A DNA stretch of 64,000 nt from Flavobacteriaceae bacterium UJ101. GTDB lineage: Bacteria > Bacteroidota > Bacteroidia > Flavobacteriales > UJ101. The stretch covers positions 682,001 through 746,000 of the forward strand of contig CP016269.1 of assembly GCA_001880285.1 (NCBI GenBank), read 5' to 3'. Position 1 is the first letter of the stretch. Each line of letters starts with the position of its first letter. A program made the position numbers and the translations under genes. The notes under the pieces are model-generated. The model worked only from the letters and a program-made list of their open reading frames with translations, had not been told where the DNA came from and did not search any database. Below, piece by piece: positions 1 to 64,000 of the stretch.

Positions 1-578
1 AGTAATAAATCACTACCTTCCAAATCTTTACGTGTTAAAATTGATTTTTGCATCAATTTATGATTCTCAGGTATAAAAGCAACAAAAGGCTCATAATACA
101 ACGGAACTTCAACCATACCTTCTTCTTCTAACGGAGTAGCAGCAATACCTATATCAATCATACCTTCACGAATTTGTCTTAAAATTTCATTGGTAGGTAA
201 TTCTTTTATCACCAATTTTATCAAAGGATATTTTTTTAGATATGACTTTAAAAATAATGGAATCAAATTAGGAAAAACCGTTGGGATTACCCCAATTGTA
301 AATTCACCTTCTAAAGTTCCTTTTTCTTCTTGAACAATACTCTTTATTTTCTTCGATTCATTTACAATAAATTTAGCCTGTTCAATAATTTGAAGACCTA
401 TTTTTGTTGCCTTTATAGGATGTGCAGAACGATCAAAAATCTCTATATTTAATTCATCTTCCAGCTTTTGTATCTGCATACTTAACGTAGGCTGCGTTAC
501 AAAACAATTTTCGGCTGCTGCGGTAAAATTTTTATATTTATGTACGGCTAAAACATATTGTAATTGAACTATAGTCAT
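1..578 (-). CDS. oxyR: LysR-family peroxide regulator (OxyR type), C-terminus cut by window edge
   Basis: The reading frame starts at an ATG complementary to 576-578 and runs off the left edge, so about 192 N-terminal residues are visible. The first 60 residues form the LysR winged helix-turn-helix (MTIVQLQYVLAVHKYKNFTA, then a helix around FVTQPTLSMQIQKLE), followed by the start of the substrate-binding-like sensor domain (GEFTIGVIPTVFPNLIP). OxyR proteins sense hydrogen peroxide through a cysteine pair; that part lies outside the window. The assignment to OxyR rather than another LysR regulator rests on sequence resemblance and on divergent pairing with dps, a classic OxyR target. A LysR-type box overlaps this start codon, which would fit autoregulation. 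Confidence 0.85.
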   Translation of the reverse strand, partial: MTIVQLQYVLAVHKYKNFTAAAENCFVTQPTLSMQIQKLEDELNIEIFDRSAHPIKATKIGLQIIEQAKFIVNESKKIKSIVQEEKGTLEGEFTIGVIPTVFPNLIPLFLKSYLKKYPLIKLVIKELPTNEILRQIREGMIDIGIAATPLEEEGMVEVPLYYEPFVAFIPENHKLMQKSILTRKDLEGSDLL

Positions 579-585
579 TATCTAT
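571..585. promoter_or_regulatory. OxyR-like binding box between oxyR and dps
   Basis: The sequence ATAGTCATTATCTAT fits the OxyR core ATAGnTnnnAnCTAT at nine of ten fixed positions. It covers the oxyR start codon and lies about 34 bases before the dps -7 element. Binding would both activate dps and limit oxyR. This is inferred from the motif and the gene pair. Confidence 0.45.
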
Positions 586-618
586 CACATTTAAATAGTA
601 AATATATTGTAATTATTG

Positions 619-626
619 TAATTTTG
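619..626 (+). promoter_or_regulatory. dps promoter, -7 element
   Basis: TAATTTTG is an exact match to the Bacteroidota -7 consensus TAnnTTTG, 32 bases before the dps ATG. I see no TTTG at the -33 position, which fits a promoter that needs an activator such as OxyR. Confidence 0.55.
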
Positions 627-658
627 AAAAATAAACGATTAAAAAATAACATAACATT

Positions 659-1132
659 ATGAAATTGTTCAATATTGGGTTAAACCCTACTGAATCAGAA
701 AAGCTGGCTACTGAATTAAATGAGTTATTAGCTAATCTTCAAATTTATTATCAAAACTTAAGAGGTTTACACTGGAATATTCAAGGTGAAAACTTTTTTG
801 AGTTACATGTTAAATTTGAAGAATTATATAATGATTCTCAAGAAAAGATTGATATGGTAGCAGAGCGTATTTTAACATTAGGTCATACTCCATTACATAC
901 TTTTGAGGATTATCAGAATTTAGCGAATGTACCTGTTGGGAAGAACATTAGTCAAGATCGTGATGCTTTGGAATTAATTGTAAACTCTTTATCTATTTTA
1001 TTAGAAAAAGAACGTTTAATTTTAAACTTGTCTGATGAAGCAGATGATGAAGGAACGAATTCAATGATGAGTGATTTTATTTCAGAACAAGAAAAATTAG
1101 TTTGGATGTTTAGTGCATGGTTATCTAAATAA
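659..1132 (+). CDS. dps: Dps-family ferritin-like DNA-binding / iron-storage protein
   Basis: This 157-residue protein has the size of Dps. Dps proteins form 12-subunit cages that oxidise ferrous iron with peroxide and store it, protecting DNA. The intersubunit ferroxidase ligands are visible with the family spacing: H38 (GLHWNI), H50, E54, D65 and E69, where Glu54 replaces the more usual Asp. The N-terminal tail is short and not lysine-rich, so DNA binding is uncertain. The gene is monocistronic, diverges from oxyR and ends at a strong hairpin, which suggests control by peroxide stress. Confidence 0.95.
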   Translation: MKLFNIGLNPTESEKLATELNELLANLQIYYQNLRGLHWNIQGENFFELHVKFEELYNDSQEKIDMVAERILTLGHTPLHTFEDYQNLANVPVGKNISQDRDALELIVNSLSILLEKERLILNLSDEADDEGTNSMMSDFISEQEKLVWMFSAWLSK

Positions 1133-1140
1133 TAATACAT

Positions 1141-1175
1141 AAAAAACTCTTCATAACATTATGAAGAGTTTTTTT
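1141..1175. terminator. Bidirectional terminator between dps and rsmG
   Basis: Inverted repeat with arms AAAAAACTCTTCAT and ATGAAGAGTTTTTT around a six-base loop, A-rich on the left and T-rich on the right, so it can end transcription from both convergent genes. Confidence 0.85.
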
Positions 1176-1812
1176 AACCTCTTACTTTAATTGGAAGATA
1201 AACCACCTTCTTTGTTTCATAAAAATCTTCTTCATAAAAGTCTTTAATATTATATATCTCTACAGAAGTATACTCTTTTAATTCTTCTACTAAATCACCT
1301 CCTTTCAAATACAAAATTCCATTTCGAAGTTCATGCACGGAATCTTTCTTAATCTTTTTACGAACCCATGCTACAAACTGAGGCATTTGTGTAACCGCAC
1401 GACTTACAATAAAATCAAATTCTTGCTTTACTTTTTCAGCACGAACCTGTTCTGCAATAACATTTTCTAAATTTAAAGCCTCTTTTATTCCTTTAACCAC
1501 TTTAATTTTTTTCCCAATTGAATCAATCAAGTAAAAATTTGTCTCAGGGAATAATATAGCCAATGGAATACCTGGAAAACCACCTCCTGTACCCACATCC
1601 ATAACAGATGCACCTGGTTTAAAATCAATCACTTTAGCAATAGCCAAAGCATGTAAAACATGTTTTTCATATAAAAAATCAATATCTTTTCGTGAGATAA
1701 CATTTATTTTATCATTCCATTCTTTATACAAAGATTCTAATTGAGTAAACTGATCGACTTGTTCTTCAGTTAAATTTTCAAAATATTTTAGAATTAAATC
1801 TCTTCCTTTCAT
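1174..1812 (-). CDS. rsmG: 16S rRNA (guanine-527-N7)-methyltransferase RsmG
   Basis: RsmG (GidB) methylates N7 of G527 in 16S rRNA, using S-adenosylmethionine. The Rossmann methyltransferase motif DVGTGGGFPGIPLA lies about 80 residues in, and the N-terminal helices (YFENLTEEQVDQFTQLESLY) match the family. Length is 212 residues from the chosen start, typical for RsmG. An upstream in-frame ATG at 1830 was rejected because a perfect -7 element (TATTTTTG, 1820-1827) lies between the two starts, so a transcript would begin after it. Convergent with dps; the stop codon sits in the shared terminator. Confidence 0.93.
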   Translation of the reverse strand: MKGRDLILKYFENLTEEQVDQFTQLESLYKEWNDKINVISRKDIDFLYEKHVLHALAIAKVIDFKPGASVMDVGTGGGFPGIPLAILFPETNFYLIDSIGKKIKVVKGIKEALNLENVIAEQVRAEKVKQEFDFIVSRAVTQMPQFVAWVRKKIKKDSVHELRNGILYLKGGDLVEELKEYTSVEIYNIKDFYEEDFYETKKVVYLPIKVRG

Positions 1813-1819
1813 AGATCCA

Positions 1820-1827
1820 CAAAAATA
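1820..1827 (-). promoter_or_regulatory. rsmG promoter, -7 element; decides the start
   Basis: On the minus strand this reads TATTTTTG, an exact TAnnTTTG match, ending 8 bases before the rsmG ATG. The transcript would start only a few bases before, or at, the start codon, making rsmG effectively leaderless. Confidence 0.55.
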
Positions 1828-1886
1828 CATTATTTTTTCTTCTGATTTTTAATAAATTCCGTTGTTTATATTCCCAATTCTTTTAT

Positions 1887-1894
1887 TAGATTTG
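1887..1894 (+). promoter_or_regulatory. Promoter of the aminotransferase gene, -7 element
   Basis: TAGATTTG matches TAnnTTTG exactly, 19 bases before the ATG at 1914. A TTG at 1862-1864 could serve as a loose -33 element. Confidence 0.5.
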
Positions 1895-1913
1895 TTACTT
1901 AAAATTTACAAGA

Positions 1914-3098
1914 ATGTCACAAGTTTCACAAAGAGTTCAAAAAATGAGTTTTTCGGCTACTCTAGCAATGACTCAAAAAGCACGCGAATTAAAAGCCAAA
2001 GGGCATGATGTTATTAGTTTAAGTATTGGAGAACCAGATTTCAATCCACCTGAATTTATTCAAGAAGCTGCTATTACTGCTATTAAAGAAGGTTTCAACT
2101 CCTATACTCCTGTTCCTGGTTATGCAGAACTACGTGAAGCCATTTCTAATAAATTCAAACGTGATAACAATTTGGATTATTCTACTGAACAAATTGTAGT
2201 GTCTAATGGAGCAAAACAATCCATTACAAACGTTTTTTTAGCAACTCTAAATGAAGGAGATGAAGTCATAGTTCCCGCTCCTTATTGGGTTAGTTATATT
2301 GAAATGATTAAAATAGCAGATGGAATTCCTGTAACTGTAGAAACTTCAATTGAAAATGATTTCAAAATCACACCTGAACAATTAAAAAGTAAAATTACCA
2401 CTAAAACTAAAGGGTTTATTTTTAGTTCACCTTGTAATCCTTCAGGAAGTTTGTACAGTAAAGAAGAATTACAAGCACTTGTTAATATATTAAAAGATTA
2501 TCCTCATATTACCATTATTTCTGATGAAATTTATGAACACATAAACTATACGGGACAACATACCAGTATAGCACAATTTTCAGAAGTAAAAGAACAAACT
2601 GTTACAGTAAATGGTATGTCTAAGGCTTTTGCAATGACGGGTTGGAGAATTGGATACATCGGAGCACCTCTTTGGTTAGCTAAGGCATGTAATAAAGTAC
2701 AAGGGCAAATGACTTCTGGAGCTAATTCAGTAGCTCAAAGAGCATCTATTAAGGGATTAGAAGCTCCTATTTCTGAAATCCAGTATATGATCGATGCCTT
2801 TAAAACTAGACGATCTTTAGTTTTAGATCTAGCAAAAGATATCAATGGATTCCAATGCAATGAACCAGAAGGTGCCTTTTATATTTTTCCAGATGTTTCT
2901 ACTTTATTCGGAAAAACTTTTAATGGTGTTACCATCAACACTTCTACTGACTTAGCAATGTATTTATTAGAACATGCTCATGTTGGTACCGTTTCGGGTG
3001 ATGCTTTTGGATCTCCAAATTGTTTACGAATATCGTATGCTGCAAGTGAAACACAATTAAAAGAAGCTTTTAAACGAATTAAAAATGCTTTAATATAA
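1914..3098 (+). CDS. aspC: Pyridoxal-phosphate aminotransferase class I (aspartate aminotransferase type)
   Basis: A 394-residue fold-type I aminotransferase. The start of the family signature is seen in SLSIGEPDFNPP, and the Schiff-base lysine is K237 in NGMSKAFAMTGWRIGY; the arginine of the C-terminal LRISYA segment would bind the substrate carboxylate. These features fit the bacterial aspartate aminotransferase of subgroup I-gamma, which moves amino groups between aspartate or glutamate and 2-oxoacids. Exact specificity (aspartate, or also prephenate or aromatic substrates) cannot be read from sequence. The gene has its own promoter. fumC follows 87 bases later on the same strand, so co-transcription is possible. 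Confidence 0.88.
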   Translation: MSQVSQRVQKMSFSATLAMTQKARELKAKGHDVISLSIGEPDFNPPEFIQEAAITAIKEGFNSYTPVPGYAELREAISNKFKRDNNLDYSTEQIVVSNGAKQSITNVFLATLNEGDEVIVPAPYWVSYIEMIKIADGIPVTVETSIENDFKITPEQLKSKITTKTKGFIFSSPCNPSGSLYSKEELQALVNILKDYPHITIISDEIYEHINYTGQHTSIAQFSEVKEQTVTVNGMSKAFAMTGWRIGYIGAPLWLAKACNKVQGQMTSGANSVAQRASIKGLEAPISEIQYMIDAFKTRRSLVLDLAKDINGFQCNEPEGAFYIFPDVSTLFGKTFNGVTINTSTDLAMYLLEHAHVGTVSGDAFGSPNCLRISYAASETQLKEAFKRIKNALI

Positions 3099-3185
3099 TT
3101 CAACCTATTAAAAATCATTCCTAAAAAATAGATCAACTCTATAGGAATGAGTATATTTATTCTTTAAAAACAAAATCAATCTAAA

Positions 3186-4583
3186 ATGGAATTTAGAATA
3201 GAAAAAGATACAATTGGTGAAGTAAAAGTACCCGCAGATAAATATTGGGGTGCACAAACAGAACGTTCAAGAAATAATTTTAAAATAGGACCATCTGCTT
3301 CTATGCCCAAAGAAATTATTGAAGGTTTTGCTTATTTAAAAAAAGCTGCGGCTTATACTAATTGTGAATTAGGTGCTCTTTCAGAAGAAAAACGTGATTT
3401 AATTGCTCAGGTTTGTGATGAAATATTGGCTGGTAAGTTGGATGATCAATTTCCATTAGTTATTTGGCAAACAGGATCAGGTACACAATCTAATATGAAC
3501 GTTAATGAAGTTATTGCACATCGAGCACATGAAATTGCTGGAAATAAAATTGGAGAAGGTGAAAAAACCATCCAACCTAATGATGATGTAAATAAATCCC
3601 AATCTTCCAATGATACTTTCCCTACAGGAATGCATATTGCTTGTTATAAAAAGATAGTAGAAACTACAATTCCAGGGATTGAAAAATTACGTGATACTTT
3701 ACAACAAAAATCTACCGATTTCAAAGATGTAGTTAAAATCGGAAGAACTCACTTAATGGATGCTACACCTTTAACCATTGGACAAGAGTTTTCAGGTTAT
3801 GTAGCCCAATTAAATCATGGAATTAAAGCATTAAAAAATACTCTAGCTCACCTTTCTGAATTAGCTTTAGGTGGAACTGCTGTAGGAACTGGATTAAATA
3901 CTCCAAAAGGCTATGATGTATTAGTTGCTAAATACATTGCAGAATTTACAGGACTTCCTTTTATAACAGCTGAAAATAAATTTGAAGCATTAGCGGCTCA
4001 CGATGCATTAGTTGAAACACATGGTGCTTTAAAACAAATAGCCGTTTCTTTAAATAAAATTGCTAACGACATTCGTTTAATGGCTTCAGGACCACGTTCA
4101 GGAATTGGAGAATTAATTATTCCAGCTAATGAACCTGGATCTTCTATTATGCCTGGAAAAGTAAATCCTACTCAAAGTGAAGCTATGACTATGGTTTGTG
4201 CGCAAGTAATGGGAAATGATGTTACCGTTACCGTTGCAGGTACTCAAGGACATTATGAGTTAAATGTTTTCAAACCTGTTATGGCAGCTAACGTTCTACA
4301 ATCCGCTCAACTTATTGGAGATGCATGTGTTTCATTTAATGATAATTGTGCAGTTGGTATCCAACCTAATTATAAACGTATTGAAGAATTATTAAATAAC
4401 TCTTTGATGCTTGTTACTGCTTTAAATACCAAAATTGGTTATTACAAAGCTGCTGAAATAGCCAATACAGCACATAAAAATGGAACCACTTTAAAAGAAG
4501 AGGCTATCAATTTAGGATATGTGACCGAAGAAGAATATGATCAATGGGTTATCCCTGCCGATATGACTGGGAGTTTAAAATAA
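3186..4583 (+). CDS. fumC: Fumarate hydratase, class II
   Basis: This 465-residue protein belongs to the fumarase/aspartase superfamily and converts fumarate to L-malate in the TCA cycle without an iron-sulfur cluster. The superfamily signature [13 protein letters not shown] begins at residue 318, with the catalytic serine in its flexible loop (S319/S320). The N-terminal stretch [15 protein letters not shown], the [14 protein letters not shown] region and the SSNDTFPT loop are typical of FumC rather than aspartase or argininosuccinate lyase. It ends at a strong intrinsic terminator. A mdh gene elsewhere in the window provides the next TCA step. Confidence 0.95.
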
Positions 4584-4600
4584 AAAATACTCCAGCACAA

Positions 4601-4637
4601 AAAATCACCTTTAGATCTATTTAAAGGTGATTTTTAT
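4601..4637 (+). terminator. fumC terminator
   Basis: Hairpin with arms AAAATCACCTTTA and TAAAGGTGATTTT followed by a T-rich tract, 18 bases after the fumC stop codon. Confidence 0.85.
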
Positions 4638-4688
4638 TTTTTAAAATAATTGATTAAATTATTTATCTATTTTCAACATTCTAATATT

Positions 4689-5216
4689 ATGAAAACTCCA
4701 TACAACTCTTTTGAAACAGATCGTTTAGTTTTAAAACCTACCACCTTAGAAGATGCCGAATTTGTATTAAAATTATTAAATAGTCCTAAATGGATTAAAA
4801 ACATAGGAGAACGAAATGTGAAATCAATAAAAGATGCTCAAAACTATATCAACAAAAAAATGACTCCTCAATTAGAACGATTAGGATACTCTAACTATAC
4901 GGTTATTAGAAAATCCGATGGGGCTAAATTAGGAAGCTGTGGATTATACGATCGAGATGGAATTGATGGAGTTGATATTGGCTTTGCTTTTTTTCCTGAA
5001 TATGAAAAAAAGGGATATGCTTACGAAAGTGCTTCAAAAATTAAAGAAATTGCATTTTCACAATTTAATATCAAAAAAATAAGTGGTATAACCATTGAAG
5101 AAAATATCTCCTCACAAAAACTACTAGAAAAACTAGGCCTAAAATTCATCAAAATAATCCAATTAGCCAATGACCCTGAAAAACTATTACTTTATGAAAT
5201 TGAAATACAACCTTAA
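4689..5216 (+). CDS. GNAT-family N-acetyltransferase (RimJ/RimL type)
   Basis: A 175-residue acetyltransferase of the GNAT fold. The opening FETDRLVLKPTTLEDAEF is typical of the RimJ/RimL-like group (PF13302), and the acetyl-CoA binding region is around GFAFFPEYEKKGYAYES, a variant of the V-x-x-x-Q/R-x-x-G-x-G/A loop. The C-terminal ISSQKLLEKLGLKFI segment is also characteristic. The acceptor (a ribosomal protein N-terminus or a small molecule) is unknown. I prefer the ATG at 4689; a frame extension to 4650 adds 13 unlikely residues. It stands alone between a terminator and a gene of unknown function. Confidence 0.85.
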   Translation: MKTPYNSFETDRLVLKPTTLEDAEFVLKLLNSPKWIKNIGERNVKSIKDAQNYINKKMTPQLERLGYSNYTVIRKSDGAKLGSCGLYDRDGIDGVDIGFAFFPEYEKKGYAYESASKIKEIAFSQFNIKKISGITIEENISSQKLLEKLGLKFIKIIQLANDPEKLLLYEIEIQP

Positions 5217-5303
5217 TATATTGATAAACATCATATTTTCTTTTCTTACTTTCCTTTGATTTCTTCGTAACTTTAGTATTTAACCTTATAATAAACCACA
5301 ATA

Positions 5304-5720
5304 ATGAAGAATTCAATTGAACTAAATCAAGGAGAAATAAAAATCATTTTTAAAGAACTCCCCAAAGGAAAAAAGTCTTTTAAAGAACTTGGTTTTCAAG
5401 ATCATGATTTATTTTTTGAAGGAGGAAATGTTAGAATCGTTTTTGACTTCAGCCCTATTCCTCCACAACTTTCTTTTTTTAAAACACCCACAATCGAATT
5501 ATTTTATAATGAACAAATGGAAGAAACACATTGGGTTTGTGATTTTAATAGAAAAACTATTCTAGACAAGAAAAATCATCATGGTCATTCCACCATTTTA
5601 TTATTAAATAGAAATAAACTAAACGAATTAGAACAACGACACCAAAATATACTCATTTTACATGCTGATTTTCCTAGTCCTGTTCAATTAATTTCTTCTA
5701 AATCCTCTTTTCACTTTTAA
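5304..5720 (+). CDS. Unknown protein, 138 residues
   Basis: I do not recognise this protein. It has no signal peptide or membrane segment and looks like a small soluble, beta-rich cytoplasmic protein. Visible features are a lysine-rich start (ELPKGKKSFKEL), a proline-rich stretch (DFSPIPPQLSFFKTP) and a histidine cluster in KKNHHGHSTILLL that could bind metal, though nothing else supports that. Codon use is like that of the neighbours. A TAACTTTA sequence upstream, near the -7 consensus, suggests independent expression. Function cannot be inferred from the neighbours. Confidence 0.7.
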   Translation: MKNSIELNQGEIKIIFKELPKGKKSFKELGFQDHDLFFEGGNVRIVFDFSPIPPQLSFFKTPTIELFYNEQMEETHWVCDFNRKTILDKKNHHGHSTILLLNRNKLNELEQRHQNILILHADFPSPVQLISSKSSFHF

Positions 5721-5802
5721 GATTCTTATTTTAAATATTATTTCTATTAAACATTAAAATAATTTCATATATTTGATTAGATCAATTCTAAATAAATAAA
5801 TT

Positions 5803-5842
5803 AAAAAATATTTTATTATGCATGCATAATAAAATATTTTTT
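5803..5842. repeat. 40-bp perfect palindrome upstream of etfBA
   Basis: Two 20-base arms meet without a loop at 5822/5823 (centre ATTATGCATGCATAAT). The sequence is almost all A and T, starting with six As and ending with six Ts. It lies 36 bases before etfB. It could be an operator for a dimeric regulator or a cruciform/terminator-like structure; I cannot tell which. Confidence 0.8.
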
Positions 5843-5878
5843 GTATATTAGTTGCAAAATAGAGAAAAACGATAATAA

Positions 5879-6625
5879 ATGAAAATTTTAGTATGTATCA
5901 GTAGTGTTCCTGACACTACTTCAAAAATAAACTTTACCACTGATGGTAAAGAATTTGACAAAAACGGCATTCAGTTCATTATCAACCCTATGGATGAATT
6001 CAGTTTGACCAAAGCTATTTTTTTACAAGCAAGTGCTGGAGCAACTGTAACCGTATTAGGAGTAGGTGATGCTTCTATTGAGCCTGTTTTACGTAAAGCT
6101 TTAGCTATTGGTGCAAATGATGCTATTCGTGTGAATGGAACTGCCATTGATTCAAATTTTGTAGCAGCTCAAATTGCTAAAGTTGTAAAAGAAGGAGCTT
6201 ACGATTTAGTTTTAACAGGAAAAGAATCTTTAGATTATAATGGTGGGGTAATTCCAGCAATGGTTGCTGCTCATACAGATTACAATTTTATTAATGCTTG
6301 TGTAGGACTAGAAGTTGATGGAACTAATGTAACAGCAGATCGTGATTTAGATGGTTCAAGGGAAAGTGTTTCCTTTACTTTACCAGCTGTTGTAGCAGGT
6401 CAAAAAGGGATTGTTGAAGAAAAAGATCTTAAAATTCCTAACATGAGAGGAATTATGCAAGCGAGATCAAAACCATTAAATGTTGTTGAACCTACTGATG
6501 CTAGTGCATCTTTAACAGTTGTTGGATATGAAAAACCTGTAGCTAAATCAGCAGTTAAAATGGTTTCTCCTGATAATTTAGATGAATTAGTAACCCTTTT
6601 AAGAGAAGATGCACAGGCATTCTAA
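5879..6625 (+). CDS. etfB: Electron transfer flavoprotein, beta subunit
   Basis: The 248-residue beta subunit of ETF binds AMP structurally and carries electrons from acyl-CoA dehydrogenases with the FAD-bearing alpha subunit. The opening MKILVCISSVPDTTSKI and the segment DYNGGVIPAMVAAH are characteristic of the FixA/EtfB family; the ETF signature region follows as KAIFLQASAGATVTVLGVGD and ALAIGANDAIRV. It is the first gene of a two-gene operon with etfA 24 bases downstream. A large palindrome precedes it and may control the operon. Confidence 0.95.
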   Translation: MKILVCISSVPDTTSKINFTTDGKEFDKNGIQFIINPMDEFSLTKAIFLQASAGATVTVLGVGDASIEPVLRKALAIGANDAIRVNGTAIDSNFVAAQIAKVVKEGAYDLVLTGKESLDYNGGVIPAMVAAHTDYNFINACVGLEVDGTNVTADRDLDGSRESVSFTLPAVVAGQKGIVEEKDLKIPNMRGIMQARSKPLNVVEPTDASASLTVVGYEKPVAKSAVKMVSPDNLDELVTLLREDAQAF

Positions 6626-6649
6626 TCTGAAATTAAAAACGAAAAAATT

Positions 6650-7594
6650 ATGTCAATTATAGCATTTGTAGATTCATATCAAAAGAAAATCAAAAAATCA
6701 GCATTTGAAGTCGTTTCTTATGCTAAAAATATAGCAGATCAATCAGGAAAAGGATTAAAAGTAGTTGCTTTTAATGTCGATGATGTATCTGAACTAGAAA
6801 AATATGGAGCAACGGATATCATTAAAGTAAACGACGCTCAATTAGATGCTTTTTCAGCTAAAACATATGCTGAAGCTTTATTATCAGTTACTGAAGGAAG
6901 TATTTACGTACTATCTCACTCAAACATGGGAAGCAGCATAGGAGCCTTTTTATCTATAAAGAAACAAGCTACTTTAATTACCAATGTATTAAGCATTCCT
7001 AGTTCTATGTCTCCTTTTACAGTAAAAAGAAAGTCATTTTCAGGAAAAGGAATCATGGAAGTTACAGCAGCTACAGACCAAATAGTGGTAACTGTGATGC
7101 CTAACTCATTTGGAGCACAAGAAGCTGCAGGAACTGGATCTATTTCAGAGGCCTCAGCAACGACTTCTGGAAATACCATTACCGTAAATTCAATTGCCGA
7201 AACTTCTGGAAAAGTAAGTCTAAAGGAAGCAGATATTGTTGTTTCTGGAGGACGTGGATTAAAAGGTCCTGAAAACTGGGGAATGGTTGAAGAATTAGCT
7301 GATTTATTAGGTGCAGCTACAGCTTGTTCAAAACCTGTAGCAGATATAGGTTGGAGACCACATAGCGAGCACGTTGGACAAACGGGTATCGCCTTAGCTC
7401 CCAATTTATATATTGCAATTGGTATTTCAGGTGCTATTCAGCACTTAGCAGGAGTTAATGCTTCTAAAAAGATTTTAGTAATCAATAATGATCCTGAAGC
7501 ACCATTCTTTAAAGCCGCTGATTATGGTGTATGTGGCGATGCTTTTGAAGTAGTACCTGCTTTAATTGAAAAAATAAAAGCAGCTAAAGCTTAG
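6650..7594 (+). CDS. etfA: Electron transfer flavoprotein, alpha subunit
   Basis: The 314-residue alpha subunit holds FAD in its C-terminal domain. The conserved FAD-binding stretch is present: SGGRGLKGPENWGMVEELAD, the GATACSKP-ADIGWRPHSEHVGQTG segment and the ISGAIQHLAGVNASK signature. ETF passes electrons from beta-oxidation and amino-acid dehydrogenases to the quinone pool through ETF:quinone oxidoreductase, which is not in this window. It forms an operon with etfB and ends at a strong terminator. Confidence 0.95.
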   Translation: MSIIAFVDSYQKKIKKSAFEVVSYAKNIADQSGKGLKVVAFNVDDVSELEKYGATDIIKVNDAQLDAFSAKTYAEALLSVTEGSIYVLSHSNMGSSIGAFLSIKKQATLITNVLSIPSSMSPFTVKRKSFSGKGIMEVTAATDQIVVTVMPNSFGAQEAAGTGSISEASATTSGNTITVNSIAETSGKVSLKEADIVVSGGRGLKGPENWGMVEELADLLGAATACSKPVADIGWRPHSEHVGQTGIALAPNLYIAIGISGAIQHLAGVNASKKILVINNDPEAPFFKAADYGVCGDAFEVVPALIEKIKAAKA

Positions 7595-7617
7595 AAATAC
7601 TTATAACTATTATATAA

Positions 7618-7652
7618 TAAAAGTATCCTATTAAATTTAGGATACTTTTTAT
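7618..7652 (+). terminator. etfBA terminator
   Basis: Hairpin AAAGTATCCTA / TAGGATACTTT followed by T-rich DNA, about 25 bases after the etfA stop. Confidence 0.85.
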
Positions 7653-7906
7653 TTTTAATAAACTTGTGAACTAAAAAACTCCCAATAATTAAAAAAGTCA
7701 TTGGGAGATAAACCTAAATATTTAATATGAAAAAAGTTATTTTAAACTTACTTACAAATTTCTTATAATTCAATCATTCAAAAATATAGATTCGTTCTTC
7801 TAAAATATATTCTAGACTAAATAACTGATTTATTATTTATTAACAAACCAAATAATACTCCTTAAAATCTCTTAAAGCTCTTTATAATTCTGTATATATC
7901 ACTTTA
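7653..7906. other. Gene-free stretch with one hairpin and a 13-codon ORF
   Basis: This lies between two convergent terminators and has no ordinary gene. It holds a hairpin CTCCCAAT / ATTGGGAG at 7679-7707 and, 20 bases later, a tiny ORF at 7728-7769 (MKKVILNLLTNFL, then TAA) that looks like the start of a signal peptide. It may be a remnant 5' end of a secreted-protein gene or a small RNA. Nothing proves either. Confidence 0.35.
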
Positions 7907-7940
7907 ATAAAAAAAGTCCCGAAACATGTTTCGGGACTTT
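7907..7940 (-). terminator. pnp terminator
   Basis: A perfect 28-base palindrome, AAAGTCCCGAAACA and its complement, followed on the minus strand by a run of Ts, 22 bases after the pnp stop. Confidence 0.88.
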
Positions 7941-7961
7941 ATCTATATTGAAAAAAATTCT

Positions 7962-10103
7962 CTATTCTGCTTTATTTTCTTCTTTTGGTTTACGTTCAGG
8001 TTTTGGTAATAAAACTTTATGAGAAAGTTTCATTTTCCCTTTATCATACCCTAACAACTTCACATCAATCTTATCGCCAACTTTCAAAATATCTTCTACT
8101 TTTTTAACACGCTCATGACGTAATTCTGAAATATGAACTAAACCTTCAGTTCCTTTGGCAAGCGAAACAAATGCTCCAAAATCTTTAATCGAAACTACTG
8201 TTCCTTCATAGATACTTCCAACTTCAGGAGTAAACGCAATCTCATCAATAGTTGCAATCGCTTTATCAATTCCTTCTTGATCTGTTCCTAAGATTTCAAT
8301 CTGACCAAATTCACCTACTTCTTCGATCACAATAGTTGTTCCTGTTTCTTTTTGTAATTCTTGAATTACTTTTCCTCCAGGTCCAATAACAGCACCGATA
8401 AAGTCTTTAGCAATCTCCATTTTAATCATCTTAGGAGCATGAGCTTTCACACTATTATTAGGTGTATCAATCGTCTCATTTAATTTTCCTAAGATATGCA
8501 ATCTACCGTCACGAGCTTGAGATAATGCTTGCCCTAAAACTTCATATGATAATCCTTTGATTTTGATATCCATTTGACAAGCTGTAATACCATCTTCAGT
8601 ACCTGTTACTTTAAAATCCATATCACCTAAATGATCTTCATCTCCTAAGATATCAGAAAGTACTGCAAATTTCCCTGTTTCTTCATCAGAAATCAATCCC
8701 ATCGCAATACCTGAAACCGATTTTTTCAACTGAATACCTGCATCTAATAAAGATAAGGTTCCTGCACAAACAGTAGCCATTGATGAAGAACCATTCGATT
8801 CTAAAATCTCAGAAACTACACGAACTGTATAAGGACAATCATCAGGAATCATTCCTTTTAACGCTCTTTGAGCTAAATTACCATGACCAATTTCACGACG
8901 AGAAGTTCCTCTTAATGGGCGTGCTTCTCCAGTTGAAAATGGTGGGAAATTATAGTGTAAATAAAAACGTTCTTCTCCTTGGTAAGTAGGTAAATCAATC
9001 ATATTAGCTTCACGAGAAGTTCCTAGTGTCACTGTAGCTAAAGCTTGTGTTTCTCCACGTGTAAATACTGCAGAACCATGTGTTGAAGGCAAATAATTTA
9101 CTTCAGACCAAATTGGACGAATTTCTGTTGTTTTACGACCATCTAAACGTAATCCTTCATCTAAAGTTAGATTACGAACTGCTTCTTTATTCGTTTTATG
9201 ATAGTATTTCGATACTAAATGACCTACTTCTTCTAGTTCTTCTTCTGTAAATAATGCCTCTACTTCTTCTTTAATTTGTGCAAATTTTTCAGAACGTTCA
9301 TGTTTAGCAGAACCTGCTTTTGCTACATCATATACTTTTTGGTAAGCATAATCATGTACTTTTTTAGCAATAGCTTCATCTGTTTCTTCTTCTTCATATT
9401 CACGTACAGTAGTTACACCTACTTTTTCACGTAAACGTAACTGAGCTTCACATTGTGCTTTAATGGCTTCATGACCTACTTTAATAGCCTGAATCATTTC
9501 TTCTTCAGAAATTTCCTTCATTTCTCCTTCAACCATTGCCACTGAATCAGCAGAAGCACCGATCATAATATCAATATCAGCTAATTCCAATTGAGCCATA
9601 CTTGGATTAACAATAAATTCTCCATCAACACGAGCCACACGTACTTCAGAAATAGGTCCTTCAAAAGGAATATCTGTAATAGTTAAAGCTGCTGAAGCTG
9701 CTAAACCTGCTAAAGCATCAGGCATTACATCTTCGTCATGTGACATTAATTGAATCATCACTTGTACTTCACAGTGATAATCCTTTGGGAATAATGGACG
9801 TAAAACACGGTCCACTAAACGCATTGTTAAAATTTCTTCACTACTTGGGCGGGCTTCTCTTTTAAAGAATCCTCCTGGATAACGACCTGCTGCTGCAAAT
9901 TTTTCACGATAATCTACCGTTAAGGGTAAAAAATCGGTTCCTGGTTTTGCTTCTTTAGCAGCTACTACCGTCGCTAATAAAACGGTTTTCCCCATACGAA
10001 TGACTACGGATCCATCAGCTTGTTTAGCTAAAAGACCTGTTTCCATTGTAATTTCACGACCATCAGGTAATTGAATGGTCTCCATAATTGCATTTGGTTT
10101 CAT
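7962..10103 (-). CDS. pnp: Polynucleotide phosphorylase
   Basis: The 713-residue protein degrades RNA 3' to 5' by phosphorolysis as a trimer. Order of domains: first RNase PH core ([17 protein letters not shown]), an alpha-helical linker (about 240-320), second RNase PH core ([20 protein letters not shown], then [19 protein letters not shown]), KH domain with the GPGG loop ([14 protein letters not shown]) and a C-terminal S1 domain ([15 protein letters not shown]). A lysine-rich tail ends the protein. It lies downstream of rpsO, as in many bacteria, but a terminator and an own promoter (-7 element at 10163-10170) separate the two. Confidence 0.97.
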
Positions 10104-10162
10104 AAATTTTTACTATTTAAGAAAAGGGATTTTATCGGTACGCCAGCCGGTAATGCATAACA

Positions 10163-10170
10163 CAAAATTA
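10163..10170 (-). promoter_or_regulatory. pnp promoter, -7 element
   Basis: Minus strand TAATTTTG, exact TAnnTTTG match, giving pnp a 5' leader of roughly 55 bases. No clear -33 element is seen. Confidence 0.5.
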
Positions 10171-10235
10171 TACCTTACCCGATGACTCGTTGATAACACT
10201 CCCTTTCGATTATTTGTAATTTATCTATTTAAAAA

Positions 10236-10264
10236 CCAAAAAGAGGCTATTGTAAGCCTCTTTA
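10236..10264 (-). terminator. rpsO terminator
   Basis: Hairpin AAAGAGGCT / AGCCTCTTT with a six-base loop, followed by Ts on the minus strand, directly after the rpsO stop codon. Confidence 0.8.
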
Positions 10265-10268
10265 AGAT

Positions 10269-10538
10269 TTATTTTCTAATTCCTAATTCTTTGATAAGTT
10301 CTCTGTATCGAACAATATCTTTATCTTTTAGATAATTTAAAAGACTACGTCTTTTACCTACTAAACGCACTAACGACTTTTCAGTATTAAAATCTTTATG
10401 ATTTTTCTTTAAATGTTCTGTTAGATGGTTAATTCGATAAGTAAAAAGTGCTACTTGTCCTTCTGTAGAACCTGTGTCTTGTGCTGATTTTCCGTACTTT
10501 GCGAATATTTCAGCCTTTTTTTCTGGTGTTAAATACAT
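10269..10538 (-). CDS. rpsO: Small ribosomal subunit protein uS15
   Basis: An 89-residue protein with the exact family length. The motifs DTGSTEGQVALFTYRINHLT, KNHKDFNTEKSLVRLVGKRR and LLNYLKDKDIVRYRELIKEL are those of uS15, which binds the central domain of 16S rRNA early in 30S assembly. It has its own promoter and terminator, and pnp lies next on the same strand. Confidence 0.98.
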   Translation of the reverse strand: MYLTPEKKAEIFAKYGKSAQDTGSTEGQVALFTYRINHLTEHLKKNHKDFNTEKSLVRLVGKRRSLLNYLKDKDIVRYRELIKELGIRK

Positions 10539-10572
10539 TCCAATATTATTTAATGATTATTATGTATGGCGG

Positions 10573-10580
10573 CAAAGATA
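10573..10580 (-). promoter_or_regulatory. rpsO promoter, -7 element
   Basis: Minus strand TATCTTTG, exact consensus, 34 bases before the rpsO start codon. Confidence 0.55.
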
Positions 10581-10635
10581 GGCTTTAATTTTAAATTATG
10601 GATTATAAATTTTAAATAATTTCCAAGTCTTCAGG

Positions 10636-10989
10636 TTATTTTTTTAAGGCTTCCTTTACATTTTTCATTCCTCCTCCATTATACACCTCTTCTATACCTT
10701 TCTCTTGTAAATAGTCTACTACTCCTTGTGCCCGAACTCCTGAACGACAAAAAACAACAACAGGTTTCGACATTGATTTAATTTCCTCTATATGATTTGA
10801 AATATCTCCCTTAGGAATATGAACAGCTTGATCTATTTTACCATCATTTACTAATTCTTCTGCTTCTCGAACATCAATCAAAGTTACATTCGGGTTTTGA
10901 ATATGTTCTACTACCTGTTCCGTTTTTTGAGAACACGAATTCGTTAAAAACATTCCTACTAGTGAAAAAAAAGCTATTATTTTCTTCAT
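10636..10989 (-). CDS. Rhodanese-domain lipoprotein
   Basis: A 117-residue protein with a lipoprotein signal peptide (lipobox cysteine C19 in LTNSCSQK) and a single rhodanese domain. The catalytic loop CRSGVR begins at C81, so it can in principle carry a persulfide sulfur. It is a tandem paralogue of the next gene upstream (shared IDVREAEELVNDGKI), but is exported, while the other is cytoplasmic. Its start overlaps the preceding stop by four bases (ATGA), so it is translationally coupled as the last gene of the metal-export operon. Sulfur substrate unknown. Confidence 0.9.
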   Translation of the reverse strand: MKKIIAFFSLVGMFLTNSCSQKTEQVVEHIQNPNVTLIDVREAEELVNDGKIDQAVHIPKGDISNHIEEIKSMSKPVVVFCRSGVRAQGVVDYLQEKGIEEVYNGGGMKNVKEALKK

Positions 10990-11273
10990 GAATCACTTAG
11001 CATTTCTTTCATATCAACCAATCCTCCTCCGTTGTATAACTCATCTATTCCATTTTGCTCTAAAAACTCAATAACATTTTCAGCACGACGTCCTGCTCTA
11101 CAGAAAATTACTATAGGTTTTTTCATAGCTTCAATTTCATCTACTTGATGTGGAATATCACCCATTGGAATATGAATGGCTTTTTCTATTTTACCATCAT
11201 TTACTAATTCTTCTGCTTCTCGAACATCTATAAAAGTTGTATTCGGATCGTTTACTATAGCTTTTAAATTCAT
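10986..11273 (-). CDS. Cytoplasmic single-domain rhodanese
   Basis: A 95-residue rhodanese domain without signal peptide. The active-site loop is CRAGRR with C58. The usual family helix and strand pattern is present (FIDVREAEELVNDGKIEKAIHIPMGDI). Rhodaneses transfer sulfane sulfur; the acceptor here is unknown. It overlaps both neighbours by four bases, in a permease-HMA / rhodanese / lipo-rhodanese operon. The tandem pair probably arose by duplication followed by gain of a signal peptide in one copy (inference). Confidence 0.9.
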   Translation of the reverse strand: MNLKAIVNDPNTTFIDVREAEELVNDGKIEKAIHIPMGDIPHQVDEIEAMKKPIVIFCRAGRRAENVIEFLEQNGIDELYNGGGLVDMKEMLSDS

Positions 11274-12526
11274 TTCTCAATTACTTTATATCCTAAATTA
11301 TTAATTACCTTTTTTATATGTTGTATATCAACATTTCCTTCTATTTGGACTTCTTTAGTCTCTAAATTCACTTGAGTTTGTGTAACGCCTTCTTGTTTTG
11401 AAACATTAGTTTCAACATTATTTTTACAATGATTACACATCATTCCTTCAACTTTCAATGTATTTTTCATGATTATAACCTCTTTTTTATTAAAATAACG
11501 ATCTAAAAATAGTGCATAAAAAATTAATCCTAATAAAATAACTCCTAAAATAGTGGTTAATATGGTACCTGACATAGAGTGTTCACTTGCTTTGGATACA
11601 TATGGAATTAAAAAATCATGTGGAATAACTAGGTTAATCAAGAACCCAAAAAACAAAGCACCTATTACAATAGAACTTAAATAAATCCACATAAATTTAG
11701 TTCCAATGGCTTTTTTAATCACAGCTAGAGTAGCCATATTGGTTGCTGGGCCTGCCATCAAAAAAACAATAGCTGCCCCTGGTGAAATTCCTTTTAATAT
11801 TAAAGAACTGACTAATGGGATACTACCTGTAGCACATACATACAAAGGAATTGAGGCTACCAAAACAATTAATAATTCTAAAACCCCACTCCCAATATAA
11901 TTTTCAAAAAATGAATCAGGAACTAGAACAGAAATCAATGCAGCTAACGCTAATCCTATAAGTAACCACTTTCCTATATCTTGTACCATTTCTATAAACG
12001 CAAAATGTAAGGCTACTTTTAATTTATTTTTTTCTTGTTTTTTCTCTTCTGTAGAACAACATCCATCTGAACATTCTGTTTTAATTTCTTGTTCTACTAA
12101 TTTATTAGGGTTCTCTAGTTTAAACAAATTTGTTAAAACACCTCCGAAAATACCGGTTACAAAAGCTATAAAAGGCCTCATAATTGCTAATGGCCATCCC
12201 ATTAAGGCTTGTGTTGCCAATATAGAATCTACACCCGTTTGTGGAGTTGAAATCATAAAAGAATTGGTTGCTCCAGCTGAAGCTCCACTTTTATAGAAAC
12301 CTACACCTGTTGGAATAACACCACAAGAGCATAAAGGCATAGGAACTCCTAAAAAAGCTGCTTTTAGAACTGATTTCAAATTATTTTTCCCTAAATGTTG
12401 ATCAATTTTTTGAGCTGGAAAATATACTTTCAATACTCCTGCTATCAAAAAACCTAGCAATAACCATGGAGCCATTTCTTTTGTTAAACTCCAAAATTCG
12501 TATATATAGTCTATAATAAAATCCAT
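11270..12526 (-). CDS. SO_0444/ArsP-type permease fused to a C-terminal HMA metal-binding domain
   Basis: A 418-residue inner-membrane protein. Residues 1 to about 345 form a permease of the DUF318/UPF0718 family with two four-helix halves; the first half has the signature MPLCSCGVIPTGVGFYKSGA. A cytoplasmic loop near residue 150 has a cysteine motif (CSDGCC). Residues 353-418 are a heavy-metal-associated domain with MMCNHC (C364 and C367). Relatives are annotated as Cu/Zn efflux (SO_0444) or organoarsenical export (ArsP). The HMA domain favours a soft metal such as copper or zinc, but the substrate is not proven. First gene of an operon with two rhodaneses; promoter -7 at 12545-12552. Confidence 0.88.
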   Translation of the reverse strand: MDFIIDYIYEFWSLTKEMAPWLLLGFLIAGVLKVYFPAQKIDQHLGKNNLKSVLKAAFLGVPMPLCSCGVIPTGVGFYKSGASAGATNSFMISTPQTGVDSILATQALMGWPLAIMRPFIAFVTGIFGGVLTNLFKLENPNKLVEQEIKTECSDGCCSTEEKKQEKNKLKVALHFAFIEMVQDIGKWLLIGLALAALISVLVPDSFFENYIGSGVLELLIVLVASIPLYVCATGSIPLVSSLILKGISPGAAIVFLMAGPATNMATLAVIKKAIGTKFMWIYLSSIVIGALFFGFLINLVIPHDFLIPYVSKASEHSMSGTILTTILGVILLGLIFYALFLDRYFNKKEVIIMKNTLKVEGMMCNHCKNNVETNVSKQEGVTQTQVNLETKEVQIEGNVDIQHIKKVINNLGYKVIEK

Positions 12527-12544
12527 TATTTATTTCTCTTAATA

Positions 12545-12552
12545 CAAAGATA
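12545..12552 (-). promoter_or_regulatory. Promoter of the permease-rhodanese operon, -7 element
   Basis: Minus strand TATCTTTG, exact match, 19 bases before the start at 12526. This excludes longer frames starting near 12614. Confidence 0.55.
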
Positions 12553-12631
12553 CTCATTCTAATATATAGCTTACGTATAAAATTTTGGAAAAAATGTGCA
12601 GGTAAAATAAGCAACGTTTATTAATAAATAT

Positions 12632-14032
12632 TTATTCTTCTTTTACGATTTTTTCTAAAACCATTTGCAAGTGAGCATCTTCATCTTGACGATCTAATTT
12701 ATTCATTTCTTTTTTCAAAAACCAAGCTGTTACAGCTGTTGATAAAATATCAGCTATAGGAAAGGAAACCCATACACCAAAGAGATCTAAATAATGAGGT
12801 AATACCAATACCAAAGGTATTAAGAAAAACCCTTGCTTTAATAAGGTTAAAAGTAAAGCTTGCCGTGGTTTACCAATCGCTTGAAAATAGGCTGCTCCTA
12901 TCAACTGAAAAGCAATAATCGGTACAGCTGCAAACCCCCATCGCAAAGCTCCAGGTGTATCACTTATTATTTTAGCACTATTGACATCTTCTGTAGTAAA
13001 TAACATTACAATCTCAGGAGCAAAAAACATAATTAAGGCAAAAATCATAAAGGAGAATAAAGTAGCATAATAAATAGACGTTTTTATAGACTCTTTTACT
13101 CTCTCATAATTCTTTGCTCCATAATTATATCCAGAAATAGGTAAGAACCCTTGCGTTACACCCATTACAGGGAATAAAGCAAACATAATAACCCTACCCA
13201 ATATTCCATACATAATAACCGCCACTTCTCCTCCATATTTAAATAATACAAAATTTAAAACAATAGATAAAAGTGCTACTACACCTTGTCTTGCAATGGT
13301 TACAAAACCTAAACTTGATATTTCTGTTACAATAGCTAAATCTAGCGGGAAATATTTAGGACGAATGTTAATCACTCCTCTTCCAAAAAGAAAATAACCT
13401 AAAATAAATAAAAAACAAGCTACATAAGAACATACGGTAGCCCAAGCCGCTCCTTCTAACCCTCCATCTAAAACCTTAATAAATATAATGTCTAAAATAA
13501 TGTTTAATACGGCTGGAATCAACATTACAACCATAGCAGTTTTGGCTTGACCTTCTGCGCGAATTACAGTATTAGCCATCATATTTAATGCTAAGAAAGG
13601 GATTCCATATAACATGGTATTAAAATACACAAATGAGGGATCATGAAGATCTTCTTTCCCTCCAAAAATGTACACAATCTCATCTGTATAAAAATACCCT
13701 ACCGTTACAACAAACAATGATAAAATCAACGTCATCGTAATTTGGTTTCCAAAAGTATGTTGTGCTAAGCGTTTTTCATCTGCTCCTAAAGCCCTAGAAA
13801 TAATCGAGCTACCTCCTACCCCAATTCCCATTCCAACAGAGGAAATAAAAAATACAATAGGCATCACAATGGCAATAGCCCCTATTCCTAATGGACCTAC
13901 CCATTTTCCTACAAAAATAGAGTCTACCAACATATAAATAGACATAGCCAAAATACCAATTGAAGCGGGTATTGCTTGTTCGAATAATAATGTTTTGATA
14001 GATTCCGTCCCTAAACGAGTGCTTTTATCCAT
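12632..14032 (-). CDS. MATE-family multidrug/sodium efflux transporter
   Basis: A 466-residue inner-membrane protein with about 12 hydrophobic segments in two halves, as in MatE transporters (PF01554, twice). The start FEQAIPASIGILAMSIYMLVDSIFVGKWVGPLGIGA and the second-half segment GRVIMFALFPVMGVTQGFLPISGYNYGA are typical. MATE proteins export cationic drugs or metabolites in exchange for Na+ or H+. The C-terminal tail is charged and cytoplasmic. It is monocistronic and no regulator lies next to it. The natural substrate is unknown. Confidence 0.93.
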   Translation of the reverse strand: MDKSTRLGTESIKTLLFEQAIPASIGILAMSIYMLVDSIFVGKWVGPLGIGAIAIVMPIVFFISSVGMGIGVGGSSIISRALGADEKRLAQHTFGNQITMTLILSLFVVTVGYFYTDEIVYIFGGKEDLHDPSFVYFNTMLYGIPFLALNMMANTVIRAEGQAKTAMVVMLIPAVLNIILDIIFIKVLDGGLEGAAWATVCSYVACFLFILGYFLFGRGVINIRPKYFPLDLAIVTEISSLGFVTIARQGVVALLSIVLNFVLFKYGGEVAVIMYGILGRVIMFALFPVMGVTQGFLPISGYNYGAKNYERVKESIKTSIYYATLFSFMIFALIMFFAPEIVMLFTTEDVNSAKIISDTPGALRWGFAAVPIIAFQLIGAAYFQAIGKPRQALLLTLLKQGFFLIPLVLVLPHYLDLFGVWVSFPIADILSTAVTAWFLKKEMNKLDRQDEDAHLQMVLEKIVKEE

Positions 14033-14103
14033 GAAAATTAAGGTTAAAGTATCGCAAATTACGTTAATTATTTAAAAGAACGTTCAATATTCTAAAATCT
14101 TAT

Positions 14104-14111
14104 TATTTTTG
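14104..14111 (+). promoter_or_regulatory. Promoter of the DUF6122 gene, -7 element
   Basis: TATTTTTG, exact TAnnTTTG, 15 bases before the ATG at 14127. A TTG start at 14109 would lie inside this element and is rejected. Confidence 0.5.
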
Positions 14112-14126
14112 TCCATTATACTTATA

Positions 14127-14462
14127 ATGGATTTTTTAAACTTTTTAAGGCCTTTCATACATTACGGACTGCATTTTGTGTTTCCTGTTTTTTTCGCTTA
14201 TTTTTTCTATAAAAAAAACTGGAAAAAAATAGCTTTTATCCTTTTGTGCACTATGCTGGTTGATTTAGATCATCTTTTAGCACATCCTATTTTTGATCCT
14301 AACCGATGTAGTATTGGGTTTCATTTTTTACATCAATACTGGGCCATTTCAATTTATACGTTAATGCTATTCTTTCCTAAAACAAGAATTATAGCCATTG
14401 GATTACTTTTTCATATGATCACAGACTCTATAGATTGTTGGATGATGAATATAACCTCTTAA
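14127..14462 (+). CDS. DUF6122 family small membrane protein
   Basis: A 111-residue protein with about four hydrophobic segments. The conserved motif MLVDLDHLLAHPIFDPNRCS, then GFHFLH and a C-terminal FHMITDSID, is that of a family of Bacteroidota membrane proteins (DUF6122) resembling metal-dependent hydrolase-like YdjM/LexA-regulated membrane proteins in having D-D-H and H motifs in the membrane. The function is unknown. Its start at 14127 was chosen because a -7 element overlaps the alternative. polA follows after 178 bases with its own promoter. Confidence 0.75.
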   Translation: MDFLNFLRPFIHYGLHFVFPVFFAYFFYKKNWKKIAFILLCTMLVDLDHLLAHPIFDPNRCSIGFHFLHQYWAISIYTLMLFFPKTRIIAIGLLFHMITDSIDCWMMNITS

Positions 14463-14590
14463 ATAAGGTTTTCTCACACTTTTCAATCTTTTTAACCACT
14501 TTCAAAATAATTCCTTTCTATAACTTTATACTTTTACACCTCTTCTTTTATCACTTTTCACTAATCATTATTCACTTTTTACACGATACT

Positions 14591-14621
14591 TTTGACTTAC
14601 GGCTTAAGAACTGTATCTTTA
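14591..14621 (+). promoter_or_regulatory. polA promoter
   Basis: TTTG at 14591-14594, a 19-base spacer and TATCTTTA at 14614-14621, one base off the -7 consensus; polA starts 19 bases later. Confidence 0.55.
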
Positions 14622-14640
14622 CGAAAAATCAGAATATAAG

Positions 14641-17490
14641 ATGACTCAAGAACATGCCAAAAATGATAAACGCTTATTTTTACTCGATGCATACGCCTTA
14701 ATTTTCAGAGGTTACTATGCCTTTATTAAAAATCCACGAATCAATTCAAAAGGATTAAATACCTCTGCTATAATGGGATTTTGTAATTCTATGATTGAAA
14801 TCTTAAAAAAAGAAAATCCTACTCATATAGCGGTCGTTTTTGATGTTGGAAAATCTACAGTTCGAACCGAACAATACCCTGAATATAAAGCCAATCGTGA
14901 TGAAACTCCTGAGGCTATTAAAATAGCAGTTCCCTACATACAAGAAATTATAAAAGCCTTTCATATTCCTATATTGTATAAAGAAGGGTACGAAGCAGAT
15001 GATGTAATTGGAACTTTAGCTAAAAAAGCAGAAAAAGCCGGTTTTACAACCTATATGATGACACCTGATAAGGATTTTGGTCAATTAGTTAGTGAAAACA
15101 TCTTTATGTATCGACCTGCAGCAAGAGGTAACGGTCCTGAGATATGGGGTATTCCTGAAATCCAGGAAAAATTTGGAGTTGAGCGTCCCGAACAAGTTAT
15201 TGATTTTTTAGGTATGATGGGGGATTCTGTTGATAATATTCCCGGTTTACCTGGAGTTGGAGAAAAAACAGCCAAAAAATACCTAGCAGAATTTGGATCA
15301 CTAGAAAATTTATTAGCTCATACCGATCAATTAAAAGGAAAGGCTAAAGAAAAAATTGAAGCCAATAAAGAACTTGGAATCCTTTCTAAACAACTTGCTA
15401 CCATTATCTTAGATGTTCCTATCGAGTTTGATGAAAAATCACTCGTTATGGATCCTCCTGATTTGGAAAAAATTCAAGAGATTTTTCAAGAATTAGAGTT
15501 TAGAAGAATGGCTGAACAAGTAACCCGTCATTTTAGTCAAAAAACAGCTAATGAAAATTTAAAAGAAGCTTTTGTTACCCAATCAGCTCCTACTAAAACA
15601 TCAGGCAAAAGCGAACAAATGTCTCTTTTTGGAAATGATGAAACTTCTTTAACCTTACCACAAGAAACCCATACAGGATATAAAACTGTAGAAAATTCTC
15701 ATGCATTATACCAGTATGTAGATACCAAAACAGGTAGAAAATTACTTCTAGAAAAAATCTTACAACAAAAAGAAGTCTGCTTTGATACCGAAACAACTAG
15801 TTTAAATACTTTTGAAGCAGAAATTGTAGGGTTAGCCATTTCCTTTGAAAAAAACACAGGATATTATATCACTTTACCTGAAAATCAAAAAGAAACAACT
15901 TCTATTTTAAATGAATTTAAACCTTTCTTTGAAGATCCTACTATCATCAAAATAGGTCATAACTTAAAATATGATTTAAAAGTATTAGCCAATTATCAAA
16001 TTGAAGTAAAAGGAAATCTTTTTGATACCATGATTGCACATTACCTAATTAACCCTGATATGAGGCATGGGATGGATATCTTGGCTGAAACATACTTAAA
16101 TTATCAACCCATTAAAATTGAAACTTTAATTGGAAAAAAAGGGAAAAATCAACTTTCTATGCGTGATGTTGAAATTGAGAAGCAAACACCTTATGCATGT
16201 GAAGATGCTGATATTACATTACAATTAAAAGAAATTTTTGAAAAAAAGTTTACTGAAGAAATAAAAAAACTATTTTATGACATTGAAATGCCTCTCATGC
16301 GTGTTTTAATACAGATGGAATTGAATGGTATTTCACTAGATTCAGAATCTTTAGCAAAATTATCTAAAGAATTAGAAGAAGATAGCACATTATTAGAAAA
16401 ATCTATTTACGAGCAAGCTGGTGAAGAATTCAATATTGCTTCTCCTAAACAATTAGGACCTATTTTATTTGAAAAACTAGCCATTTCTAAAAAGGCAAAG
16501 AAAACCAAAACAGGGCAATATTCTACATCAGAAGATGTATTATCAAAACTTAAAAATGAACATTCTATTGTAGCAAACATTTTAAATTATCGACAAGTCA
16601 ATAAATTAAAATCAACTTATGTCGATGCCTTACCTAAGGAGGTTAATCCTAAAACCAATCGAATTCATACCACTTTTGGACAAACGGTCGCTGCAACTGG
16701 AAGATTAAGTTCTAATAATCCTAATTTACAAAACATACCCATTCGCACAAAACGAGGGCAAGAAGTAAGAAAAGCCTTTATTCCAAAAGATCAAAATCAT
16801 ATACTTATTGCAGCTGATTATTCTCAAATTGAACTACGTTTAATTGCTGAAATAGCTCAAGAACCCAATATGACACAAGCTTTTATCAATGGAGAGGATA
16901 TCCATGCTTCAACTGCTGCACAAATTTTTGATGTTGATATTAAAAATGTAACACGTGAACAACGTTCACAAGCCAAAACAGTAAATTTTGGAATTATTTA
17001 TGGTGTTTCTGCTTTTGGATTAAGTGAACAAACAGGTTTATCACGAAGTGATTCCAAAAAACTAATTGATGCATACTATGAAACGTATCCTACTTTAAAA
17101 GAATTCATGGCAAAACAAGTAGAATTTGCTCGACAACAAGGTTATGTTGAAACTATTTTAGGTAGACGTCGTTATTTAAAGGACATTAATTCTTCTAACG
17201 CTGTAGTTCGAAGTCATGCCGAACGAAATGCAATCAACGCTCCTATTCAAGGAAGTGCTGCTGACATTATGAAGCTAGCTATGATTGAAGTACAACAACA
17301 TCTTTTACAAGAAAATCTTGAATCAAAGTTATTATTACAAGTACATGATGAACTTGTATTAGAAGCCCCTTTAAAAGAAAAAGATGCCTTAAAATCTAAT
17401 TTGAAGAACATTATGGAGCAGGTTGTGAAAACTCAAATACCACTTATTACCGAAGTTGAAGAAGGTAAAAACTGGTTAGAAGCACATTAA
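14641..17490 (+). CDS. polA: DNA polymerase I
   Basis: A 949-residue protein with all three activities. The 5'-3' exonuclease domain covers about 1-300 (LFLLDAYALIFRGYYAF; MMTPDKDFGQLV; GDSVDNIPGLPGVGEKTA). The 3'-5' proofreading domain appears intact: Exo I in CFDTETTSLN, Exo II in GHNLKYDLKVL and Exo III in YACEDAD. The polymerase domain has motif A DYSQIELR, the O-helix RSQAKTVNFGIIYGVSAFGL and motif C QVHDELVLE. It fills gaps during Okazaki-fragment processing and repair. The intact proofreading residues distinguish it from relatives in which that domain is dead. Confidence 0.98.
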   Translation: MTQEHAKNDKRLFLLDAYALIFRGYYAFIKNPRINSKGLNTSAIMGFCNSMIEILKKENPTHIAVVFDVGKSTVRTEQYPEYKANRDETPEAIKIAVPYIQEIIKAFHIPILYKEGYEADDVIGTLAKKAEKAGFTTYMMTPDKDFGQLVSENIFMYRPAARGNGPEIWGIPEIQEKFGVERPEQVIDFLGMMGDSVDNIPGLPGVGEKTAKKYLAEFGSLENLLAHTDQLKGKAKEKIEANKELGILSKQLATIILDVPIEFDEKSLVMDPPDLEKIQEIFQELEFRRMAEQVTRHFSQKTANENLKEAFVTQSAPTKTSGKSEQMSLFGNDETSLTLPQETHTGYKTVENSHALYQYVDTKTGRKLLLEKILQQKEVCFDTETTSLNTFEAEIVGLAISFEKNTGYYITLPENQKETTSILNEFKPFFEDPTIIKIGHNLKYDLKVLANYQIEVKGNLFDTMIAHYLINPDMRHGMDILAETYLNYQPIKIETLIGKKGKNQLSMRDVEIEKQTPYACEDADITLQLKEIFEKKFTEEIKKLFYDIEMPLMRVLIQMELNGISLDSESLAKLSKELEEDSTLLEKSIYEQAGEEFNIASPKQLGPILFEKLAISKKAKKTKTGQYSTSEDVLSKLKNEHSIVANILNYRQVNKLKSTYVDALPKEVNPKTNRIHTTFGQTVAATGRLSSNNPNLQNIPIRTKRGQEVRKAFIPKDQNHILIAADYSQIELRLIAEIAQEPNMTQAFINGEDIHASTAAQIFDVDIKNVTREQRSQAKTVNFGIIYGVSAFGLSEQTGLSRSDSKKLIDAYYETYPTLKEFMAKQVEFARQQGYVETILGRRRYLKDINSSNAVVRSHAERNAINAPIQGSAADIMKLAMIEVQQHLLQENLESKLLLQVHDELVLEAPLKEKDALKSNLKNIMEQVVKTQIPLITEVEEGKNWLEAH

Positions 17491-17506
17491 ATCTTAATCA
17501 AATATA

Positions 17507-17546
17507 ATTTCAAGGTAAAATAATACCATTTCAAGATAAAATAATA
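17507..17546. repeat. Two 19-bp direct repeats, 21-bp period, upstream of susC-like gene
   Basis: ATTTCAAGGTAAAATAATA (17507-17525) and ATTTCAAGATAAAATAATA (17528-17546) differ at one base. The 21-base period equals two helical turns, as expected for two sites bound on one DNA face. They lie 142 bases before the SusC-like start and 17 bases after the polA stop. Confidence 0.7.
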
Positions 17547-17687
17547 TAATTATATGTAAAAATAAATTAAAAGGTAATTTTACATCAGTTTAGGTTAAAA
17601 AAATATATTATTAAATAAAATACTATATTTTTTCTTTGTTTACCTCGATACATTTATTACATTGTCCTCACTAATTATAAATACTTA

Positions 17688-20600
17688 ATGTTTATGAGGA
17701 CAATTTTAAAAAGCTCTCTATTTGTAATAGGGCTCTTACTAACGAGCATAGTCCATGCTCAGGAAAAAACCATCACAGGTACCATCACAGATGAATCTGG
17801 AGAATCACTACCTGGTGCTTATGTAGAAGTTAAAGGTACCCAAATTAGTGCTGAAACTGACATGGATGGAAACTATGAAATTCAAGCTAAGCCAGGAGAT
17901 ACGTTAATTTTCTCCTTTATCGGACTTCCCGATGTTGAAAAAACAGTTGGAGAAAGTAACTCCATGAGTGTACAATTTACAGAAAATGATAATCAGATTG
18001 ATCAAGTTGTAGTCACAGCACTCGGAATATCTAGAGATAAGAAATCTTTAGGATATGCTACTCAAGAAGTATCTGGTGAAGATGTTTCCACTGTAAAAAC
18101 AGGAAATGTTGCCAACTCATTATCAGGTAAAGTTGCCGGTATTCAAGTTAAACGTAATAATAACATGGGAGGTTCTACCAATGTTATTATACGTGGATCA
18201 ACTTCTCTAACAGGGAATAATCAAGCCTTATGGGTTGTCGATGGAATTCCTATTGATAATTCCAATACAAACACAGCAAGACAACAAGCAGGAGGAAAAG
18301 GTTTTGATTATGGAAATGCTGCCGCTGATATTAACCCTGATGATATAGAGTCAATAAATGTATTAAAAGGTGCTGCTGCAACCGCTTTATATGGAGCTAG
18401 AGCAGCCAACGGTGCTATTATTGTTACCACAAAAAAAGGAAGTAGCAAAGGTAGAATTGGTATTACTATTAATTCAGGTGTAACCGTTGGTTCTATTGAT
18501 CGAACGACTTTTCCAAAATATCAAAAACAATATGGAGGAGGATATGGACCATATTATAGTGATGGTTCTAATCCTTATTTAGAACAACGAGATGTAAATG
18601 GAGATGGTGTACTTGATTTTGTTGTACCAACAACAGAAGATGCTTCTTATGGAGCTGCATATGATCCTAATTTATTAGTTTATAATTGGGATGCCTTTGA
18701 CCCCGAATCACCAAACTACATGAAAGCAACTCCCTGGACTGCCCCTGAAAATGATCCTGTAGACTTTTTTGAAACTCCCGTAACATTGACAAACTCTATT
18801 GCTTTAAGTGGAGCTACAGATGAAAGTCATTTCAGATTTTCTTATACTAATTTTAGTCAAGAAGGAATCATGCCTAACAGCAAATTAGATCGAAATACAG
18901 TTGCTTTTAGAGCTGGACATGAATTCACAGAAAAATTAACACTAAACGCTTCTGTTAATTATATAAAAACTAATGGTAAAGGACGTAACTCTACAGGTTA
19001 TAGTGACAATATCATGAGTATGTTTAGACAATGGTGGCAAACCAATGTTGATATAAAAGATCAAAAAAGAGCTTATTTTAATACTGGGAGGAATGTAACT
19101 TGGAACTACGCAAGTGTCGATCCTAACTCTAGTAGTTATCTTAAACCTATATACTGGGATAACCCTTATTGGGCCCGTTATCAAAATTATCAAACAGATG
19201 AGAGAAATCGTTGGTTTGGAAATGTAGCTTTAACTTATGATTTTAATGATTGGCTAAGTGCAACAGGTAGAGTATCCGTAGATACTTATAGTGAACTTCA
19301 AGAAGAAAGAAGAGCTGTAGGTAGTGTTGCAACACCATTTGGGATATATGGAAATGATGAACAATCAGGGTATCAGAAATTTGAAAGAACTTTTTCTGAA
19401 TATAATTATGATCTTATGTTAAACTTTGATCGAGACCTTAGTGATTCATTTAATTTAAAAGGATTAATAGGAACCAATATCAGACAAACTAATGTTGAAG
19501 AAACTCTAAACTCTACTAATGGAGGTTTAGTTGTTCCAGGATTATATTCTTTACTTAATTCTGTAAATGATGTACCAGATCCAGTAGAAGCTGATGAAAC
19601 AGTGGAAGTTAATGGTATCTTTGCAAGTGCTTCATTAGGCTATAATGATTTTCTATTTTTAGATGCAACCATAAGAAGAGATCAATCTTCTACACTTCCT
19701 AGTAACAATAATTCTTACTATTATCCTTCTGTTGCCACAAGTTTTGTGTTTTCAAAATTAATTGACAAACCTTGGCTAAGCTTTGGTAAATTACGTTTAA
19801 ACTATGCCGAAGTTGGAAATGACGCTCCTTTTGGAAGAATTTCCGATACTTACAGACGAGAAGGCCGTTTTAACAATGATGGAAACATTGCTTTATTTTC
19901 AGTTAGAGACACTAAAAATAATCCAAATTTAAAACCAGAAAGAACCAAATCATGGGAAACAGGTTTAGAAATGAGCTTTTTCAAACGTAGATTAGGTTTT
20001 GACCTAGCATTATACAAAACCAATACTGAAGATTTAATCACAGAAGTAGCTGTATCCAATGCTACAGGATATACCAATTTCTTCAAAAATGTTGGTGAAA
20101 TGGAAAACAAAGGAATCGAATTAGCTTTAAATGCTGTTCCAATAAAATCAAGTAATTTCAGCTGGAATGTTGGTGTAAATTGGGCTAAAAATGAGAATGA
20201 AGTAGTTTCTTTAGATGATGGAGTTCAAAATTTACAACTAGGAAGTTTCCAAGGAGGAGTTACGATTAACGCAACAGTTGGACAACCTTATGGTGTAATT
20301 CAAGGAACTGATTATACTTACGCTGACGGGCAACGAATAGTTGATGCTTCGAATGGACAATATATTCCTTCCACCGAATCTGATAAAATTATTGGAAATG
20401 TACAACCAGATTGGAATATGGGTATTTCTAATAAATTTAACTATAAAAACTTTGCTTTAGGATTCTTAATTGATATACAAAAAGGAGGTGATATCTTTTC
20501 TTTAGATCAATATTATGGTTTAGCAACAGGTTTATACACTGAAACTGCTTTTATCAACGACTTAGGAAATCCTGTTAGAAATACAATAGCAAATGGAGGA

Positions 20601-20978
20601 GGATTTATAAACCCAGGTGTTAATGTAGATGCTAACGGTAATGTAACAGGTCAAAATACAACACGTATTAGAGCAGATCGTTTTGGAGCTCAAGGATACA
20701 GAAGAGGTTTACCTAATAAAGCTTTTGTGTATGATGCTTCTTATGTTAAATTAAGAGAAGTAACTATTTCTTATACATTACCAGATCATATCCTTCAAAA
20801 TACTTTTATTCGAAATATGACATTTACCGCAATAGGATCTAACTTATGGATCATCGATAAAAATTTACCACATGCTGATCCAGAAGCAGGTTTAAGTTCA
20901 GGTAATGTCCAAGGATGGCAAAGTGGTGTTTTACCAACAACACGTGATTTTGGATTTAATGTTAAAGTTCAATTTTAA
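17688..20978 (+). CDS. SusC/RagA-family TonB-linked outer-membrane transporter
   Basis: A 1096-residue outer-membrane importer. A signal peptide ends at about residue 24 (VHAQ). A CarboxypepD_reg-like beta domain follows (ITGTITDESGESLPGAYVEV), then the plug (DQVVVTALGISRDKKSLGYA to INVLKGAAATALYGARAANG) and a large 22-strand barrel ending with the terminal phenylalanine typical of barrel proteins. A second ATG at 17694 is an equally possible start. The SusD-like gene begins two bases after the stop. No glycoside hydrolase, sulfatase or protease lies next to it, so the substrate (glycan, peptide or other) cannot be inferred. Direct repeats upstream may be a regulator site. Confidence 0.95.
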   Translation: MFMRTILKSSLFVIGLLLTSIVHAQEKTITGTITDESGESLPGAYVEVKGTQISAETDMDGNYEIQAKPGDTLIFSFIGLPDVEKTVGESNSMSVQFTENDNQIDQVVVTALGISRDKKSLGYATQEVSGEDVSTVKTGNVANSLSGKVAGIQVKRNNNMGGSTNVIIRGSTSLTGNNQALWVVDGIPIDNSNTNTARQQAGGKGFDYGNAAADINPDDIESINVLKGAAATALYGARAANGAIIVTTKKGSSKGRIGITINSGVTVGSIDRTTFPKYQKQYGGGYGPYYSDGSNPYLEQRDVNGDGVLDFVVPTTEDASYGAAYDPNLLVYNWDAFDPESPNYMKATPWTAPENDPVDFFETPVTLTNSIALSGATDESHFRFSYTNFSQEGIMPNSKLDRNTVAFRAGHEFTEKLTLNASVNYIKTNGKGRNSTGYSDNIMSMFRQWWQTNVDIKDQKRAYFNTGRNVTWNYASVDPNSSSYLKPIYWDNPYWARYQNYQTDERNRWFGNVALTYDFNDWLSATGRVSVDTYSELQEERRAVGSVATPFGIYGNDEQSGYQKFERTFSEYNYDLMLNFDRDLSDSFNLKGLIGTNIRQTNVEETLNSTNGGLVVPGLYSLLNSVNDVPDPVEADETVEVNGIFASASLGYNDFLFLDATIRRDQSSTLPSNNNSYYYPSVATSFVFSKLIDKPWLSFGKLRLNYAEVGNDAPFGRISDTYRREGRFNNDGNIALFSVRDTKNNPNLKPERTKSWETGLEMSFFKRRLGFDLALYKTNTEDLITEVAVSNATGYTNFFKNVGEMENKGIELALNAVPIKSSNFSWNVGVNWAKNENEVVSLDDGVQNLQLGSFQGGVTINATVGQPYGVIQGTDYTYADGQRIVDASNGQYIPSTESDKIIGNVQPDWNMGISNKFNYKNFALGFLIDIQKGGDIFSLDQYYGLATGLYTETAFINDLGNPVRNTIANGGGFINPGVNVDANGNVTGQNTTRIRADRFGAQGYRRGLPNKAFVYDASYVKLREVTISYTLPDHILQNTFIRNMTFTAIGSNLWIIDKNLPHADPEAGLSSGNVQGWQSGVLPTTRDFGFNVKVQF

Positions 20979-20980
20979 AA

Positions 20981-22423
20981 ATGAAAAAAATGAAAAAAAT
21001 TATATATAGCATATTTTTAACCTCTGTTATATTCTCATGTGATGTTGATGAATCACATGATACTAAGAATCCAACTGATGTCCCTGGAGAAACTCTTTTT
21101 GCCAATGCGCAAAAAGAATTAGTAGATCAAATGGTCAATACCAATGTCAATACTAATATATTCCGATTATTCTCTCAATATTGGACTCAAACTACTTACA
21201 CAGATGAATCCAATTATGACATTACCACAAGAACTGTTCCAGACAATCACTGGGAAGCTCTATATGTAGATGTTATAAAAGACCTAAGTGCTGCAAGAAC
21301 AGCTATTGAAGCAAGTGCCACAGCAACCGACACAGCAGACGATATTGCTGTGAGAACAAACAAATTAGCTATTATTAGCTTAATAGAAGCATACACTTAT
21401 CAAATATTAATTGATACATTTGGTAATATACCTTATACAGAAGCTCTAGACATTAACAATGTAACTCCCGTTTATGATGATGCAAAAACAATATATCAAG
21501 AACTAATAACTAAAATTGATACTGCTTTAGATGATTTAGATGAATCTACAGGTAGTTTTGGAAATAGTGATCTGATTTATAGTGGAAATGTTACCAATTG
21601 GGTGAAATTTGCTAATTCCCTAAAATTAAAAATAGGTATGACTTTAGCAGATGCTGACAATGCATTGGCTAAAAGTACTGTAGAGAGTGCTGTATCAAAC
21701 CTATTCACATCAAATGAGGATAATGCTGCATTAGCTTACTTATCTGCTCTACCTAATACCAATCCTCTATATGAAGATTTAGTGGCCAGTGGTCGACATG
21801 ATTTTGTTGTAGCAAATACCATTGTAGATGTTATGAATACATTAGAAGATCCTCGTAGACCTTTTTATTTTACAGCAACAAGTGATGGTTCCTACATCGG
21901 AGGTACTTATGGAGCTAGCAATAGCTATGGAAGTAACTCTCATCCAGGTGCTAATATGACTACTCCTACATTTGAAGGAACTATATTAGATTATGTAGAG
22001 GTAGAATTCTTTTTAGCTGAGGCAGTAGAAAGAGGTTTTGCGGTTAGTGGTACAGCAGAAGAACATTATAATAACGCCATAACAGCTTCTATTTTATATT
22101 GGGGTGGAACTGATGCTGAAGCTACTGATTATTTAGCGAAATCAGAAGTGGCCTATAGTTCCGCAACTGGAGATTATAAACAAAAAATTGGAACACAAAA
22201 ATGGTTTGCCTTATATAATAGAGGCTTTGAAGGCTGGACAGAATGGAGACGCTTAGACTATCCTGTTTTATCAGCTCCAACTGATGGTGTAATCAACGAA
22301 GTTCCAAAACGTTTTACATATCCTATAAAAGAACAAACATTAAATGGTGCTAATTATAATTCAGCTTCAAGTGCCATTGGAGGTGATCTAATGACAACCA
22401 AATTATTCTGGGATATAAACTAA
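20981..22423 (+). CDS. SusD/RagB-type nutrient-binding outer-membrane lipoprotein (SusD-like_2)
   Basis: A 480-residue lipoprotein with lipobox FSCDVDE (C20). The N-terminal part (NPTDVPGETLFANAQKELVD; FSQYWTQTTYTDESNYD) matches the SusD-like_2 family, a TPR-like helical ligand-binding lid over the SusC barrel. The C-terminal part (WFALYNRGFEGWTEWRRLDY) is typical. It is co-transcribed with the susC-like gene and ends at a strong terminator. Members of this subfamily are often found in pairs without carbohydrate-active enzymes; the ligand is unknown. Confidence 0.93.
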   Translation: MKKMKKIIYSIFLTSVIFSCDVDESHDTKNPTDVPGETLFANAQKELVDQMVNTNVNTNIFRLFSQYWTQTTYTDESNYDITTRTVPDNHWEALYVDVIKDLSAARTAIEASATATDTADDIAVRTNKLAIISLIEAYTYQILIDTFGNIPYTEALDINNVTPVYDDAKTIYQELITKIDTALDDLDESTGSFGNSDLIYSGNVTNWVKFANSLKLKIGMTLADADNALAKSTVESAVSNLFTSNEDNAALAYLSALPNTNPLYEDLVASGRHDFVVANTIVDVMNTLEDPRRPFYFTATSDGSYIGGTYGASNSYGSNSHPGANMTTPTFEGTILDYVEVEFFLAEAVERGFAVSGTAEEHYNNAITASILYWGGTDAEATDYLAKSEVAYSSATGDYKQKIGTQKWFALYNRGFEGWTEWRRLDYPVLSAPTDGVINEVPKRFTYPIKEQTLNGANYNSASSAIGGDLMTTKLFWDIN

Positions 22424-22472
22424 ACATTGATAATAACAAGAAAGAACTTCACACATTCTTTCTCACTTTGTC

Positions 22473-22509
22473 CAAAAAGACCGAATTATTTTCGGTCTTT
22501 TTGTTTTTT
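22473..22509 (+). terminator. susCD operon terminator
   Basis: A 13-bp stem, CAAAAAGACCGAA / TTCGGTCTTTTTG, with a five-base loop and a T run. Confidence 0.9.
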
Positions 22510-22594
22510 ACTTATACAATATTCTTAAAAAAAGCCTGTTTTTATTATCAAATAGTTAAAAATGAACTTTTTGTTAAAAAAACACTTAAGTTCG

Positions 22595-22625
22595 TTTGTT
22601 TCTTTAAATACAATTCCTACTTTTG
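22595..22625 (+). promoter_or_regulatory. Promoter of the phe/tyr operon
   Basis: TTTG (22595-22598), a spacer of exactly 19 bases and TACTTTTG (22618-22625) match both halves of the Bacteroidota promoter. Transcription should start near 22630, just before the leader peptide start. Confidence 0.75.
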
Positions 22626-22633
22626 ACAACATA

Positions 22634-22690
22634 ATGATGAATTGGAACACATATACAAACTTTTATTTTTACTTCTTTTTTAAGGATTAG
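22634..22690 (+). CDS. Phe/Tyr leader peptide of an attenuator
   Basis: An 18-codon ORF encoding MMNWNTYTNFYFYFFFKD. Nine of 18 residues are aromatic: five Phe, three Tyr and one Trp, with seven of them in a row (codons 10-16). It sits between a consensus promoter and a terminator just before pheA, like the pheL peptide of enterobacteria. The peptide is a sensor: ribosomes would stall on the aromatic codons when charged Phe- or Tyr-tRNA is scarce. The stop codon TAG overlaps the first bases of the antiterminator arm. No stable product is expected. Confidence 0.85.
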   Translation: MMNWNTYTNFYFYFFFKD

Positions 22691-22759
22691 AGGTGATTTT
22701 TGTATATGCTAAAAATATAACAACCATTGCCTCTTGATATTTTCAAGAGGTTTTTTTTT
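22689..22759 (+). promoter_or_regulatory. Attenuator: competing antiterminator and terminator hairpins before pheA
   Basis: The terminator is CCTCTTGA (22730-22737) / TCAAGAGG (22743-22750) followed by nine Ts (22751-22759), ending 11 bases before the pheA ATG. The antiterminator pairs AGAGGTGAT (22689-22697) with ATTGCCTCT (22726-22734), 9 bp including two G-U pairs, and continues inside with TTGTATAT (22700-22707) against 22715-22723, 8 bp with one bulged A. The two structures share 22730-22734 and cannot coexist. A ribosome at the leader stop codon would cover the 5' antiterminator arm and allow termination; one stalled early in the aromatic run would leave it free. Confidence 0.85.
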
Positions 22760-22770
22760 GAAATAAATTT

Positions 22771-23601
22771 ATGACAACAAAAAAAATAGCCATACAGGGA
22801 ATTAAAGGTTCATTTCATGATGAAGCTGCACATATTCTATTCAATACGCAGCCTATCGAAATCATAGAATGTTTCACCTTTAAAGATGTTGCAAAATCAA
22901 TCATAAATAATGAAGCAGATTATGGAATCATGGCAATTGAAAACTCCATAGCAGGCTCTATATTACCCAATTACAACTTGTTGATTGAATATAATCTGAA
23001 AATTATTGATGAATTATACATGCCTATAAATCATTATTTAATGGCTCAATCAGGACAAAAGATAGAACAAATTAAAGAAGTAAATTCACACCCAATGGCC
23101 TTAATGCAATGCGAAAATTATTTTGAACCTTATCCTAAAATTCGAATGGTTGAAGTAGCCGACACGGCCTTAGCTGCCAAGCGAATTGTAGACCAAGATT
23201 TAGAAGAAATTGCAGCTATAGCTCCAAAACGCTCTGCCAATGTTTATGGTTTGGAAATTTTAGGTGAAAAAATTCAAACTGTTAAAAATAACTTTACACG
23301 ATTTTTTGTTATTCAAAAAGATGAACATAGTATCTCACATTTCAATAAAGTATCTATTAAATTTAAAGTATCACACGAATCAGGCTCTTTAGCACAAATT
23401 TTAAATCAAATTGCTTTTAGAAGAATTAACATGAGTAAGATTCAATCAGTCCCGGTTATTGAAGAACCTTGGAACTATGCTTTTTTTGCTGATCTAATTT
23501 TAGATGAAGGCTCAGAATTTGATACTTTTTTAGAAAGTGTCCGTCCATTAGTAAAAGATCTTAAGATTTTAGGGAAATATCAAAATAAAAGAACGTTATG
23601 A
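22771..23601 (+). CDS. pheA: Prephenate dehydratase
   Basis: A 276-residue monofunctional enzyme that converts prephenate to phenylpyruvate. The catalytic domain spans about 1-180 (IAIQGIKGSFHDEAA; ADYGIMAIENSIAGSI; the conserved NFTRFFVI with Thr-Arg-Phe). A regulatory ACT domain follows (HESGSLAQILNQIAFRRINM). The usual ESRP phenylalanine-binding motif reads QSVP here, so feedback inhibition may differ. The chorismate mutase is not fused to it; it sits at the C-terminus of the DAHP synthase at the end of the operon. First structural gene behind the attenuator; overlaps the next gene by four bases. Confidence 0.95.
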   Translation: MTTKKIAIQGIKGSFHDEAAHILFNTQPIEIIECFTFKDVAKSIINNEADYGIMAIENSIAGSILPNYNLLIEYNLKIIDELYMPINHYLMAQSGQKIEQIKEVNSHPMALMQCENYFEPYPKIRMVEVADTALAAKRIVDQDLEEIAAIAPKRSANVYGLEILGEKIQTVKNNFTRFFVIQKDEHSISHFNKVSIKFKVSHESGSLAQILNQIAFRRINMSKIQSVPVIEEPWNYAFFADLILDEGSEFDTFLESVRPLVKDLKILGKYQNKRTL

Positions 23602-24770
23602 TCCAAACAGCACAACGCTTACAACATATAAAAGAGTATTACTTTTCTATTAAATTAAAAGAAATTAAACGTAGAAATGAAGCAGGAGAAAATATTATCA
23701 ATTTGGGTATAGGAAGTCCTGACCTCTTACCTCCTACTTCCGTTATCAAAGCATTACAAAATACTTCTGAAGAATTGTTAGCTAATAAATACCAATCCTA
23801 TATTGGTACTGATGATTTACGTAAAGAAATAAGCAATTGGTATGCAAAACATTTCAATATCTCATTAAATCCTTCTAATGAAATACTCCCCCTTTTAGGC
23901 TCTAAAGAAGGAATTATGCATATTTCTATGACTTTTTTAAACAAAGGAGATTGTGTTCTAGTACCCAATCCTGGTTACCCAACCTATTCTTCTGTTTCCA
24001 ATCTAGTTGAAGCTTCTATTTTATCTTATGACTTAGAAGAAAGCAATCATTGGTTACCATCACTAGAACAATTAAAATCAATGCCTTTAGACCAAGTTAA
24101 AATAATGTGGATTAACTACCCTAATATGCCTACTGGAGCTAAAGGTGATCAAAATATACTAGAAGAGTTAATTCAACTCGCTATAAAACATAATTTTATC
24201 ATTGTTAATGATAATCCTTATAGCTTTATTTTAAATGATGATCCTATCAGTATTTTACAATTAAAAGATGCTAAAAAATGCTGTTTAGAGTTAAATTCTT
24301 TAAGTAAGCTGTACAATATGGCTGGTTGGCGAGTAGGAATGGTTTCAGGAAATGAAAAACTCATTACTGAAATTTTAAAAGTAAAAAGCAATGTAGATTC
24401 TGGAATGTATTTACCTATACAAAAAGGTGCTATTGAAGCTTTAAAACAACCTAAATCTTGGTTTGATCAACTTAATCAAGAATATAGAAACCGACGTAAA
24501 TTAGTTTGGGAAATATGCGATCATCTCAATTTATCATATGATAAAAATCGAAGTGGAATGTTCATCTGGGCAAAAATTCAAAATAAGCAAAATAGTATCG
24601 ATTGGTGTGAAGAGAAACTCAATACAAATAAAGTTTTCATTACACCTGGAACTATTTTTGGAAGTAACGGAGAAGGTTATGTTCGGTTTTCTTTATGCGC
24701 ACCTGCTGAAGTTTTAAAAGAATCATTGGATAGATTAACAAAAAATCTCACTAAAATTGAATACCACTAA
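23598..24770 (+). CDS. PLP aminotransferase of the phe/tyr operon
   Basis: A 390-residue class I/II aminotransferase. The start is typical (NIINLGIGSPDLLPP), the Schiff-base lysine lies in LNSLSKLYNMAGWRVGMVSG, and the C-terminal arginine in YVRFSLCAP binds the carboxylate. It resembles LL-diaminopimelate and aromatic aminotransferases. Position between pheA and tyrA indicates that it makes phenylalanine and tyrosine from phenylpyruvate and 4-hydroxyphenylpyruvate (inference from context). Its start overlaps the pheA stop (ATGA), so translation is coupled. Confidence 0.92.
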   Translation: MIQTAQRLQHIKEYYFSIKLKEIKRRNEAGENIINLGIGSPDLLPPTSVIKALQNTSEELLANKYQSYIGTDDLRKEISNWYAKHFNISLNPSNEILPLLGSKEGIMHISMTFLNKGDCVLVPNPGYPTYSSVSNLVEASILSYDLEESNHWLPSLEQLKSMPLDQVKIMWINYPNMPTGAKGDQNILEELIQLAIKHNFIIVNDNPYSFILNDDPISILQLKDAKKCCLELNSLSKLYNMAGWRVGMVSGNEKLITEILKVKSNVDSGMYLPIQKGAIEALKQPKSWFDQLNQEYRNRRKLVWEICDHLNLSYDKNRSGMFIWAKIQNKQNSIDWCEEKLNTNKVFITPGTIFGSNGEGYVRFSLCAPAEVLKESLDRLTKNLTKIEYH

Positions 24771-24780
24771 AATTGATACA

Positions 24781-25638
24781 ATGAAAATAGCCATAATAGG
24801 TTTAGGTTTAATGGGAGGCTCTATCGCCTTAGGATTAAGACGTAGCAGTTTTGGTTCTAAATTTATTGGTATTGATCAAAGTTCAATCAATGCACAAGAT
24901 GCATTAGATTTAAAAATAGTTGATTCAATTACAACAATAGATAAAATTCCTGAAGTTGATATCATCATTTTAGCAACTCCTATTGATACTATTAAAAGCA
25001 TGTTGCCAAAAATTTTAGATCAAATAACCAACAAAACCTACGTAATTGATTTAGGATCAACTAAAAGGCGTTGTTGCAAGGCTGTAATCAATCATCCTAA
25101 AAGAAAACAATACATAGCAACACATCCTATGGCAGGAACAGAAAATTCAGGTCCCAAAGCTGCTTTTGCTGAATTATTTTTAAATAAAGTAGCTGTAATT
25201 TGTGATCAGGAGTTAAGTGATCCAAAGGGGGTTGAGTTAATTAAAAAACTCTATGCTTCTTTATGGATGAGAACAATTGAAATGAGCTCTGAAGAACATG
25301 ATCGTCATATTGCATATGTTTCACATTTATCACATGTAACTTCTTTTGCTTTAGGTAATACAGTGTTAAACATCGAAAAAAATGAAAAAAATATTTTCGA
25401 TATGGCAAGTACAGGTTTTGCTTCTACAGTTCGCTTAGCAAAAAGTTCCCCCGAAATGTGGGCTCCTATTTTTGAACACAATAAAGACAACGTTTTGTTT
25501 GCTTTAGATGCTTACATTAAAAATTTAGAATATATAAAAAATATGCTTTCTCAAAATCAATTTGATAAAATTAAAAATTATATGAGCGAAACAAATGATA
25601 TTCGCAGAATTTTAAACGGAATAAATAATATAAAATAA
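24781..25638 (+). CDS. tyrA: Prephenate dehydrogenase
   Basis: A 285-residue NAD(P)-dependent enzyme producing 4-hydroxyphenylpyruvate for tyrosine. The Rossmann motif GLGLMGGSIA is at the start, and the catalytic region has ATHPMAGTENSGP and HDRHIAYVSHLSH, whose histidines match the prephenate-binding site. There is no fused chorismate mutase or clear ACT domain. I chose the ATG at 24781, directly before the nucleotide-binding fold; an ATG at 24757 would overlap the previous gene and add eight unusual residues. Third structural gene of the attenuated operon. Confidence 0.93.
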   Translation: MKIAIIGLGLMGGSIALGLRRSSFGSKFIGIDQSSINAQDALDLKIVDSITTIDKIPEVDIIILATPIDTIKSMLPKILDQITNKTYVIDLGSTKRRCCKAVINHPKRKQYIATHPMAGTENSGPKAAFAELFLNKVAVICDQELSDPKGVELIKKLYASLWMRTIEMSSEEHDRHIAYVSHLSHVTSFALGNTVLNIEKNEKNIFDMASTGFASTVRLAKSSPEMWAPIFEHNKDNVLFALDAYIKNLEYIKNMLSQNQFDKIKNYMSETNDIRRILNGINNIK

Positions 25639-25639
25639 C

Positions 25640-26728
25640 ATGGAAAACCTATTAGACAAAGATCAAAAATGGGCAAAAGAATTTGGACAGCCCATCGTAA
25701 TTGCTGGACCCTGCTCTGCTGAGAGTGAAGAGCAAATGCTAGAAACTGCACACAGAATGGACAAAACTTATGTCAATGTTTTCCGTGCGGGAATATGGAA
25801 ACCTCGAACAAAACCAGGTTCTTTTGAAGGTGTTGGTGAAATCGGGTTAAAATGGTTAAATAAAGTAAAAGAGGAAACCGGTTTTAAAACGGCAACGGAA
25901 ATAGCCAATGCTGAACATGCAAAATTAGCTTTAGAGTACGATATCGATTACTTATGGATCGGTGCACGTTCTACTGTAAGCCCTTTTATTGTACAAGAAA
26001 TTGCTGAAGCTATTAAAGGTACAAAAAAACCGGTTATTGTTAAAAACCCTGTAAATCCTGATTTAGAATTATGGATTGGAGCATTAGAACGATTTGCTTC
26101 TCAAGGAATTGAAAACTTAGGAGTAATTCACCGTGGTTTTTCAACCTACAAGAAAACCAAATATCGTAACAAGCCTAAATGGCAAATGGCACTCGATTTT
26201 AAAAAACGTCTACCTAATATTCCTATGTTAATTGACCCTTCTCATATAGCAGGAAATCGAGAACTATTATATGAAGTTTCTCAACAAGCTTTTGATTTAG
26301 AATATGATGGAATTATGATTGAAAGTCATCGAAATCCAGATGAGGCTTGGAGTGATGCAAAACAACAAGTAACACCGGAACGTGTTTTAGAAATTATTAA
26401 AGCTATTGAGTTAAGAAGACAATCCTCTGATAGTTCTATTTACAACTCCGCCTTACAAACGTTACGTTATGAAATTGATGAGTTAGATCAAGGTTTATTA
26501 GATGCATTAGCACACCGAATGAAAGTTTCAGAACAAATTGGTAAATTAAAAAAAGAAAATAATATTGCTATTTACCAACCTAATCGTTGGGATAACTTAT
26601 TAGAAAAAGCTAAAATTGATGGTGAAAAATCAGGTTTATCAACCGAAATGGTAGAGCAAATATACAAAGCCATCCACCAAGCTTCCATTGATATACAAAG
26701 CAAGATTATGATTGATAAAAATTCATAA
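25640..26728 (+). CDS. DAHP synthase with C-terminal chorismate mutase
   Basis: A 362-residue fusion. Residues 1 to about 260 are a type I-beta (KdsA-like) 3-deoxy-7-phosphoheptulonate synthase: IAGPCSAESEEQM, FRAGIWKPRTKPGSFEG, and metal and phosphate ligands in LIDPSHIAGNREL and GIMIESHRNP. Residues from about 268 are an AroQ chorismate mutase (LRYEIDELDQGLLDALAHRM with the K-x-x-N-x-x-I-Y-Q core). It commits carbon to the shikimate pathway and turns chorismate into prephenate for the other operon enzymes. Such C-terminal fusions are known in Bacteroidota such as Prevotella, where the mutase domain senses prephenate. It starts one base after the tyrA stop. Confidence 0.95.
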   Translation: MENLLDKDQKWAKEFGQPIVIAGPCSAESEEQMLETAHRMDKTYVNVFRAGIWKPRTKPGSFEGVGEIGLKWLNKVKEETGFKTATEIANAEHAKLALEYDIDYLWIGARSTVSPFIVQEIAEAIKGTKKPVIVKNPVNPDLELWIGALERFASQGIENLGVIHRGFSTYKKTKYRNKPKWQMALDFKKRLPNIPMLIDPSHIAGNRELLYEVSQQAFDLEYDGIMIESHRNPDEAWSDAKQQVTPERVLEIIKAIELRRQSSDSSIYNSALQTLRYEIDELDQGLLDALAHRMKVSEQIGKLKKENNIAIYQPNRWDNLLEKAKIDGEKSGLSTEMVEQIYKAIHQASIDIQSKIMIDKNS

Positions 26729-26749
26729 TATAATAAGTGTTAAATGCTT

Positions 26750-26782
26750 AAAACCTCCAATATAACTTGGAGGTTTTTTTTA
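26750..26782 (+). terminator. phe/tyr operon terminator
   Basis: Stem AAAACCTCCAA / TTGGAGGTTTT with a six-base loop and a T run. Confidence 0.9.
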
Positions 26783-27095
26783 TTACTAAAACCATCGTTT
26801 CCTTCTTCATTTTCTCACTTTACACTCAAAATTCTTCTTAAATAAAATAGTAGAAAAGTAGCTCTTTTTTAAAAAAATTACGCAACCTTTTCACAACTAC
26901 CTCATCTTATAAGAAAACAACGAATCCAAATTGATATCAAATTATAACATTCGATATCAATTTATAAAAAATTATATTATGAGAAAAACCCATCTTATTA
27001 CAAATCATATTCAATTAATATCTAATATTATAAAGACAGAAAATGAAATGATTTTACATTTAGATAATAAACATTCTATAGTTCATTCTTGCTAA
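26783..27095. other. ECF operon leader with 20-bp-period direct repeat
   Basis: This 313-base stretch has no ordinary gene. GATATCAAATTATAA (26933-26947) is repeated as GATATCAATTTATAA (26953-26967), 14 of 15 bases identical and 20 bases apart, which suggests an operator. The first copy contains the palindrome TTGATATCAA. GCAACC near 26882 and CTTATAAG near 26906 could be an ECF-type promoter, but I cannot support it further. A 38-codon ORF occupies 26979-27095. Confidence 0.45.
26979..27095 (+). CDS. Possible 38-residue peptide directly before the ECF sigma gene
   Basis: ATG at 26979 opens a 38-codon frame (MRKTHLITNHIQLISNII at the start) whose TAA stop is directly followed by the ATG of the sigma factor, with no base between. 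It has no signal peptide or recognised domain. The exact stop-start junction suggests either translational coupling or a leader peptide, but the frame is short and could be chance in AT-rich DNA. Confidence 0.3.
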   Translation: MRKTHLITNHIQLISNIIKTENEMILHLDNKHSIVHSC

Positions 27096-27677
27096 ATGAT
27101 TTATCTTACACTAACTCATAACCAATCTGTTATCAATATAGAAAGACTCATACAAAAATGCTGTCAACAAGATCTAGCGGCTCAATCACAATTATATCAA
27201 TTATTTGCAGATAAGCTTTTTGTAGTATGCTTAAAATATTCACAAAACTACCAAGATGCAGAAGACACATTACAAGATAGTTTTTTAACCATCTTTAATA
27301 AGATACATCAATATAAAAATAAGGGGTCTTTTGAAGGTTGGTTAAAACGAATTACGATCAACACAGCTTTACAAAAATATAGAAAAAAAACTCCTTTTCA
27401 GATTATAAAAGATAATGAAATAAATGAACAAAACGATCTATTAACTTTTGAAACCCAACATTTAGATATTAATTATTTATTAAAAATCATTCAAGAATTA
27501 CCTAATCAATACCGACTTGTGTTCAATTTATATGTATTGGATAATTTCTCTCATAAAGAAATTGCTCAAATGCTACAAATCTCAGAAGGTACTTCTAAAT
27601 CTAATTTATCACGAGCACGCATGATTTTAAAACAACGAATAGAAAAGGATGAACGACAATCACAAAAAGAAGCTTAA
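27096..27677 (+). CDS. ECF-type RNA polymerase sigma factor
   Basis: A 193-residue sigma-70 family protein of the extracytoplasmic-function group. Region 2 includes QNYQDAEDTLQDSFLTIFNKI and FEGWLKRITINTALQKYRKK (the -10 recognition helix); region 4 includes LPNQYRLVFNLYVLDNFSHKEIAQMLQISEGTSKSNLSRAR, the -35 helix-turn-helix. It directly precedes a gene for a membrane protein with an anti-sigma-like N-terminus, so it is probably held inactive at the membrane until an envelope signal arrives (inference). The stop and the next start are adjacent, indicating an operon. Confidence 0.95.
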   Translation: MIYLTLTHNQSVINIERLIQKCCQQDLAAQSQLYQLFADKLFVVCLKYSQNYQDAEDTLQDSFLTIFNKIHQYKNKGSFEGWLKRITINTALQKYRKKTPFQIIKDNEINEQNDLLTFETQHLDINYLLKIIQELPNQYRLVFNLYVLDNFSHKEIAQMLQISEGTSKSNLSRARMILKQRIEKDERQSQKEA

Positions 27678-28994
27678 ATGAACGACCATAAAAACATAGA
27701 TCAATTATTTCAAGAAAAATTAAAAAATATTGAAGTATCTCCTAGCCCTCGAGTGTGGAATGCTATTGAATCTAAATTGCAAAAAAAGAAACAACCACGA
27801 GCTTTTCTTTTTTGGTGGCTTTCTGGAAGTGTAGCAGCCGTTTTTATTCTAAGTATTAGTGCTTATGTTTTAAAAAATCAAGATATTACAGAAACTCAGC
27901 AATCAACACCAACTATAACTATAGCTCCTGAAAAAACACCTAACACATTAGAAGAAAACAATTCAAATACGCCTTCTTCTTCACAAAAAATATTTGAAAA
28001 AAAAGATATTGTAAAAATCACCAAAAAACCTAAAAAAATTAAACAGGATAAAAAGTCAACAATTATAAAAAATCATCCTATAACGTCAAAATCTAGCCAA
28101 TCAAATTTAGTTATTAATTCTAAAATTGATACAAGAGAAACAATATCTAACCTTATTGAAAAAGAGATAATAAAAGAGCAACGTTCAACAAAAGAAATCA
28201 TAATTGATAAAAGAAAGTCAGAGGAAAAAACAATCAATCTTCTTGAACAAGATTATATGGCCAATTTAACAAAAAAAGACAGTATTCAAAGCTCTATAAC
28301 TACCCTAAATAGGTGGTCTGTTTCACCTGTTATTGCGTCAATATCTACTAATTCATTCTCTGGATCTTCTCCTGTAGATGAAAATTTACAAAACAATCCA
28401 ACTAAAGGAAATACAACCTTTTCCTATGGTGTAAAAATTGCTTATCAACTAAATGATAAATGGACCGTTCAATCAGGAATTCATTTACAAAAAATGAGCT
28501 TTATTACAGAAAATGTAACCATTGCTTCTACTACCATGGAAGATAATCCTTCTAATTTAGATTCTGATCAAACCTATTTCATTTCGGATAGTGATCCTTC
28601 ACAATTTGAAGGGGCTAATGTTATAAGTCATAATACAACACTAAATCAATCACTTCGGTATATAGAAGTTCCATTAGAAGTAAAATACAAGTTTTTTAAG
28701 AGTAAAAAAATCAATACAAATCTAGTTGTTGGATTTAGCTCTTTATTTTTAAATGAAAATAAAATTGATGCAACCTCTTCTGAATTCTCAAAGAATATTG
28801 GATCGGCTCAGAACTTAAACAAAGTAAATTTTAGTGGTAATCTAGGAATAGATGTCAACTATTCTCTAGCCAAAAAATGGACTTTAAATGTAAACCCTAT
28901 GCTCAAAACACAGCTCAACACATTTTCTGAAAAATCAAATGGTTTTACACCTTATTTCATAGGTGTTTATACTGGTGTCATATATAAATTTTAA
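27678..28994 (+). CDS. Anti-sigma-like N-terminus, single TM segment and outer-membrane-type beta-barrel domain
   Basis: A 438-residue protein. Residues 1-40 are cytoplasmic (NIDQLFQEKLKNIEVSPSPR), then a TM segment lies at about 44-65 (FLFWWLSGSVAAVFILSISA), followed by a long low-complexity linker rich in Lys, Thr and Ser (about 70-210). The C-terminal 200 residues show alternating strands of a small barrel (SYGVKIAYQLNDKWTVQSGI; RYIEVPLEVKYKFF) ending in YKF, like PorT/OmpW-type proteins. Such fusions are common after ECF genes in Flavobacteriia. The linker could span the periplasm so that the barrel sits in the outer membrane, linking it to the sigma factor. That topology is inference. 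Confidence 0.82.
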   Translation: MNDHKNIDQLFQEKLKNIEVSPSPRVWNAIESKLQKKKQPRAFLFWWLSGSVAAVFILSISAYVLKNQDITETQQSTPTITIAPEKTPNTLEENNSNTPSSSQKIFEKKDIVKITKKPKKIKQDKKSTIIKNHPITSKSSQSNLVINSKIDTRETISNLIEKEIIKEQRSTKEIIIDKRKSEEKTINLLEQDYMANLTKKDSIQSSITTLNRWSVSPVIASISTNSFSGSSPVDENLQNNPTKGNTTFSYGVKIAYQLNDKWTVQSGIHLQKMSFITENVTIASTTMEDNPSNLDSDQTYFISDSDPSQFEGANVISHNTTLNQSLRYIEVPLEVKYKFFKSKKINTNLVVGFSSLFLNENKIDATSSEFSKNIGSAQNLNKVNFSGNLGIDVNYSLAKKWTLNVNPMLKTQLNTFSEKSNGFTPYFIGVYTGVIYKF

Positions 28995-29007
28995 ATTATA
29001 AATAATC

Positions 29008-29421
29008 ATGAAGAAAGTAATTTTAATACTATTTTTAAGCTTAAGTATATCATCTTGTTTAGATGATGACAACCCAAATTATCAATTTAAATTATTAACT
29101 ATTGATAAAGCCATAACTCCTGAGAGTTTCACCTATGGCAAAGTGGATACAATAACCGTTCACTATACTTTGCCTAACTCTTGTCATGAATATAATGATT
29201 TGTATTACAAGCAACAAGACACTGTTAGAATTGTAGCTATTAGAGCAAAAGAAAACCTAGGTATTACTTGTAATCAATCTACAATAAAAAAACAACATTC
29301 TATTCCTATAAGGGTCTCTCAAAAGAAAACATACTTATTTAAATTTTGGAAAGGAAAAGACAAAGATGGAAAAGATACTTATGAAGAAGTTAAAGTTCCA
29401 GTAATCGTAAAGGATAAATAA
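29008..29421 (+). CDS. Small lipoprotein of the ECF operon, function unknown
   Basis: A 137-residue lipoprotein with signal peptide and lipobox SSCLDDD (C17). The acidic residues after the cysteine (DDDN) fit the surface-export signal proposed for Bacteroidota lipoproteins. The rest is predicted beta-sandwich (TVHYTLPNSCHEYND; KTYLFKFWKGKDKDGKDTYE), with paired cysteines that might form a disulfide. It lies 13 bases after the anti-sigma/barrel gene and is the last gene before a terminator. I do not know its role. Confidence 0.8.
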   Translation: MKKVILILFLSLSISSCLDDDNPNYQFKLLTIDKAITPESFTYGKVDTITVHYTLPNSCHEYNDLYYKQQDTVRIVAIRAKENLGITCNQSTIKKQHSIPIRVSQKKTYLFKFWKGKDKDGKDTYEEVKVPVIVKDK

Positions 29422-29486
29422 TATCGCCACTTTTTATTCATTATTTCTTTAGTTTTACTGCTTTCACAAACTAGAATTACTGTATT

Positions 29487-29534
29487 AAAAATCAAGATAA
29501 TTTAGAATAAACATCTAAATTATCTTGATTTTTT
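29487..29534 (+). terminator. ECF operon terminator
   Basis: A 20-bp perfect stem of AAAAATCAAGATAATTTAGA and its complement with a seven-base loop, ending in Ts. Confidence 0.85.
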
Positions 29535-29571
29535 ACTATTGCATACCTACATTTGTTAAAAACAAAAAGAC

Positions 29572-30894
29572 ATGTCAGCAATTGTTAGTGGTTTTTCAAA
29601 ACTAACCAAAGAACAGAAAATCGATTGGGTTATTGAACATCATTTAAATCATAATCCTGTTGCAAAAAAAATTATCACTCAATATTGGAATGATGATACT
29701 AAATTGCAAAAATTACATGATGAATTTTCTGAAAATACAGTTTCTAACTTTTATATGCCTTTTGGATTAGCACCTAATTTTAAAATAAATGGTCAAATAA
29801 TGACCATCCCAATGGCTGTTGAAGAAAGTTCTGTTGTTGCTGCAGCTTCTAAAGCAGCAAAATTTTGGTTAAATCGTGGTGGCTTTAAAACCACAATATT
29901 AGGAACCACAAAATTAGGTCATGTGCATTTTAATTTTCATGGAGATCAAAAAAAATTATCTTCTTTCTTTGAAAATTCTTTAAAAGAAAAATTACACCTT
30001 GACACAGAAGGCATTACACACAATATGCGTAAACGTGGAGGTGGAATTTTAGCTATAGAATTAATTGACAAAACAGCTGATATTGATGATTACTATCAAT
30101 TAAAAGTTTCTTTTGATTCTGTAGACTCTATGGGTGCTAATTTTATCAATTCTTGTTTAGAACAATATGCTAAAACACTTGAGCGAGAACTAAATTTATC
30201 TGATTCTTTCACACAAGAAGAAAAAGAAAGTTTACAAATTATCATGTGTATTTTATCAAATTATACACCTGACAATATCGTACGAGCAGAGGTTTCTTGT
30301 CCTATAGAAGATTTAGCCGAAGGGGACGTTACTGCAGAAGAATTCGTATCTAAATTTACTCAGGCTATCCGTATTGCAGAAGTAGAGCCATACAGAGCCA
30401 CAACTCATAACAAAGGTATTATGAATGGTGTTGATTCTGTTGTGATTGCTACTGGTAATGATTTTAGGGCTATTGAAGCCTGTGCACACACGCATGCTTC
30501 TCAAAATGGACACTATTCTAGTTTAACACATTGTAAAGTTGAAGAGGGTATTTTTTACTTTTGGATTGATTTACCTATCGCATTAGGAACTGTGGGAGGA
30601 TTAACTTCTTTACATCCTTTAGTGAAATTAGCTTTACAAATACTTGGAAATCCTAATGCACAAGAATTGATGGGAATTGTTGCTGTAGCGGGACTTGCAC
30701 AAAATTTTGCTGCTTTACGTTCTTTAGTAACTACAGGTATTCAAAAAGGACATATGAAAATGCATCTTTTTAATATTCTCAATCAATTTGATGCTTCTGA
30801 AGAAGAAAAAGCTTATTTTGTTAACTATTTTAAAGATAAAACCGTCACTCATCATAATGTGATTACCGAATTAGAAAAATTAAGAAATGCTTAA
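29572..30894 (+). CDS. Class II hydroxymethylglutaryl-CoA reductase
   Basis: A 440-residue enzyme interconverting HMG-CoA and mevalonate. Sequence marks: FSKLTKEQKIDWVI at the start, PMAVEESSVVAAASKAAKFW (HMG-binding, catalytic Glu), SMGANFINSCLE, ATTHNKGIMNGVDSV with the catalytic lysine, ATGNDFRAIEACAHTHAS and GTVGGLTSLHP near the nucleotide and substrate sites. The length and short C-terminus fit class II (Pseudomonas mevalonii type), which in Flavobacteriia supplies mevalonate for isoprenoids. The rest of the mevalonate pathway is not in the window. Monocistronic, ending at a long bidirectional hairpin. Confidence 0.95.
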   Translation: MSAIVSGFSKLTKEQKIDWVIEHHLNHNPVAKKIITQYWNDDTKLQKLHDEFSENTVSNFYMPFGLAPNFKINGQIMTIPMAVEESSVVAAASKAAKFWLNRGGFKTTILGTTKLGHVHFNFHGDQKKLSSFFENSLKEKLHLDTEGITHNMRKRGGGILAIELIDKTADIDDYYQLKVSFDSVDSMGANFINSCLEQYAKTLERELNLSDSFTQEEKESLQIIMCILSNYTPDNIVRAEVSCPIEDLAEGDVTAEEFVSKFTQAIRIAEVEPYRATTHNKGIMNGVDSVVIATGNDFRAIEACAHTHASQNGHYSSLTHCKVEEGIFYFWIDLPIALGTVGGLTSLHPLVKLALQILGNPNAQELMGIVAVAGLAQNFAALRSLVTTGIQKGHMKMHLFNILNQFDASEEEKAYFVNYFKDKTVTHHNVITELEKLRNA

Positions 30895-30907
30895 TAAGCG
30901 TTTATAC

Positions 30908-30953
30908 AAAAAAGATTGGTTATGCAATTCAAATTGCATAACCAATCTTTTTT
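30908..30953. terminator. Long bidirectional terminator between HMG-CoA reductase and ric
   Basis: Two 22-base complementary arms (starting AAAAAAGATTGGTTATGCAA) separated by only two bases, flanked by A and T runs. The right arm touches the ric stop codon. Confidence 0.9.
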
Positions 30954-31670
30954 CTAATTAAAATTACCCTCTAAGATAATTGCTTTCGGAAATAAAATAT
31001 TATTTTCTAAATGAATATGCTGATGTAAATCTTGCTCAAATTCTTCTAATTTAGAATATAAGGCTTTAAATGTATTGCAAGCTCCTTCAGGAGGTGTATA
31101 ATTAGATGTTAACATTGCTATTTCTTTAAAAATATTCCCTGCTGTTTCATGTTCATGTTCCATCATTTTTACAGGATTCTGTACCGTTCCAAAGTGAGGT
31201 GCTTCAGAAATACCACCTTCTCTTTTTGCATTTACTAATTCTTTTATATAAGGAAATAAAATAACTTCTTCTTTTTGCATATGACTCATTAATTCATCTG
31301 CTACTTCAAGATATAAGTCCTTAACTTTTACTACTTCAGGATGTTCTTCCCCATGTACTCGAGCAACTTTAGTCGCATATTGTGATAATAGAGGAATATT
31401 CTCCAAGACATAATTATGATGTATATTGATTATATGGTCAATCAAGAAATCTAATTCCCACTTATTATAATCATATGATTTAGATACTTGATCAATGTTT
31501 TCTAATTCATCCATTAAAACACTAAAATCAACTCCTTTTTTTACACATGCATCTTCGATTGATATATTTCCACCACAACAAAAATCAATTCCGTATTTCT
31601 TAAATACATGTGCGGCTTTAATATTCTCAGCTACTACTTCAGCTACTGTTTTTTCTTTAACTAATTCCAT
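30954..31670 (-). CDS. ric: Iron-sulfur cluster repair di-iron protein (Ric/ScdA/YtfE)
   Basis: A 238-residue protein. The N-terminal ScdA_N domain has the family motif YGIDFCCGG (C31 and C32), and the C-terminal hemerythrin-like domain carries the His/Glu di-iron ligands (DHIINIHHNY; HMQKEEVILFPYI; MEHEHETAG; HQHIHLENNILFP). The family repairs Fe-S clusters damaged by nitric oxide or oxidants and may release NO. It lies four bases after a SCO-family gene on the same strand, and a Crp/Fnr-like box lies upstream, in line with NO or low-oxygen induction (inference). Confidence 0.95.
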   Translation of the reverse strand: MELVKEKTVAEVVAENIKAAHVFKKYGIDFCCGGNISIEDACVKKGVDFSVLMDELENIDQVSKSYDYNKWELDFLIDHIINIHHNYVLENIPLLSQYATKVARVHGEEHPEVVKVKDLYLEVADELMSHMQKEEVILFPYIKELVNAKREGGISEAPHFGTVQNPVKMMEHEHETAGNIFKEIAMLTSNYTPPEGACNTFKALYSKLEEFEQDLHQHIHLENNILFPKAIILEGNFN

Positions 31671-31674
31671 AACC

Positions 31675-32445
31675 TTACTTATTTAATTTTGATATTTCTA
31701 TTATTTTTGATACCGTTTCTTTATTATCTACCCCTAACCCTTCTTGTTGGTGAATTAATTCTCCTTGTGGATCAAAAACACTGATAATATTTGAATGTGA
31801 AAAATCCATTGGTGATATTTCTTTATATTTTACAGCCAATATATTGGCAAACTCTCTAACTCCAGATTCTGTCCCTTGTAAAAATGTCCATTGTTCACCA
31901 TCCATTTCATTCTCTTTTGCAAACTTTTTCAATCGCTCAGGAGTATCATTTTTAGGGTCAATAGACACCAAAACATAATGTACTTTCCCTTTTGAAGATT
32001 CTGACACCTTTTTCTCAATATTCCTCATATCAGCAACCAATCTTGGACAAGCTGATTTACAAGTAGTATAAATCATAACCACTACCAATGTTTCTCCCTT
32101 TAAATCTTTCAATTCAATTACCTTTCCCTCTTCTGTATTCCATTTTGTAGTCAAATTAAAAATAGAAGTCTCCGAAATACTATCAGCTATTTCCTTTTTC
32201 TTTACTGTTTGGATCGGTTCCAAATCCATCTTACAAACAGGACAGCTTCCAGGTTCTGAATAAACTTTATCTCCCTCACATTTCATTGGACATTGATAGG
32301 TAGTTGACGAAGTAGCATCTGCAGGTTTATTATGGTTGCACGAAAAAACAACCATCATCGTCATCATAAAAACAATTACTTTTTTAAATAACCTAGTATT
32401 CTTATGAACTATTGAATAGTCCATAACCATTGTTTTAAATTTCAT
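31675..32445 (-). CDS. SCO-family copper protein with N-terminal heavy-metal-binding motif
   Basis: A 256-residue exported protein. A hydrophobic signal (VIVFMMTMMVVFSC) ends in a lipobox-like cysteine. A heavy-metal-binding domain of the YHS-like type follows (YQCPMKCEG, PGSCPVCKMDLEP). The SCO1/SenC thioredoxin fold then carries the copper ligands: CKSAC and a histidine in DFSHSNIISVFDP. SCO proteins deliver copper to cytochrome oxidase CuA or act as thiol redox proteins. The N-terminal 25 residues before the signal are unusually long, so the true start may be an internal ATG. Co-transcribed with ric. Confidence 0.9.
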   Translation of the reverse strand: MKFKTMVMDYSIVHKNTRLFKKVIVFMMTMMVVFSCNHNKPADATSSTTYQCPMKCEGDKVYSEPGSCPVCKMDLEPIQTVKKKEIADSISETSIFNLTTKWNTEEGKVIELKDLKGETLVVVMIYTTCKSACPRLVADMRNIEKKVSESSKGKVHYVLVSIDPKNDTPERLKKFAKENEMDGEQWTFLQGTESGVREFANILAVKYKEISPMDFSHSNIISVFDPQGELIHQQEGLGVDNKETVSKIIEISKLNK

Positions 32446-32505
32446 CTCTTTAGAATTTTAGTGTTTTAAAAATGTTTTAATAGATTTTATATTAAAACTA
32501 TCGAG

Positions 32506-32513
32506 TAAATGTA
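32506..32513 (-). promoter_or_regulatory. Candidate -7 element of the SCO-ric operon
   Basis: Minus strand TACATTTA, one base off TAnnTTTG, 60 bases before the SCO start. Its centre is 34 bases from the centre of the Crp/Fnr-like box, the class II activator geometry. Confidence 0.4.
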
Positions 32514-32536
32514 CAAAGTAATAAAATCGTAATCAT

Positions 32537-32550
32537 ATGATCTAGATCAC
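32537..32550. promoter_or_regulatory. Crp/Fnr-like box upstream of SCO-ric
   Basis: Minus strand GTGATctagATCAT; the core TGATCTAGATCA is a perfect palindrome and matches TTGAT-N4-ATCAA at eight of ten positions. It would centre near -41 for the candidate promoter. Confidence 0.5.
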
Positions 32551-32624
32551 GTTAGAGCAAAAGTAATGAGAATTCTTTTGAATATTTAAAACATAATAAA
32601 GGGCTACAATAATTTGTGTTTTTT

Positions 32625-32656
32625 CATAAAAAAAGCCACCCGAATGGGTGGCTTTT
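32625..32656 (-). terminator. mdh terminator
   Basis: Stem AAAAGCCACCC / GGGTGGCTTTT with a four-base loop and a T run on the minus strand, 18 bases after the mdh stop. Confidence 0.9.
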
Positions 32657-32674
32657 CATTATCAAATATATTAT

Positions 32675-33595
32675 TTATAATGTTGAATTCGTTTTACGAA
32701 CTGCTTCTGCACTATCTTTAAGTTTAGCTAATTCAGCTTCAGTTAAATCTAATTCAATTATTTTTTCAATTCCTTCTTTACCTAAGATAACCGGTACACC
32801 AATACAGATATCACTCAATCCATATTCTCCTTCTAACATAGCTGAGCAAGGGAATATTTTCTTTTGATCACATGCTATTGCCTGAACCAAAGCAGAAACG
32901 GCTGCACCTGGAGCATACCATGCTGATGTTCCTAACAAACCTGTTAATGTAGCTCCTCCAACCATTGTTGCTTGTGCTACTTCTTGTAATCTATCTTCTG
33001 ACAAGAACGTAGAAACTGGAATTCCATTATAAGTAGCTAATCGAGTTAAAGGTAACATTCCTTTGTCAGAATGTCCTCCAATAACCATTCCATGAACATC
33101 AGATGCCGGACGATCTAATGCCTCACTCAAACGATATTTGAATCGAGCACTATCTAAAGCTCCTCCCATTCCAATAATTCTATTTTTTGGTAACCCTAGT
33201 TCTTTATGAGTTAAATACGTCATTGTATCCATTGGATTGGACACTATAATGAAAATAGCATTCGGAGAATGTTCTAAAACGCTAGTTGTTACTGTTTTTA
33301 CGATCCCTGCATTAATTCCAATCAATTCTTCACGAGTCATACCCGGTTTACGTGGAATTCCCGAAGTTACCACTACAATATTAGAATTTGCCGTTTTTGT
33401 ATAATCGTTTGTACTACCTGTAATTTTAGTATCAAAACCATTTAAAGTAGCTGTTTGCATTAAATCCATTGCTTTCCCTTCCGCGTATCCTTCTTTAATA
33501 TCTAACAATACTACTTCTGTAGCAAAATCTTTAATTGCAATATATTCTGCACAACTTGCACCGACACTTCCTGCCCCTACTACTGTTACTTTCAT
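32675..33595 (-). CDS. mdh: Malate dehydrogenase
   Basis: A 306-residue LDH-like malate dehydrogenase oxidising malate to oxaloacetate with NAD. The Rossmann start VVGAGSVGASCAEYIA, the active-site loop SGIPRKPGMTREEL with the substrate arginines, VSNPMDTMTYL, and the catalytic histidine in IGGHSDKGMLPL are present. It completes the TCA segment begun by fumC elsewhere in the window. Own terminator; upstream lies a TATTTTTA-type sequence that could be a promoter, but the match is loose. Confidence 0.96.
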   Translation of the reverse strand: MKVTVVGAGSVGASCAEYIAIKDFATEVVLLDIKEGYAEGKAMDLMQTATLNGFDTKITGSTNDYTKTANSNIVVVTSGIPRKPGMTREELIGINAGIVKTVTTSVLEHSPNAIFIIVSNPMDTMTYLTHKELGLPKNRIIGMGGALDSARFKYRLSEALDRPASDVHGMVIGGHSDKGMLPLTRLATYNGIPVSTFLSEDRLQEVAQATMVGGATLTGLLGTSAWYAPGAAVSALVQAIACDQKKIFPCSAMLEGEYGLSDICIGVPVILGKEGIEKIIELDLTEAELAKLKDSAEAVRKTNSTL

Positions 33596-33682
33596 TTTAT
33601 TGAATTTTATGTATTTAATTTATAACTAAGCCATAAATGTACTAAAAATACATCAAATAAATTCTTTCTTTTATTAAGAATT

Positions 33683-34759
33683 TTATTTAAAATCTTCAGA
33701 ATTCAACTCTTCTGGGAACTGCTTCACATCTTCTGGAATATCTTGAGTTAAAGTGCTTAAGAATGTTTTGATTTCTCGTACATTCTTTTTACCTATTTCC
33801 CTTCCTAATTGTACTGTCCCCATTATTCTAATTGCTTCATCTAAATCTTTTACACTTCCATCATGAAAATAAGGTCCTGTTTTTTCTACATTACGTAAAG
33901 TTGGAACTTTAAACATGAATAAGTCATCCTCATTTTTCGTTTCTTGATAACGGCCGCTATCAATTGCATTACTTTTTGTATACGTCCAATAATCTGGTTT
34001 TATTAAACCAAATCTTTGATACATAGAACCTCCAATATTACTTCCTTGATGACAATCAGTACATTTTAAATCAATAAATGTTTTTAACCCTTGTCTTTCT
34101 TTTTTAGAAAGTGCTTTTATATCTCCTTTCAAAAACTCATCAAAACGAGATGGTGTCATCAACTCTTCACGCTCAAAACTACCAATTGCTTTTTTGAAAT
34201 TTTCAAATGTAATAGGATTTGCTTCATCTGGAAATGCTTCTTTAAATAACACTTGATATCCTTTTACCTTCCCTAATCGATCCATTAAAAACTTTTCAGA
34301 AGGAATATTATGTTCTACTGGATTTAATACAGGACCTCCAGCTTGTTCTTCTACATCAGCTGCACGTCCATCCCAAAATTGTACAAAATGACCTGCTGCA
34401 TTAAAACTGGTCGGAGAATTTCTTCCTCCTAACTCTCCTGTATCACCTGGTGAAAATGGTTTATTATCCACTCCAAAAGTTTCTAATCCATGGCAAGAAT
34501 TACAACTAATGTTTCCTTCTTTAGAAACTCTCGTATCATGATATAAAATTTTTCCTAGCTTAACTTTTGCATCATTTACAGGGTTATCGGCTTTATGCTT
34601 AATTTCAAGAGGCTCAAAAAAACCTTGAGCATCTTTTAATAATTGTTTATCACTTTTAGTGATAACATCTTCTTGTTTTACTGGTGTTGATTTTTTTTCT
34701 TCTTTTCCACAAGAAATCAATAAACTTGTAGCTAGTAAAGTAAACACAATTTTTTTCAT
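33683..34759 (-). CDS. Dihaem cytochrome c peroxidase, lipoprotein form
   Basis: A 358-residue lipoprotein (lipobox LISCGKE, C17) of the CcpA/MauG family. Two covalent haem sites are visible, CNSCH at 86-90 and CTDCH at 233-237, with distal ligand regions between them (FWDGRAADVEEQAGGP) and GPYFHDGSV near the C-terminus. The family reduces hydrogen peroxide to water in the periplasm using electrons from cytochromes. The lipid anchor would keep it on a membrane facing the periplasm. A Crp/Fnr-like box and a double inverted repeat lie upstream, suggesting control by oxygen, NO or peroxide-related signals. Confidence 0.95.
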   Translation of the reverse strand: MKKIVFTLLATSLLISCGKEEKKSTPVKQEDVITKSDKQLLKDAQGFFEPLEIKHKADNPVNDAKVKLGKILYHDTRVSKEGNISCNSCHGLETFGVDNKPFSPGDTGELGGRNSPTSFNAAGHFVQFWDGRAADVEEQAGGPVLNPVEHNIPSEKFLMDRLGKVKGYQVLFKEAFPDEANPITFENFKKAIGSFEREELMTPSRFDEFLKGDIKALSKKERQGLKTFIDLKCTDCHQGSNIGGSMYQRFGLIKPDYWTYTKSNAIDSGRYQETKNEDDLFMFKVPTLRNVEKTGPYFHDGSVKDLDEAIRIMGTVQLGREIGKKNVREIKTFLSTLTQDIPEDVKQFPEELNSEDFK

Positions 34760-34781
34760 ACTTCTTTTGTTTTCATTATAG

Positions 34782-34828
34782 GTTTCAAGATAGATCTTGA
34801 ATCATTTGAAACTTATGACATAAATCAA
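34782..34828. promoter_or_regulatory. Regulatory region of the cytochrome c peroxidase gene
   Basis: A Crp/Fnr-like box lies at 34815-34828 (minus strand TTGATttatGTCAT, eight of ten). A -7-like TATCTTGA lies at 34785-34792, its centre 33 bases away. Two more inverted repeats overlap it: TCAAGAT / ATCTTGA (34785-34800) and GTTTCAA / TTGAAAC (34782-34812), so a repressor may also act here. Confidence 0.45.
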
Positions 34829-34955
34829 TAATTGTATAAACCTATCTTGCATTATATATAAAAATAGTCATAAAATATTAAAAATCAATAATTTAAAATA
34901 AAATATAATTATATAGCTTTTTTTTATGTATTAATAAGTATACTCTATCGAACTA

Positions 34956-34988
34956 TAAAAAAATAGAGCTCTTATAATAAGAACTCTA
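34956..34988 (-). terminator. Terminator of the TonB-dependent receptor at 35022
   Basis: Stem TAGAGTTCTTA / TAAGAGCTCTA (one G-U pair) followed by seven Ts on the minus strand. Confidence 0.8.
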
Positions 34989-35021
34989 ATTTTTAACTCA
35001 AAAATTATATAAGAACGTCAT

Positions 35022-37418
35022 TTACATTCCAAATCCACCTCCACTAGCTTCATTATCACTACGGTCTTTACGATTACGACTTTTTACTTTTCCACTTCTA
35101 AAATTATATTTTACTCCTACAAAAATTTGCTGGTTTTCCCAATTCCATTCTCCAGTCTGTTGAAAACGTTCTGGACGTACATTATCCCATCTAGCATACA
35201 TAATATCAAAGATATCTTGGAAACGAACACTTAGACTTAATTTGTTATCCATAAAGGTCTTTCTTGCTCCTAAATCAATTCTCCACATATCTCCAAATTC
35301 TCCTTGTAATGTTTTTTGTTTACTTCGATAGAAACCAAACAATGACATACTTAACGTTTTGTCTAATTTGAAGGAGTTGTTCATTCTTAAAAAGAAAGAA
35401 TTGTTATCTACTTGTGCTATTTCATTTATTCCTGTAGTTGGATCAAAGTATACAGATCCTTCTAACTCTGCAAAGTAATATTCTGCTCCAGAATAGATAC
35501 TCCACCATTTTGCTGGATTATAATTGAAGACCAATTCTGCTCCATAATTATCTGCAGATCCTACATTCACATTTTGAAACTTAATAATTCCATTATCTTC
35601 ATCGTAATTAAATTGCTGATTAAACTGATCATTTATTTTTCTGTAAAACCCTGTAAGTCCTACATATCCTTTTTTAATTTGGCGGCTTACACCCAATTCA
35701 AATGAATTAGTAAATTGAGGAACTAATAAAGGATTTCCAATCACTTGAGTATTAGAAGATGCATATTGAGGGATAGGAGATAACATTCCTGTGCTTGGAC
35801 GATCTACTCTTCTTGAATAATTTGCTGATAATTCTGTCTTTTCCTCTTCTCCTAATTTATAAGCTAAATGCACTGTTGGATACAATTCAAAATAATCTCG
35901 ATCATATACTTCAAAACTTGCGTCATTGTAACCTGTTTTTACATCAACCTGTTCCGCTCTTAAACCAGCTTTGTAACTAAATCTTCCTAGCTCATGACTC
36001 AATTCGGCATAACCTGCATAAATATCACGATCAAACGTATATACATTATTTCCTGTTATTGATTGAGAGTGTAAATAGTCTTGTTGGAATTCTGTTAAAC
36101 GAATGGCTGAACCTAATTCTAATTTCATATTTTTCCCTATTGGATTTGCATAATCCACATTCACTAAAAATTGATTATTATCGGTATTATTTCTTTCAGA
36201 ATACAACCCAGCATTCGAATCATTTGTATTTCGATTCATTAACTCATCATAAACGGTATAAGAGGTTTCTACTTCTAATTGATGTCCATCTTTATCAAAT
36301 TTCCTTTCATAATTCACATTAAACTCTTTCCAATCACCATCTTCTTCTGTGTTAACCGTATTACTAGATTGTAAAATTCCTGTACTCAAACTTTTCAACT
36401 CTTCATATCCTTTATTTTCTTCATCATCTCTTGAATAATTGGCAAAAGCAGAAAATGTATTATTATCATTTATATACCAATCAAATCCTAATTTACCATA
36501 TTTATTAATTTCTCTTGAATCGATGTCTATTGCTTGTGAACGATCTTGGTTTGGCATTCTAAAACCTCCATAATTTACTCCTCTATAATCACCGTAACCT
36601 GTATTTCCAAAAATGTTAATTTTACCTGTATTATGATTAAAATTTACATCTGTTGAATATTTTCCTACTTCTCCATATCTAAAATTATTGGATAGCGTAA
36701 TATTCGTCCCTTTCATTTTTTGTTTTTTCACAATAAAATTGATTACTCCAGAATTTCCTTCAGGGGAATATTTTGCTGAGGGATTCGTAATTACTTCTAT
36801 TTTATCTATTGTATTAGGAGGGTATTGTTGTTTTACCTGTTCGTAACTCAATGTTGTAGGTTTTCCATTAATCAAAATACGTACATTCGTGTTCCCTCTC
36901 AATTGAATTGAATTATTTTGTTGATCAACAAATACGCCTGGAACAGTATTCATTACATCATCTAAATTGGCTCCATCTGCAATAATATCATCTCCTAATT
37001 CTAATACTTTTCGATCAATTTTATTTACAATCGTAGTTTTCTTACCTACTTTTGTAACGGTACCAATTGTTTCTGCTACATTCGATTTTAGAAATAATTT
37101 CCCTAAATCTGTTCTTCTTTGATTAACTTTAATTTTTCTAGTTGTTGTCTCAAAACCTGTAAAACTTAATTCTAAGACATATTCATCAAAAGGTATTTTT
37201 TCTAATACAAAATTTCCTTCAATGTCAGTAACTGTTTCAGCAACAACTTCTTCATTTTTCTTAATTAGTACTTCTGCATAAGGTAGAGTTTCTTCAGTTC
37301 CATCTTCATAAACCTGTCCTACTATAATTCCTCTTTTTTCTATCTCTTCTCCACTTGCCCATGTAAATGAACTACACAGTACCCATATAAAGTTCAATAG
37401 CAATAATTTCGTTTTCAT
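35022..37418 (-). CDS. TonB-dependent outer-membrane receptor (OMP_b-brl_3 family), copy 1
   Basis: A 798-residue outer-membrane protein: signal peptide to about residue 22, CarboxypepD_reg-like domain (GIIVGQVYEDGTEETLPYAEV), plug (LDDVMNTVPGVFVDQQNNSI; IDKIEVITNPSAKYSPEGNS) and a barrel of the OMP_b-brl_3 type. The C-terminal tail after the barrel is Arg/Lys/Ser/Gly-rich (SGKVKSRNRKDRSDNEASGG). These receptors import siderophores, metals or other ligands, but the substrate is unknown. The next gene upstream is a paralogue with the same architecture. A 13-base direct repeat lies before the start. Confidence 0.93.
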   Translation of the reverse strand: MKTKLLLLNFIWVLCSSFTWASGEEIEKRGIIVGQVYEDGTEETLPYAEVLIKKNEEVVAETVTDIEGNFVLEKIPFDEYVLELSFTGFETTTRKIKVNQRRTDLGKLFLKSNVAETIGTVTKVGKKTTIVNKIDRKVLELGDDIIADGANLDDVMNTVPGVFVDQQNNSIQLRGNTNVRILINGKPTTLSYEQVKQQYPPNTIDKIEVITNPSAKYSPEGNSGVINFIVKKQKMKGTNITLSNNFRYGEVGKYSTDVNFNHNTGKINIFGNTGYGDYRGVNYGGFRMPNQDRSQAIDIDSREINKYGKLGFDWYINDNNTFSAFANYSRDDEENKGYEELKSLSTGILQSSNTVNTEEDGDWKEFNVNYERKFDKDGHQLEVETSYTVYDELMNRNTNDSNAGLYSERNNTDNNQFLVNVDYANPIGKNMKLELGSAIRLTEFQQDYLHSQSITGNNVYTFDRDIYAGYAELSHELGRFSYKAGLRAEQVDVKTGYNDASFEVYDRDYFELYPTVHLAYKLGEEEKTELSANYSRRVDRPSTGMLSPIPQYASSNTQVIGNPLLVPQFTNSFELGVSRQIKKGYVGLTGFYRKINDQFNQQFNYDEDNGIIKFQNVNVGSADNYGAELVFNYNPAKWWSIYSGAEYYFAELEGSVYFDPTTGINEIAQVDNNSFFLRMNNSFKLDKTLSMSLFGFYRSKQKTLQGEFGDMWRIDLGARKTFMDNKLSLSVRFQDIFDIMYARWDNVRPERFQQTGEWNWENQQIFVGVKYNFRSGKVKSRNRKDRSDNEASGGGFGM

Positions 37419-37445
37419 AATATAGTGTATTTTATTTTACTAATT

Positions 37446-37487
37446 TGTTATACATAATACCATGTTATACATAATCAAAAAACATGG
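37446..37487. repeat. 13-bp direct repeats and inverted repeat before TonB-dependent receptor copy 1
   Basis: TGTTATACATAAT occurs at 37446-37458 and again at 37463-37475 (17-base period), overlapping an inverted repeat CCATGTT (37460-37466) / AACATGG (37481-37487). It lies 28-69 bases before the receptor start, so it is a candidate operator. Confidence 0.6.
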
Positions 37488-37563
37488 ATTTTACTAAATA
37501 GTACACTTATAAGACATCACAATTTGCTATTTGTTACACTTTTTTTTATTTTTTTTCAAAAAA

Positions 37564-39849
37564 TTATTGTCCAACACCATCTGTTATGTTTTCATTCCTT
37601 GATTTTCGTTCAATATTTTTACGTTGCTTACCTGAAGAAAAATTATATTGAAAACTAAATGTAAAACGTTGATTTTGAATATAGTTTATATCATATGATT
37701 TGAGAGGTCTGTATTGATCATATTTTACAAAAGAAGTATTAAATAAATCTCTAAACATTAGACTGAATGAAATTTTATTATCCATTAATAATTTTCTCAA
37801 CGAAAGATTTATTCTACTAATATGTTTAAATGTTCCTGAAAAATCATCATAAGTAGAATTATACATTCCATCTACACTTAATTTTAAACTTTCATTTATA
37901 TTAAATGTGCTATATAATTGTCCGTCTAATCGGTTATCACTAATTTGATCAAATTCATTATTTATAAATCCTTGACGTTTATAATAGTATAAATTCCATG
38001 TTGTATTTATATTCCACCATTTAAAAGGGCTATAATTAACTATCAATTCCGTTCCGTATTCATTCTTATCCCCCATGTTAATTCTCTGATATACAATAGT
38101 ATTAGAATCATCTTCATCTAAATAGCGATTAGATCCAATTTCATCTTTAATAAATCTATAATAAACTCCTAACCCTAAATACCATTTATCTTTTTGATAT
38201 TTATAATTCAATTCTATATTATCAGTTAATTGTGGTTTCAGTGTGTTACTTCCTAATAATTTATAGTTATTAAATTCTCCACGAATAGGTTGAAATAAAT
38301 ATGAAGAAGGTCTTTCTATTCTTCTTGAATAGTTCAATTGAAATTCATTATCATCATTTAATTCATAATTAAAATGAGCAGATGGGAAAAATTTAACATA
38401 ATCATTTTTAAAAGTTTCTTCACTATTGATTGAGGTTAAATCTGTAAATTCGGTTCTTAAACCCAATTGAAAACTTATCTTTTTTAATTTTCTCTGATAT
38501 ATACCATATAAACCAAAAACATTTCTCGTAAAATCAAGATCATTATCTGTTTCTCTAATAGTGAAATCTTCATCCAAATTATACCATAATGCTTCTCCTC
38601 CAAACTCAATTTTAGCATTCTTGCCTAATGGATTTGTATAATCCACATTTAATCGAGTAGTATTATATTTATCTAGTCTAGAAGAGTTATAAAAAGTACT
38701 ATAAAAATAATTAATGTTTTCCTTATCTCTATCATGTTGGTACATCCCTTCTACATCCAAACGATGTCCCTTTTCATCAAATTTACGCTGATAAAAGATT
38801 TTGGTTTCGTATCCTCTAAATTTAGTTTGATCAAATTGTGTATAATGTGTATTTACATTCGTTAACTTAGATAGTGAATCAATATCTGTATTCACTTTAA
38901 AATCCGTATAGCCATATTGAAACTGCGTTGATAAAGTGTTTTTTTCATCAAAAAAATAATCAATTCCTATTCTATTAGTTGTTCGATAATAATCAGGAAA
39001 TCGATCTGTATCGTAAAATACCTCTTCTCGATCTTGCGTCAATCTATTATGATCTTTAACATCAAAATAGTTGGTATAAGCTCTAATATTTAATTTTCCA
39101 AAATTATAATTCCCAGCACCTTTTACAAAATACCATGGTAATTCATCATAATCAAAATCCATAGCAACGGTAGCATTAAATCCTTCATCAGCATTTTTTT
39201 TGAGTACAATATTTACAATTCCTGAAATACCTTCAGCCGCATATTTTGCTGATGGATTGGTGATCACTTCTATTCTGTCAATATCATAAGGATCTATTGA
39301 GCGAAGCAAGTCTTGATATGTTTGTCTTGTTAAGCGACCGTCAATCAAAACTTGTACTTGATTACCTCTCAACAATAATGTTTCATCGTTATTCACATGA
39401 ACTCCAGGCACTATAGCCATGAGGTCGTTTAAAGAGGCTCCTGTTTGTATTAAATCATTTCCAACATACACCACTTTTCGATCTATTGCATTTTTAATAA
39501 CCGTTTTCGATCCTGTAAATTCAACCTCTCCAATCAAATTGTTTGTTTCTAGAATAATATTTTCTAAAATTAGGTTTGAATCATCAACTACAATTTTTTC
39601 GAAAAAATCTATAAAACCTTCCTTACTTATTAATAAAACAAAATTTTCTGAAGTTACACCTTCTAAAACAAATTCACCTTGCGAATCTGATACTGTTTTC
39701 TTAATTAATGCTCCTTTCTTATTCTTTAATTCAATTGAAGCATTGACCAAAGGCTCATTTATTTCCGAATATAGTACTCCGGAAATTCTATATTGAGACT
39801 TCACCAATCCTAACACAAAAAACAACAGTATTATGTATGAAAATTTCAT
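37564..39849 (-). CDS. TonB-dependent outer-membrane receptor (OMP_b-brl_3 family), copy 2
   Basis: A 761-residue paralogue of the following receptor, with a signal peptide ending near residue 18, a CarboxypepD_reg-like domain (SGVLYSEINEPLVNASIELK), a plug (LNDLMAIVPGVHVNNDETLL; IDRIEVITNPSAKYAAEGIS) and a barrel. Its tail is also basic (SSGKQRKNIERKSRNE). The two genes lie head to tail, 145 bases apart, and the sequences have diverged strongly outside the plug and turn motifs, so the duplication is old or they came separately. The ligand is unknown. Confidence 0.93.
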   Translation of the reverse strand: MKFSYIILLFFVLGLVKSQYRISGVLYSEINEPLVNASIELKNKKGALIKKTVSDSQGEFVLEGVTSENFVLLISKEGFIDFFEKIVVDDSNLILENIILETNNLIGEVEFTGSKTVIKNAIDRKVVYVGNDLIQTGASLNDLMAIVPGVHVNNDETLLLRGNQVQVLIDGRLTRQTYQDLLRSIDPYDIDRIEVITNPSAKYAAEGISGIVNIVLKKNADEGFNATVAMDFDYDELPWYFVKGAGNYNFGKLNIRAYTNYFDVKDHNRLTQDREEVFYDTDRFPDYYRTTNRIGIDYFFDEKNTLSTQFQYGYTDFKVNTDIDSLSKLTNVNTHYTQFDQTKFRGYETKIFYQRKFDEKGHRLDVEGMYQHDRDKENINYFYSTFYNSSRLDKYNTTRLNVDYTNPLGKNAKIEFGGEALWYNLDEDFTIRETDNDLDFTRNVFGLYGIYQRKLKKISFQLGLRTEFTDLTSINSEETFKNDYVKFFPSAHFNYELNDDNEFQLNYSRRIERPSSYLFQPIRGEFNNYKLLGSNTLKPQLTDNIELNYKYQKDKWYLGLGVYYRFIKDEIGSNRYLDEDDSNTIVYQRINMGDKNEYGTELIVNYSPFKWWNINTTWNLYYYKRQGFINNEFDQISDNRLDGQLYSTFNINESLKLSVDGMYNSTYDDFSGTFKHISRINLSLRKLLMDNKISFSLMFRDLFNTSFVKYDQYRPLKSYDINYIQNQRFTFSFQYNFSSGKQRKNIERKSRNENITDGVGQ

Positions 39850-39937
39850 TTAAATGCTAATATAACAAATAAATTATGTATTTATTATATTAAAACATAA
39901 AACTATTCATTTCGGTTTGCTAGCACAAACATTACGA

Positions 39938-40882
39938 CTACATTTCATTCAAAACTTTAAAAATTTCATCATAATTAGGTGTTAAAATAATTTCTACTCT
40001 TCTATTTTTAGTTTTACCTTCAGAAGTATTATTATCAGCAACAGGAATATATTCACTTCTACCCGCAGCTGTCATTTGAATTGGAGAAACTCCATTTTTT
40101 TCTAATACTTTTGTAATAGATGTTGCACGCATCACAGATAAATCCCAATTATCTTTCACAGCTGTTGCTCCACTAAATTCTACATTATCTGTATGTCCTT
40201 CAATTAAGATATTTAAATCTGCTTCATTTTTTAAAACGTTAGAAATCTGCTTTAAAGCGGCAATTCCTTGTTCTCCAACAGCCCATTTTCCTGAGGCAAA
40301 AAGTAATTTATTCTCCATAGAAATATATACTTTCCCTTCTTTTTCTTCTACAGTCAACCCTTTTCCTTCATACGATTTCAAAGCTTTTTGAACTGTATTT
40401 TTCAAATTTGTTAACGTTTGTTTTTGCTCTGATAACAAACCTTCTAAATCATTAATTCGAGTAATTTTATCTGCTAGTTCTGTTTCTGTTTTTGCTAAGG
40501 AAGCTTTCTTCTCATCTAATTCAGAACGTGTTTTTTCTAAATCGGATAACAATTGACGATTTTTTTCTGCATTCTCTTTCAGCATAGCTGAATTCTGAGA
40601 AGATAATGCTTCATAATCTTTTTTAAGGTTCTCATAATTTTGATTCAAACTACTTAATTCATTTTGCAAATTATCTCTTTGTAACACTAATTGCTTTTTT
40701 TCCTCTTGTAAAGAGCTATGTTCTTCTTGCAATACTTTTAAGGCATCTGAATCTTTTCGAAGTTTAGCATTTTCACGCATTGAGTTTCGATAACGTGTTT
40801 CCAAATCGTTATATTGTTTTGTTGAAACACAACTTGACAATAACGCTATCCCAATACTTGCTGTAATAAATCTTTTTTTCAT
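39938..40882 (-). CDS. OmpA-family peptidoglycan-anchored lipoprotein with coiled coil
   Basis: A 314-residue lipoprotein (lipobox LLSSCVST). A long coiled coil with heptads of Leu, Glu and Lys covers about 25-165, and the C-terminal OmpA domain (about 185-310) has the peptidoglycan-binding marks IEGHTDNVEFSG, NWDLSVMRATSI and NRRVEIIL. It probably bridges outer membrane and cell wall. It lies 33 bases downstream of the exonuclease gene on the same strand, so the two could share a transcript, though their roles do not obviously relate. Confidence 0.92.
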   Translation of the reverse strand: MKKRFITASIGIALLSSCVSTKQYNDLETRYRNSMRENAKLRKDSDALKVLQEEHSSLQEEKKQLVLQRDNLQNELSSLNQNYENLKKDYEALSSQNSAMLKENAEKNRQLLSDLEKTRSELDEKKASLAKTETELADKITRINDLEGLLSEQKQTLTNLKNTVQKALKSYEGKGLTVEEKEGKVYISMENKLLFASGKWAVGEQGIAALKQISNVLKNEADLNILIEGHTDNVEFSGATAVKDNWDLSVMRATSITKVLEKNGVSPIQMTAAGRSEYIPVADNNTSEGKTKNRRVEIILTPNYDEIFKVLNEM

Positions 40883-40915
40883 TTTAATAATTTCAATATG
40901 TAGTCAAAATTGTTT

Positions 40916-41677
40916 TTATAAATCTAACTCTACCACGATAGGACAATGATCTGAATGTTTTGCTTCAGGCAAAATGGTAGCTCGAGTCATTTTATCTTTT
41001 AAAGGTTCTGTAACCATATTATAATCAATACGCCAACCTTTATTATTATTTCGAGCATTCGCACGATAACTCCACCAACTATACTGATCAGGCTCTTTGT
41101 TAAAATGACGAAAACTATCTATAAAACCACTTTCTATAAATTGCGTTAACCATTCTCTCTCCACAGGTAAAAACCCTGAAACTTTTGCATTTCGAACCGG
41201 ATCATGAATATCAATTGCTTCATGACAAATATTATAGTCTCCACAAACCACTAAATTGGGTATCGTTTTACGTAGCTCTGTTAAATACTGTAAAATCTCC
41301 TCCATGTAATTTAATTTAAATTCCAAACGATCCATATTCGTTCCTGAGGGCAAATACATACTCATAATAGAAACTTCTTCAAAATCAATTCGAATATTAC
41401 GTCCTTCAAAATCCATCGTCTCAATTCCAGTACCATATTCGATATGCTTAGGTTCTTTTTTTGTAAAAATAGCAACACCACTATACCCTTTCTTTTGAGC
41501 AGAATACCAATAATGTTTGTAACCTAGGTTCTCAAAAATAGAGACCTCTACTTGTTCTTTCATCGCCTTGGTCTCTTGTAGACAAATTACATCAGGGTCT
41601 GCCACTTTTAACCATTCATCAAATCCTTTTTTCAATGCAGCCCGAATTCCATTTACATTATAACTAATTATTTTCAT
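40916..41677 (-). CDS. xth: Exodeoxyribonuclease III / AP endonuclease
   Basis: A 253-residue enzyme of the ExoIII (Xth) family, which cleaves 5' of abasic sites and removes 3' blocks in base-excision repair. Active-site residues are visible: N7 (SYNVNG), E35 (CLQETKAM), the DYN motif (VVCGDYNICH), and D243-H244 (KHSDHCPI). The length matches the exonuclease III branch. Likely cotranscribed with the OmpA-family gene. An A/T-rich palindrome (TTTCTAT / ATAGAAA, near 41776) lies upstream. Confidence 0.95.
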   Translation of the reverse strand: MKIISYNVNGIRAALKKGFDEWLKVADPDVICLQETKAMKEQVEVSIFENLGYKHYWYSAQKKGYSGVAIFTKKEPKHIEYGTGIETMDFEGRNIRIDFEEVSIMSMYLPSGTNMDRLEFKLNYMEEILQYLTELRKTIPNLVVCGDYNICHEAIDIHDPVRNAKVSGFLPVEREWLTQFIESGFIDSFRHFNKEPDQYSWWSYRANARNNNKGWRIDYNMVTEPLKDKMTRATILPEAKHSDHCPIVVELDL

Positions 41678-41857
41678 TTCTTATTATTTAAGATTTTTAA
41701 GGTTTAAAAACACAACGATTCAAGATCTTATATAGAATACGTAATTCCGTTGATTTTAGTATCTTTTAAAAAATTTCTATAAAAATAGAAAAAAAGTGTC
41801 ACATCTATTTTTATACGAAGTCTTTTAATTGAATTTACGAAACTTTAAAACGACCTT

Positions 41858-42421
41858 TTGTTATTATTACGACTAAATAAGGAACAAAAATTACTAAGAA
41901 AATGTGCCTCTGGAGACAGAAAAGCACAGTTGGAATTGTACAAAAAATATGCTCAAGGTATGTTTAAAGTTTCGTTTTCTATTGTACGAAATTCCGCATT
42001 GGCCGAAGATGTCGTCCAAGAGGCCTTTATTAGTATTTTTAAAAACTTAAATTCGTTTAAAGGTGAGGTAACTTTTGGTGCATGGATGAAAAGAATTGTG
42101 ATTAATAAAAGTATCTCTGCATTAAAAAAAGAAAAAAGATTTGATTTTGAAACGGAACTTGAAGAATTCGTTGAAGAAACAAATTGGGAAGAAAGTAAAA
42201 TAGATTTAATACGATTAAAACAATGTATGCAACAACTATCTGATAAAGATCATACCATCATTTCATTGTATTACTTGGAAGGATATGATCATGCCGAGAT
42301 AGCTGAAATATTAAATATTAGTTATGATAATTCGAGAACAATTTTATCAAGAGCTAAAGTCAAATTGAAAAATTTAATTGAAAATGAACGATCCATTAAA
42401 AAAGATATTGAATCGACATAA
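41858..42421 (+). CDS. ECF-type RNA polymerase sigma factor (second)
   Basis: A 187-residue ECF sigma factor. Region 2 has NSALAEDVVQEAFISIFKNL and FGAWMKRIVINKSISALKKE; region 4 has QLSDKDHTIISLYYLEGYDHAEIAEILNISYDNSRTILSRAK. The first possible start that covers region 2 is a TTG at 41858; the next in-frame ATG would remove part of the domain, so a non-ATG start is likely. It is the first of five genes and overlaps the following anti-sigma-like gene by 38 bases. The target promoters are unknown. Confidence 0.93.
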   Translation: MLLLRLNKEQKLLRKCASGDRKAQLELYKKYAQGMFKVSFSIVRNSALAEDVVQEAFISIFKNLNSFKGEVTFGAWMKRIVINKSISALKKEKRFDFETELEEFVEETNWEESKIDLIRLKQCMQQLSDKDHTIISLYYLEGYDHAEIAEILNISYDNSRTILSRAKVKLKNLIENERSIKKDIEST

Positions 42422-42908
42422 GGAAAAACTCTTTTCAGAAGAACTTAGTTCAAATCATCTTTCAAAGTTTGAAGAAAAGTTGAACACCGAGTTTGGAACA
42501 CAAGCTACATCTTCTAAAAATTGGATTTATTATTCTGGGATTGCAGCAAGTCTTGCTTTTCTTATCACCTTAGGCATTGTATTTTTTAATTCTAATCAAA
42601 CAGAAGAAAACACAATCGTTCAAAGTGAAGTTCAAGAATCTGAAAACTTTTTTGCCTTAGCTGTTGAACATAAAATCAAACAACTTAAAACCTATGAAAC
42701 ACCTCAAACTAAACCGTATATTGATCAATGCTTAAAAGCATTAAATCAACTAGATCAAGACTATACAGATCTAAAAAAAGATTTTAACGATACAGGTAAT
42801 GATCAATTAATCAACCTAATGTTAGATAATTTAAAGAAACGTGTGGATATTTTAGAAGAATTGATTCAACAATTAGAACATTATAAAAATCAAGGATATG
42901 AATTATAA
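42384..42908 (+). CDS. Single-pass membrane protein, probable anti-sigma factor
   Basis: A 174-residue protein from the ATG at 42384. The first 45 residues are cytoplasmic (LSKFEEKLNTEFG), a TM segment follows (WIYYSGIAASLAFLITLGIVFF), and a periplasmic coiled-coil-like domain ends the protein (LDNLKKRVDILEELIQQLEH). It overlaps the sigma-factor gene, the usual sign of a sigma/anti-sigma pair, but I see no known anti-sigma domain, so the role is inferred from topology and position. Its end overlaps the next gene by 11 bases. Confidence 0.78.
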   Translation: MNDPLKKILNRHKEKLFSEELSSNHLSKFEEKLNTEFGTQATSSKNWIYYSGIAASLAFLITLGIVFFNSNQTEENTIVQSEVQESENFFALAVEHKIKQLKTYETPQTKPYIDQCLKALNQLDQDYTDLKKDFNDTGNDQLINLMLDNLKKRVDILEELIQQLEHYKNQGYEL

Positions 42909-43992
42909 ATTTACAATTCTATTAGCCTTTCTTTTATCCATTGGAATAAAAGGAAATACAATTGATTTCAAACCAGATCATGTAGAAAAACGTACTTATA
43001 ATTGGACTTATAATGTATTGGAGAATGCCCTATTTGAAATTGATAATAAATATGGCAATGTAAACATTACAACTTGGGATCAAAATACAATTGAAATCAA
43101 CGTTACGGTTACCTATGGTCATTGGGATAAAGAAATTGCAAAAGAGAAAATTAATTGCATTAAAATCAAAACCTCAGCAACACAAAGTTATGTTACAGCA
43201 ACCACAGAGTTTAATTGTGACCTTTCAGTGAAAGGAAATCATAGAAAAAGTAACAACGATTTAGGGGTTAAAATCAATTATGAAGTAAAGATCCCTAGCT
43301 ATGGAAATTTGATTGCTCGTAATAAATATGGAAACATTATTTTAGGAACCATAGGAGGTAATACCAATATTCACTTAAAATATGGAACTCTTATTGCCAA
43401 CACTTTAAAAAGTAATAGTAATATTCTTGATTTAAGCTATAGCAAAGGAACACATATTCAACTCGTTAACAACTTAAACATTGAAGATGCTGACTATTCT
43501 GACATTACTATTAATGGTGCTAAAACCATTCATTTTAATTCAGATTATACGGATATTAAAATTGATAAAGTAGAGCAAATCTTGAGTAGCTCTATGGACT
43601 ATGGAAATTTAGAAGTTAATGAAGTTAATTGTCTTACTTTTTCAGCAGATTATTCTAATTTAAAAATCAATTTATTGCATGAATGCTTAAATCTAGACAT
43701 GAGTTATGGTTCCTATAAAATCAATCAAACCAGTGATCAATTTCATCGAATTCATGTTATAGCAGCTTATTCAAGCGGAAAAGTAAAAGTAAACCCTAAT
43801 GCTTCTTTTAAAACACATACTCTAACAAAATATAGTGATACCTATTTATCTCCCAATATAAAAATAAAACAACACGATAAATCACATACTTCCGAAGAAA
43901 TTAATGCAGAATATAATGCATCAGGCTGCATGTGTAGCACTGTTCACATAGAAAGTAAATATGGAAATATAAAAATAGAAACTACAAAATAA
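42898..43992 (+). CDS. Exported beta-helix protein with KYGN-type repeats (DUF4097-like)
   Basis: A 364-residue exported protein with a signal peptide of about 20 residues. From about residue 45 the sequence repeats a short rung of the pattern [D/N/S]-x-[K/D/S]-Y-[G/S/T]-[N/D]-[L/I/V]-x-[I/V], for example DNKYGNVNI, ARNKYGNIIL, DADYSDITI, NSDYTDIKI, SMDYGNLEV and ESKYGNIKIE, roughly every 17-22 residues. This is the appearance of a right-handed beta-helix, as in DUF4097/adhesin-like proteins. Two cysteines lie in GCMCS near the end. It is the third gene of the ECF operon. Function and partner unknown. Confidence 0.82.
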   Translation: MNYKFTILLAFLLSIGIKGNTIDFKPDHVEKRTYNWTYNVLENALFEIDNKYGNVNITTWDQNTIEINVTVTYGHWDKEIAKEKINCIKIKTSATQSYVTATTEFNCDLSVKGNHRKSNNDLGVKINYEVKIPSYGNLIARNKYGNIILGTIGGNTNIHLKYGTLIANTLKSNSNILDLSYSKGTHIQLVNNLNIEDADYSDITINGAKTIHFNSDYTDIKIDKVEQILSSSMDYGNLEVNEVNCLTFSADYSNLKINLLHECLNLDMSYGSYKINQTSDQFHRIHVIAAYSSGKVKVNPNASFKTHTLTKYSDTYLSPNIKIKQHDKSHTSEEINAEYNASGCMCSTVHIESKYGNIKIETTK

Positions 43993-43997
43993 AAAAT

Positions 43998-44723
43998 ATG
44001 AAAACAATAACCAACATCGTACTCGTAATCCTCTTTATTATTTCACAAAATTCATGTGCTCAATCTTCAATTAAAGGGGAAGGAAGTGTGATTACAAAAG
44101 AATTTCCCATTTCAAATTTTACTGAACTAAACATAGCAGGTTCTATCGATTACATTTTAGTTGACAATGCAAGGCAATCAGCTGTAATAGTTAAAACACA
44201 TGCTAATTTAATGGATCGAATTGAAATCAAACAAAAATCATCTGCTTTAAGTATTGGTTTAAAAAACAATACCAATTTACGTTCTTACAAAACATTTGAA
44301 GTTTATATTCCCGTTTCAACTCGTAATTTAGCTGAAATTCATCATGCAGGTTCTGGAGAGATGATTTCAGAAGTCATTTTATCAGCTAATTCTTTAGAGC
44401 TTAATCATGCAGGTTCTGGAGAAGTTTCTACACAAGTCAATAGTTATAATTTAAAAGCTTCTACAGCAGGATCTGGAGAAATAAATCTTGAAGGAAAAGC
44501 TGAAAATGTAAAAATGAGTCTTTCTGGATCAGGTGAAATTCTTGCTAAAAATTTAAAAAGTAAAAATGCAAAAATTGGTATTTCTGGATCGGGTGAAGTT
44601 GAAATCAGTGTTAGTCATGATTTAAAAGTAGCGATATCCGGTTCTGGAGATGTATATTATAAAGGGAACCCAAGCAATATCAAAAAAACCATTTCAGGGA
44701 GTGGTGATGTAACACAATTATAA
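43998..44723 (+). CDS. GIN-domain (DUF2807) lipoprotein with seven GSG[E/D] rungs
   Basis: A 241-residue lipoprotein (signal and lipobox NSCAQ, C20). An N-terminal sheet (FPISNFTELNIAGSIDYILV) is followed by a beta-helix whose turns repeat GSGE or GSGD at about residues 118, 139, 158, 177, 197, 215 and 234, roughly 17-21 residues apart. This is the putative auto-transporter adhesin head GIN domain (DUF2807), frequent in Bacteroidota surface lipoproteins. It starts five bases after the previous stop and is followed by a truncated relative. Confidence 0.9.
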   Translation: MKTITNIVLVILFIISQNSCAQSSIKGEGSVITKEFPISNFTELNIAGSIDYILVDNARQSAVIVKTHANLMDRIEIKQKSSALSIGLKNNTNLRSYKTFEVYIPVSTRNLAEIHHAGSGEMISEVILSANSLELNHAGSGEVSTQVNSYNLKASTAGSGEINLEGKAENVKMSLSGSGEILAKNLKSKNAKIGISGSGEVEISVSHDLKVAISGSGDVYYKGNPSNIKKTISGSGDVTQL

Positions 44724-44730
44724 AATAAAT

Positions 44731-45105
44731 ATGATGAAAAGAATTGTATTAGTATTAGCAACCGTAATTTTTATTTTCACCTTACATTCTTGTGTGTTAG
44801 CTTTAGATGCTCAAGGTAAATTCAGTAATTCAACGGTCAATCATTATGTAACCAATATTCATGGTAATGGTAATGTTTTAAGTTTTAATCGGAATATTTC
44901 ACCTTATGCAGATTTAAAAGTAGACGGTCCCTTTGACATTCAAATTGACTCTTCCTTACCTTCTGATGAAATCCGTTTAGAATGCGATGAAAACTTAGCC
45001 AATTATGTGGAAACAAAAGTAGAAGGAGATACTTTACATATTAAAGCTAAAGATAACATTCACTTTCAGAATATGACCAAGTTAAAGGTTTATGTACCAA
45101 AATAA
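44731..45105 (+). CDS. Truncated GIN-domain lipoprotein
   Basis: A 124-residue protein with signal peptide and lipobox (LHSCVLA, C21). It aligns with the first half of the preceding GIN protein (SPYADLKVDGPFDIQIDS compared with NFTELNIAGSIDYILVDN) and stops at KVYVPK exactly where the neighbour (EVYIPV) begins its GSGE beta-helix. The 52 bases left before the next gene cannot hold the missing part, so it was deleted rather than frameshifted. It may be a decaying duplicate or a small functional lipoprotein. Last gene of the ECF operon. Confidence 0.8.
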   Translation: MMKRIVLVLATVIFIFTLHSCVLALDAQGKFSNSTVNHYVTNIHGNGNVLSFNRNISPYADLKVDGPFDIQIDSSLPSDEIRLECDENLANYVETKVEGDTLHIKAKDNIHFQNMTKLKVYVPK

Positions 45106-45111
45106 TTACTA

Positions 45112-45165
45112 AAAAATGAATAATGAAATCACATCATCTGTAATTGATATTCATTATTCATTTTT
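45112..45165. terminator. Terminator of the second ECF operon, overlapping the DoxX-like stop
   Basis: Perfect 16-bp arms AAAAATGAATAATGAA and TTCATTATTCATTTTT around a 22-base loop. The right arm includes the last bases of the convergent gene at 45158. Confidence 0.75.
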
Positions 45166-45589
45166 CATTTTTTCGCTTTAAATACTGAATCGCTCCGGTA
45201 GACCATAAAGCCCATAAAATTAATACCGGTTGAAAAAATAAACGAACCAATCGTTTTGTATCGGTATCCAAACGTAGAGAATCAATACCATTTATATATT
45301 GATGAATGTTCCCAGGAAAAATTAACACATAGAAAATAGCTAGTGTAATTCCTGTTTTCACTTTGAATTCTCTTCCCCAAATCATCAGTAATCCAAATAT
45401 GATTTCAATAATACCTGATACAATGACAACAAAGTCTTTATCAAACATAACCCATTCAGGTACTTGAGCTTGAAAAGCTAATCTTCTAAAAGATAAATGT
45501 CCTATTCCTATGTATAACATAATCAATCCAAGAAGGATTCTAAATACGTTTTGTGCCGTTGTGGTTTGTACTATTTTCATCTTATTCAT
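45158..45589 (-). CDS. DoxX-like small membrane protein
   Basis: A 143-residue protein with four hydrophobic helices (FRILLGLIMLYIGIGHLSF; FVVIVSGIIEIIFGLLMIWG; ITLAIFYVLIFPGNIHQYI; FFQPVLILWALWSTGAIQYL), matching the DoxX-like family of Bacteroidota membrane proteins. The PGNIHQY motif is common in it. An internal ATG three codons downstream is an equally good start. The family has been linked to redox balance and sulfur metabolism in other bacteria, but no function is proven. Convergent with the ECF operon. Confidence 0.8.
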   Translation of the reverse strand: MNKMKIVQTTTAQNVFRILLGLIMLYIGIGHLSFRRLAFQAQVPEWVMFDKDFVVIVSGIIEIIFGLLMIWGREFKVKTGITLAIFYVLIFPGNIHQYINGIDSLRLDTDTKRLVRLFFQPVLILWALWSTGAIQYLKRKNEK

Positions 45590-45754
45590 TTAGAATTATA
45601 TCATTCATCACACAAATATAGAATAAGTTATATAGATCAAAAGAAACATTATTCCTTATTAAAAAAATTCACTTCTAAAACCTGCTTGAACACCGCTTCT
45701 TTACTAAGTTTAAAAAACATCAAGACAAAAAATATTTTTGACTTGACAAAACAC

Positions 45755-45816
45755 TCATTACATCAAGACAAAAAAAATTATATCAAGACGTTTTTTTGGT
45801 TCCGTCTTGATATAAT
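45755..45816. repeat. 62-bp repeat, copy 1 (terminator-like hairpin)
   Basis: TCATTACATCAAGAC, eight As, then ATTATATCAAGACG / CGTCTTGATATAAT as a 14-bp stem with a 12-base loop. On the minus strand the stem is followed by eight Ts, so it can end transcription of the AraC gene whose stop is at 45837. The same element recurs at 48813-48873 with differences only in the loop. A partial copy (ACATCAAGACAAAAAAT) lies at about 45718. Confidence 0.85.
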
Positions 45817-45836
45817 AAATTTCTATTTATTTAAAT

Positions 45837-46769
45837 CTAATTTATTTGTGACTTTTCTATGAATTGTTTTGGACTTAGTCCTACTTTCTTTTTAAATATT
45901 CGAGAAAAATATTGTGGATATTCAAAACCTAGTTTATAAGCTGTTTCTGAAATAGAAACATTAGGGGTCAAAAGTAAATTTTTAGCTTGTTCTATCAAAT
46001 AAAGGTTTATTTGATCAATGGCTGTTTTTCCTGTCTCCGCTTTAATTGTATCACTCATATAGCGATGACTAATATTTAGTTGACTTGCCAACCATTCTAC
46101 TGAAGGAATACCCTTTTCTTCAAGCTGATTTTGTCTATAGTATATTTCCAAAATAGTACGAAATTGGGTAAATAAAGCTTGATTGATTTCTTTCCTATTC
46201 AAAAATTGACGTTTATAAAAACGATCTGCATATTTCAAAAGTGTCTCCAAATGAGAAAGAATAATATCTTTACTAAATTCATCTTGGTTATTATGATATT
46301 CCATTTTAATACTTTGGAATATAGACTTTATCAATTCTTCTTCTTTTGGGGATAAATGAAGGGCTTCATTAACGTGATAATTGAAAAAATTGTATTGCTT
46401 TAATTTTTCAAATAATGAACTTCCATTTAAATAATCTTTATGAAAAGTGATATGATAACTTTCTGAACTAATAACCAGCTCTTGAAATGTTAAGGTTTGA
46501 CCGGGTGCAGTAAACAAAAGAGAACCTTTAGAACAATCATATTTCGTACGTCCATACACCAATTCTCCTGAAATAATATTCTTAAGGCTTATAGCATAAA
46601 ATTGGTTTGTGATACTAATAGGCTCATCCTTTTTTATGTTTCCACTATTTCCATCTTCATTAACATTCATATTATGATTAATACTAAACAAGGGGTTTTC
46701 TGGTTCAGGTAAACCAAAATGTTCGTGAAATTTCGATATACTATTGAATGTATAACTTGGCATTTTCAT
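45837..46769 (-). CDS. AraC-family transcriptional regulator
   Basis: A 310-residue regulator. The C-terminal 100 residues hold the two helix-turn-helix motifs of AraC proteins (WLASQLNISHRYMSDTIKAE; SISETAYKLGFEYPQYFSRIFKKKVGLSPKQF), and the N-terminal part is a cupin-like ligand-binding domain (KGSLLFTAPGQTLTFQEL). It is the last of three genes after two hydrolases (26-base and 66-base gaps). A 21-bp-spaced direct repeat before the first hydrolase looks like its binding site, which would make the operon autoregulated. The ligand is unknown. Confidence 0.93.
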   Translation of the reverse strand: MKMPSYTFNSISKFHEHFGLPEPENPLFSINHNMNVNEDGNSGNIKKDEPISITNQFYAISLKNIISGELVYGRTKYDCSKGSLLFTAPGQTLTFQELVISSESYHITFHKDYLNGSSLFEKLKQYNFFNYHVNEALHLSPKEEELIKSIFQSIKMEYHNNQDEFSKDIILSHLETLLKYADRFYKRQFLNRKEINQALFTQFRTILEIYYRQNQLEEKGIPSVEWLASQLNISHRYMSDTIKAETGKTAIDQINLYLIEQAKNLLLTPNVSISETAYKLGFEYPQYFSRIFKKKVGLSPKQFIEKSQIN

Positions 46770-46795
46770 TTATTATAACTCTTTAAATTTACGAA

Positions 46796-47710
46796 TTAAT
46801 TCATATATCTATCAAACCACTCAATCATTTGTTCTGGGTACTCTCCAAAATAGTTGTAACCAACAAAACGTTTCGTTGTTCCTTCTATCCAAAATAATTT
46901 CTTCTCTTTAACAGGAATCAGATCAAATGTTTTTTGAACATCGTCTGGAATTGTCCATGCATCTTCTTTTACCTGAATAATAAAAGTTGGTACTTTTACA
47001 TTCATAGCATAAGAGTGTGGTGACATATCCCTACTTTTAAATCCTCCTAACTTAATTTGTTCTTCATCCAAAATATCCATAAATTCACCTAATCCCATAT
47101 TATTTAGTGTAATTTGAGACATTATATGCATAGAGGCTGGTTGTGGACAAACAAATGCTTTTACATCTTCAAAATATTCAGGATGCTTTGTCATTGCTAC
47201 CATTGCAGCATTCCCTCCTGCACACGGATTAAATAAACCCATTGTCATATCTTTTAATTTGTCGTGACTTTGTACGTATTGCATTGCTCCAATAACATCA
47301 CGATATTCAAACTGTCCAACACCACAAACATTTGCATTTGCAGAACTACTTGTTCCATGATTTCTTAAATCATACGTTAACACATTATAACCTGCTTTAT
47401 GAAGTGCTTCATATACATTTATAAAGTTAACCTCTACATCTTGAAAATGTTTCCAAGGGTTTAAATGACCTGGGAAACCATAGCGATTAAAAGTCATTGG
47501 GTGATTACATATAATTAATTTATTCGAATTTTTAGCTGGAATAAACCACGCTTCTAAAGGTACACCATCCATTGATGGGAAAAACACATCTTGATATTCC
47601 AAACCATTATCTGAAGGTTTTCTTAAAATTGGGGTACGACTTTCAATTTTAGTCAAACCTTTTGCTAAATTTTTAATACTTGCTAATTGCTCTTCTGTAA
47701 TATGTGTCAT
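46796..47710 (-). CDS. Alpha/beta hydrolase with cysteine at the nucleophile position
   Basis: A 304-residue alpha/beta-hydrolase. The oxyanion and early strand segment is seen in KLIICNHPMTFNRYGFPGH and NVLTYDLRNHGTSS. The nucleophile elbow reads GLFNPCAGGNAAM, so C163 stands where a serine is normal, as in dienelactone hydrolases. An aspartate in TFIIQVKEDAWTIPDD could be the acid; I cannot see a clear catalytic histidine near the C-terminus. The second of two hydrolases in an AraC operon; the substrate is unknown. Confidence 0.85.
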   Translation of the reverse strand: MTHITEEQLASIKNLAKGLTKIESRTPILRKPSDNGLEYQDVFFPSMDGVPLEAWFIPAKNSNKLIICNHPMTFNRYGFPGHLNPWKHFQDVEVNFINVYEALHKAGYNVLTYDLRNHGTSSSANANVCGVGQFEYRDVIGAMQYVQSHDKLKDMTMGLFNPCAGGNAAMVAMTKHPEYFEDVKAFVCPQPASMHIMSQITLNNMGLGEFMDILDEEQIKLGGFKSRDMSPHSYAMNVKVPTFIIQVKEDAWTIPDDVQKTFDLIPVKEKKLFWIEGTTKRFVGYNYFGEYPEQMIEWFDRYMN

Positions 47711-47776
47711 TATGTGTGAATTTTGGTAAATGAAAAACGGATAACTTTTTTTATTGAATTTTAACTGTATACCTGA

Positions 47777-48700
47777 TTAATATTTACTAAAAAATTCATC
47801 CATTTTTTCAACAGCTTTGTCGACATCTTGATCAATATCATATAAACTTACATGAGAAGCACCTGGCACTTCGTAAAACTCCTTAGGTTCACTAGCTTTC
47901 TCAAAGAAGATTTTTGTTAATGGTGCAGTTTGAGCCTTCTCACCAACAATACCTAAATAGGGTGTATATAAATAAGGAGCATAAGTAACTGCACTTGTAA
48001 TAGGTGCATTTTCCATTAATGTTTTAGGAGCTAAATGTGTATAATTTTTATATGTTTCCTTACCTGCACGAGGCGTCATATAGTAGTCATATCCTTCTCC
48101 CATTGGACCTTCTGGTAAATTGTTTGGATCAAGTGTTTCCATACCTAAAGCATCATAATATTCTACTTTACCTGTTTCATATTGTTTTTGACGTGCCTCA
48201 TTAGCCATAGCAAAAATAGGTATTAACTGTTCTTTCGTCATTATACCAAAATAGGATGCTTGATTGTCCATCATTCCACTAACCGTAGCAATCGCCTTTA
48301 AACGTTTATCTGTCACTGCAACTAAGGGAATATATCCTCCACTCGCACAAGCTCCATAACCGTATAACTTTTCTTTATTTACAAATGATAAAGTTCTTAA
48401 ATAGCTAATAGCATCTCGAATACTTTCCATTTTAATAAAGGAGTGTTCATTATTTCTTAATTCACCTTCACTGTCTCCATATCCTAAGTGATCAAAAGAT
48501 AAAAACACATAACCTTTATTGGCAAATTTTTGCCCATATAATGCTCCCATTTGTTCTTTTACCTGATTGAATGGACCAGAAAACACAATAGTTGGGTATT
48601 TTTTTGATGTATCAAAATTTTCAGGTGTAAAAAGTAATCCTGATAAATTTACACCTTGACTTTTAAATGTAACGTTATTTTTTCCTGCTTGTAATTCCAT
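47777..48700 (-). CDS. Alpha/beta hydrolase (YcjY/dienelactone-hydrolase-like) with cysteine elbow
   Basis: A 307-residue protein of the family of YcjY-like hydrolases. Marks: PTIVFSGPFNQVKEQM, FLSFDHLGYGDSEGE, the nucleophile elbow YGYGACASGGYIPL with C118, TPYLGIVGEKAQTAPL and the catalytic histidine in GASHVSLYD (about H291). It may hydrolyse lactone or ester compounds, but this is a general inference. First gene of the AraC operon; the -7 element TAATTTTG lies 42 bases before the start. Confidence 0.87.
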   Translation of the reverse strand: MELQAGKNNVTFKSQGVNLSGLLFTPENFDTSKKYPTIVFSGPFNQVKEQMGALYGQKFANKGYVFLSFDHLGYGDSEGELRNNEHSFIKMESIRDAISYLRTLSFVNKEKLYGYGACASGGYIPLVAVTDKRLKAIATVSGMMDNQASYFGIMTKEQLIPIFAMANEARQKQYETGKVEYYDALGMETLDPNNLPEGPMGEGYDYYMTPRAGKETYKNYTHLAPKTLMENAPITSAVTYAPYLYTPYLGIVGEKAQTAPLTKIFFEKASEPKEFYEVPGASHVSLYDIDQDVDKAVEKMDEFFSKY

Positions 48701-48741
48701 AATCTTATTTTTTTAAAATTTGTTTTATTTTATATTGATTA

Positions 48742-48749
48742 CAAAATTA
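48742..48749 (-). promoter_or_regulatory. Promoter of the hydrolase-AraC operon, -7 element
   Basis: Minus strand TAATTTTG, exact consensus. No TTTG is seen at -33, as expected for an activator-dependent promoter. Confidence 0.55.
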
Positions 48750-48771
48750 CAACGGTAGTTAGGCTTAGTAC

Positions 48772-48807
48772 TTAAATATTTTGGTATAAGAGTTATACAT
48801 TTTGGTA
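48772..48807. promoter_or_regulatory. Direct-repeat operator, 21-bp period (AraC-type)
   Basis: Minus strand TACCAAAATGTATAA (48807-48793) and TACCAAAATATTTAA (48786-48772), 13 of 15 identical and 21 bases apart. The half-sites centre about 45 and 65 bases before the expected transcription start, matching the arrangement of AraC-type half-sites next to their promoters. Confidence 0.55.
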
Positions 48808-48812
48808 GAGAA

Positions 48813-48873
48813 TCATTACATCAAGACAAAAAAAATTATATCAAGACGTTTTCAAATTCCGTCTTGATATAAT
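48813..48873. repeat. 62-bp repeat, copy 2 (terminator-like hairpin)
   Basis: Same order as the copy at 45755: TCATTACATCAAGAC, eight As, then the 14-bp stem ATTATATCAAGACG / CGTCTTGATATAAT with an 11-base loop of different sequence. It lies downstream of the RidA gene on the minus strand and is followed there by eight Ts, so it may end the RidA transcript. With copy 1 it brackets the AraC-hydrolase genes in direct orientation. Confidence 0.85.
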
Positions 48874-48918
48874 GACTTCAATTTCTTTATAGATTGAATA
48901 AAGTATCTTCTTTATTAC

Positions 48919-49329
48919 TTATTGTTTGCTTTTAAAAGCAATGGCATCAATCTCTACTTGCATTCCATCTAAAGCTAATCTTGGTACTGGAATTAAAGTA
49001 CTAGCTGGATAAATTTTATTTTCCCATAACTTACTCATTTCTTCACTCCATATTGCTAACTTTTCTTCATTATGATCTACAATTAAAATAGTAATCTTTA
49101 CAATATCTTCTGCTTTTAAAGCATATTCATCCAACACTATTTTAATATTCTTTAATGTAAATTGTAATTGTGTTCTAAAATCATCAGAAAGTGTATGCTC
49201 TAAATCTTCACCTCCGCTTTGTCCTGAAATGAAAACATATTCTCCTTCAGATGAAGCTTGAACTGAATGACAAAATCCAAACGGAGTTGGATCAAATAAT
49301 GCTTTTGGATTTTTATGTAATAATGACAT
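48919..49329 (-). CDS. RidA-family (YjgF/UK114) protein
   Basis: A 136-residue protein of the RidA superfamily, whose trimeric members deaminate reactive enamines or imines. Typical segments are GEYVFISGQSGGEDLEHTLS, FTLKNIKIVLDEYALKAEDIVKITI and YPASTLIPVPRLALDGMQVEIDAIA, including the conserved arginine (VPRLA) that binds the substrate carboxylate and the terminal E-x-D/E-A motif. The subfamily and substrate are unknown. It lies alone between the hydrolase operon and the reductase gene. Confidence 0.9.
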   Translation of the reverse strand: MSLLHKNPKALFDPTPFGFCHSVQASSEGEYVFISGQSGGEDLEHTLSDDFRTQLQFTLKNIKIVLDEYALKAEDIVKITILIVDHNEEKLAIWSEEMSKLWENKIYPASTLIPVPRLALDGMQVEIDAIAFKSKQ

Positions 49330-49506
49330 AATATATAATTTTATAAATTAGAATTTCAAATTTAATACTTATAGAGAATTGACTTCCTATTTTAACTCTA
49401 TTTTATTTAAGAAATAAGATATTTAACCTTATAAATTATTGAATATCTGAGTATGTACTTTCTAATATATATTCTTTATATTATAATCTAAACTCTCTAT
49501 ATTAAC
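49330..49506. other. AT-rich intergenic DNA, no gene seen
   Basis: Between the RidA start and the terminator at 49507. I see no ORF, hairpin or promoter match worth naming. Confidence 0.5.
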
Positions 49507-49546
49507 ACAAAAATGGTTAGAAGATTGTGACTATCTTCTAACCATT
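49507..49546 (-). terminator. Terminator of the reductase gene
   Basis: A 14-bp stem, AATGGTTAGAAGAT / ATCTTCTAACCATT, followed by five Ts on the minus strand. Confidence 0.85.
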
Positions 49547-49573
49547 CTTACTACTAAAACTTAAAAAAATCTT

Positions 49574-50581
49574 TTACACTAAATGTTCAATTGATTTAGC
49601 AGAATCAACCATTGTCTTTTCAAATGGTATAGGCTCCCAATTGAATGTTTCCTTTGTAGGTGTAATATCTGCTGTTATTTCAACATCAAAGAAAGGTTTC
49701 ATTCCTTTTAAATCTCTATTGAATAAACTCAAAATATTTAATAAAAACGTAGGTGCTTTTCTAGGTACTGCGGCATATCCATTCTTTTTTAATATAGCTG
49801 CCATTTCAACAAACTGATGTGGTTCTTCTGACGTTACAATAAATCGTTGTCCATTAGAAGCTTCATTTTCAATTGCTGCTACATGAATTTTCGCAATATC
49901 ACGCACATCTGACATTACATAACTTGCATTGGGTTGCATATTCATTTTACCTGTAATTAATTGGTAAATAGTATCCATAGATGCTCCTGAAATATTTCCT
50001 GTTAAAGTAGGTCCATAAACAGGTCCTGGATTTATAACTGTTAATTCAATTTTATGACCTTCTTCTTGATTTTTATAAAAATCCCATGCAGCTTTTTCAG
50101 CTAAAGTTTTACTTTTAATGTATGCTGAAATATTATTTGACTTAGGGTTTGTCCAACTATTTTGTGTAAGATGGTTTACTTTTATATCTCCAGCCATTGC
50201 CACAGTTGAAGAAGTTAACACTACTTTTTTAATTCCTGTTCTCTTAGCAAATTTCAATGCACGTAAAGCTCCTTCCACAGCGGGTTTAATCATTTCATTT
50301 TCATCTTTAGGAGCTGTAATAAAAAAAGGAGAGGCCACATGCAATACATAATCACAATCTTTCATTGCTGCTTCCCAACCTATATCGGAAAGTAAATCCA
50401 ATTCACAAAATTCTAAATTATCTTTAGCATCTACTACCTTAGCAAGTCCTTTTCGAACTTCTTCTTCTTTTGCCACACTTCTTACTGAACCTTTTACTTG
50501 ATATCCTTTTTTCAATAATTCTACAGCACAATGTTGTCCTACATAGCCTGATATTCCTGTTAATAATACTTTTTTACTCAT
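49574..50581 (-). CDS. NAD(P)-dependent extended SDR (epimerase / dihydroflavonol-reductase type)
   Basis: A 335-residue extended short-chain dehydrogenase. The nucleotide-binding motif TGISGYVGQHCAVELLKKGY is at the start, the catalytic Tyr-Lys pair is in AYIKSKTLAEKAAW, the Ser in VVLTSSTVAM, and INPGPVYGP matches the substrate loop. The family includes dihydroflavonol-4-reductase and methylglyoxal reductase homologues, so reduction of a small aldehyde or ketone is possible. It lies 93 bases after a TetR gene on the same strand, with an operator-like palindrome in the gap, so it is probably the TetR target. Confidence 0.9.
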   Translation of the reverse strand: MSKKVLLTGISGYVGQHCAVELLKKGYQVKGSVRSVAKEEEVRKGLAKVVDAKDNLEFCELDLLSDIGWEAAMKDCDYVLHVASPFFITAPKDENEMIKPAVEGALRALKFAKRTGIKKVVLTSSTVAMAGDIKVNHLTQNSWTNPKSNNISAYIKSKTLAEKAAWDFYKNQEEGHKIELTVINPGPVYGPTLTGNISGASMDTIYQLITGKMNMQPNASYVMSDVRDIAKIHVAAIENEASNGQRFIVTSEEPHQFVEMAAILKKNGYAAVPRKAPTFLLNILSLFNRDLKGMKPFFDVEITADITPTKETFNWEPIPFEKTMVDSAKSIEHLV

Positions 50582-50638
50582 CTTATTATCCTTTTATTTT
50601 ATTCTAATAATTATTTCTAATTCTGTATACCCTAACAT

Positions 50639-50660
50639 TAACTAAGCAAACACTTAGTTA
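50639..50660. promoter_or_regulatory. TetR operator candidate 1
   Basis: TAACTAAG-CAAACA-CTTAGTTA is a perfect palindrome with a six-base spacer, 58 bases before the reductase start. It contains TTTG on the minus strand that could be the -33 element, so binding would block the reductase promoter. Confidence 0.6.
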
Positions 50661-50674
50661 TAAGTTAAAAAAAT

Positions 50675-51244
50675 TTAAAGTTTTTCTATTACAAATTCAA
50701 TTTGCTCTTCTATAATTTCTAAATCTAAAATTTTTGAACTATTTACAAGTCCATTAAATGCTATCGATAAATACATCACTCTCTTTTCTATCTCCGCATC
50801 ATTCCACTTATTTTCTGCTTGTAATTGTTTTGTTAAAAATGATTGTAAAACGGTTATAAATTGTTCAACTTTTGAATTAATCATAGTTGAATTAATTTCA
50901 GACAATTCATTCATCACATTATTAACAAAGCATCCTTTTGATTTTTGATTGGTATTACTCACTTGAATAAAGGATTTAAAATAATACTGGATTGTAGCTA
51001 TACCTTTTTCACTCTCACTCTCTGCTTTCTTCATCAATTTAACCGCAACCTCATTTTGGTAATGAGTTATACACTTAGAAAGCACTCCTTCTTTATTTTT
51101 AAAACTGGAATAGATAGAAAATTGATTGATTCCCATGGACTTCTCAAGCATACGTGTTGATGTTGCTTGATATCCATTAGCCCAAAACACATGCATTGCT
51201 TTGTCTATAACTTCACTCTCTATATATGCTTTTCTTCTTGGCAT
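50675..51244 (-). CDS. TetR/AcrR-family transcriptional repressor
   Basis: A 189-residue protein. The N-terminal helix-turn-helix is visible (EVIDKAMHVFWANGYQATST, then MLEKSMGINQFSIYSSFKNKEGVL), and the C-terminal part is the variable ligand-binding bundle with one cysteine near residue 100 (SKGCFVNNVMNEL). The organisation resembles NemR- or YdeS-like regulators of reductases. Two copies of an operator-like palindrome, one over its own promoter and one before the reductase gene, suggest autorepression and control of the neighbour. Confidence 0.93.
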   Translation of the reverse strand: MPRRKAYIESEVIDKAMHVFWANGYQATSTRMLEKSMGINQFSIYSSFKNKEGVLSKCITHYQNEVAVKLMKKAESESEKGIATIQYYFKSFIQVSNTNQKSKGCFVNNVMNELSEINSTMINSKVEQFITVLQSFLTKQLQAENKWNDAEIEKRVMYLSIAFNGLVNSSKILDLEIIEEQIEFVIEKL

Positions 51245-51248
51245 GGCA

Positions 51249-51271
51249 CAAAACTAAGCATTTACTTTGAA
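51249..51271. promoter_or_regulatory. tetR promoter with TetR operator candidate 2
   Basis: Minus strand TAGTTTTG (51249-51256) is an exact -7 match that ends five bases before the tetR start, implying a leaderless message. It overlaps AACTAAG-CATTTA-CTTTGAA (51252-51271), which shares AACTAAGCA-N3-ACTT-N-G with operator 1. Confidence 0.55.
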
Positions 51272-51306
51272 ACAAAAAAAACATTATATTAAGAAGCTAA
51301 AAAAAA

Positions 51307-52305
51307 TCACTTAATAACTAAACACTTCTGAATGGTTTGAGCTTTCCATTGTGTTTCTTGCCATTCTTTTTGAGGATTAGATAACGTATTAATTCCTCCT
51401 CCCACATAAAGTTTTACCTGGGTAGCATTAAGTTGAGCGCAGCGTAAATTCACATACAATTCTACATGATCATCATTTAATTCTCCTAAAAATCCTGTAT
51501 AAAATAAACGATCATACTTTTCAAATTCTTTGATGTAAGCTTTGGCTTTTTCAGTAGGAACACCACAAACCGCTGGAGTTGGATGAATCTTTTCGATAAC
51601 TTCTTTATAATGATGGTTTTTTAAAGTAGCAGAAATTTTAGTCAACAAATGTTCTATAGCTCCTGATTGAATCGTCTGAACTTCAGAAACTTGAATTTCT
51701 TTAGAAAAAGGTTCTAACTGTTGTTTAATATAGTCTGAAACTACTTTTTGTTCTTGAATTTCTTTTACCGACCATGTTTGCTTAGGTGTTTTGGTTCCTG
51801 CTAATGACATCGTATTTAAACAATCCCCTTGTATTTGTGTTAAAGTTTCAGGTGTTGCTCCTAACCACATTCCTGTTTCAGGATGATACCAGAGATAACA
51901 AAACGCATTGGTATATTGGTCAAGTAAATTATTCAATGTTTTCAATACATCTACTTGATGTTCTAATAAAATAGAACGGGAAAATACAATTTTATCGGCT
52001 TTTCCTTCTTGGATATAGTCAATAATATCTTGAATACGCTCTTGATAAACGGATTCCTTTACATTATCATTAGTAAATTTCGTCTTAGAAAGTTGAAGCT
52101 TTTTTACTTCTTGCTTTGAAATGGTAATAATCTGAGCTTCTTGATATAAAATTCGAAGTTGTTGTTTTTGATCAAAAGAAGAAAAAATAAACGACTTTGT
52201 TCCTTTTTCTTCTTTTATATACAAAACTTCTCGCTGATTGGGTTTTCGGTATATAACAAAAGGAATATCTTGATCTAAATTATCTTGAATTTCTTCTACA
52301 AGCAA
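51307..52305 (-). CDS. menF: Isochorismate synthase
   Basis: A 332-residue chorismate-binding enzyme. Segments typical of the MenF/EntC/DhbC family are KIVFSRSILLEHQ, FCYLWYHPETGMWLGATPETL, TMSLAGTKTPKQ, KIHPTPAVCGVPTEKAKAYI, FYTGFLGEL and KLYVGGGI. The hotdog thioesterase gene two bases upstream acts late in menaquinone synthesis, so the role is probably the first committed step to menaquinone (isochorismate) rather than a siderophore. The other men genes are not in this window. Confidence 0.9.
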   Translation of the reverse strand: MLVEEIQDNLDQDIPFVIYRKPNQREVLYIKEEKGTKSFIFSSFDQKQQLRILYQEAQIITISKQEVKKLQLSKTKFTNDNVKESVYQERIQDIIDYIQEGKADKIVFSRSILLEHQVDVLKTLNNLLDQYTNAFCYLWYHPETGMWLGATPETLTQIQGDCLNTMSLAGTKTPKQTWSVKEIQEQKVVSDYIKQQLEPFSKEIQVSEVQTIQSGAIEHLLTKISATLKNHHYKEVIEKIHPTPAVCGVPTEKAKAYIKEFEKYDRLFYTGFLGELNDDHVELYVNLRCAQLNATQVKLYVGGGINTLSNPQKEWQETQWKAQTIQKCLVIK

Positions 52306-52307
52306 TA

Positions 52308-52733
52308 TTATTTCTTTTTAGGGACTACAATATTAGTCATTTTGATCACACTAATCAAATTTCCTTCTTCATCTACTATTTCAATATGAACTAATTGTGT
52401 TGTTCTGCCTTTATGACGTATTTTAGCCGTTCCTTTTACATAACCTTCTCGCTTTGACTTAATATGATTGGCAGACACTTCTAAACCAAACACATTATAT
52501 TTCTCAGCATCTACTGAAATATGAGACAAACAACTTCCTAAAGATTCTGCCATTGCAATCGTAGCTCCTCCATGTAAATATCCCATAGGTTGATGAACTC
52601 TAGAATTAACCGGCATGGTAGCTACCAATTCATCTTCACCTATTTCTACAAAATCAATCTCAAGCGTCTCCATCAAAGTGTTTTTGCTAAAAGAATTGAT
52701 TTTCTTTAAACGTTCTTCCTCTATTTTAGTCAT
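52308..52733 (-). CDS. Hotdog-fold thioesterase (DHNA-CoA thioesterase type)
   Basis: A 141-residue PaaI/YdiI-like thioesterase. The catalytic glutamate E63 is in HGGATIAMAESLGS, and HQPMGYLHGG holds the family's G/HGG loop. YdiI-like enzymes hydrolyse 1,4-dihydroxy-2-naphthoyl-CoA in menaquinone synthesis, which suits the adjoining isochorismate synthase gene, although hotdog thioesterases are promiscuous. Overlaps the acyltransferase gene upstream by eight bases; same operon. Confidence 0.88.
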   Translation of the reverse strand: MTKIEEERLKKINSFSKNTLMETLEIDFVEIGEDELVATMPVNSRVHQPMGYLHGGATIAMAESLGSCLSHISVDAEKYNVFGLEVSANHIKSKREGYVKGTAKIRHKGRTTQLVHIEIVDEEGNLISVIKMTNIVVPKKK

Positions 52734-53301
52734 GTTGCGTTCTTTTAAAAATCACAGGATTATATAACTCAGGGTAACAACCTTTTTTATCTTTATAAAA
52801 ATCTTCAATAATGGTCATATCCGCTTCAAAATCATCTGTTAAATACACTAATTTACCTATTCCTGCTTCTTTTTTGGCATAATCTAAATAACCTAACGCA
52901 ACGGGAACATTGGCTTTTTTTGCAATATAATAGAATCCTCTTTTCCATTCTTCAACACGTTTCCGCGTTCCTTCAGCAGGTACTAACATAGCCAATTCTT
53001 CTTTCTCACGTAATAATTCAGCTGTATATTCAATGAGATTATTATTCTTTTTTCTATCTACTCCTATCCCTCCTAATGCTTTGACAAAAGAACCATACCA
53101 TGCTTTTGTATGCGTATCTTTAATAAAAAATCGTGCAGGAACTTCTGCTCTCCAAAAAGAAGATACAGAATAAAATAAATCCCAATTAGAAGTATGAGGA
53201 GCTGCAATCATTACACATTTCTTCATTTCCTCTTTATCAACCGAAATGGCCATTTTCCAACCTGTAATGGCAAAAGCTATTTTTGCTAAAAATTTCTTCA
53301 T
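52726..53301 (-). CDS. Lysophospholipid acyltransferase (PlsC-like)
   Basis: A 191-residue acyltransferase. The H-x4-D catalytic motif is H36-T-S-N-W-D41 (IAAPHTSNWDLFY), and the conserved AEGTRKR motif lies in VPAEGTRKRVEEWKRGFYY. Family members acylate glycerophosphate derivatives or other lipids; the exact acceptor cannot be told. There is no full transmembrane segment, but the N-terminal helix (LAKIAFAITGWKMAI) is hydrophobic enough to bind the membrane. First gene of the operon with the hotdog thioesterase and isochorismate synthase. Confidence 0.88.
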   Translation of the reverse strand: MKKFLAKIAFAITGWKMAISVDKEEMKKCVMIAAPHTSNWDLFYSVSSFWRAEVPARFFIKDTHTKAWYGSFVKALGGIGVDRKKNNNLIEYTAELLREKEELAMLVPAEGTRKRVEEWKRGFYYIAKKANVPVALGYLDYAKKEAGIGKLVYLTDDFEADMTIIEDFYKDKKGCYPELYNPVIFKRTQHD

Positions 53302-53305
53302 AAAC

Positions 53306-53313
53306 CAAATGTA
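53306..53313 (-). promoter_or_regulatory. Promoter of the acyltransferase operon, -7 element
   Basis: Minus strand TACATTTG, exact consensus, ending five bases before the start codon, so the message would be leaderless. Confidence 0.55.
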
Positions 53314-53446
53314 AGTGTTTTATAATGAAATTAAAAAATTATTCACAACATAATAATTTGATACCGTTTTTTTAAACATATGAACATCAACAATTGTATA
53401 TGTAAACACTAACGAGTAAAGAAGTTAAAGGCTTTCTATTTTAATT

Positions 53447-53479
53447 AAAAAAAGCTATTCCTCAATAGAATAGCTTTTA
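53447..53479 (-). terminator. clpC terminator
   Basis: Stem AAAAGCTATTC / GAATAGCTTTT with a seven-base loop, followed by Ts on the minus strand. Confidence 0.85.
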
Positions 53480-53500
53480 ATTGTATATACAAAAGTTTTA

Positions 53501-56029
53501 TTAATTCACTTTTTGTTCTTTGGAGTCTATTTCCACTCCATCTTTCTCTTTATTCAAACTTACAATGATCGCATCTCCTTCTTTAACATTTCCGCTAATA
53601 ATTTCTTCTGCCATTGGATCTTCAATATATTTTTGAATCGCTCGTTTTAACGGTCGTGCTCCATAATCTTTATCAAATCCTTTTTCAGCTATAAAATCAA
53701 TCGCTTCAGGTGTTAATTCAATATCATATCCTAAATCTTTAATTCGAATAAATAGTTTTTTCAATTCAATATGAATAATCTTTTTAATATCTTCTTTTTC
53801 TAAAGGATTGAAGATAATCACATCATCTATTCTGTTTAAAAACTCTGGTGCAAACGCTTTTCTCAATGCTTTTTCAATAGTACTTTTCGCTTGTGCTTCT
53901 TCAGAACTTTTCTTCGCCGATGTTCCAAAACCTACACCTCCACCAAAGTCTTTTAATTGGCGAGTTCCAATATTAGATGTCATAATAATAATGGTATTTC
54001 TAAAGTCAATTTTACGACCTAAGCTATCCGTGATATGTCCGTCATCTAATACTTGTAATAATAAATTGAATACATCTGGGTGTGCTTTTTCAATTTCGTC
54101 TAATAGAATAACAGAATAAGGTTTTCTACGAACAGCTTCCGTTAATTGTCCTCCTTCTTCGTATCCAACATAACCCGGAGGTGCTCCTACTAAACGTGAA
54201 ATAGCAAATTTCTCCATATATTCACTCATATCGATACGAATCAACGCATCTTCAGAATCAAAAATTTCTCGAGCTAGAACTTTAGCCAATTGTGTTTTCC
54301 CAACCCCTGTCGTTCCTAAGAAAATAAATGTTCCTATTGGACGATTCGGATCTTTTAAACCAGCACGATTACGTTGAATCGATTTCACTACTTTTTCAAC
54401 AGCATCATCTTGACCAATTACAAAATCTTTAACTTCTTCAGCCATCTTAGATAACTTCTTCATTTCAGCTTGTGCAACACGCTGAACCGGAATTCCAGTC
54501 ATCATAGAAACTACTTCGGCTACATTATCTTCTGTTACGGTTTCTCTATTTTCTTTAGAACTAGCTTCCCAAGCTTCTTGAGCGGCTTTTAATTCACGTT
54601 CTGTCTTCTTTTCAGAATCACGTAACTGAGCTGCCTCTTCATATTTCTGGCTCTTAACAACTTGTGTTTTTTCTTCTCGTACACGTTCTAGTTCTTTCTC
54701 AAGATCTAAAATTTCTTGTGGTACTTTAATATTTTTAATATGAACACGAGATCCTGCTTCATCTAAAGCATCAATAGCTTTGTCTGGTAAGAAACGATCG
54801 GTAATATAACGTGAAGTCAAACTTACACATGCTTCGATAGCATCTTCTGTATAATTCACATTATGGTGTGCTTCATACTTATCTTTAATATTATTTAAAA
54901 TCTGAACAGTTTCTTCAGGTGAAGTTGGTTCAACCATTACTTTTTGAAAACGACGTTCTAACGCTCCATCTTTTTCTATATGTTGACGGTACTCATCTAA
55001 TGTTGTAGCTCCAACACATTGAATTTCACCTCTTGCCAAGGCTGGTTTAAACATATTGGAAGCATCTAAAGAACCTGTTGCCCCTCCTGCTCCAACAATT
55101 GTATGCAATTCATCAATAAATAAAATGACGTCATCATTTTTTTCCAATTCATTCATGATAGCTTTCATACGCTCTTCAAACTGTCCACGATATTTTGTAC
55201 CAGCTACTAAACTAGCTATATCTAATGAAATAATTCGTTTATTGTATAAAACTCGTGATACTTTTCTTTGTACAATTCGAAGTGCTAAACCTTCTGCAAT
55301 TGCAGATTTACCTACTCCTGGCTCTCCAATTAAAAGTGGGTTATTTTTCTTTCTTCTACTTAAAATTTGAGAAACACGTTCAATTTCTTTTTCTCGACCT
55401 ACGACAGGATCCATTTTCCCTTCTTCTGCCATCAATGTCAAATCACGTCCAAAATTATCTAAAACAGGCGTTTTTGATTTCCCTTGGGTAGTTTTACCCA
55501 TATTAGACTTTCCTGAATTTCCAGAAAATTCTGCACCTGATTCTCCTTCTGAAAAAGAAGATTCAGCTTTAGGAGATTCTGTCACATCTTCTTGAAATTG
55601 AAATTTAAACTCTTCTTTTACATTATCGTAATTGGCCTCAAATTGATTAAACAATTTCGTAATTGGATCATTCTCATTACGTAATATACATAATAATAAA
55701 TGTGCTGTATTCACTGTTTCATTTCGAAACAATTTAGCTTCTAAAAATGTTGTTTTAAGAGCCCTTTCTGCTTGTTTTGTAAGCTGCAAATTGCTTTTAC
55801 TCAACATTTCATTAGAATTATTTTGTGGAACAATGGCTTCTATTTTCGATCGTATTAGATGTAAATCTACATTCATAGCATTTAAAACAGAAACAGCTTT
55901 CCCTTCACCTTCACGAATCATACCTAAAATTAGGTGCTCGGTTCCGATTTGCTCATTTCCTAAACGCAATGCTTCTTCTTTGCTATAGGCAATTACATCT
56001 TTTACTCTTTGTGAAAAATTATCATTCAT
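53501..56029 (-). CDS. clpC: ATP-dependent Clp protease ATP-binding subunit ClpC
   Basis: An 842-residue AAA+ unfoldase that feeds substrates to ClpP. N-domain with two Clp_N repeats (about 1-145), Walker A of AAA-1 at about 235-243 (GEPGVGKSA) with the sensor DELHTIVGAGGATG, a UVR-type middle segment (KYEEAAQLRDSEKKTEREL) and Walker A of AAA-2 near 572 (GTTGVGKT) with IDMSEYMEKFAISRLVGAPP. The UVR segment and one short middle domain mark ClpC rather than ClpB. The ATG at 56029 is preferred over one two codons upstream, since MNDNFSQRVKDVI is the usual start. Confidence 0.96.
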   Translation of the reverse strand: MNDNFSQRVKDVIAYSKEEALRLGNEQIGTEHLILGMIREGEGKAVSVLNAMNVDLHLIRSKIEAIVPQNNSNEMLSKSNLQLTKQAERALKTTFLEAKLFRNETVNTAHLLLCILRNENDPITKLFNQFEANYDNVKEEFKFQFQEDVTESPKAESSFSEGESGAEFSGNSGKSNMGKTTQGKSKTPVLDNFGRDLTLMAEEGKMDPVVGREKEIERVSQILSRRKKNNPLLIGEPGVGKSAIAEGLALRIVQRKVSRVLYNKRIISLDIASLVAGTKYRGQFEERMKAIMNELEKNDDVILFIDELHTIVGAGGATGSLDASNMFKPALARGEIQCVGATTLDEYRQHIEKDGALERRFQKVMVEPTSPEETVQILNNIKDKYEAHHNVNYTEDAIEACVSLTSRYITDRFLPDKAIDALDEAGSRVHIKNIKVPQEILDLEKELERVREEKTQVVKSQKYEEAAQLRDSEKKTERELKAAQEAWEASSKENRETVTEDNVAEVVSMMTGIPVQRVAQAEMKKLSKMAEEVKDFVIGQDDAVEKVVKSIQRNRAGLKDPNRPIGTFIFLGTTGVGKTQLAKVLAREIFDSEDALIRIDMSEYMEKFAISRLVGAPPGYVGYEEGGQLTEAVRRKPYSVILLDEIEKAHPDVFNLLLQVLDDGHITDSLGRKIDFRNTIIIMTSNIGTRQLKDFGGGVGFGTSAKKSSEEAQAKSTIEKALRKAFAPEFLNRIDDVIIFNPLEKEDIKKIIHIELKKLFIRIKDLGYDIELTPEAIDFIAEKGFDKDYGARPLKRAIQKYIEDPMAEEIISGNVKEGDAIIVSLNKEKDGVEIDSKEQKVN

Positions 56030-56281
56030 AATCATCCTATTTAATTTAATTTTAGCATTTATTATGCCAAATCTTTATTATGACATACTGTCACTAAAAA
56101 CATTCTTGTTTCTTTTACTTTATGGATTGCTCCCATAAAGATACTACGATTTCCTAAAACCAAAGTAAATCTTTTTTTTTATTTTCAGAACTATCTTTTA
56201 CGAACAGAGCTATTCTATCGTTCTAATTCCATATTTAACATATTAAATGTTTTTTAAAATGGGAAAAAGTAAATAGTTCAT

Positions 56282-56289
56282 TAAATTTG
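56282..56289 (+). promoter_or_regulatory. Promoter of the ATP-grasp gene, -7 element; decides the start
   Basis: TAAATTTG, exact TAnnTTTG. It overlaps a GTG that could otherwise start the frame at 56289, so the ATG at 56295 is chosen. The message would be nearly leaderless. Confidence 0.5.
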
Positions 56290-56294
56290 TGTTA

Positions 56295-57296
56295 ATGAAA
56301 AATTACTTAAAGCGTAAATATCGTTATGAATTTTGGCCTTTTTGGCTATTTTATGCTCCTTTTGTACCTGTTTGGCTCTATTATAGTATTAAATCAAGAA
56401 GCTTTACTTACTTTACAAATTCCAACCCAGGAATTGAAAATGGAGGCTTTATTCAATATTCAAAATACAATATTATCAAACAAATTTCAACTCAATTTTT
56501 ACCTAAAACAGTTTTTATAAAAAAGGAGCAGCTTTTTACAATTAAAGAATCTCATCTTCCTTCTCCCTTTCCACTAATTGTAAAGCCTGATTTTGGAGAA
56601 AGAGGAAAAGGTGTATTTTTAGTTCATAACTTAGAAACTCTTTTTCAAGTTTTTAAAGCTTCTCCAGAAGATTATATAATCCAAGAATATATTGACTACC
56701 CTATAGAATTAGGTGTTTTTTATTATCATTTCCCTGAAAATAAAGATTATGGTATTACTGGTATTACAACAAAAGATTTTTTGATTTTTTATGGAGATGG
56801 TAAAACTTCACTTCAAGACTTCATTCTTCAAAACATAAGAGCTTATGGTAGAAAAGATTATTTACTTAAAAAATATTCACAACAACTTCATACTATTCTC
56901 CCAAAAGGAGAACAAATGTTATTAGAGCCTATTGGAAACCACAATAGAGGTACTACTTTCCTGGATCAATCAGAACTTATCACCCCTAAATTAATAGATT
57001 TATTTCATACTATTTCCAAAGAAATAGAGGGGTTTCATTATGGGCGATTCGATTTAAAAGTTCAATCTTTAGAAGACTTACGCAAAGGACATTTTAAAAT
57101 ATTTGAAGTAAATGGTGCTAATTCAGAAGCCACTCATATTTATGATCCTATAAAATACAACCTCTTTTCAGCTTACTCAGAAGTTTTGAAACACTTAAAA
57201 ATTCAGTACAAAATAGCCAAACAGAACAAAAAAAATGGATTTCATTATCAAAATCCCAAAGACTTTTTTTATCAACTTACTTCTCATTTTAAATAA
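56295..57296 (+). CDS. ATP-grasp ligase-like protein with N-terminal hydrophobic segment
   Basis: A 333-residue protein. A hydrophobic stretch near residues 12-32 (FWPFWLFYAPFVPVWLYYSI) could anchor it in the membrane. The ATP-grasp fold follows: the lysine of PLIVKPDFGERGKGVFLV, the adenine and ribose contact IIQEYIDYPIELGVFY and the metal-binding acidic pair in KIFEVNGANSEATHIYD. D-alanine-D-alanine ligase-like ATP-grasp proteins of this kind make peptide-like bonds. The substrate is unknown. It lies between clpC and gyrA, transcribed away from clpC. Confidence 0.82.
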   Translation: MKNYLKRKYRYEFWPFWLFYAPFVPVWLYYSIKSRSFTYFTNSNPGIENGGFIQYSKYNIIKQISTQFLPKTVFIKKEQLFTIKESHLPSPFPLIVKPDFGERGKGVFLVHNLETLFQVFKASPEDYIIQEYIDYPIELGVFYYHFPENKDYGITGITTKDFLIFYGDGKTSLQDFILQNIRAYGRKDYLLKKYSQQLHTILPKGEQMLLEPIGNHNRGTTFLDQSELITPKLIDLFHTISKEIEGFHYGRFDLKVQSLEDLRKGHFKIFEVNGANSEATHIYDPIKYNLFSAYSEVLKHLKIQYKIAKQNKKNGFHYQNPKDFFYQLTSHFK

Positions 57297-57328
57297 AAAA
57301 AAGATCTATCATAAAATAGACCTTTTTA
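57296..57328 (+). terminator. Weak terminator after the ATP-grasp gene
   Basis: AAAAAGATCTAT pairs with ATAGACCTTTTT with one mismatch, then T-rich DNA. Confidence 0.55.
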
Positions 57329-57620
57329 ATGAAAAAACTAAATATGCCTTATCGAGCATATTGTAACTTCAAATTTTAAAAACACCCCCTTACACTTAAC
57401 ACATATCAAACTATCATTTAACTTTAAAATGAAATGCAAATTTACTCTTTTTTATGATAATTTTAACTTTTTATTTGGTTTTTTTTCACTGAGATACATG
57501 AAACTTATTTCAATTCACTTTTCATCTCGTTAAATGTTAATAATTAATCATCAAACCCTTTACTTTTTATATAAATAAGCCTTATATTAGCCAATTGAAA
57601 TCAAAAATTTTACATAAAAT
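57329..57620. other. AT-rich leader before gyrA
   Basis: A 292-base stretch with no gene. The only structure I see is a 7-bp inverted repeat, AATATGC / GCATATT, at 57341-57362. I could not place a convincing gyrA promoter. Confidence 0.45.
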
Positions 57621-60152
57621 ATGACTGGAGGAGAAACACTCATTCCGATTAATATTGAAGAGGAAATGAAATCAGCATACATTGATTATTCAATGTCTGT
57701 GATTGTTTCAAGAGCATTGCCTGATGTACGTGACGGATTAAAACCAGTACACCGTCGTGTATTATTTGGGATGTATGAATTAGGAGTATTACACAATAGG
57801 GCCTATAAAAAATCTGCTCGTATCGTAGGGGAAGTATTAGGGAAATACCATCCACACGGAGATACATCTGTATATGACACTATGGTTCGTATGGCACAAG
57901 ATTGGTCATTACGATACCCACTAGTAGATGGACAAGGAAACTTTGGTTCTGTTGATGGTGATCCACCAGCAGCTATGCGTTATACTGAGGCACGATTAAG
58001 AAAAATATCAGAAGAAATGTTAGCCGATATCGATAAAGATACGGTAGACATGCAATTAAATTTTGATGATTCTTTAAAAGAGCCTACTGTACTTCCAACT
58101 CGTATTCCTGGATTATTAGTAAATGGAGCAGCAGGTATTGCCGTTGGTATGGCTACCAATATGGCACCTCATAACCTATCAGAAACTATCGATGCCACTT
58201 GCGCTTATATTGACAATAATGATATTCAAGTTGAAGAATTAATTCAGCATATCAAAGCACCTGATTTCCCTACTGGAGGAACCATATACGGTTATGATGG
58301 AGTTCGTGATGCTTTAACAACAGGACGAGGACGTATTGTAATGCGTGCTAAAGCAACTTTTGAAGAAGTAAAAGGTCGTGATTGTATCGTAGTTACTGAA
58401 ATACCGTATCAGGTGAATAAGGCTGATATGATCTCAAAAACAGCCGACTTAGTTAAAGAAGGAAAATTAGATGGAATCTCAACCATTCGAGATGAATCCA
58501 ACCGTAAAGGAATGCGTATTGTTTACGTATTAAAAATGGATGCTATTCCTAATATTGTTTTAAATAAATTATTTAAGTATACAGCATTACAAACTTCGTT
58601 TAGTGTTAACAATATTGCATTAGTAAACGGTCGTCCTGAACAGCTTAATGTTAAAGACATGATCAAACATTTTGTTCATCATAGACATGAAGTAATTGTT
58701 CGTAGAACTCAATTTGAGTTAAAAAAGGCGGAAGAAAGAGCTCATATTTTAGAAGGGTTAATTATTGCAGTTGATAATATTGATGAAGTTATTAAATTAA
58801 TCCGTGGTTCAAAAAACCCAGAGGAAGCTCGAAGCGGATTAATGGAACGTTTTAATTTATCTCAAATTCAAGCAAGAGCTATTCTAGACATGCGTCTACA
58901 AAAGTTAACAGGACTTGAGATTGATAAATTACGTGCAGAATATGATGAAATCATGGAAACTATTGCTCGCTTAAAAGAAATTTTAAGTAATGAGTCTTTA
59001 CGTTATCAAATCATCAAAGATGAATTAATCGAAATAAAAGAAAAATACGGAGACGAGCGTCGTACAGAAATCAACTATGCAGGTGGTGATGTAAGTATTG
59101 AAGATATGATTCCTGATTCTGATGTTGTTTTAACTATTTCTCATGCAGGATATATCAAACGTACTCCTCTATCAGAATATAAAACACAAAATAGAGGTGG
59201 TGTTGGAAACCGTGCAGCTAAAACTAGAGATGAAGATTTCCTAGAGCATATTATGGTTGCAACCAATCATCAATACATGTTATTCTTTACAGAAAAAGGA
59301 AAATGTTTCTGGTTACGCGTATATGAAATTCCTGAAGGAAGCAAAACATCAAAAGGACGTGCCATCCAGAATTTAATCAATATTGAATCCGATGATAAAG
59401 TCATGGCTTTTGTTCATACAGGAGACTTAAAAGACACAGAATATGTTAACAGCCGTAATGTTATTATGGTTACAAAGAAGGGTACAGTTAAGAAAACTTC
59501 TTTAGAACAATATTCTCGTCCTCGTCAAAACGGAATTAATGCCATAACAATTAAAGAGGGAGACTCTTTATTAGAAGCAAAATTAACAAGAGGTGATTCT
59601 CAAGTAATGTTAGCACTAAAAAGTGGTAAAGCCATTCGTTTTGAAGAAGGAAAAGTACGTCCTATGGGAAGAACAGCTTCTGGGGTACGTGGTATAACGC
59701 TTGGGCATGACAAAGATGAAGTAATTGGTATGGTTTGTGTCAATGATATAGAAAAAGAAAATATTTTAGTAGTATCCGCTAAAGGATATGGTAAAAGAAG
59801 TTCTTTAGATGACTATCGTATTACCAACCGTGGTGGGAAAGGTGTAAAAACCATTAACATCACTGATAAAACAGGTGAATTGATTGCTATTAAAATAGTA
59901 GAAGAAGGAAATCATTTAATGATTATCAATAAGTCTGGTATTGCCATTCGAACTTCTGTAGATGATTTACGTGTTATGGGACGTAATACTCAAGGTGTAA
60001 AAGTGATCAATTTAAAAGATAATGATCAAATTGCTGCCGTTGCAAAAGTAGCATACCAAGAAGACTTAGAAGAAGAAAACAATGAGGAAACTGAAGAAGG
60101 AACTGAAAACCCTGAAACAACTTCCGAAGAAAATAATAATGAACAAAATTAA
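57621..60152 (+). CDS. gyrA: DNA gyrase subunit A
   Basis: An 843-residue type II topoisomerase subunit. The breakage-reunion domain has the catalytic tyrosine Y121 ([10 protein letters not shown]) and the helix [10 protein letters not shown], in which T82 and D86 correspond to E. coli S83 and D87 of the quinolone-resistance region. The C-terminal domain holds six blade repeats (for example [16 protein letters not shown] and [15 protein letters not shown]) with a glutamate-rich tail. The gyrA motif appears as [17 protein letters not shown]. Followed after 12 bases by a TPR gene, so the two may be cotranscribed. Confidence 0.97.
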
Positions 60153-60164
60153 AAATAATTAAAA

Positions 60165-61481
60165 ATGAAAAAGATTATTTTAACAGCCTCTTTTGCTTTT
60201 GCATTAATTGCCGTAAAAGCGCAAGACTTTAAAACAATGGCACCCGAAGATTCAGCAAAATATTTCTTTGATCAAGGAAAAAAAGCTTTAGATAATAAAG
60301 ATATGGTTGCAGCTGGTGAAGCTTTTGCTAAATTAGCTGAAATTGAAAATGGTGTTTTTGAAGTTAAAAATAAAGATACCAAGCAAAAAGAATACTATTT
60401 CTCAAAAGATGCTTTAGATAAAGCGATTGCAAAAGGAAACTATTCTAAACCTAAAACAAAATCAGTTACCACTGGATATGGTGATAAAGTAGCGAGCTCG
60501 GTAAATGCTGTAATTGAACAAACGAGTAAAGAAGCAAGCCAAGCTTATAATAAAAAAGATTACAATACTGCGGCTGAAAAATTCATCCAAACTTATAATT
60601 TACAAAAAGCTTCTGGAAAAGCAAATTTAGATTATATGTACTATGCTGCTGTAGCATATCAAATTGATAAGCAACTAGATAAAGCAGCTCCTATTTATGA
60701 AGATTTAATAAAATCAGGATATAACGGAGTTAAAACAACGTATTCTGCTACCAATACAGCAGGAGCTGTGAATAACTTCCCTGATAAAGAAACTTGGGAA
60801 TCTTATCAAAAAGATCCTATTAAATCTAAATTATACAGCAACTGGAAAAGTGAAACATCAAAAGATATCACAAAAGACCTTTACACTTATGCTGCATCTG
60901 TAAACTATGATTTAAAAAATTATAAACGTGCAGGAGAAATTGCACAACAAGGGTTAGAAAAGTTTAATGGAGATGAAACTTTACAAAGTATCTTAACTAA
61001 TGCTATGCATGGATCAGGAGATTCTGCTGCCTATATTTCTCAACTAAAGAAAAATATCCAAGCAGATCCTAATGATGTAAACTCTTTATACAATTTAGGT
61101 GTAATGTTATCAGGAGAAAATGCTTCTGCTTCTGATATAGCTGAAGCTGAACAAACCTTCAAAAAAGTTTTAAAATTAGATCCTAATAACACCAATGCCT
61201 CTTTAAATTTAGCAGCTTTATTAGTTAAAGAAGATTCTAATATTGTAACTCAATTAAACAATATAAACGGAACTTCTTCTGCTGAAAACGCACGATATGA
61301 ATCTTTGTTAAATCAAAGAAAAGCAATACATAAAAAGGCACTACCTTATTTGGAGCAAGTTGCAAAAGCAAAACCAAATGATTTAGCCGTTTTAAAGAAC
61401 TTACGTATTTCATACGGTGTATTAGGTATGGATGCTGAAAAAGCTAAAATCAAACAACAAATTAAAGCTTTAGAAAAATAA
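60165..61481 (+). CDS. Exported tetratricopeptide-repeat protein
   Basis: A 438-residue protein with a signal peptide ending in VKAQ (about residue 19). TPR units are visible from about residue 35 (SAKYFFDQGKKALDNKDMVAAGEAFAKLAE; VNSLYNLGVMLSGENASASD; NNTNASLNLAALL; NDLAVLKNLRISYGVLGMDAEKAK). TPR proteins in this neighbourhood after gyrA recur in Flavobacteriia; their role is not known, probably as a periplasmic scaffold. It may be cotranscribed with gyrA and ends at a strong terminator. Confidence 0.9.
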   Translation: MKKIILTASFAFALIAVKAQDFKTMAPEDSAKYFFDQGKKALDNKDMVAAGEAFAKLAEIENGVFEVKNKDTKQKEYYFSKDALDKAIAKGNYSKPKTKSVTTGYGDKVASSVNAVIEQTSKEASQAYNKKDYNTAAEKFIQTYNLQKASGKANLDYMYYAAVAYQIDKQLDKAAPIYEDLIKSGYNGVKTTYSATNTAGAVNNFPDKETWESYQKDPIKSKLYSNWKSETSKDITKDLYTYAASVNYDLKNYKRAGEIAQQGLEKFNGDETLQSILTNAMHGSGDSAAYISQLKKNIQADPNDVNSLYNLGVMLSGENASASDIAEAEQTFKKVLKLDPNNTNASLNLAALLVKEDSNIVTQLNNINGTSSAENARYESLLNQRKAIHKKALPYLEQVAKAKPNDLAVLKNLRISYGVLGMDAEKAKIKQQIKALEK

Positions 61482-61500
61482 TAAAGTATTTTCTTTACAG

Positions 61501-61537
61501 AAAAAAGACCTTAGAACTAGTTTTAAGGTCTTTTTTT
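61501..61537 (+). terminator. gyrA-TPR terminator
   Basis: Stem AAAAAAGACCTTA / TAAGGTCTTTTTT with a ten-base loop and T run. Confidence 0.88.
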
Positions 61538-61679
61538 ATACTTTTCCTTCTAATTTTTATCATATTGTAAACTAAATTTCATATTAGATTCATCCTTTAC
61601 TACACCTAACTTTCTTTTAAGAAGGAATCTCTCATAACAAAATATTATAACTTAAAATTGAGAAAAAACTCATAAATAA

Positions 61680-61712
61680 TTTGATTATATAAAACAAAGT
61701 TTAATACCTTTG
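61680..61712 (+). promoter_or_regulatory. Promoter of the small protein before the RND system
   Basis: TTTG (61680-61683), a 21-base spacer and TACCTTTG (61705-61712), an exact -7 match, 19 bases before the ATG at 61732. Confidence 0.6.
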
Positions 61713-61731
61713 AACTTAGAAAACTCTAATT

Positions 61732-62118
61732 ATGAATATCTTATATATCATATTAACTTTTATAGCTTCCATTCTTTTGAATTATGGAAATTATACTTAT
61801 GATATAAATTTAAAAGAACTAGATTCTCATAATGCTATTCATAATTACAAAGCTCTTTCAGAAAATTCAAATTCTCAAAATCTTTTTATACAATATTCTG
61901 CAAAGAACTATTCTTTAGAAAATGTTTATTTAGAGAATTATACTGAGTCTGAAGAAGAGTCTATAAATAATGATCATACTTTATATGATTATTTATACGC
62001 TCATTATAACAAAACTTTCTTATTTTATAAATCGTTTTCACTTACCATATACAAACGATTTTATTATTTTTCAGACAGTATACCTATACGTATATTACAT
62101 CAAGTTTTTCTAATTTAG
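61732..62118 (+). CDS. Unknown 128-residue protein before the RND genes
   Basis: An N-terminal hydrophobic segment (ILYIILTFIASILLNYG) looks like a signal anchor, followed by a tyrosine- and asparagine-rich soluble part (SLENVYLENYTESEEESINN) and a hydrophobic C-terminus. I find no known domain. A consensus promoter directly upstream and normal codon use argue that it is a real gene. A hairpin at 62132-62168 follows it, so it may be transcribed separately from the efflux genes. Confidence 0.6.
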   Translation: MNILYIILTFIASILLNYGNYTYDINLKELDSHNAIHNYKALSENSNSQNLFIQYSAKNYSLENVYLENYTESEEESINNDHTLYDYLYAHYNKTFLFYKSFSLTIYKRFYYFSDSIPIRILHQVFLI

Positions 62119-62131
62119 AATATCTTCTTAT

Positions 62132-62168
62132 AAAAAATAGTGTCTAAATCTTTAGGCATACTATTTTT
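62132..62168 (+). terminator. Possible terminator after the small gene
   Basis: AAAAATAGTGT pairs with ATACTATTTTT (outer 8 bp perfect), with a further inner stem CTAAA / TTTAG; T run follows. The inner part has bulges. Confidence 0.5.
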
Positions 62169-62355
62169 CTACTGCAAATTCTACGCAATATATAGCATGA
62201 TAAAGTAGATCATATAGAACAATCTTAGAAACTTTTAAAACAACTATCAATGAATTCTCTTATTTGAAAATTCACAGTCTATTGTATGCTTTTAAAAGTC
62301 CATAACTGTTGTTTTCTACTTTTCAACCAATCTTGTAATCTTAATATTAAATATA

Positions 62356-63438
62356 ATGAATAAAATTATTTCTATTCTACCCGTAATACTAATCGTATTA
62401 TCGAGTTGTCATAACACACATGAAAAAAAACACGAAGAAATCCTTAAACTAGAAGTTACAACACCTTATATCAAAGACACTCTCATAACTAAAGATTATG
62501 TTTGTCAAATACATGCAAGTAAACGTATTGAGTTAAGAGCTTTAGAAAAAGGATACCTTCAAAAAGTTTTTGTAGATGAAGGGCAAACTGTTACAAAAGG
62601 GCAAGCTATGTTTAAAATCATGCCCAATGTGTACAACGCCGATTTGAAAAAGATGAAAGCGGAAGCAGAAGTTACCCAAATTGAATATAAAAACACTAAA
62701 TTATTAGCTGATAAAAACATTGTTTCAAAAAATGAGCTAGCTCTAGCAAAAGCCAAGCTAGACAAAGCAAATGCTGAAGTAAGTTTAGCAAAAACACACT
62801 TAGGATTCACCAATGTTAACGCTCCTTTTAATGGAATCATGGATCGTCTTCATGTAAGAGTTGGAAGTTTACTTGATGAAGGAGAATTATTAACCACTTT
62901 AACCGATAATAGTAAAATGTGGGTCTATTTTAATGTTCCTGAAGCAGAGTATTTAGACTATATTTCAAACAAAGACGATGTAAACCAAAAACAAGTTCAA
63001 TTAAAATTAGCTAATGGACAGGTTTTTCCTGAAACAGGAATTATTGAAACGATTGAAGGAGAATTCAATAACGAAACTGGGAACATCGAATTCAGAGCAA
63101 CATTTCCAAATCCTGAGAGAATTTTAAGACATGGTGAAACAGGTAGTATCTTAATCAATCAACCTTATCAAAATGCTATGCTTATTCCTCAAAAAGCTAC
63201 TTTTGAAATTTTAGATAAAAAATATGTTTTTGTTGTAAATGAAGAAAATGAAATAGAACAAAAACGAATTACGATCGCTGAAGAATTACCTCATCTTTAT
63301 ATCATTAAAGAAGGACTAAAAGGTACTGATAAGATCCTTATGGAAGGACTTCGAAAAGTATCCAATGGTCAGAAAATTGACGTGAATTTACAAAATCCAG
63401 AAAAAGTATTATCTGAATTAGAAATTCACGCAGAATAA
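62356..63438 (+). CDS. RND efflux periplasmic adaptor (MFP) subunit
   Basis: A 360-residue lipoprotein (lipobox SSCHNTH). The lipoyl-like hairpin and coiled coil are visible: LRALEKGYLQKVFVDEGQTV, the helical hairpin with KMKAEAEVTQIEYKNTKLLADKN and LAKAKLDKANAEVSLAKTH, and NVNAPFNGIMDRLHVRVGSL. The barrel and membrane-proximal parts follow. It connects an inner-membrane RND pump to an outer-membrane channel. The RND permease begins 19 bases after its stop; the channel gene would lie beyond the window. Confidence 0.95.
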   Translation: MNKIISILPVILIVLSSCHNTHEKKHEEILKLEVTTPYIKDTLITKDYVCQIHASKRIELRALEKGYLQKVFVDEGQTVTKGQAMFKIMPNVYNADLKKMKAEAEVTQIEYKNTKLLADKNIVSKNELALAKAKLDKANAEVSLAKTHLGFTNVNAPFNGIMDRLHVRVGSLLDEGELLTTLTDNSKMWVYFNVPEAEYLDYISNKDDVNQKQVQLKLANGQVFPETGIIETIEGEFNNETGNIEFRATFPNPERILRHGETGSILINQPYQNAMLIPQKATFEILDKKYVFVVNEENEIEQKRITIAEELPHLYIIKEGLKGTDKILMEGLRKVSNGQKIDVNLQNPEKVLSELEIHAE

Positions 63439-63457
63439 TTAACTAAAAACAGATAAA

Positions 63458-64000
63458 ATGTTTAACAATTTTATAAAAAGACCCGTACTAGCCATAGTCG
63501 TATCCCTCGTACTTGTTTTCTTAGGAGGAATGGCTATTAAAACGCTACCAACATCACAATTCCCGGAAATTGCACCACCACGAGTAATCGTTTCTATTGC
63601 TTATCCTGGAGCCAGTGCTGATGTATTAACAAAATCAACACTTATTCCTCTAGAAAGAGCCATAAACGGGGTGCAGGGAATGAAATATATTGTTTCCGAT
63701 GCCACCAGTGCAGGAGAAGCTACTATACAAGTTATTTTTGAATTAGGAACAGACCCTAACCGAGCTGTAGTAAATGTAAAAAACCGAGTTGATCAGGTTC
63801 TAAACCGTCTACCACCTTTAGTTCAATTAGAAGGAGTTGTAGTATCACGTGTACAACCCAGTATGTTAATGTATGTAAACCTTTATAGTAAAGACAAAGA
63901 TGCTGATGAAAAATTCTTATACAACTATGCCAATGTAAATATTATCCCTGAAATACAAAGAATAAATGGTATTGCCAGTGCTAAAATTCTTGGAAGTCGC
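63458..64000 (+). CDS. RND efflux transporter permease (N-terminal part; continues past the window)
   Basis: The first 181 residues of an AcrB/MexB-type permease: the first transmembrane helix (PVLAIVVSLVLVFLGGMAIK), then the porter-domain opening LPTSQFPEIAPPRVIVSIAYPGASADVL, and TLIPLERAINGVQGMKYIVSDATSAGE, typical of hydrophobic/amphiphilic efflux RND proteins. The full protein should be about 1,050 residues. It forms an operon with the adaptor gene. The substrate range cannot be told from this part. Confidence 0.95.
   Translation, partial: MFNNFIKRPVLAIVVSLVLVFLGGMAIKTLPTSQFPEIAPPRVIVSIAYPGASADVLTKSTLIPLERAINGVQGMKYIVSDATSAGEATIQVIFELGTDPNRAVVNVKNRVDQVLNRLPPLVQLEGVVVSRVQPSMLMYVNLYSKDKDADEKFLYNYANVNIIPEIQRINGIASAKILGSR

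Follow-up and report, generated by a model that had tools for sequence, protein, structure and literature searches.

The region upstream of pheA in Flavobacteriaceae bacterium UJ101 carries an element that, in all likelihood, is a classical ribosome-mediated transcription attenuator of the phenylalanine/tyrosine (phe/tyr) operon, sensing both Phe and Tyr. This reading, which the initial annotation of the region had proposed together with the joint sensing of the two amino acids, is supported by class-wide conservation, by co-variation between the paired arms and by a model of ribosome position. The element combines a leader open reading frame (ORF) rich in F and Y codons, a terminator before the first gene, an antiterminator that excludes the terminator and shows compensatory change, and a protector hairpin between regions 1 and 2 (1:2).

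The features of the locus are collected in Table 1, with positions counted in the window, the 64,000-nucleotide stretch of DNA that was analysed. Read in order, the gap before pheA holds a hairpin with a T-run, a promoter-like sequence, the aromatic-rich ORF (17 or 18 codons) and a terminator with nine Ts. The first hairpin is, judging by its sequence, the separator between the SusD-like gene and the pheA unit. The annotation had placed the whole phe/tyr pathway under this control, and the operon indeed contains genes for prephenate dehydratase, an aminotransferase, prephenate dehydrogenase and DAHP synthase-chorismate mutase. The pheA product also matches NCBIfam PRK11898, under the cut-off. 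For tyrA the start at 24784 was chosen; the ORF list has a TTG at 24757. Elsewhere in the window, Rfam matches an S15-Flavobacteria ribosomal protein leader at 10536-10580 of the minus strand (53.9 bits).

Table 1. Features of the pheA locus, with positions in the window
Feature	Position	Strand	Basis
SusD-like gene, upstream of the pheA unit	ends 22423		
Terminator-like hairpin and T-run, intrinsic type, 3' of the SusD-like gene	22474..22511	+	AAAAAGACCGAATTATTTTCGGTCTTTTTG; sequence read
Promoter-like sequence, Bacteroidota type, TTTG-N19-TACTTTTG (TTTG 22595-22598, 19-base spacer, TACTTTTG 22618-22625)	22595..22625	+	sequence read
Leader ORF, M(M)NWNTYTNFYFYFFFKD and stop	22634..22690	+	F/Y-rich counterparts in relatives
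1:2 hairpin domain, 22650-22659/22699-22708 and inner stems	22650..22708	+	-16.5 kcal/mol
Regulatory codons, F-Y-F-Y-F-F-F	22661..22681	+	sequence read
Region 2, 5' arm of the antiterminator, overlapping the leader stop codon	22689..22697	+	folding, co-variation
Region 3, 3' arm of the antiterminator	22726..22734	+	folding
Terminator, regions 3 and 4 (22729-22737/22743-22751) and nine Ts (22751-22759)	22729..22759	+	sequence read, folding
pheA, prephenate dehydratase with C-terminal regulatory part	22771..23601	+	PF00800, 1.1e-59
Class I/II aminotransferase	23598..24770	+	PF00155, 4e-51
tyrA, prephenate dehydrogenase	24784..25638	+	NCBIfam PRK08507, 4e-110, above cut-off
aroF-aroQ, DAHP synthase fused to chorismate mutase	25640..26728	+	PF00793 and PF01817

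The two-part promoter is present at the positions first given for it, but its pattern alone is not above chance (3 occurrences in the window versus 2.9 expected), and it is the position that counts. Transcription is predicted to start at about 22629-22632. The leader starts at ATG 22634 or 22637 and stops at TAG 22688-22690, which gives 18 or 17 residues; among the 18 are nine aromatics, namely W, Y and then F-Y-F-Y-F-F-F without a break, in agreement with the annotated 18-codon peptide with seven aromatics in a row. Runs of seven aromatic codons number 41 in the genome versus 44 for the reversed pattern, and are thus not above chance by themselves, while the probability of such a run arising by chance in a 150-base gap is near 0.001 (about 7e-6 per position). 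As the promoter and the aromatic run each occur at chance frequency, the case rests on their arrangement and on conservation.

Only a few bases separate the predicted transcription start from the leader ATG. The transcript would then have no or almost no 5' UTR, and the mRNA that encodes the leader peptide may be leaderless or nearly so; the corresponding distance appears longer in relatives. A Trp codon is found at 22640-22645, 5' of the F/Y run, and W is present in 69 of 132 distinct leaders. This codon may provide added sensing of Trp, which would fit the DAHP synthase in the operon, or may reflect mere shared ancestry.

Folding of the leader region supports three hairpins. The terminator (3:4) has an energy of -12.8 kcal/mol and its T-run ends 11 bases before the pheA ATG at 22771. 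The antiterminator (2:3), formed by 22689-22697/22726-22734 and 22700-22707/22715-22723, reaches -13.1 kcal/mol, and the two structures exclude one another. Sequence and folding thus bear out both the intrinsic terminator and the alternative antiterminator (22689-22734) described in the initial annotation, whose coordinates were all correct. The annotation gave two of the three hairpins; absent from it was the 1:2 domain, in which 22699-22708 is bound by early leader codons and the sequence surrounding the stop codon by the aromatic stretch. It had also suggested comparing both structures by folding: the antiterminator exists as an alternative, but the complete leader reaches its energy minimum with the 1:2 domain (22650-22708) combined with the terminator. 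The whole leader is more stable than its dinucleotide shuffles (z -5.2, with 0 of 200 as stable). In the folding model, the 1:2 hairpin is what sequesters the antiterminator arm in the absence of a ribosome, completing a classical three-hairpin attenuator.

These elements suggest the following sequence of events. RNA polymerase would start at about 22630 and a ribosome would enter the leader ORF at once. When Phe-tRNA or Tyr-tRNA is scarce, the ribosome would wait in the F-Y-F-Y-F-F-F run and cover the 5' half of the 1:2 hairpin, so that region 2 would be freed to pair with region 3, the terminator would be blocked, and pheA, the aminotransferase gene, tyrA and aroF-aroQ would be transcribed. 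With both amino acids plentiful, the ribosome would reach the stop codon over region 2 and the terminator would form; it would also form if no ribosome had loaded, region 2 then being held in the 1:2 hairpin. In either case transcription would stop before pheA. We infer from the anatomy of the element that the leader is translated, that ribosomes stall on uncharged tRNA and that read-through changes as a result.

To model the effect of the ribosome, its footprint was assumed to reach from -14 to +15 relative to the A-site and was masked codon by codon, and the pairing of region 2 with region 3 was read out before region 4 is made, as a normalised sum of pair probabilities, P(2:3), that can slightly exceed 1. 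At this locus, P(2:3) is 0.06 without a ribosome, rises to about 1 when any of codons 2-13 occupies the A-site, drops to 0.75 for F14 and is 0.00 from F15 to the stop. Of the 43 dereplicated loci, 42 show more 2:3 pairing with a ribosome halted among the aromatic codons than with one at the stop codon, and 17 also show clearly more than without any ribosome; in several loci (L022, L076, L083 and L086) the model leaves 2:3 on with a ribosome at the stop. In the model, then, a stall at the regulatory codons frees region 2 and a ribosome at the stop hides it. Many relatives have a high modelled 2:3 pairing even without a ribosome, and termination without translation is therefore not general. The scan is an equilibrium model with kinetics left out, and since the terminator wins almost always at full equilibrium, the argument depends on the order of folding during transcription. 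The overlap of the stop codon with the antiterminator arm, pointed out in the annotation, exists here but not in most relatives, whose leader ORF continues through the arm.

To determine how widely the element is kept, PheA was searched for in the genus and family, which yielded this genome only, and the order and class were sampled instead (396 genomes and 203 matches for the order; 396 genomes and 119 matches for the class). We fetched 140 upstream regions, 100 from the order and 40 from the class, and searched a collection with organism names (80 loci); L010, L018, L040 and L055 were excluded because the script found no pheA start. A leader was counted when at least five F/Y occurred in nine codons and a terminator followed. 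By this measure, a leader whose nine-codon core holds 5-9 F/Y precedes pheA, together with a terminator, in 79 of the 100 fetched order relatives, in 69 of the 80 named loci, including those of Winogradskyella, Maribacter, Tenacibaculum, Lutibacter, Aquimarina, Moheibacter, Faecalibacter and Capnocytophaga, and in 26 of the 40 class-wide loci, which come from 14 of the 18 sampled families outside the order. A candidate aromatic run was seen in 83 loci, with the terminator uncalled in L015 only. The order-level and named sets together contain 132 distinct leaders, each with both F and Y in its core, and the gene order pheA-aminotransferase-tyrA-aroFQ is found in 62 of the 80 named loci.

This distribution bears on the idea that a plain terminator happens to follow a chance aromatic ORF, regulation residing elsewhere. 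The base composition of the window (31% GC) would make such ORFs easy to come by, as the genome-wide count of seven-aromatic runs illustrates. However, leader, terminator and alternative pairing recur together in relatives with a PheA identity of only 41-50%, the leaders are present also in regions with 49-62% GC, and the element is found at the head of a rearranged cluster (see below). Conservation and co-variation contradict a chance origin, which we hold to be extremely improbable.

The paired regions change together between lineages. Region 3 differs by lineage (GCCTC, AGTCTCG, AATCCCG and GACCGC among others), with accompanying changes in regions 2 and 4. Since the register of 2:3 shifts from one lineage to the next, a base-pair count on the MAFFT alignment A1 was set aside in favour of an alignment-free swap test. 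The pairing of each region 2 with its own region 3 sums to 843, while 20,000 permutations among the loci peak at 699 (none attains 843); as the loci are mutually related, this count is no exact probability, and swaps between close relatives make the test harder, not easier. Locus by locus, 2:3 pairing beats shuffles (p<0.05) in 39 of 43, and 1:2 pairing in only 28 of 43. The conservation and compensatory changes that the annotation had named as its own test were thus found, with the aromatic leader kept and the arms co-varying, and nothing in them refutes it.

The same alignment is informative about mechanisms in which a metabolite or protein binds the leader RNA, as in a riboswitch, and the ORF is incidental. 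The untranslated RNA folds strongly by itself, as such a mechanism would demand. Nevertheless, the 43 aligned loci have a mean column identity of 50%, with little primary sequence kept outside the paired arms and the F/Y codons, whereas the ORF and its regulatory codons are kept across the class. Rfam gives no family at gathering level and no convincing weak match, and we judge translation-independent control highly improbable. In the permissive Rfam search, manA-II (24.2 bits versus a gathering score of 100) and PyrR (21.9 bits versus 54) appear to be chance matches driven by the terminator; the T-box family gave no match at the leader at either gathering or permissive level.

An arrest peptide of the TnaC type, sensing free phenylalanine or tyrosine in the exit tunnel instead of uncharged tRNA, would seem alike at first, as it too would present a short leader with conserved aromatics before the regulated operon. 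Tunnel sensing would, however, require conserved positions, and no fixed motif is present: the order of F and Y, the length and the C-terminal residues vary by lineage, and only the F/Y content is kept. In addition, arrest by excess product would require the opposite logic at these hairpins. We therefore regard an arrest peptide as very unlikely and attenuation by stalling on uncharged tRNA as the probable mechanism at this locus.

Leaders were not found everywhere. None is present in part of Weeksellaceae, in family f26 as sampled, at the more distant of the PheA loci in family f5, or upstream of pheA in Blattabacterium (L172), an insect symbiont whose genome measures about 0.6 Mb; genus g21, with a 0.6 Mb genome, is presumed to be Blattabacterium too. 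In a 1.3 Mb genome (G316, locus L020) from the family that includes g21, the stretch from region 2 to the terminator is tandemly duplicated before pheA (GGGCTTTGTGTATTAACTTGATATTTTTTATC repeated). The pheA genes of Echinicola, Algoriphagus and Belliella are not preceded by a leader; an F/Y leader with a terminator stands before aroF-aroQ, 3.5-4.3 kb upstream of pheA (L155, L159, L180, L205 and L214). There aroF-aroQ is the first gene of a rearranged cluster, the leader has the same logic of regions 2, 3 and 4, and the genes would form one transcript, to judge by their order. Taken with the class-wide distribution, we lean towards the view that a single attenuator responsive to Phe and Tyr (perhaps also Trp) already controlled the entire aromatic branch in the ancestor of Bacteroidia and has done so ever since, in organisms without Shine-Dalgarno leaders, staying with the head of the operon when the genes were reshuffled.

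Other amino-acid operons of the genome were also inspected. Upstream of hisG lies a His-rich leader, MNINRLHHHPHYKNFTEVSE and stop (L113:332-394), followed by a strong terminator (about 420-455), which suggests that leader attenuation is probably used at least twice in this genome. No Trp-rich leader was found within about 1.4 kb upstream of trpE, and no ILV-type leader with a terminator in the nearby stretch examined at ilvD, so that not every amino-acid operon here is shown to use leader attenuation.

The transcriptome of F. psychrophilum (ISME Commun. 2021; PMC9723704) speaks against any suggestion that the element is the first such case in flavobacteria. Its main text describes a transcribed element with structure 5' of pheA, which is said to occur in other Flavobacteriaceae genera, and strong clues to leader-peptide attenuation at amino-acid biosynthesis operons (PMC9723704). 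Gene and position are the same as here, and the Flavobacteriaceae loci in our set carry the attenuator; to judge from that main text, the kind of attenuation is on record and this element in the neighbouring family very probably is as well (PMC9723704). F. psychrophilum and UJ101 share an order but not a family, and our survey traces the element through the class. The main text leaves the leader peptide, hairpins and sensed amino acids at pheA unstated, and we did not find in it the detailed anatomy, the Phe and Tyr logic, the class-wide spread or the move to aroF-aroQ (PMC9723704). Beyond this paper, our literature searches found no phe/tyr attenuator in Bacteroidota.

The element provides a concrete, class-wide case of leader-peptide attenuation in Bacteroidota, where it has mostly been noted in passing. 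It would imply that a ribosome follows close behind RNA polymerase at the start of the transcript in these bacteria, and offers a ready reporter for testing that closeness. The mixed F/Y leader indicates how one element can govern a combined phe/tyr operon. No Rfam family covers the element, and the loci found here could build one.

Leader-peptide attenuation is a textbook mechanism, and the form described here is ordinary, well made and widely kept. Bacteroid-trp, a tryptophan leader-peptide element, concerns another operon and another amino acid. It is catalogued as RF01692, a predicted cis-regulatory leader in Bacteroidetes (PMC2864571). The family has no match in this genome, and a control Bacteroides genome gives one. 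A close parallel in design is the enterobacterial pheL leader, whose regulatory codons are for Phe and which acts on pheA only. The two systems share codons for the end product in the leader, the 1:2, 2:3 and 3:4 hairpins and a terminator before pheA, but have no sequence relation (no Rfam match), and in the element described here F and Y codons are mixed and a single operon unites the phe, tyr and first-step genes.
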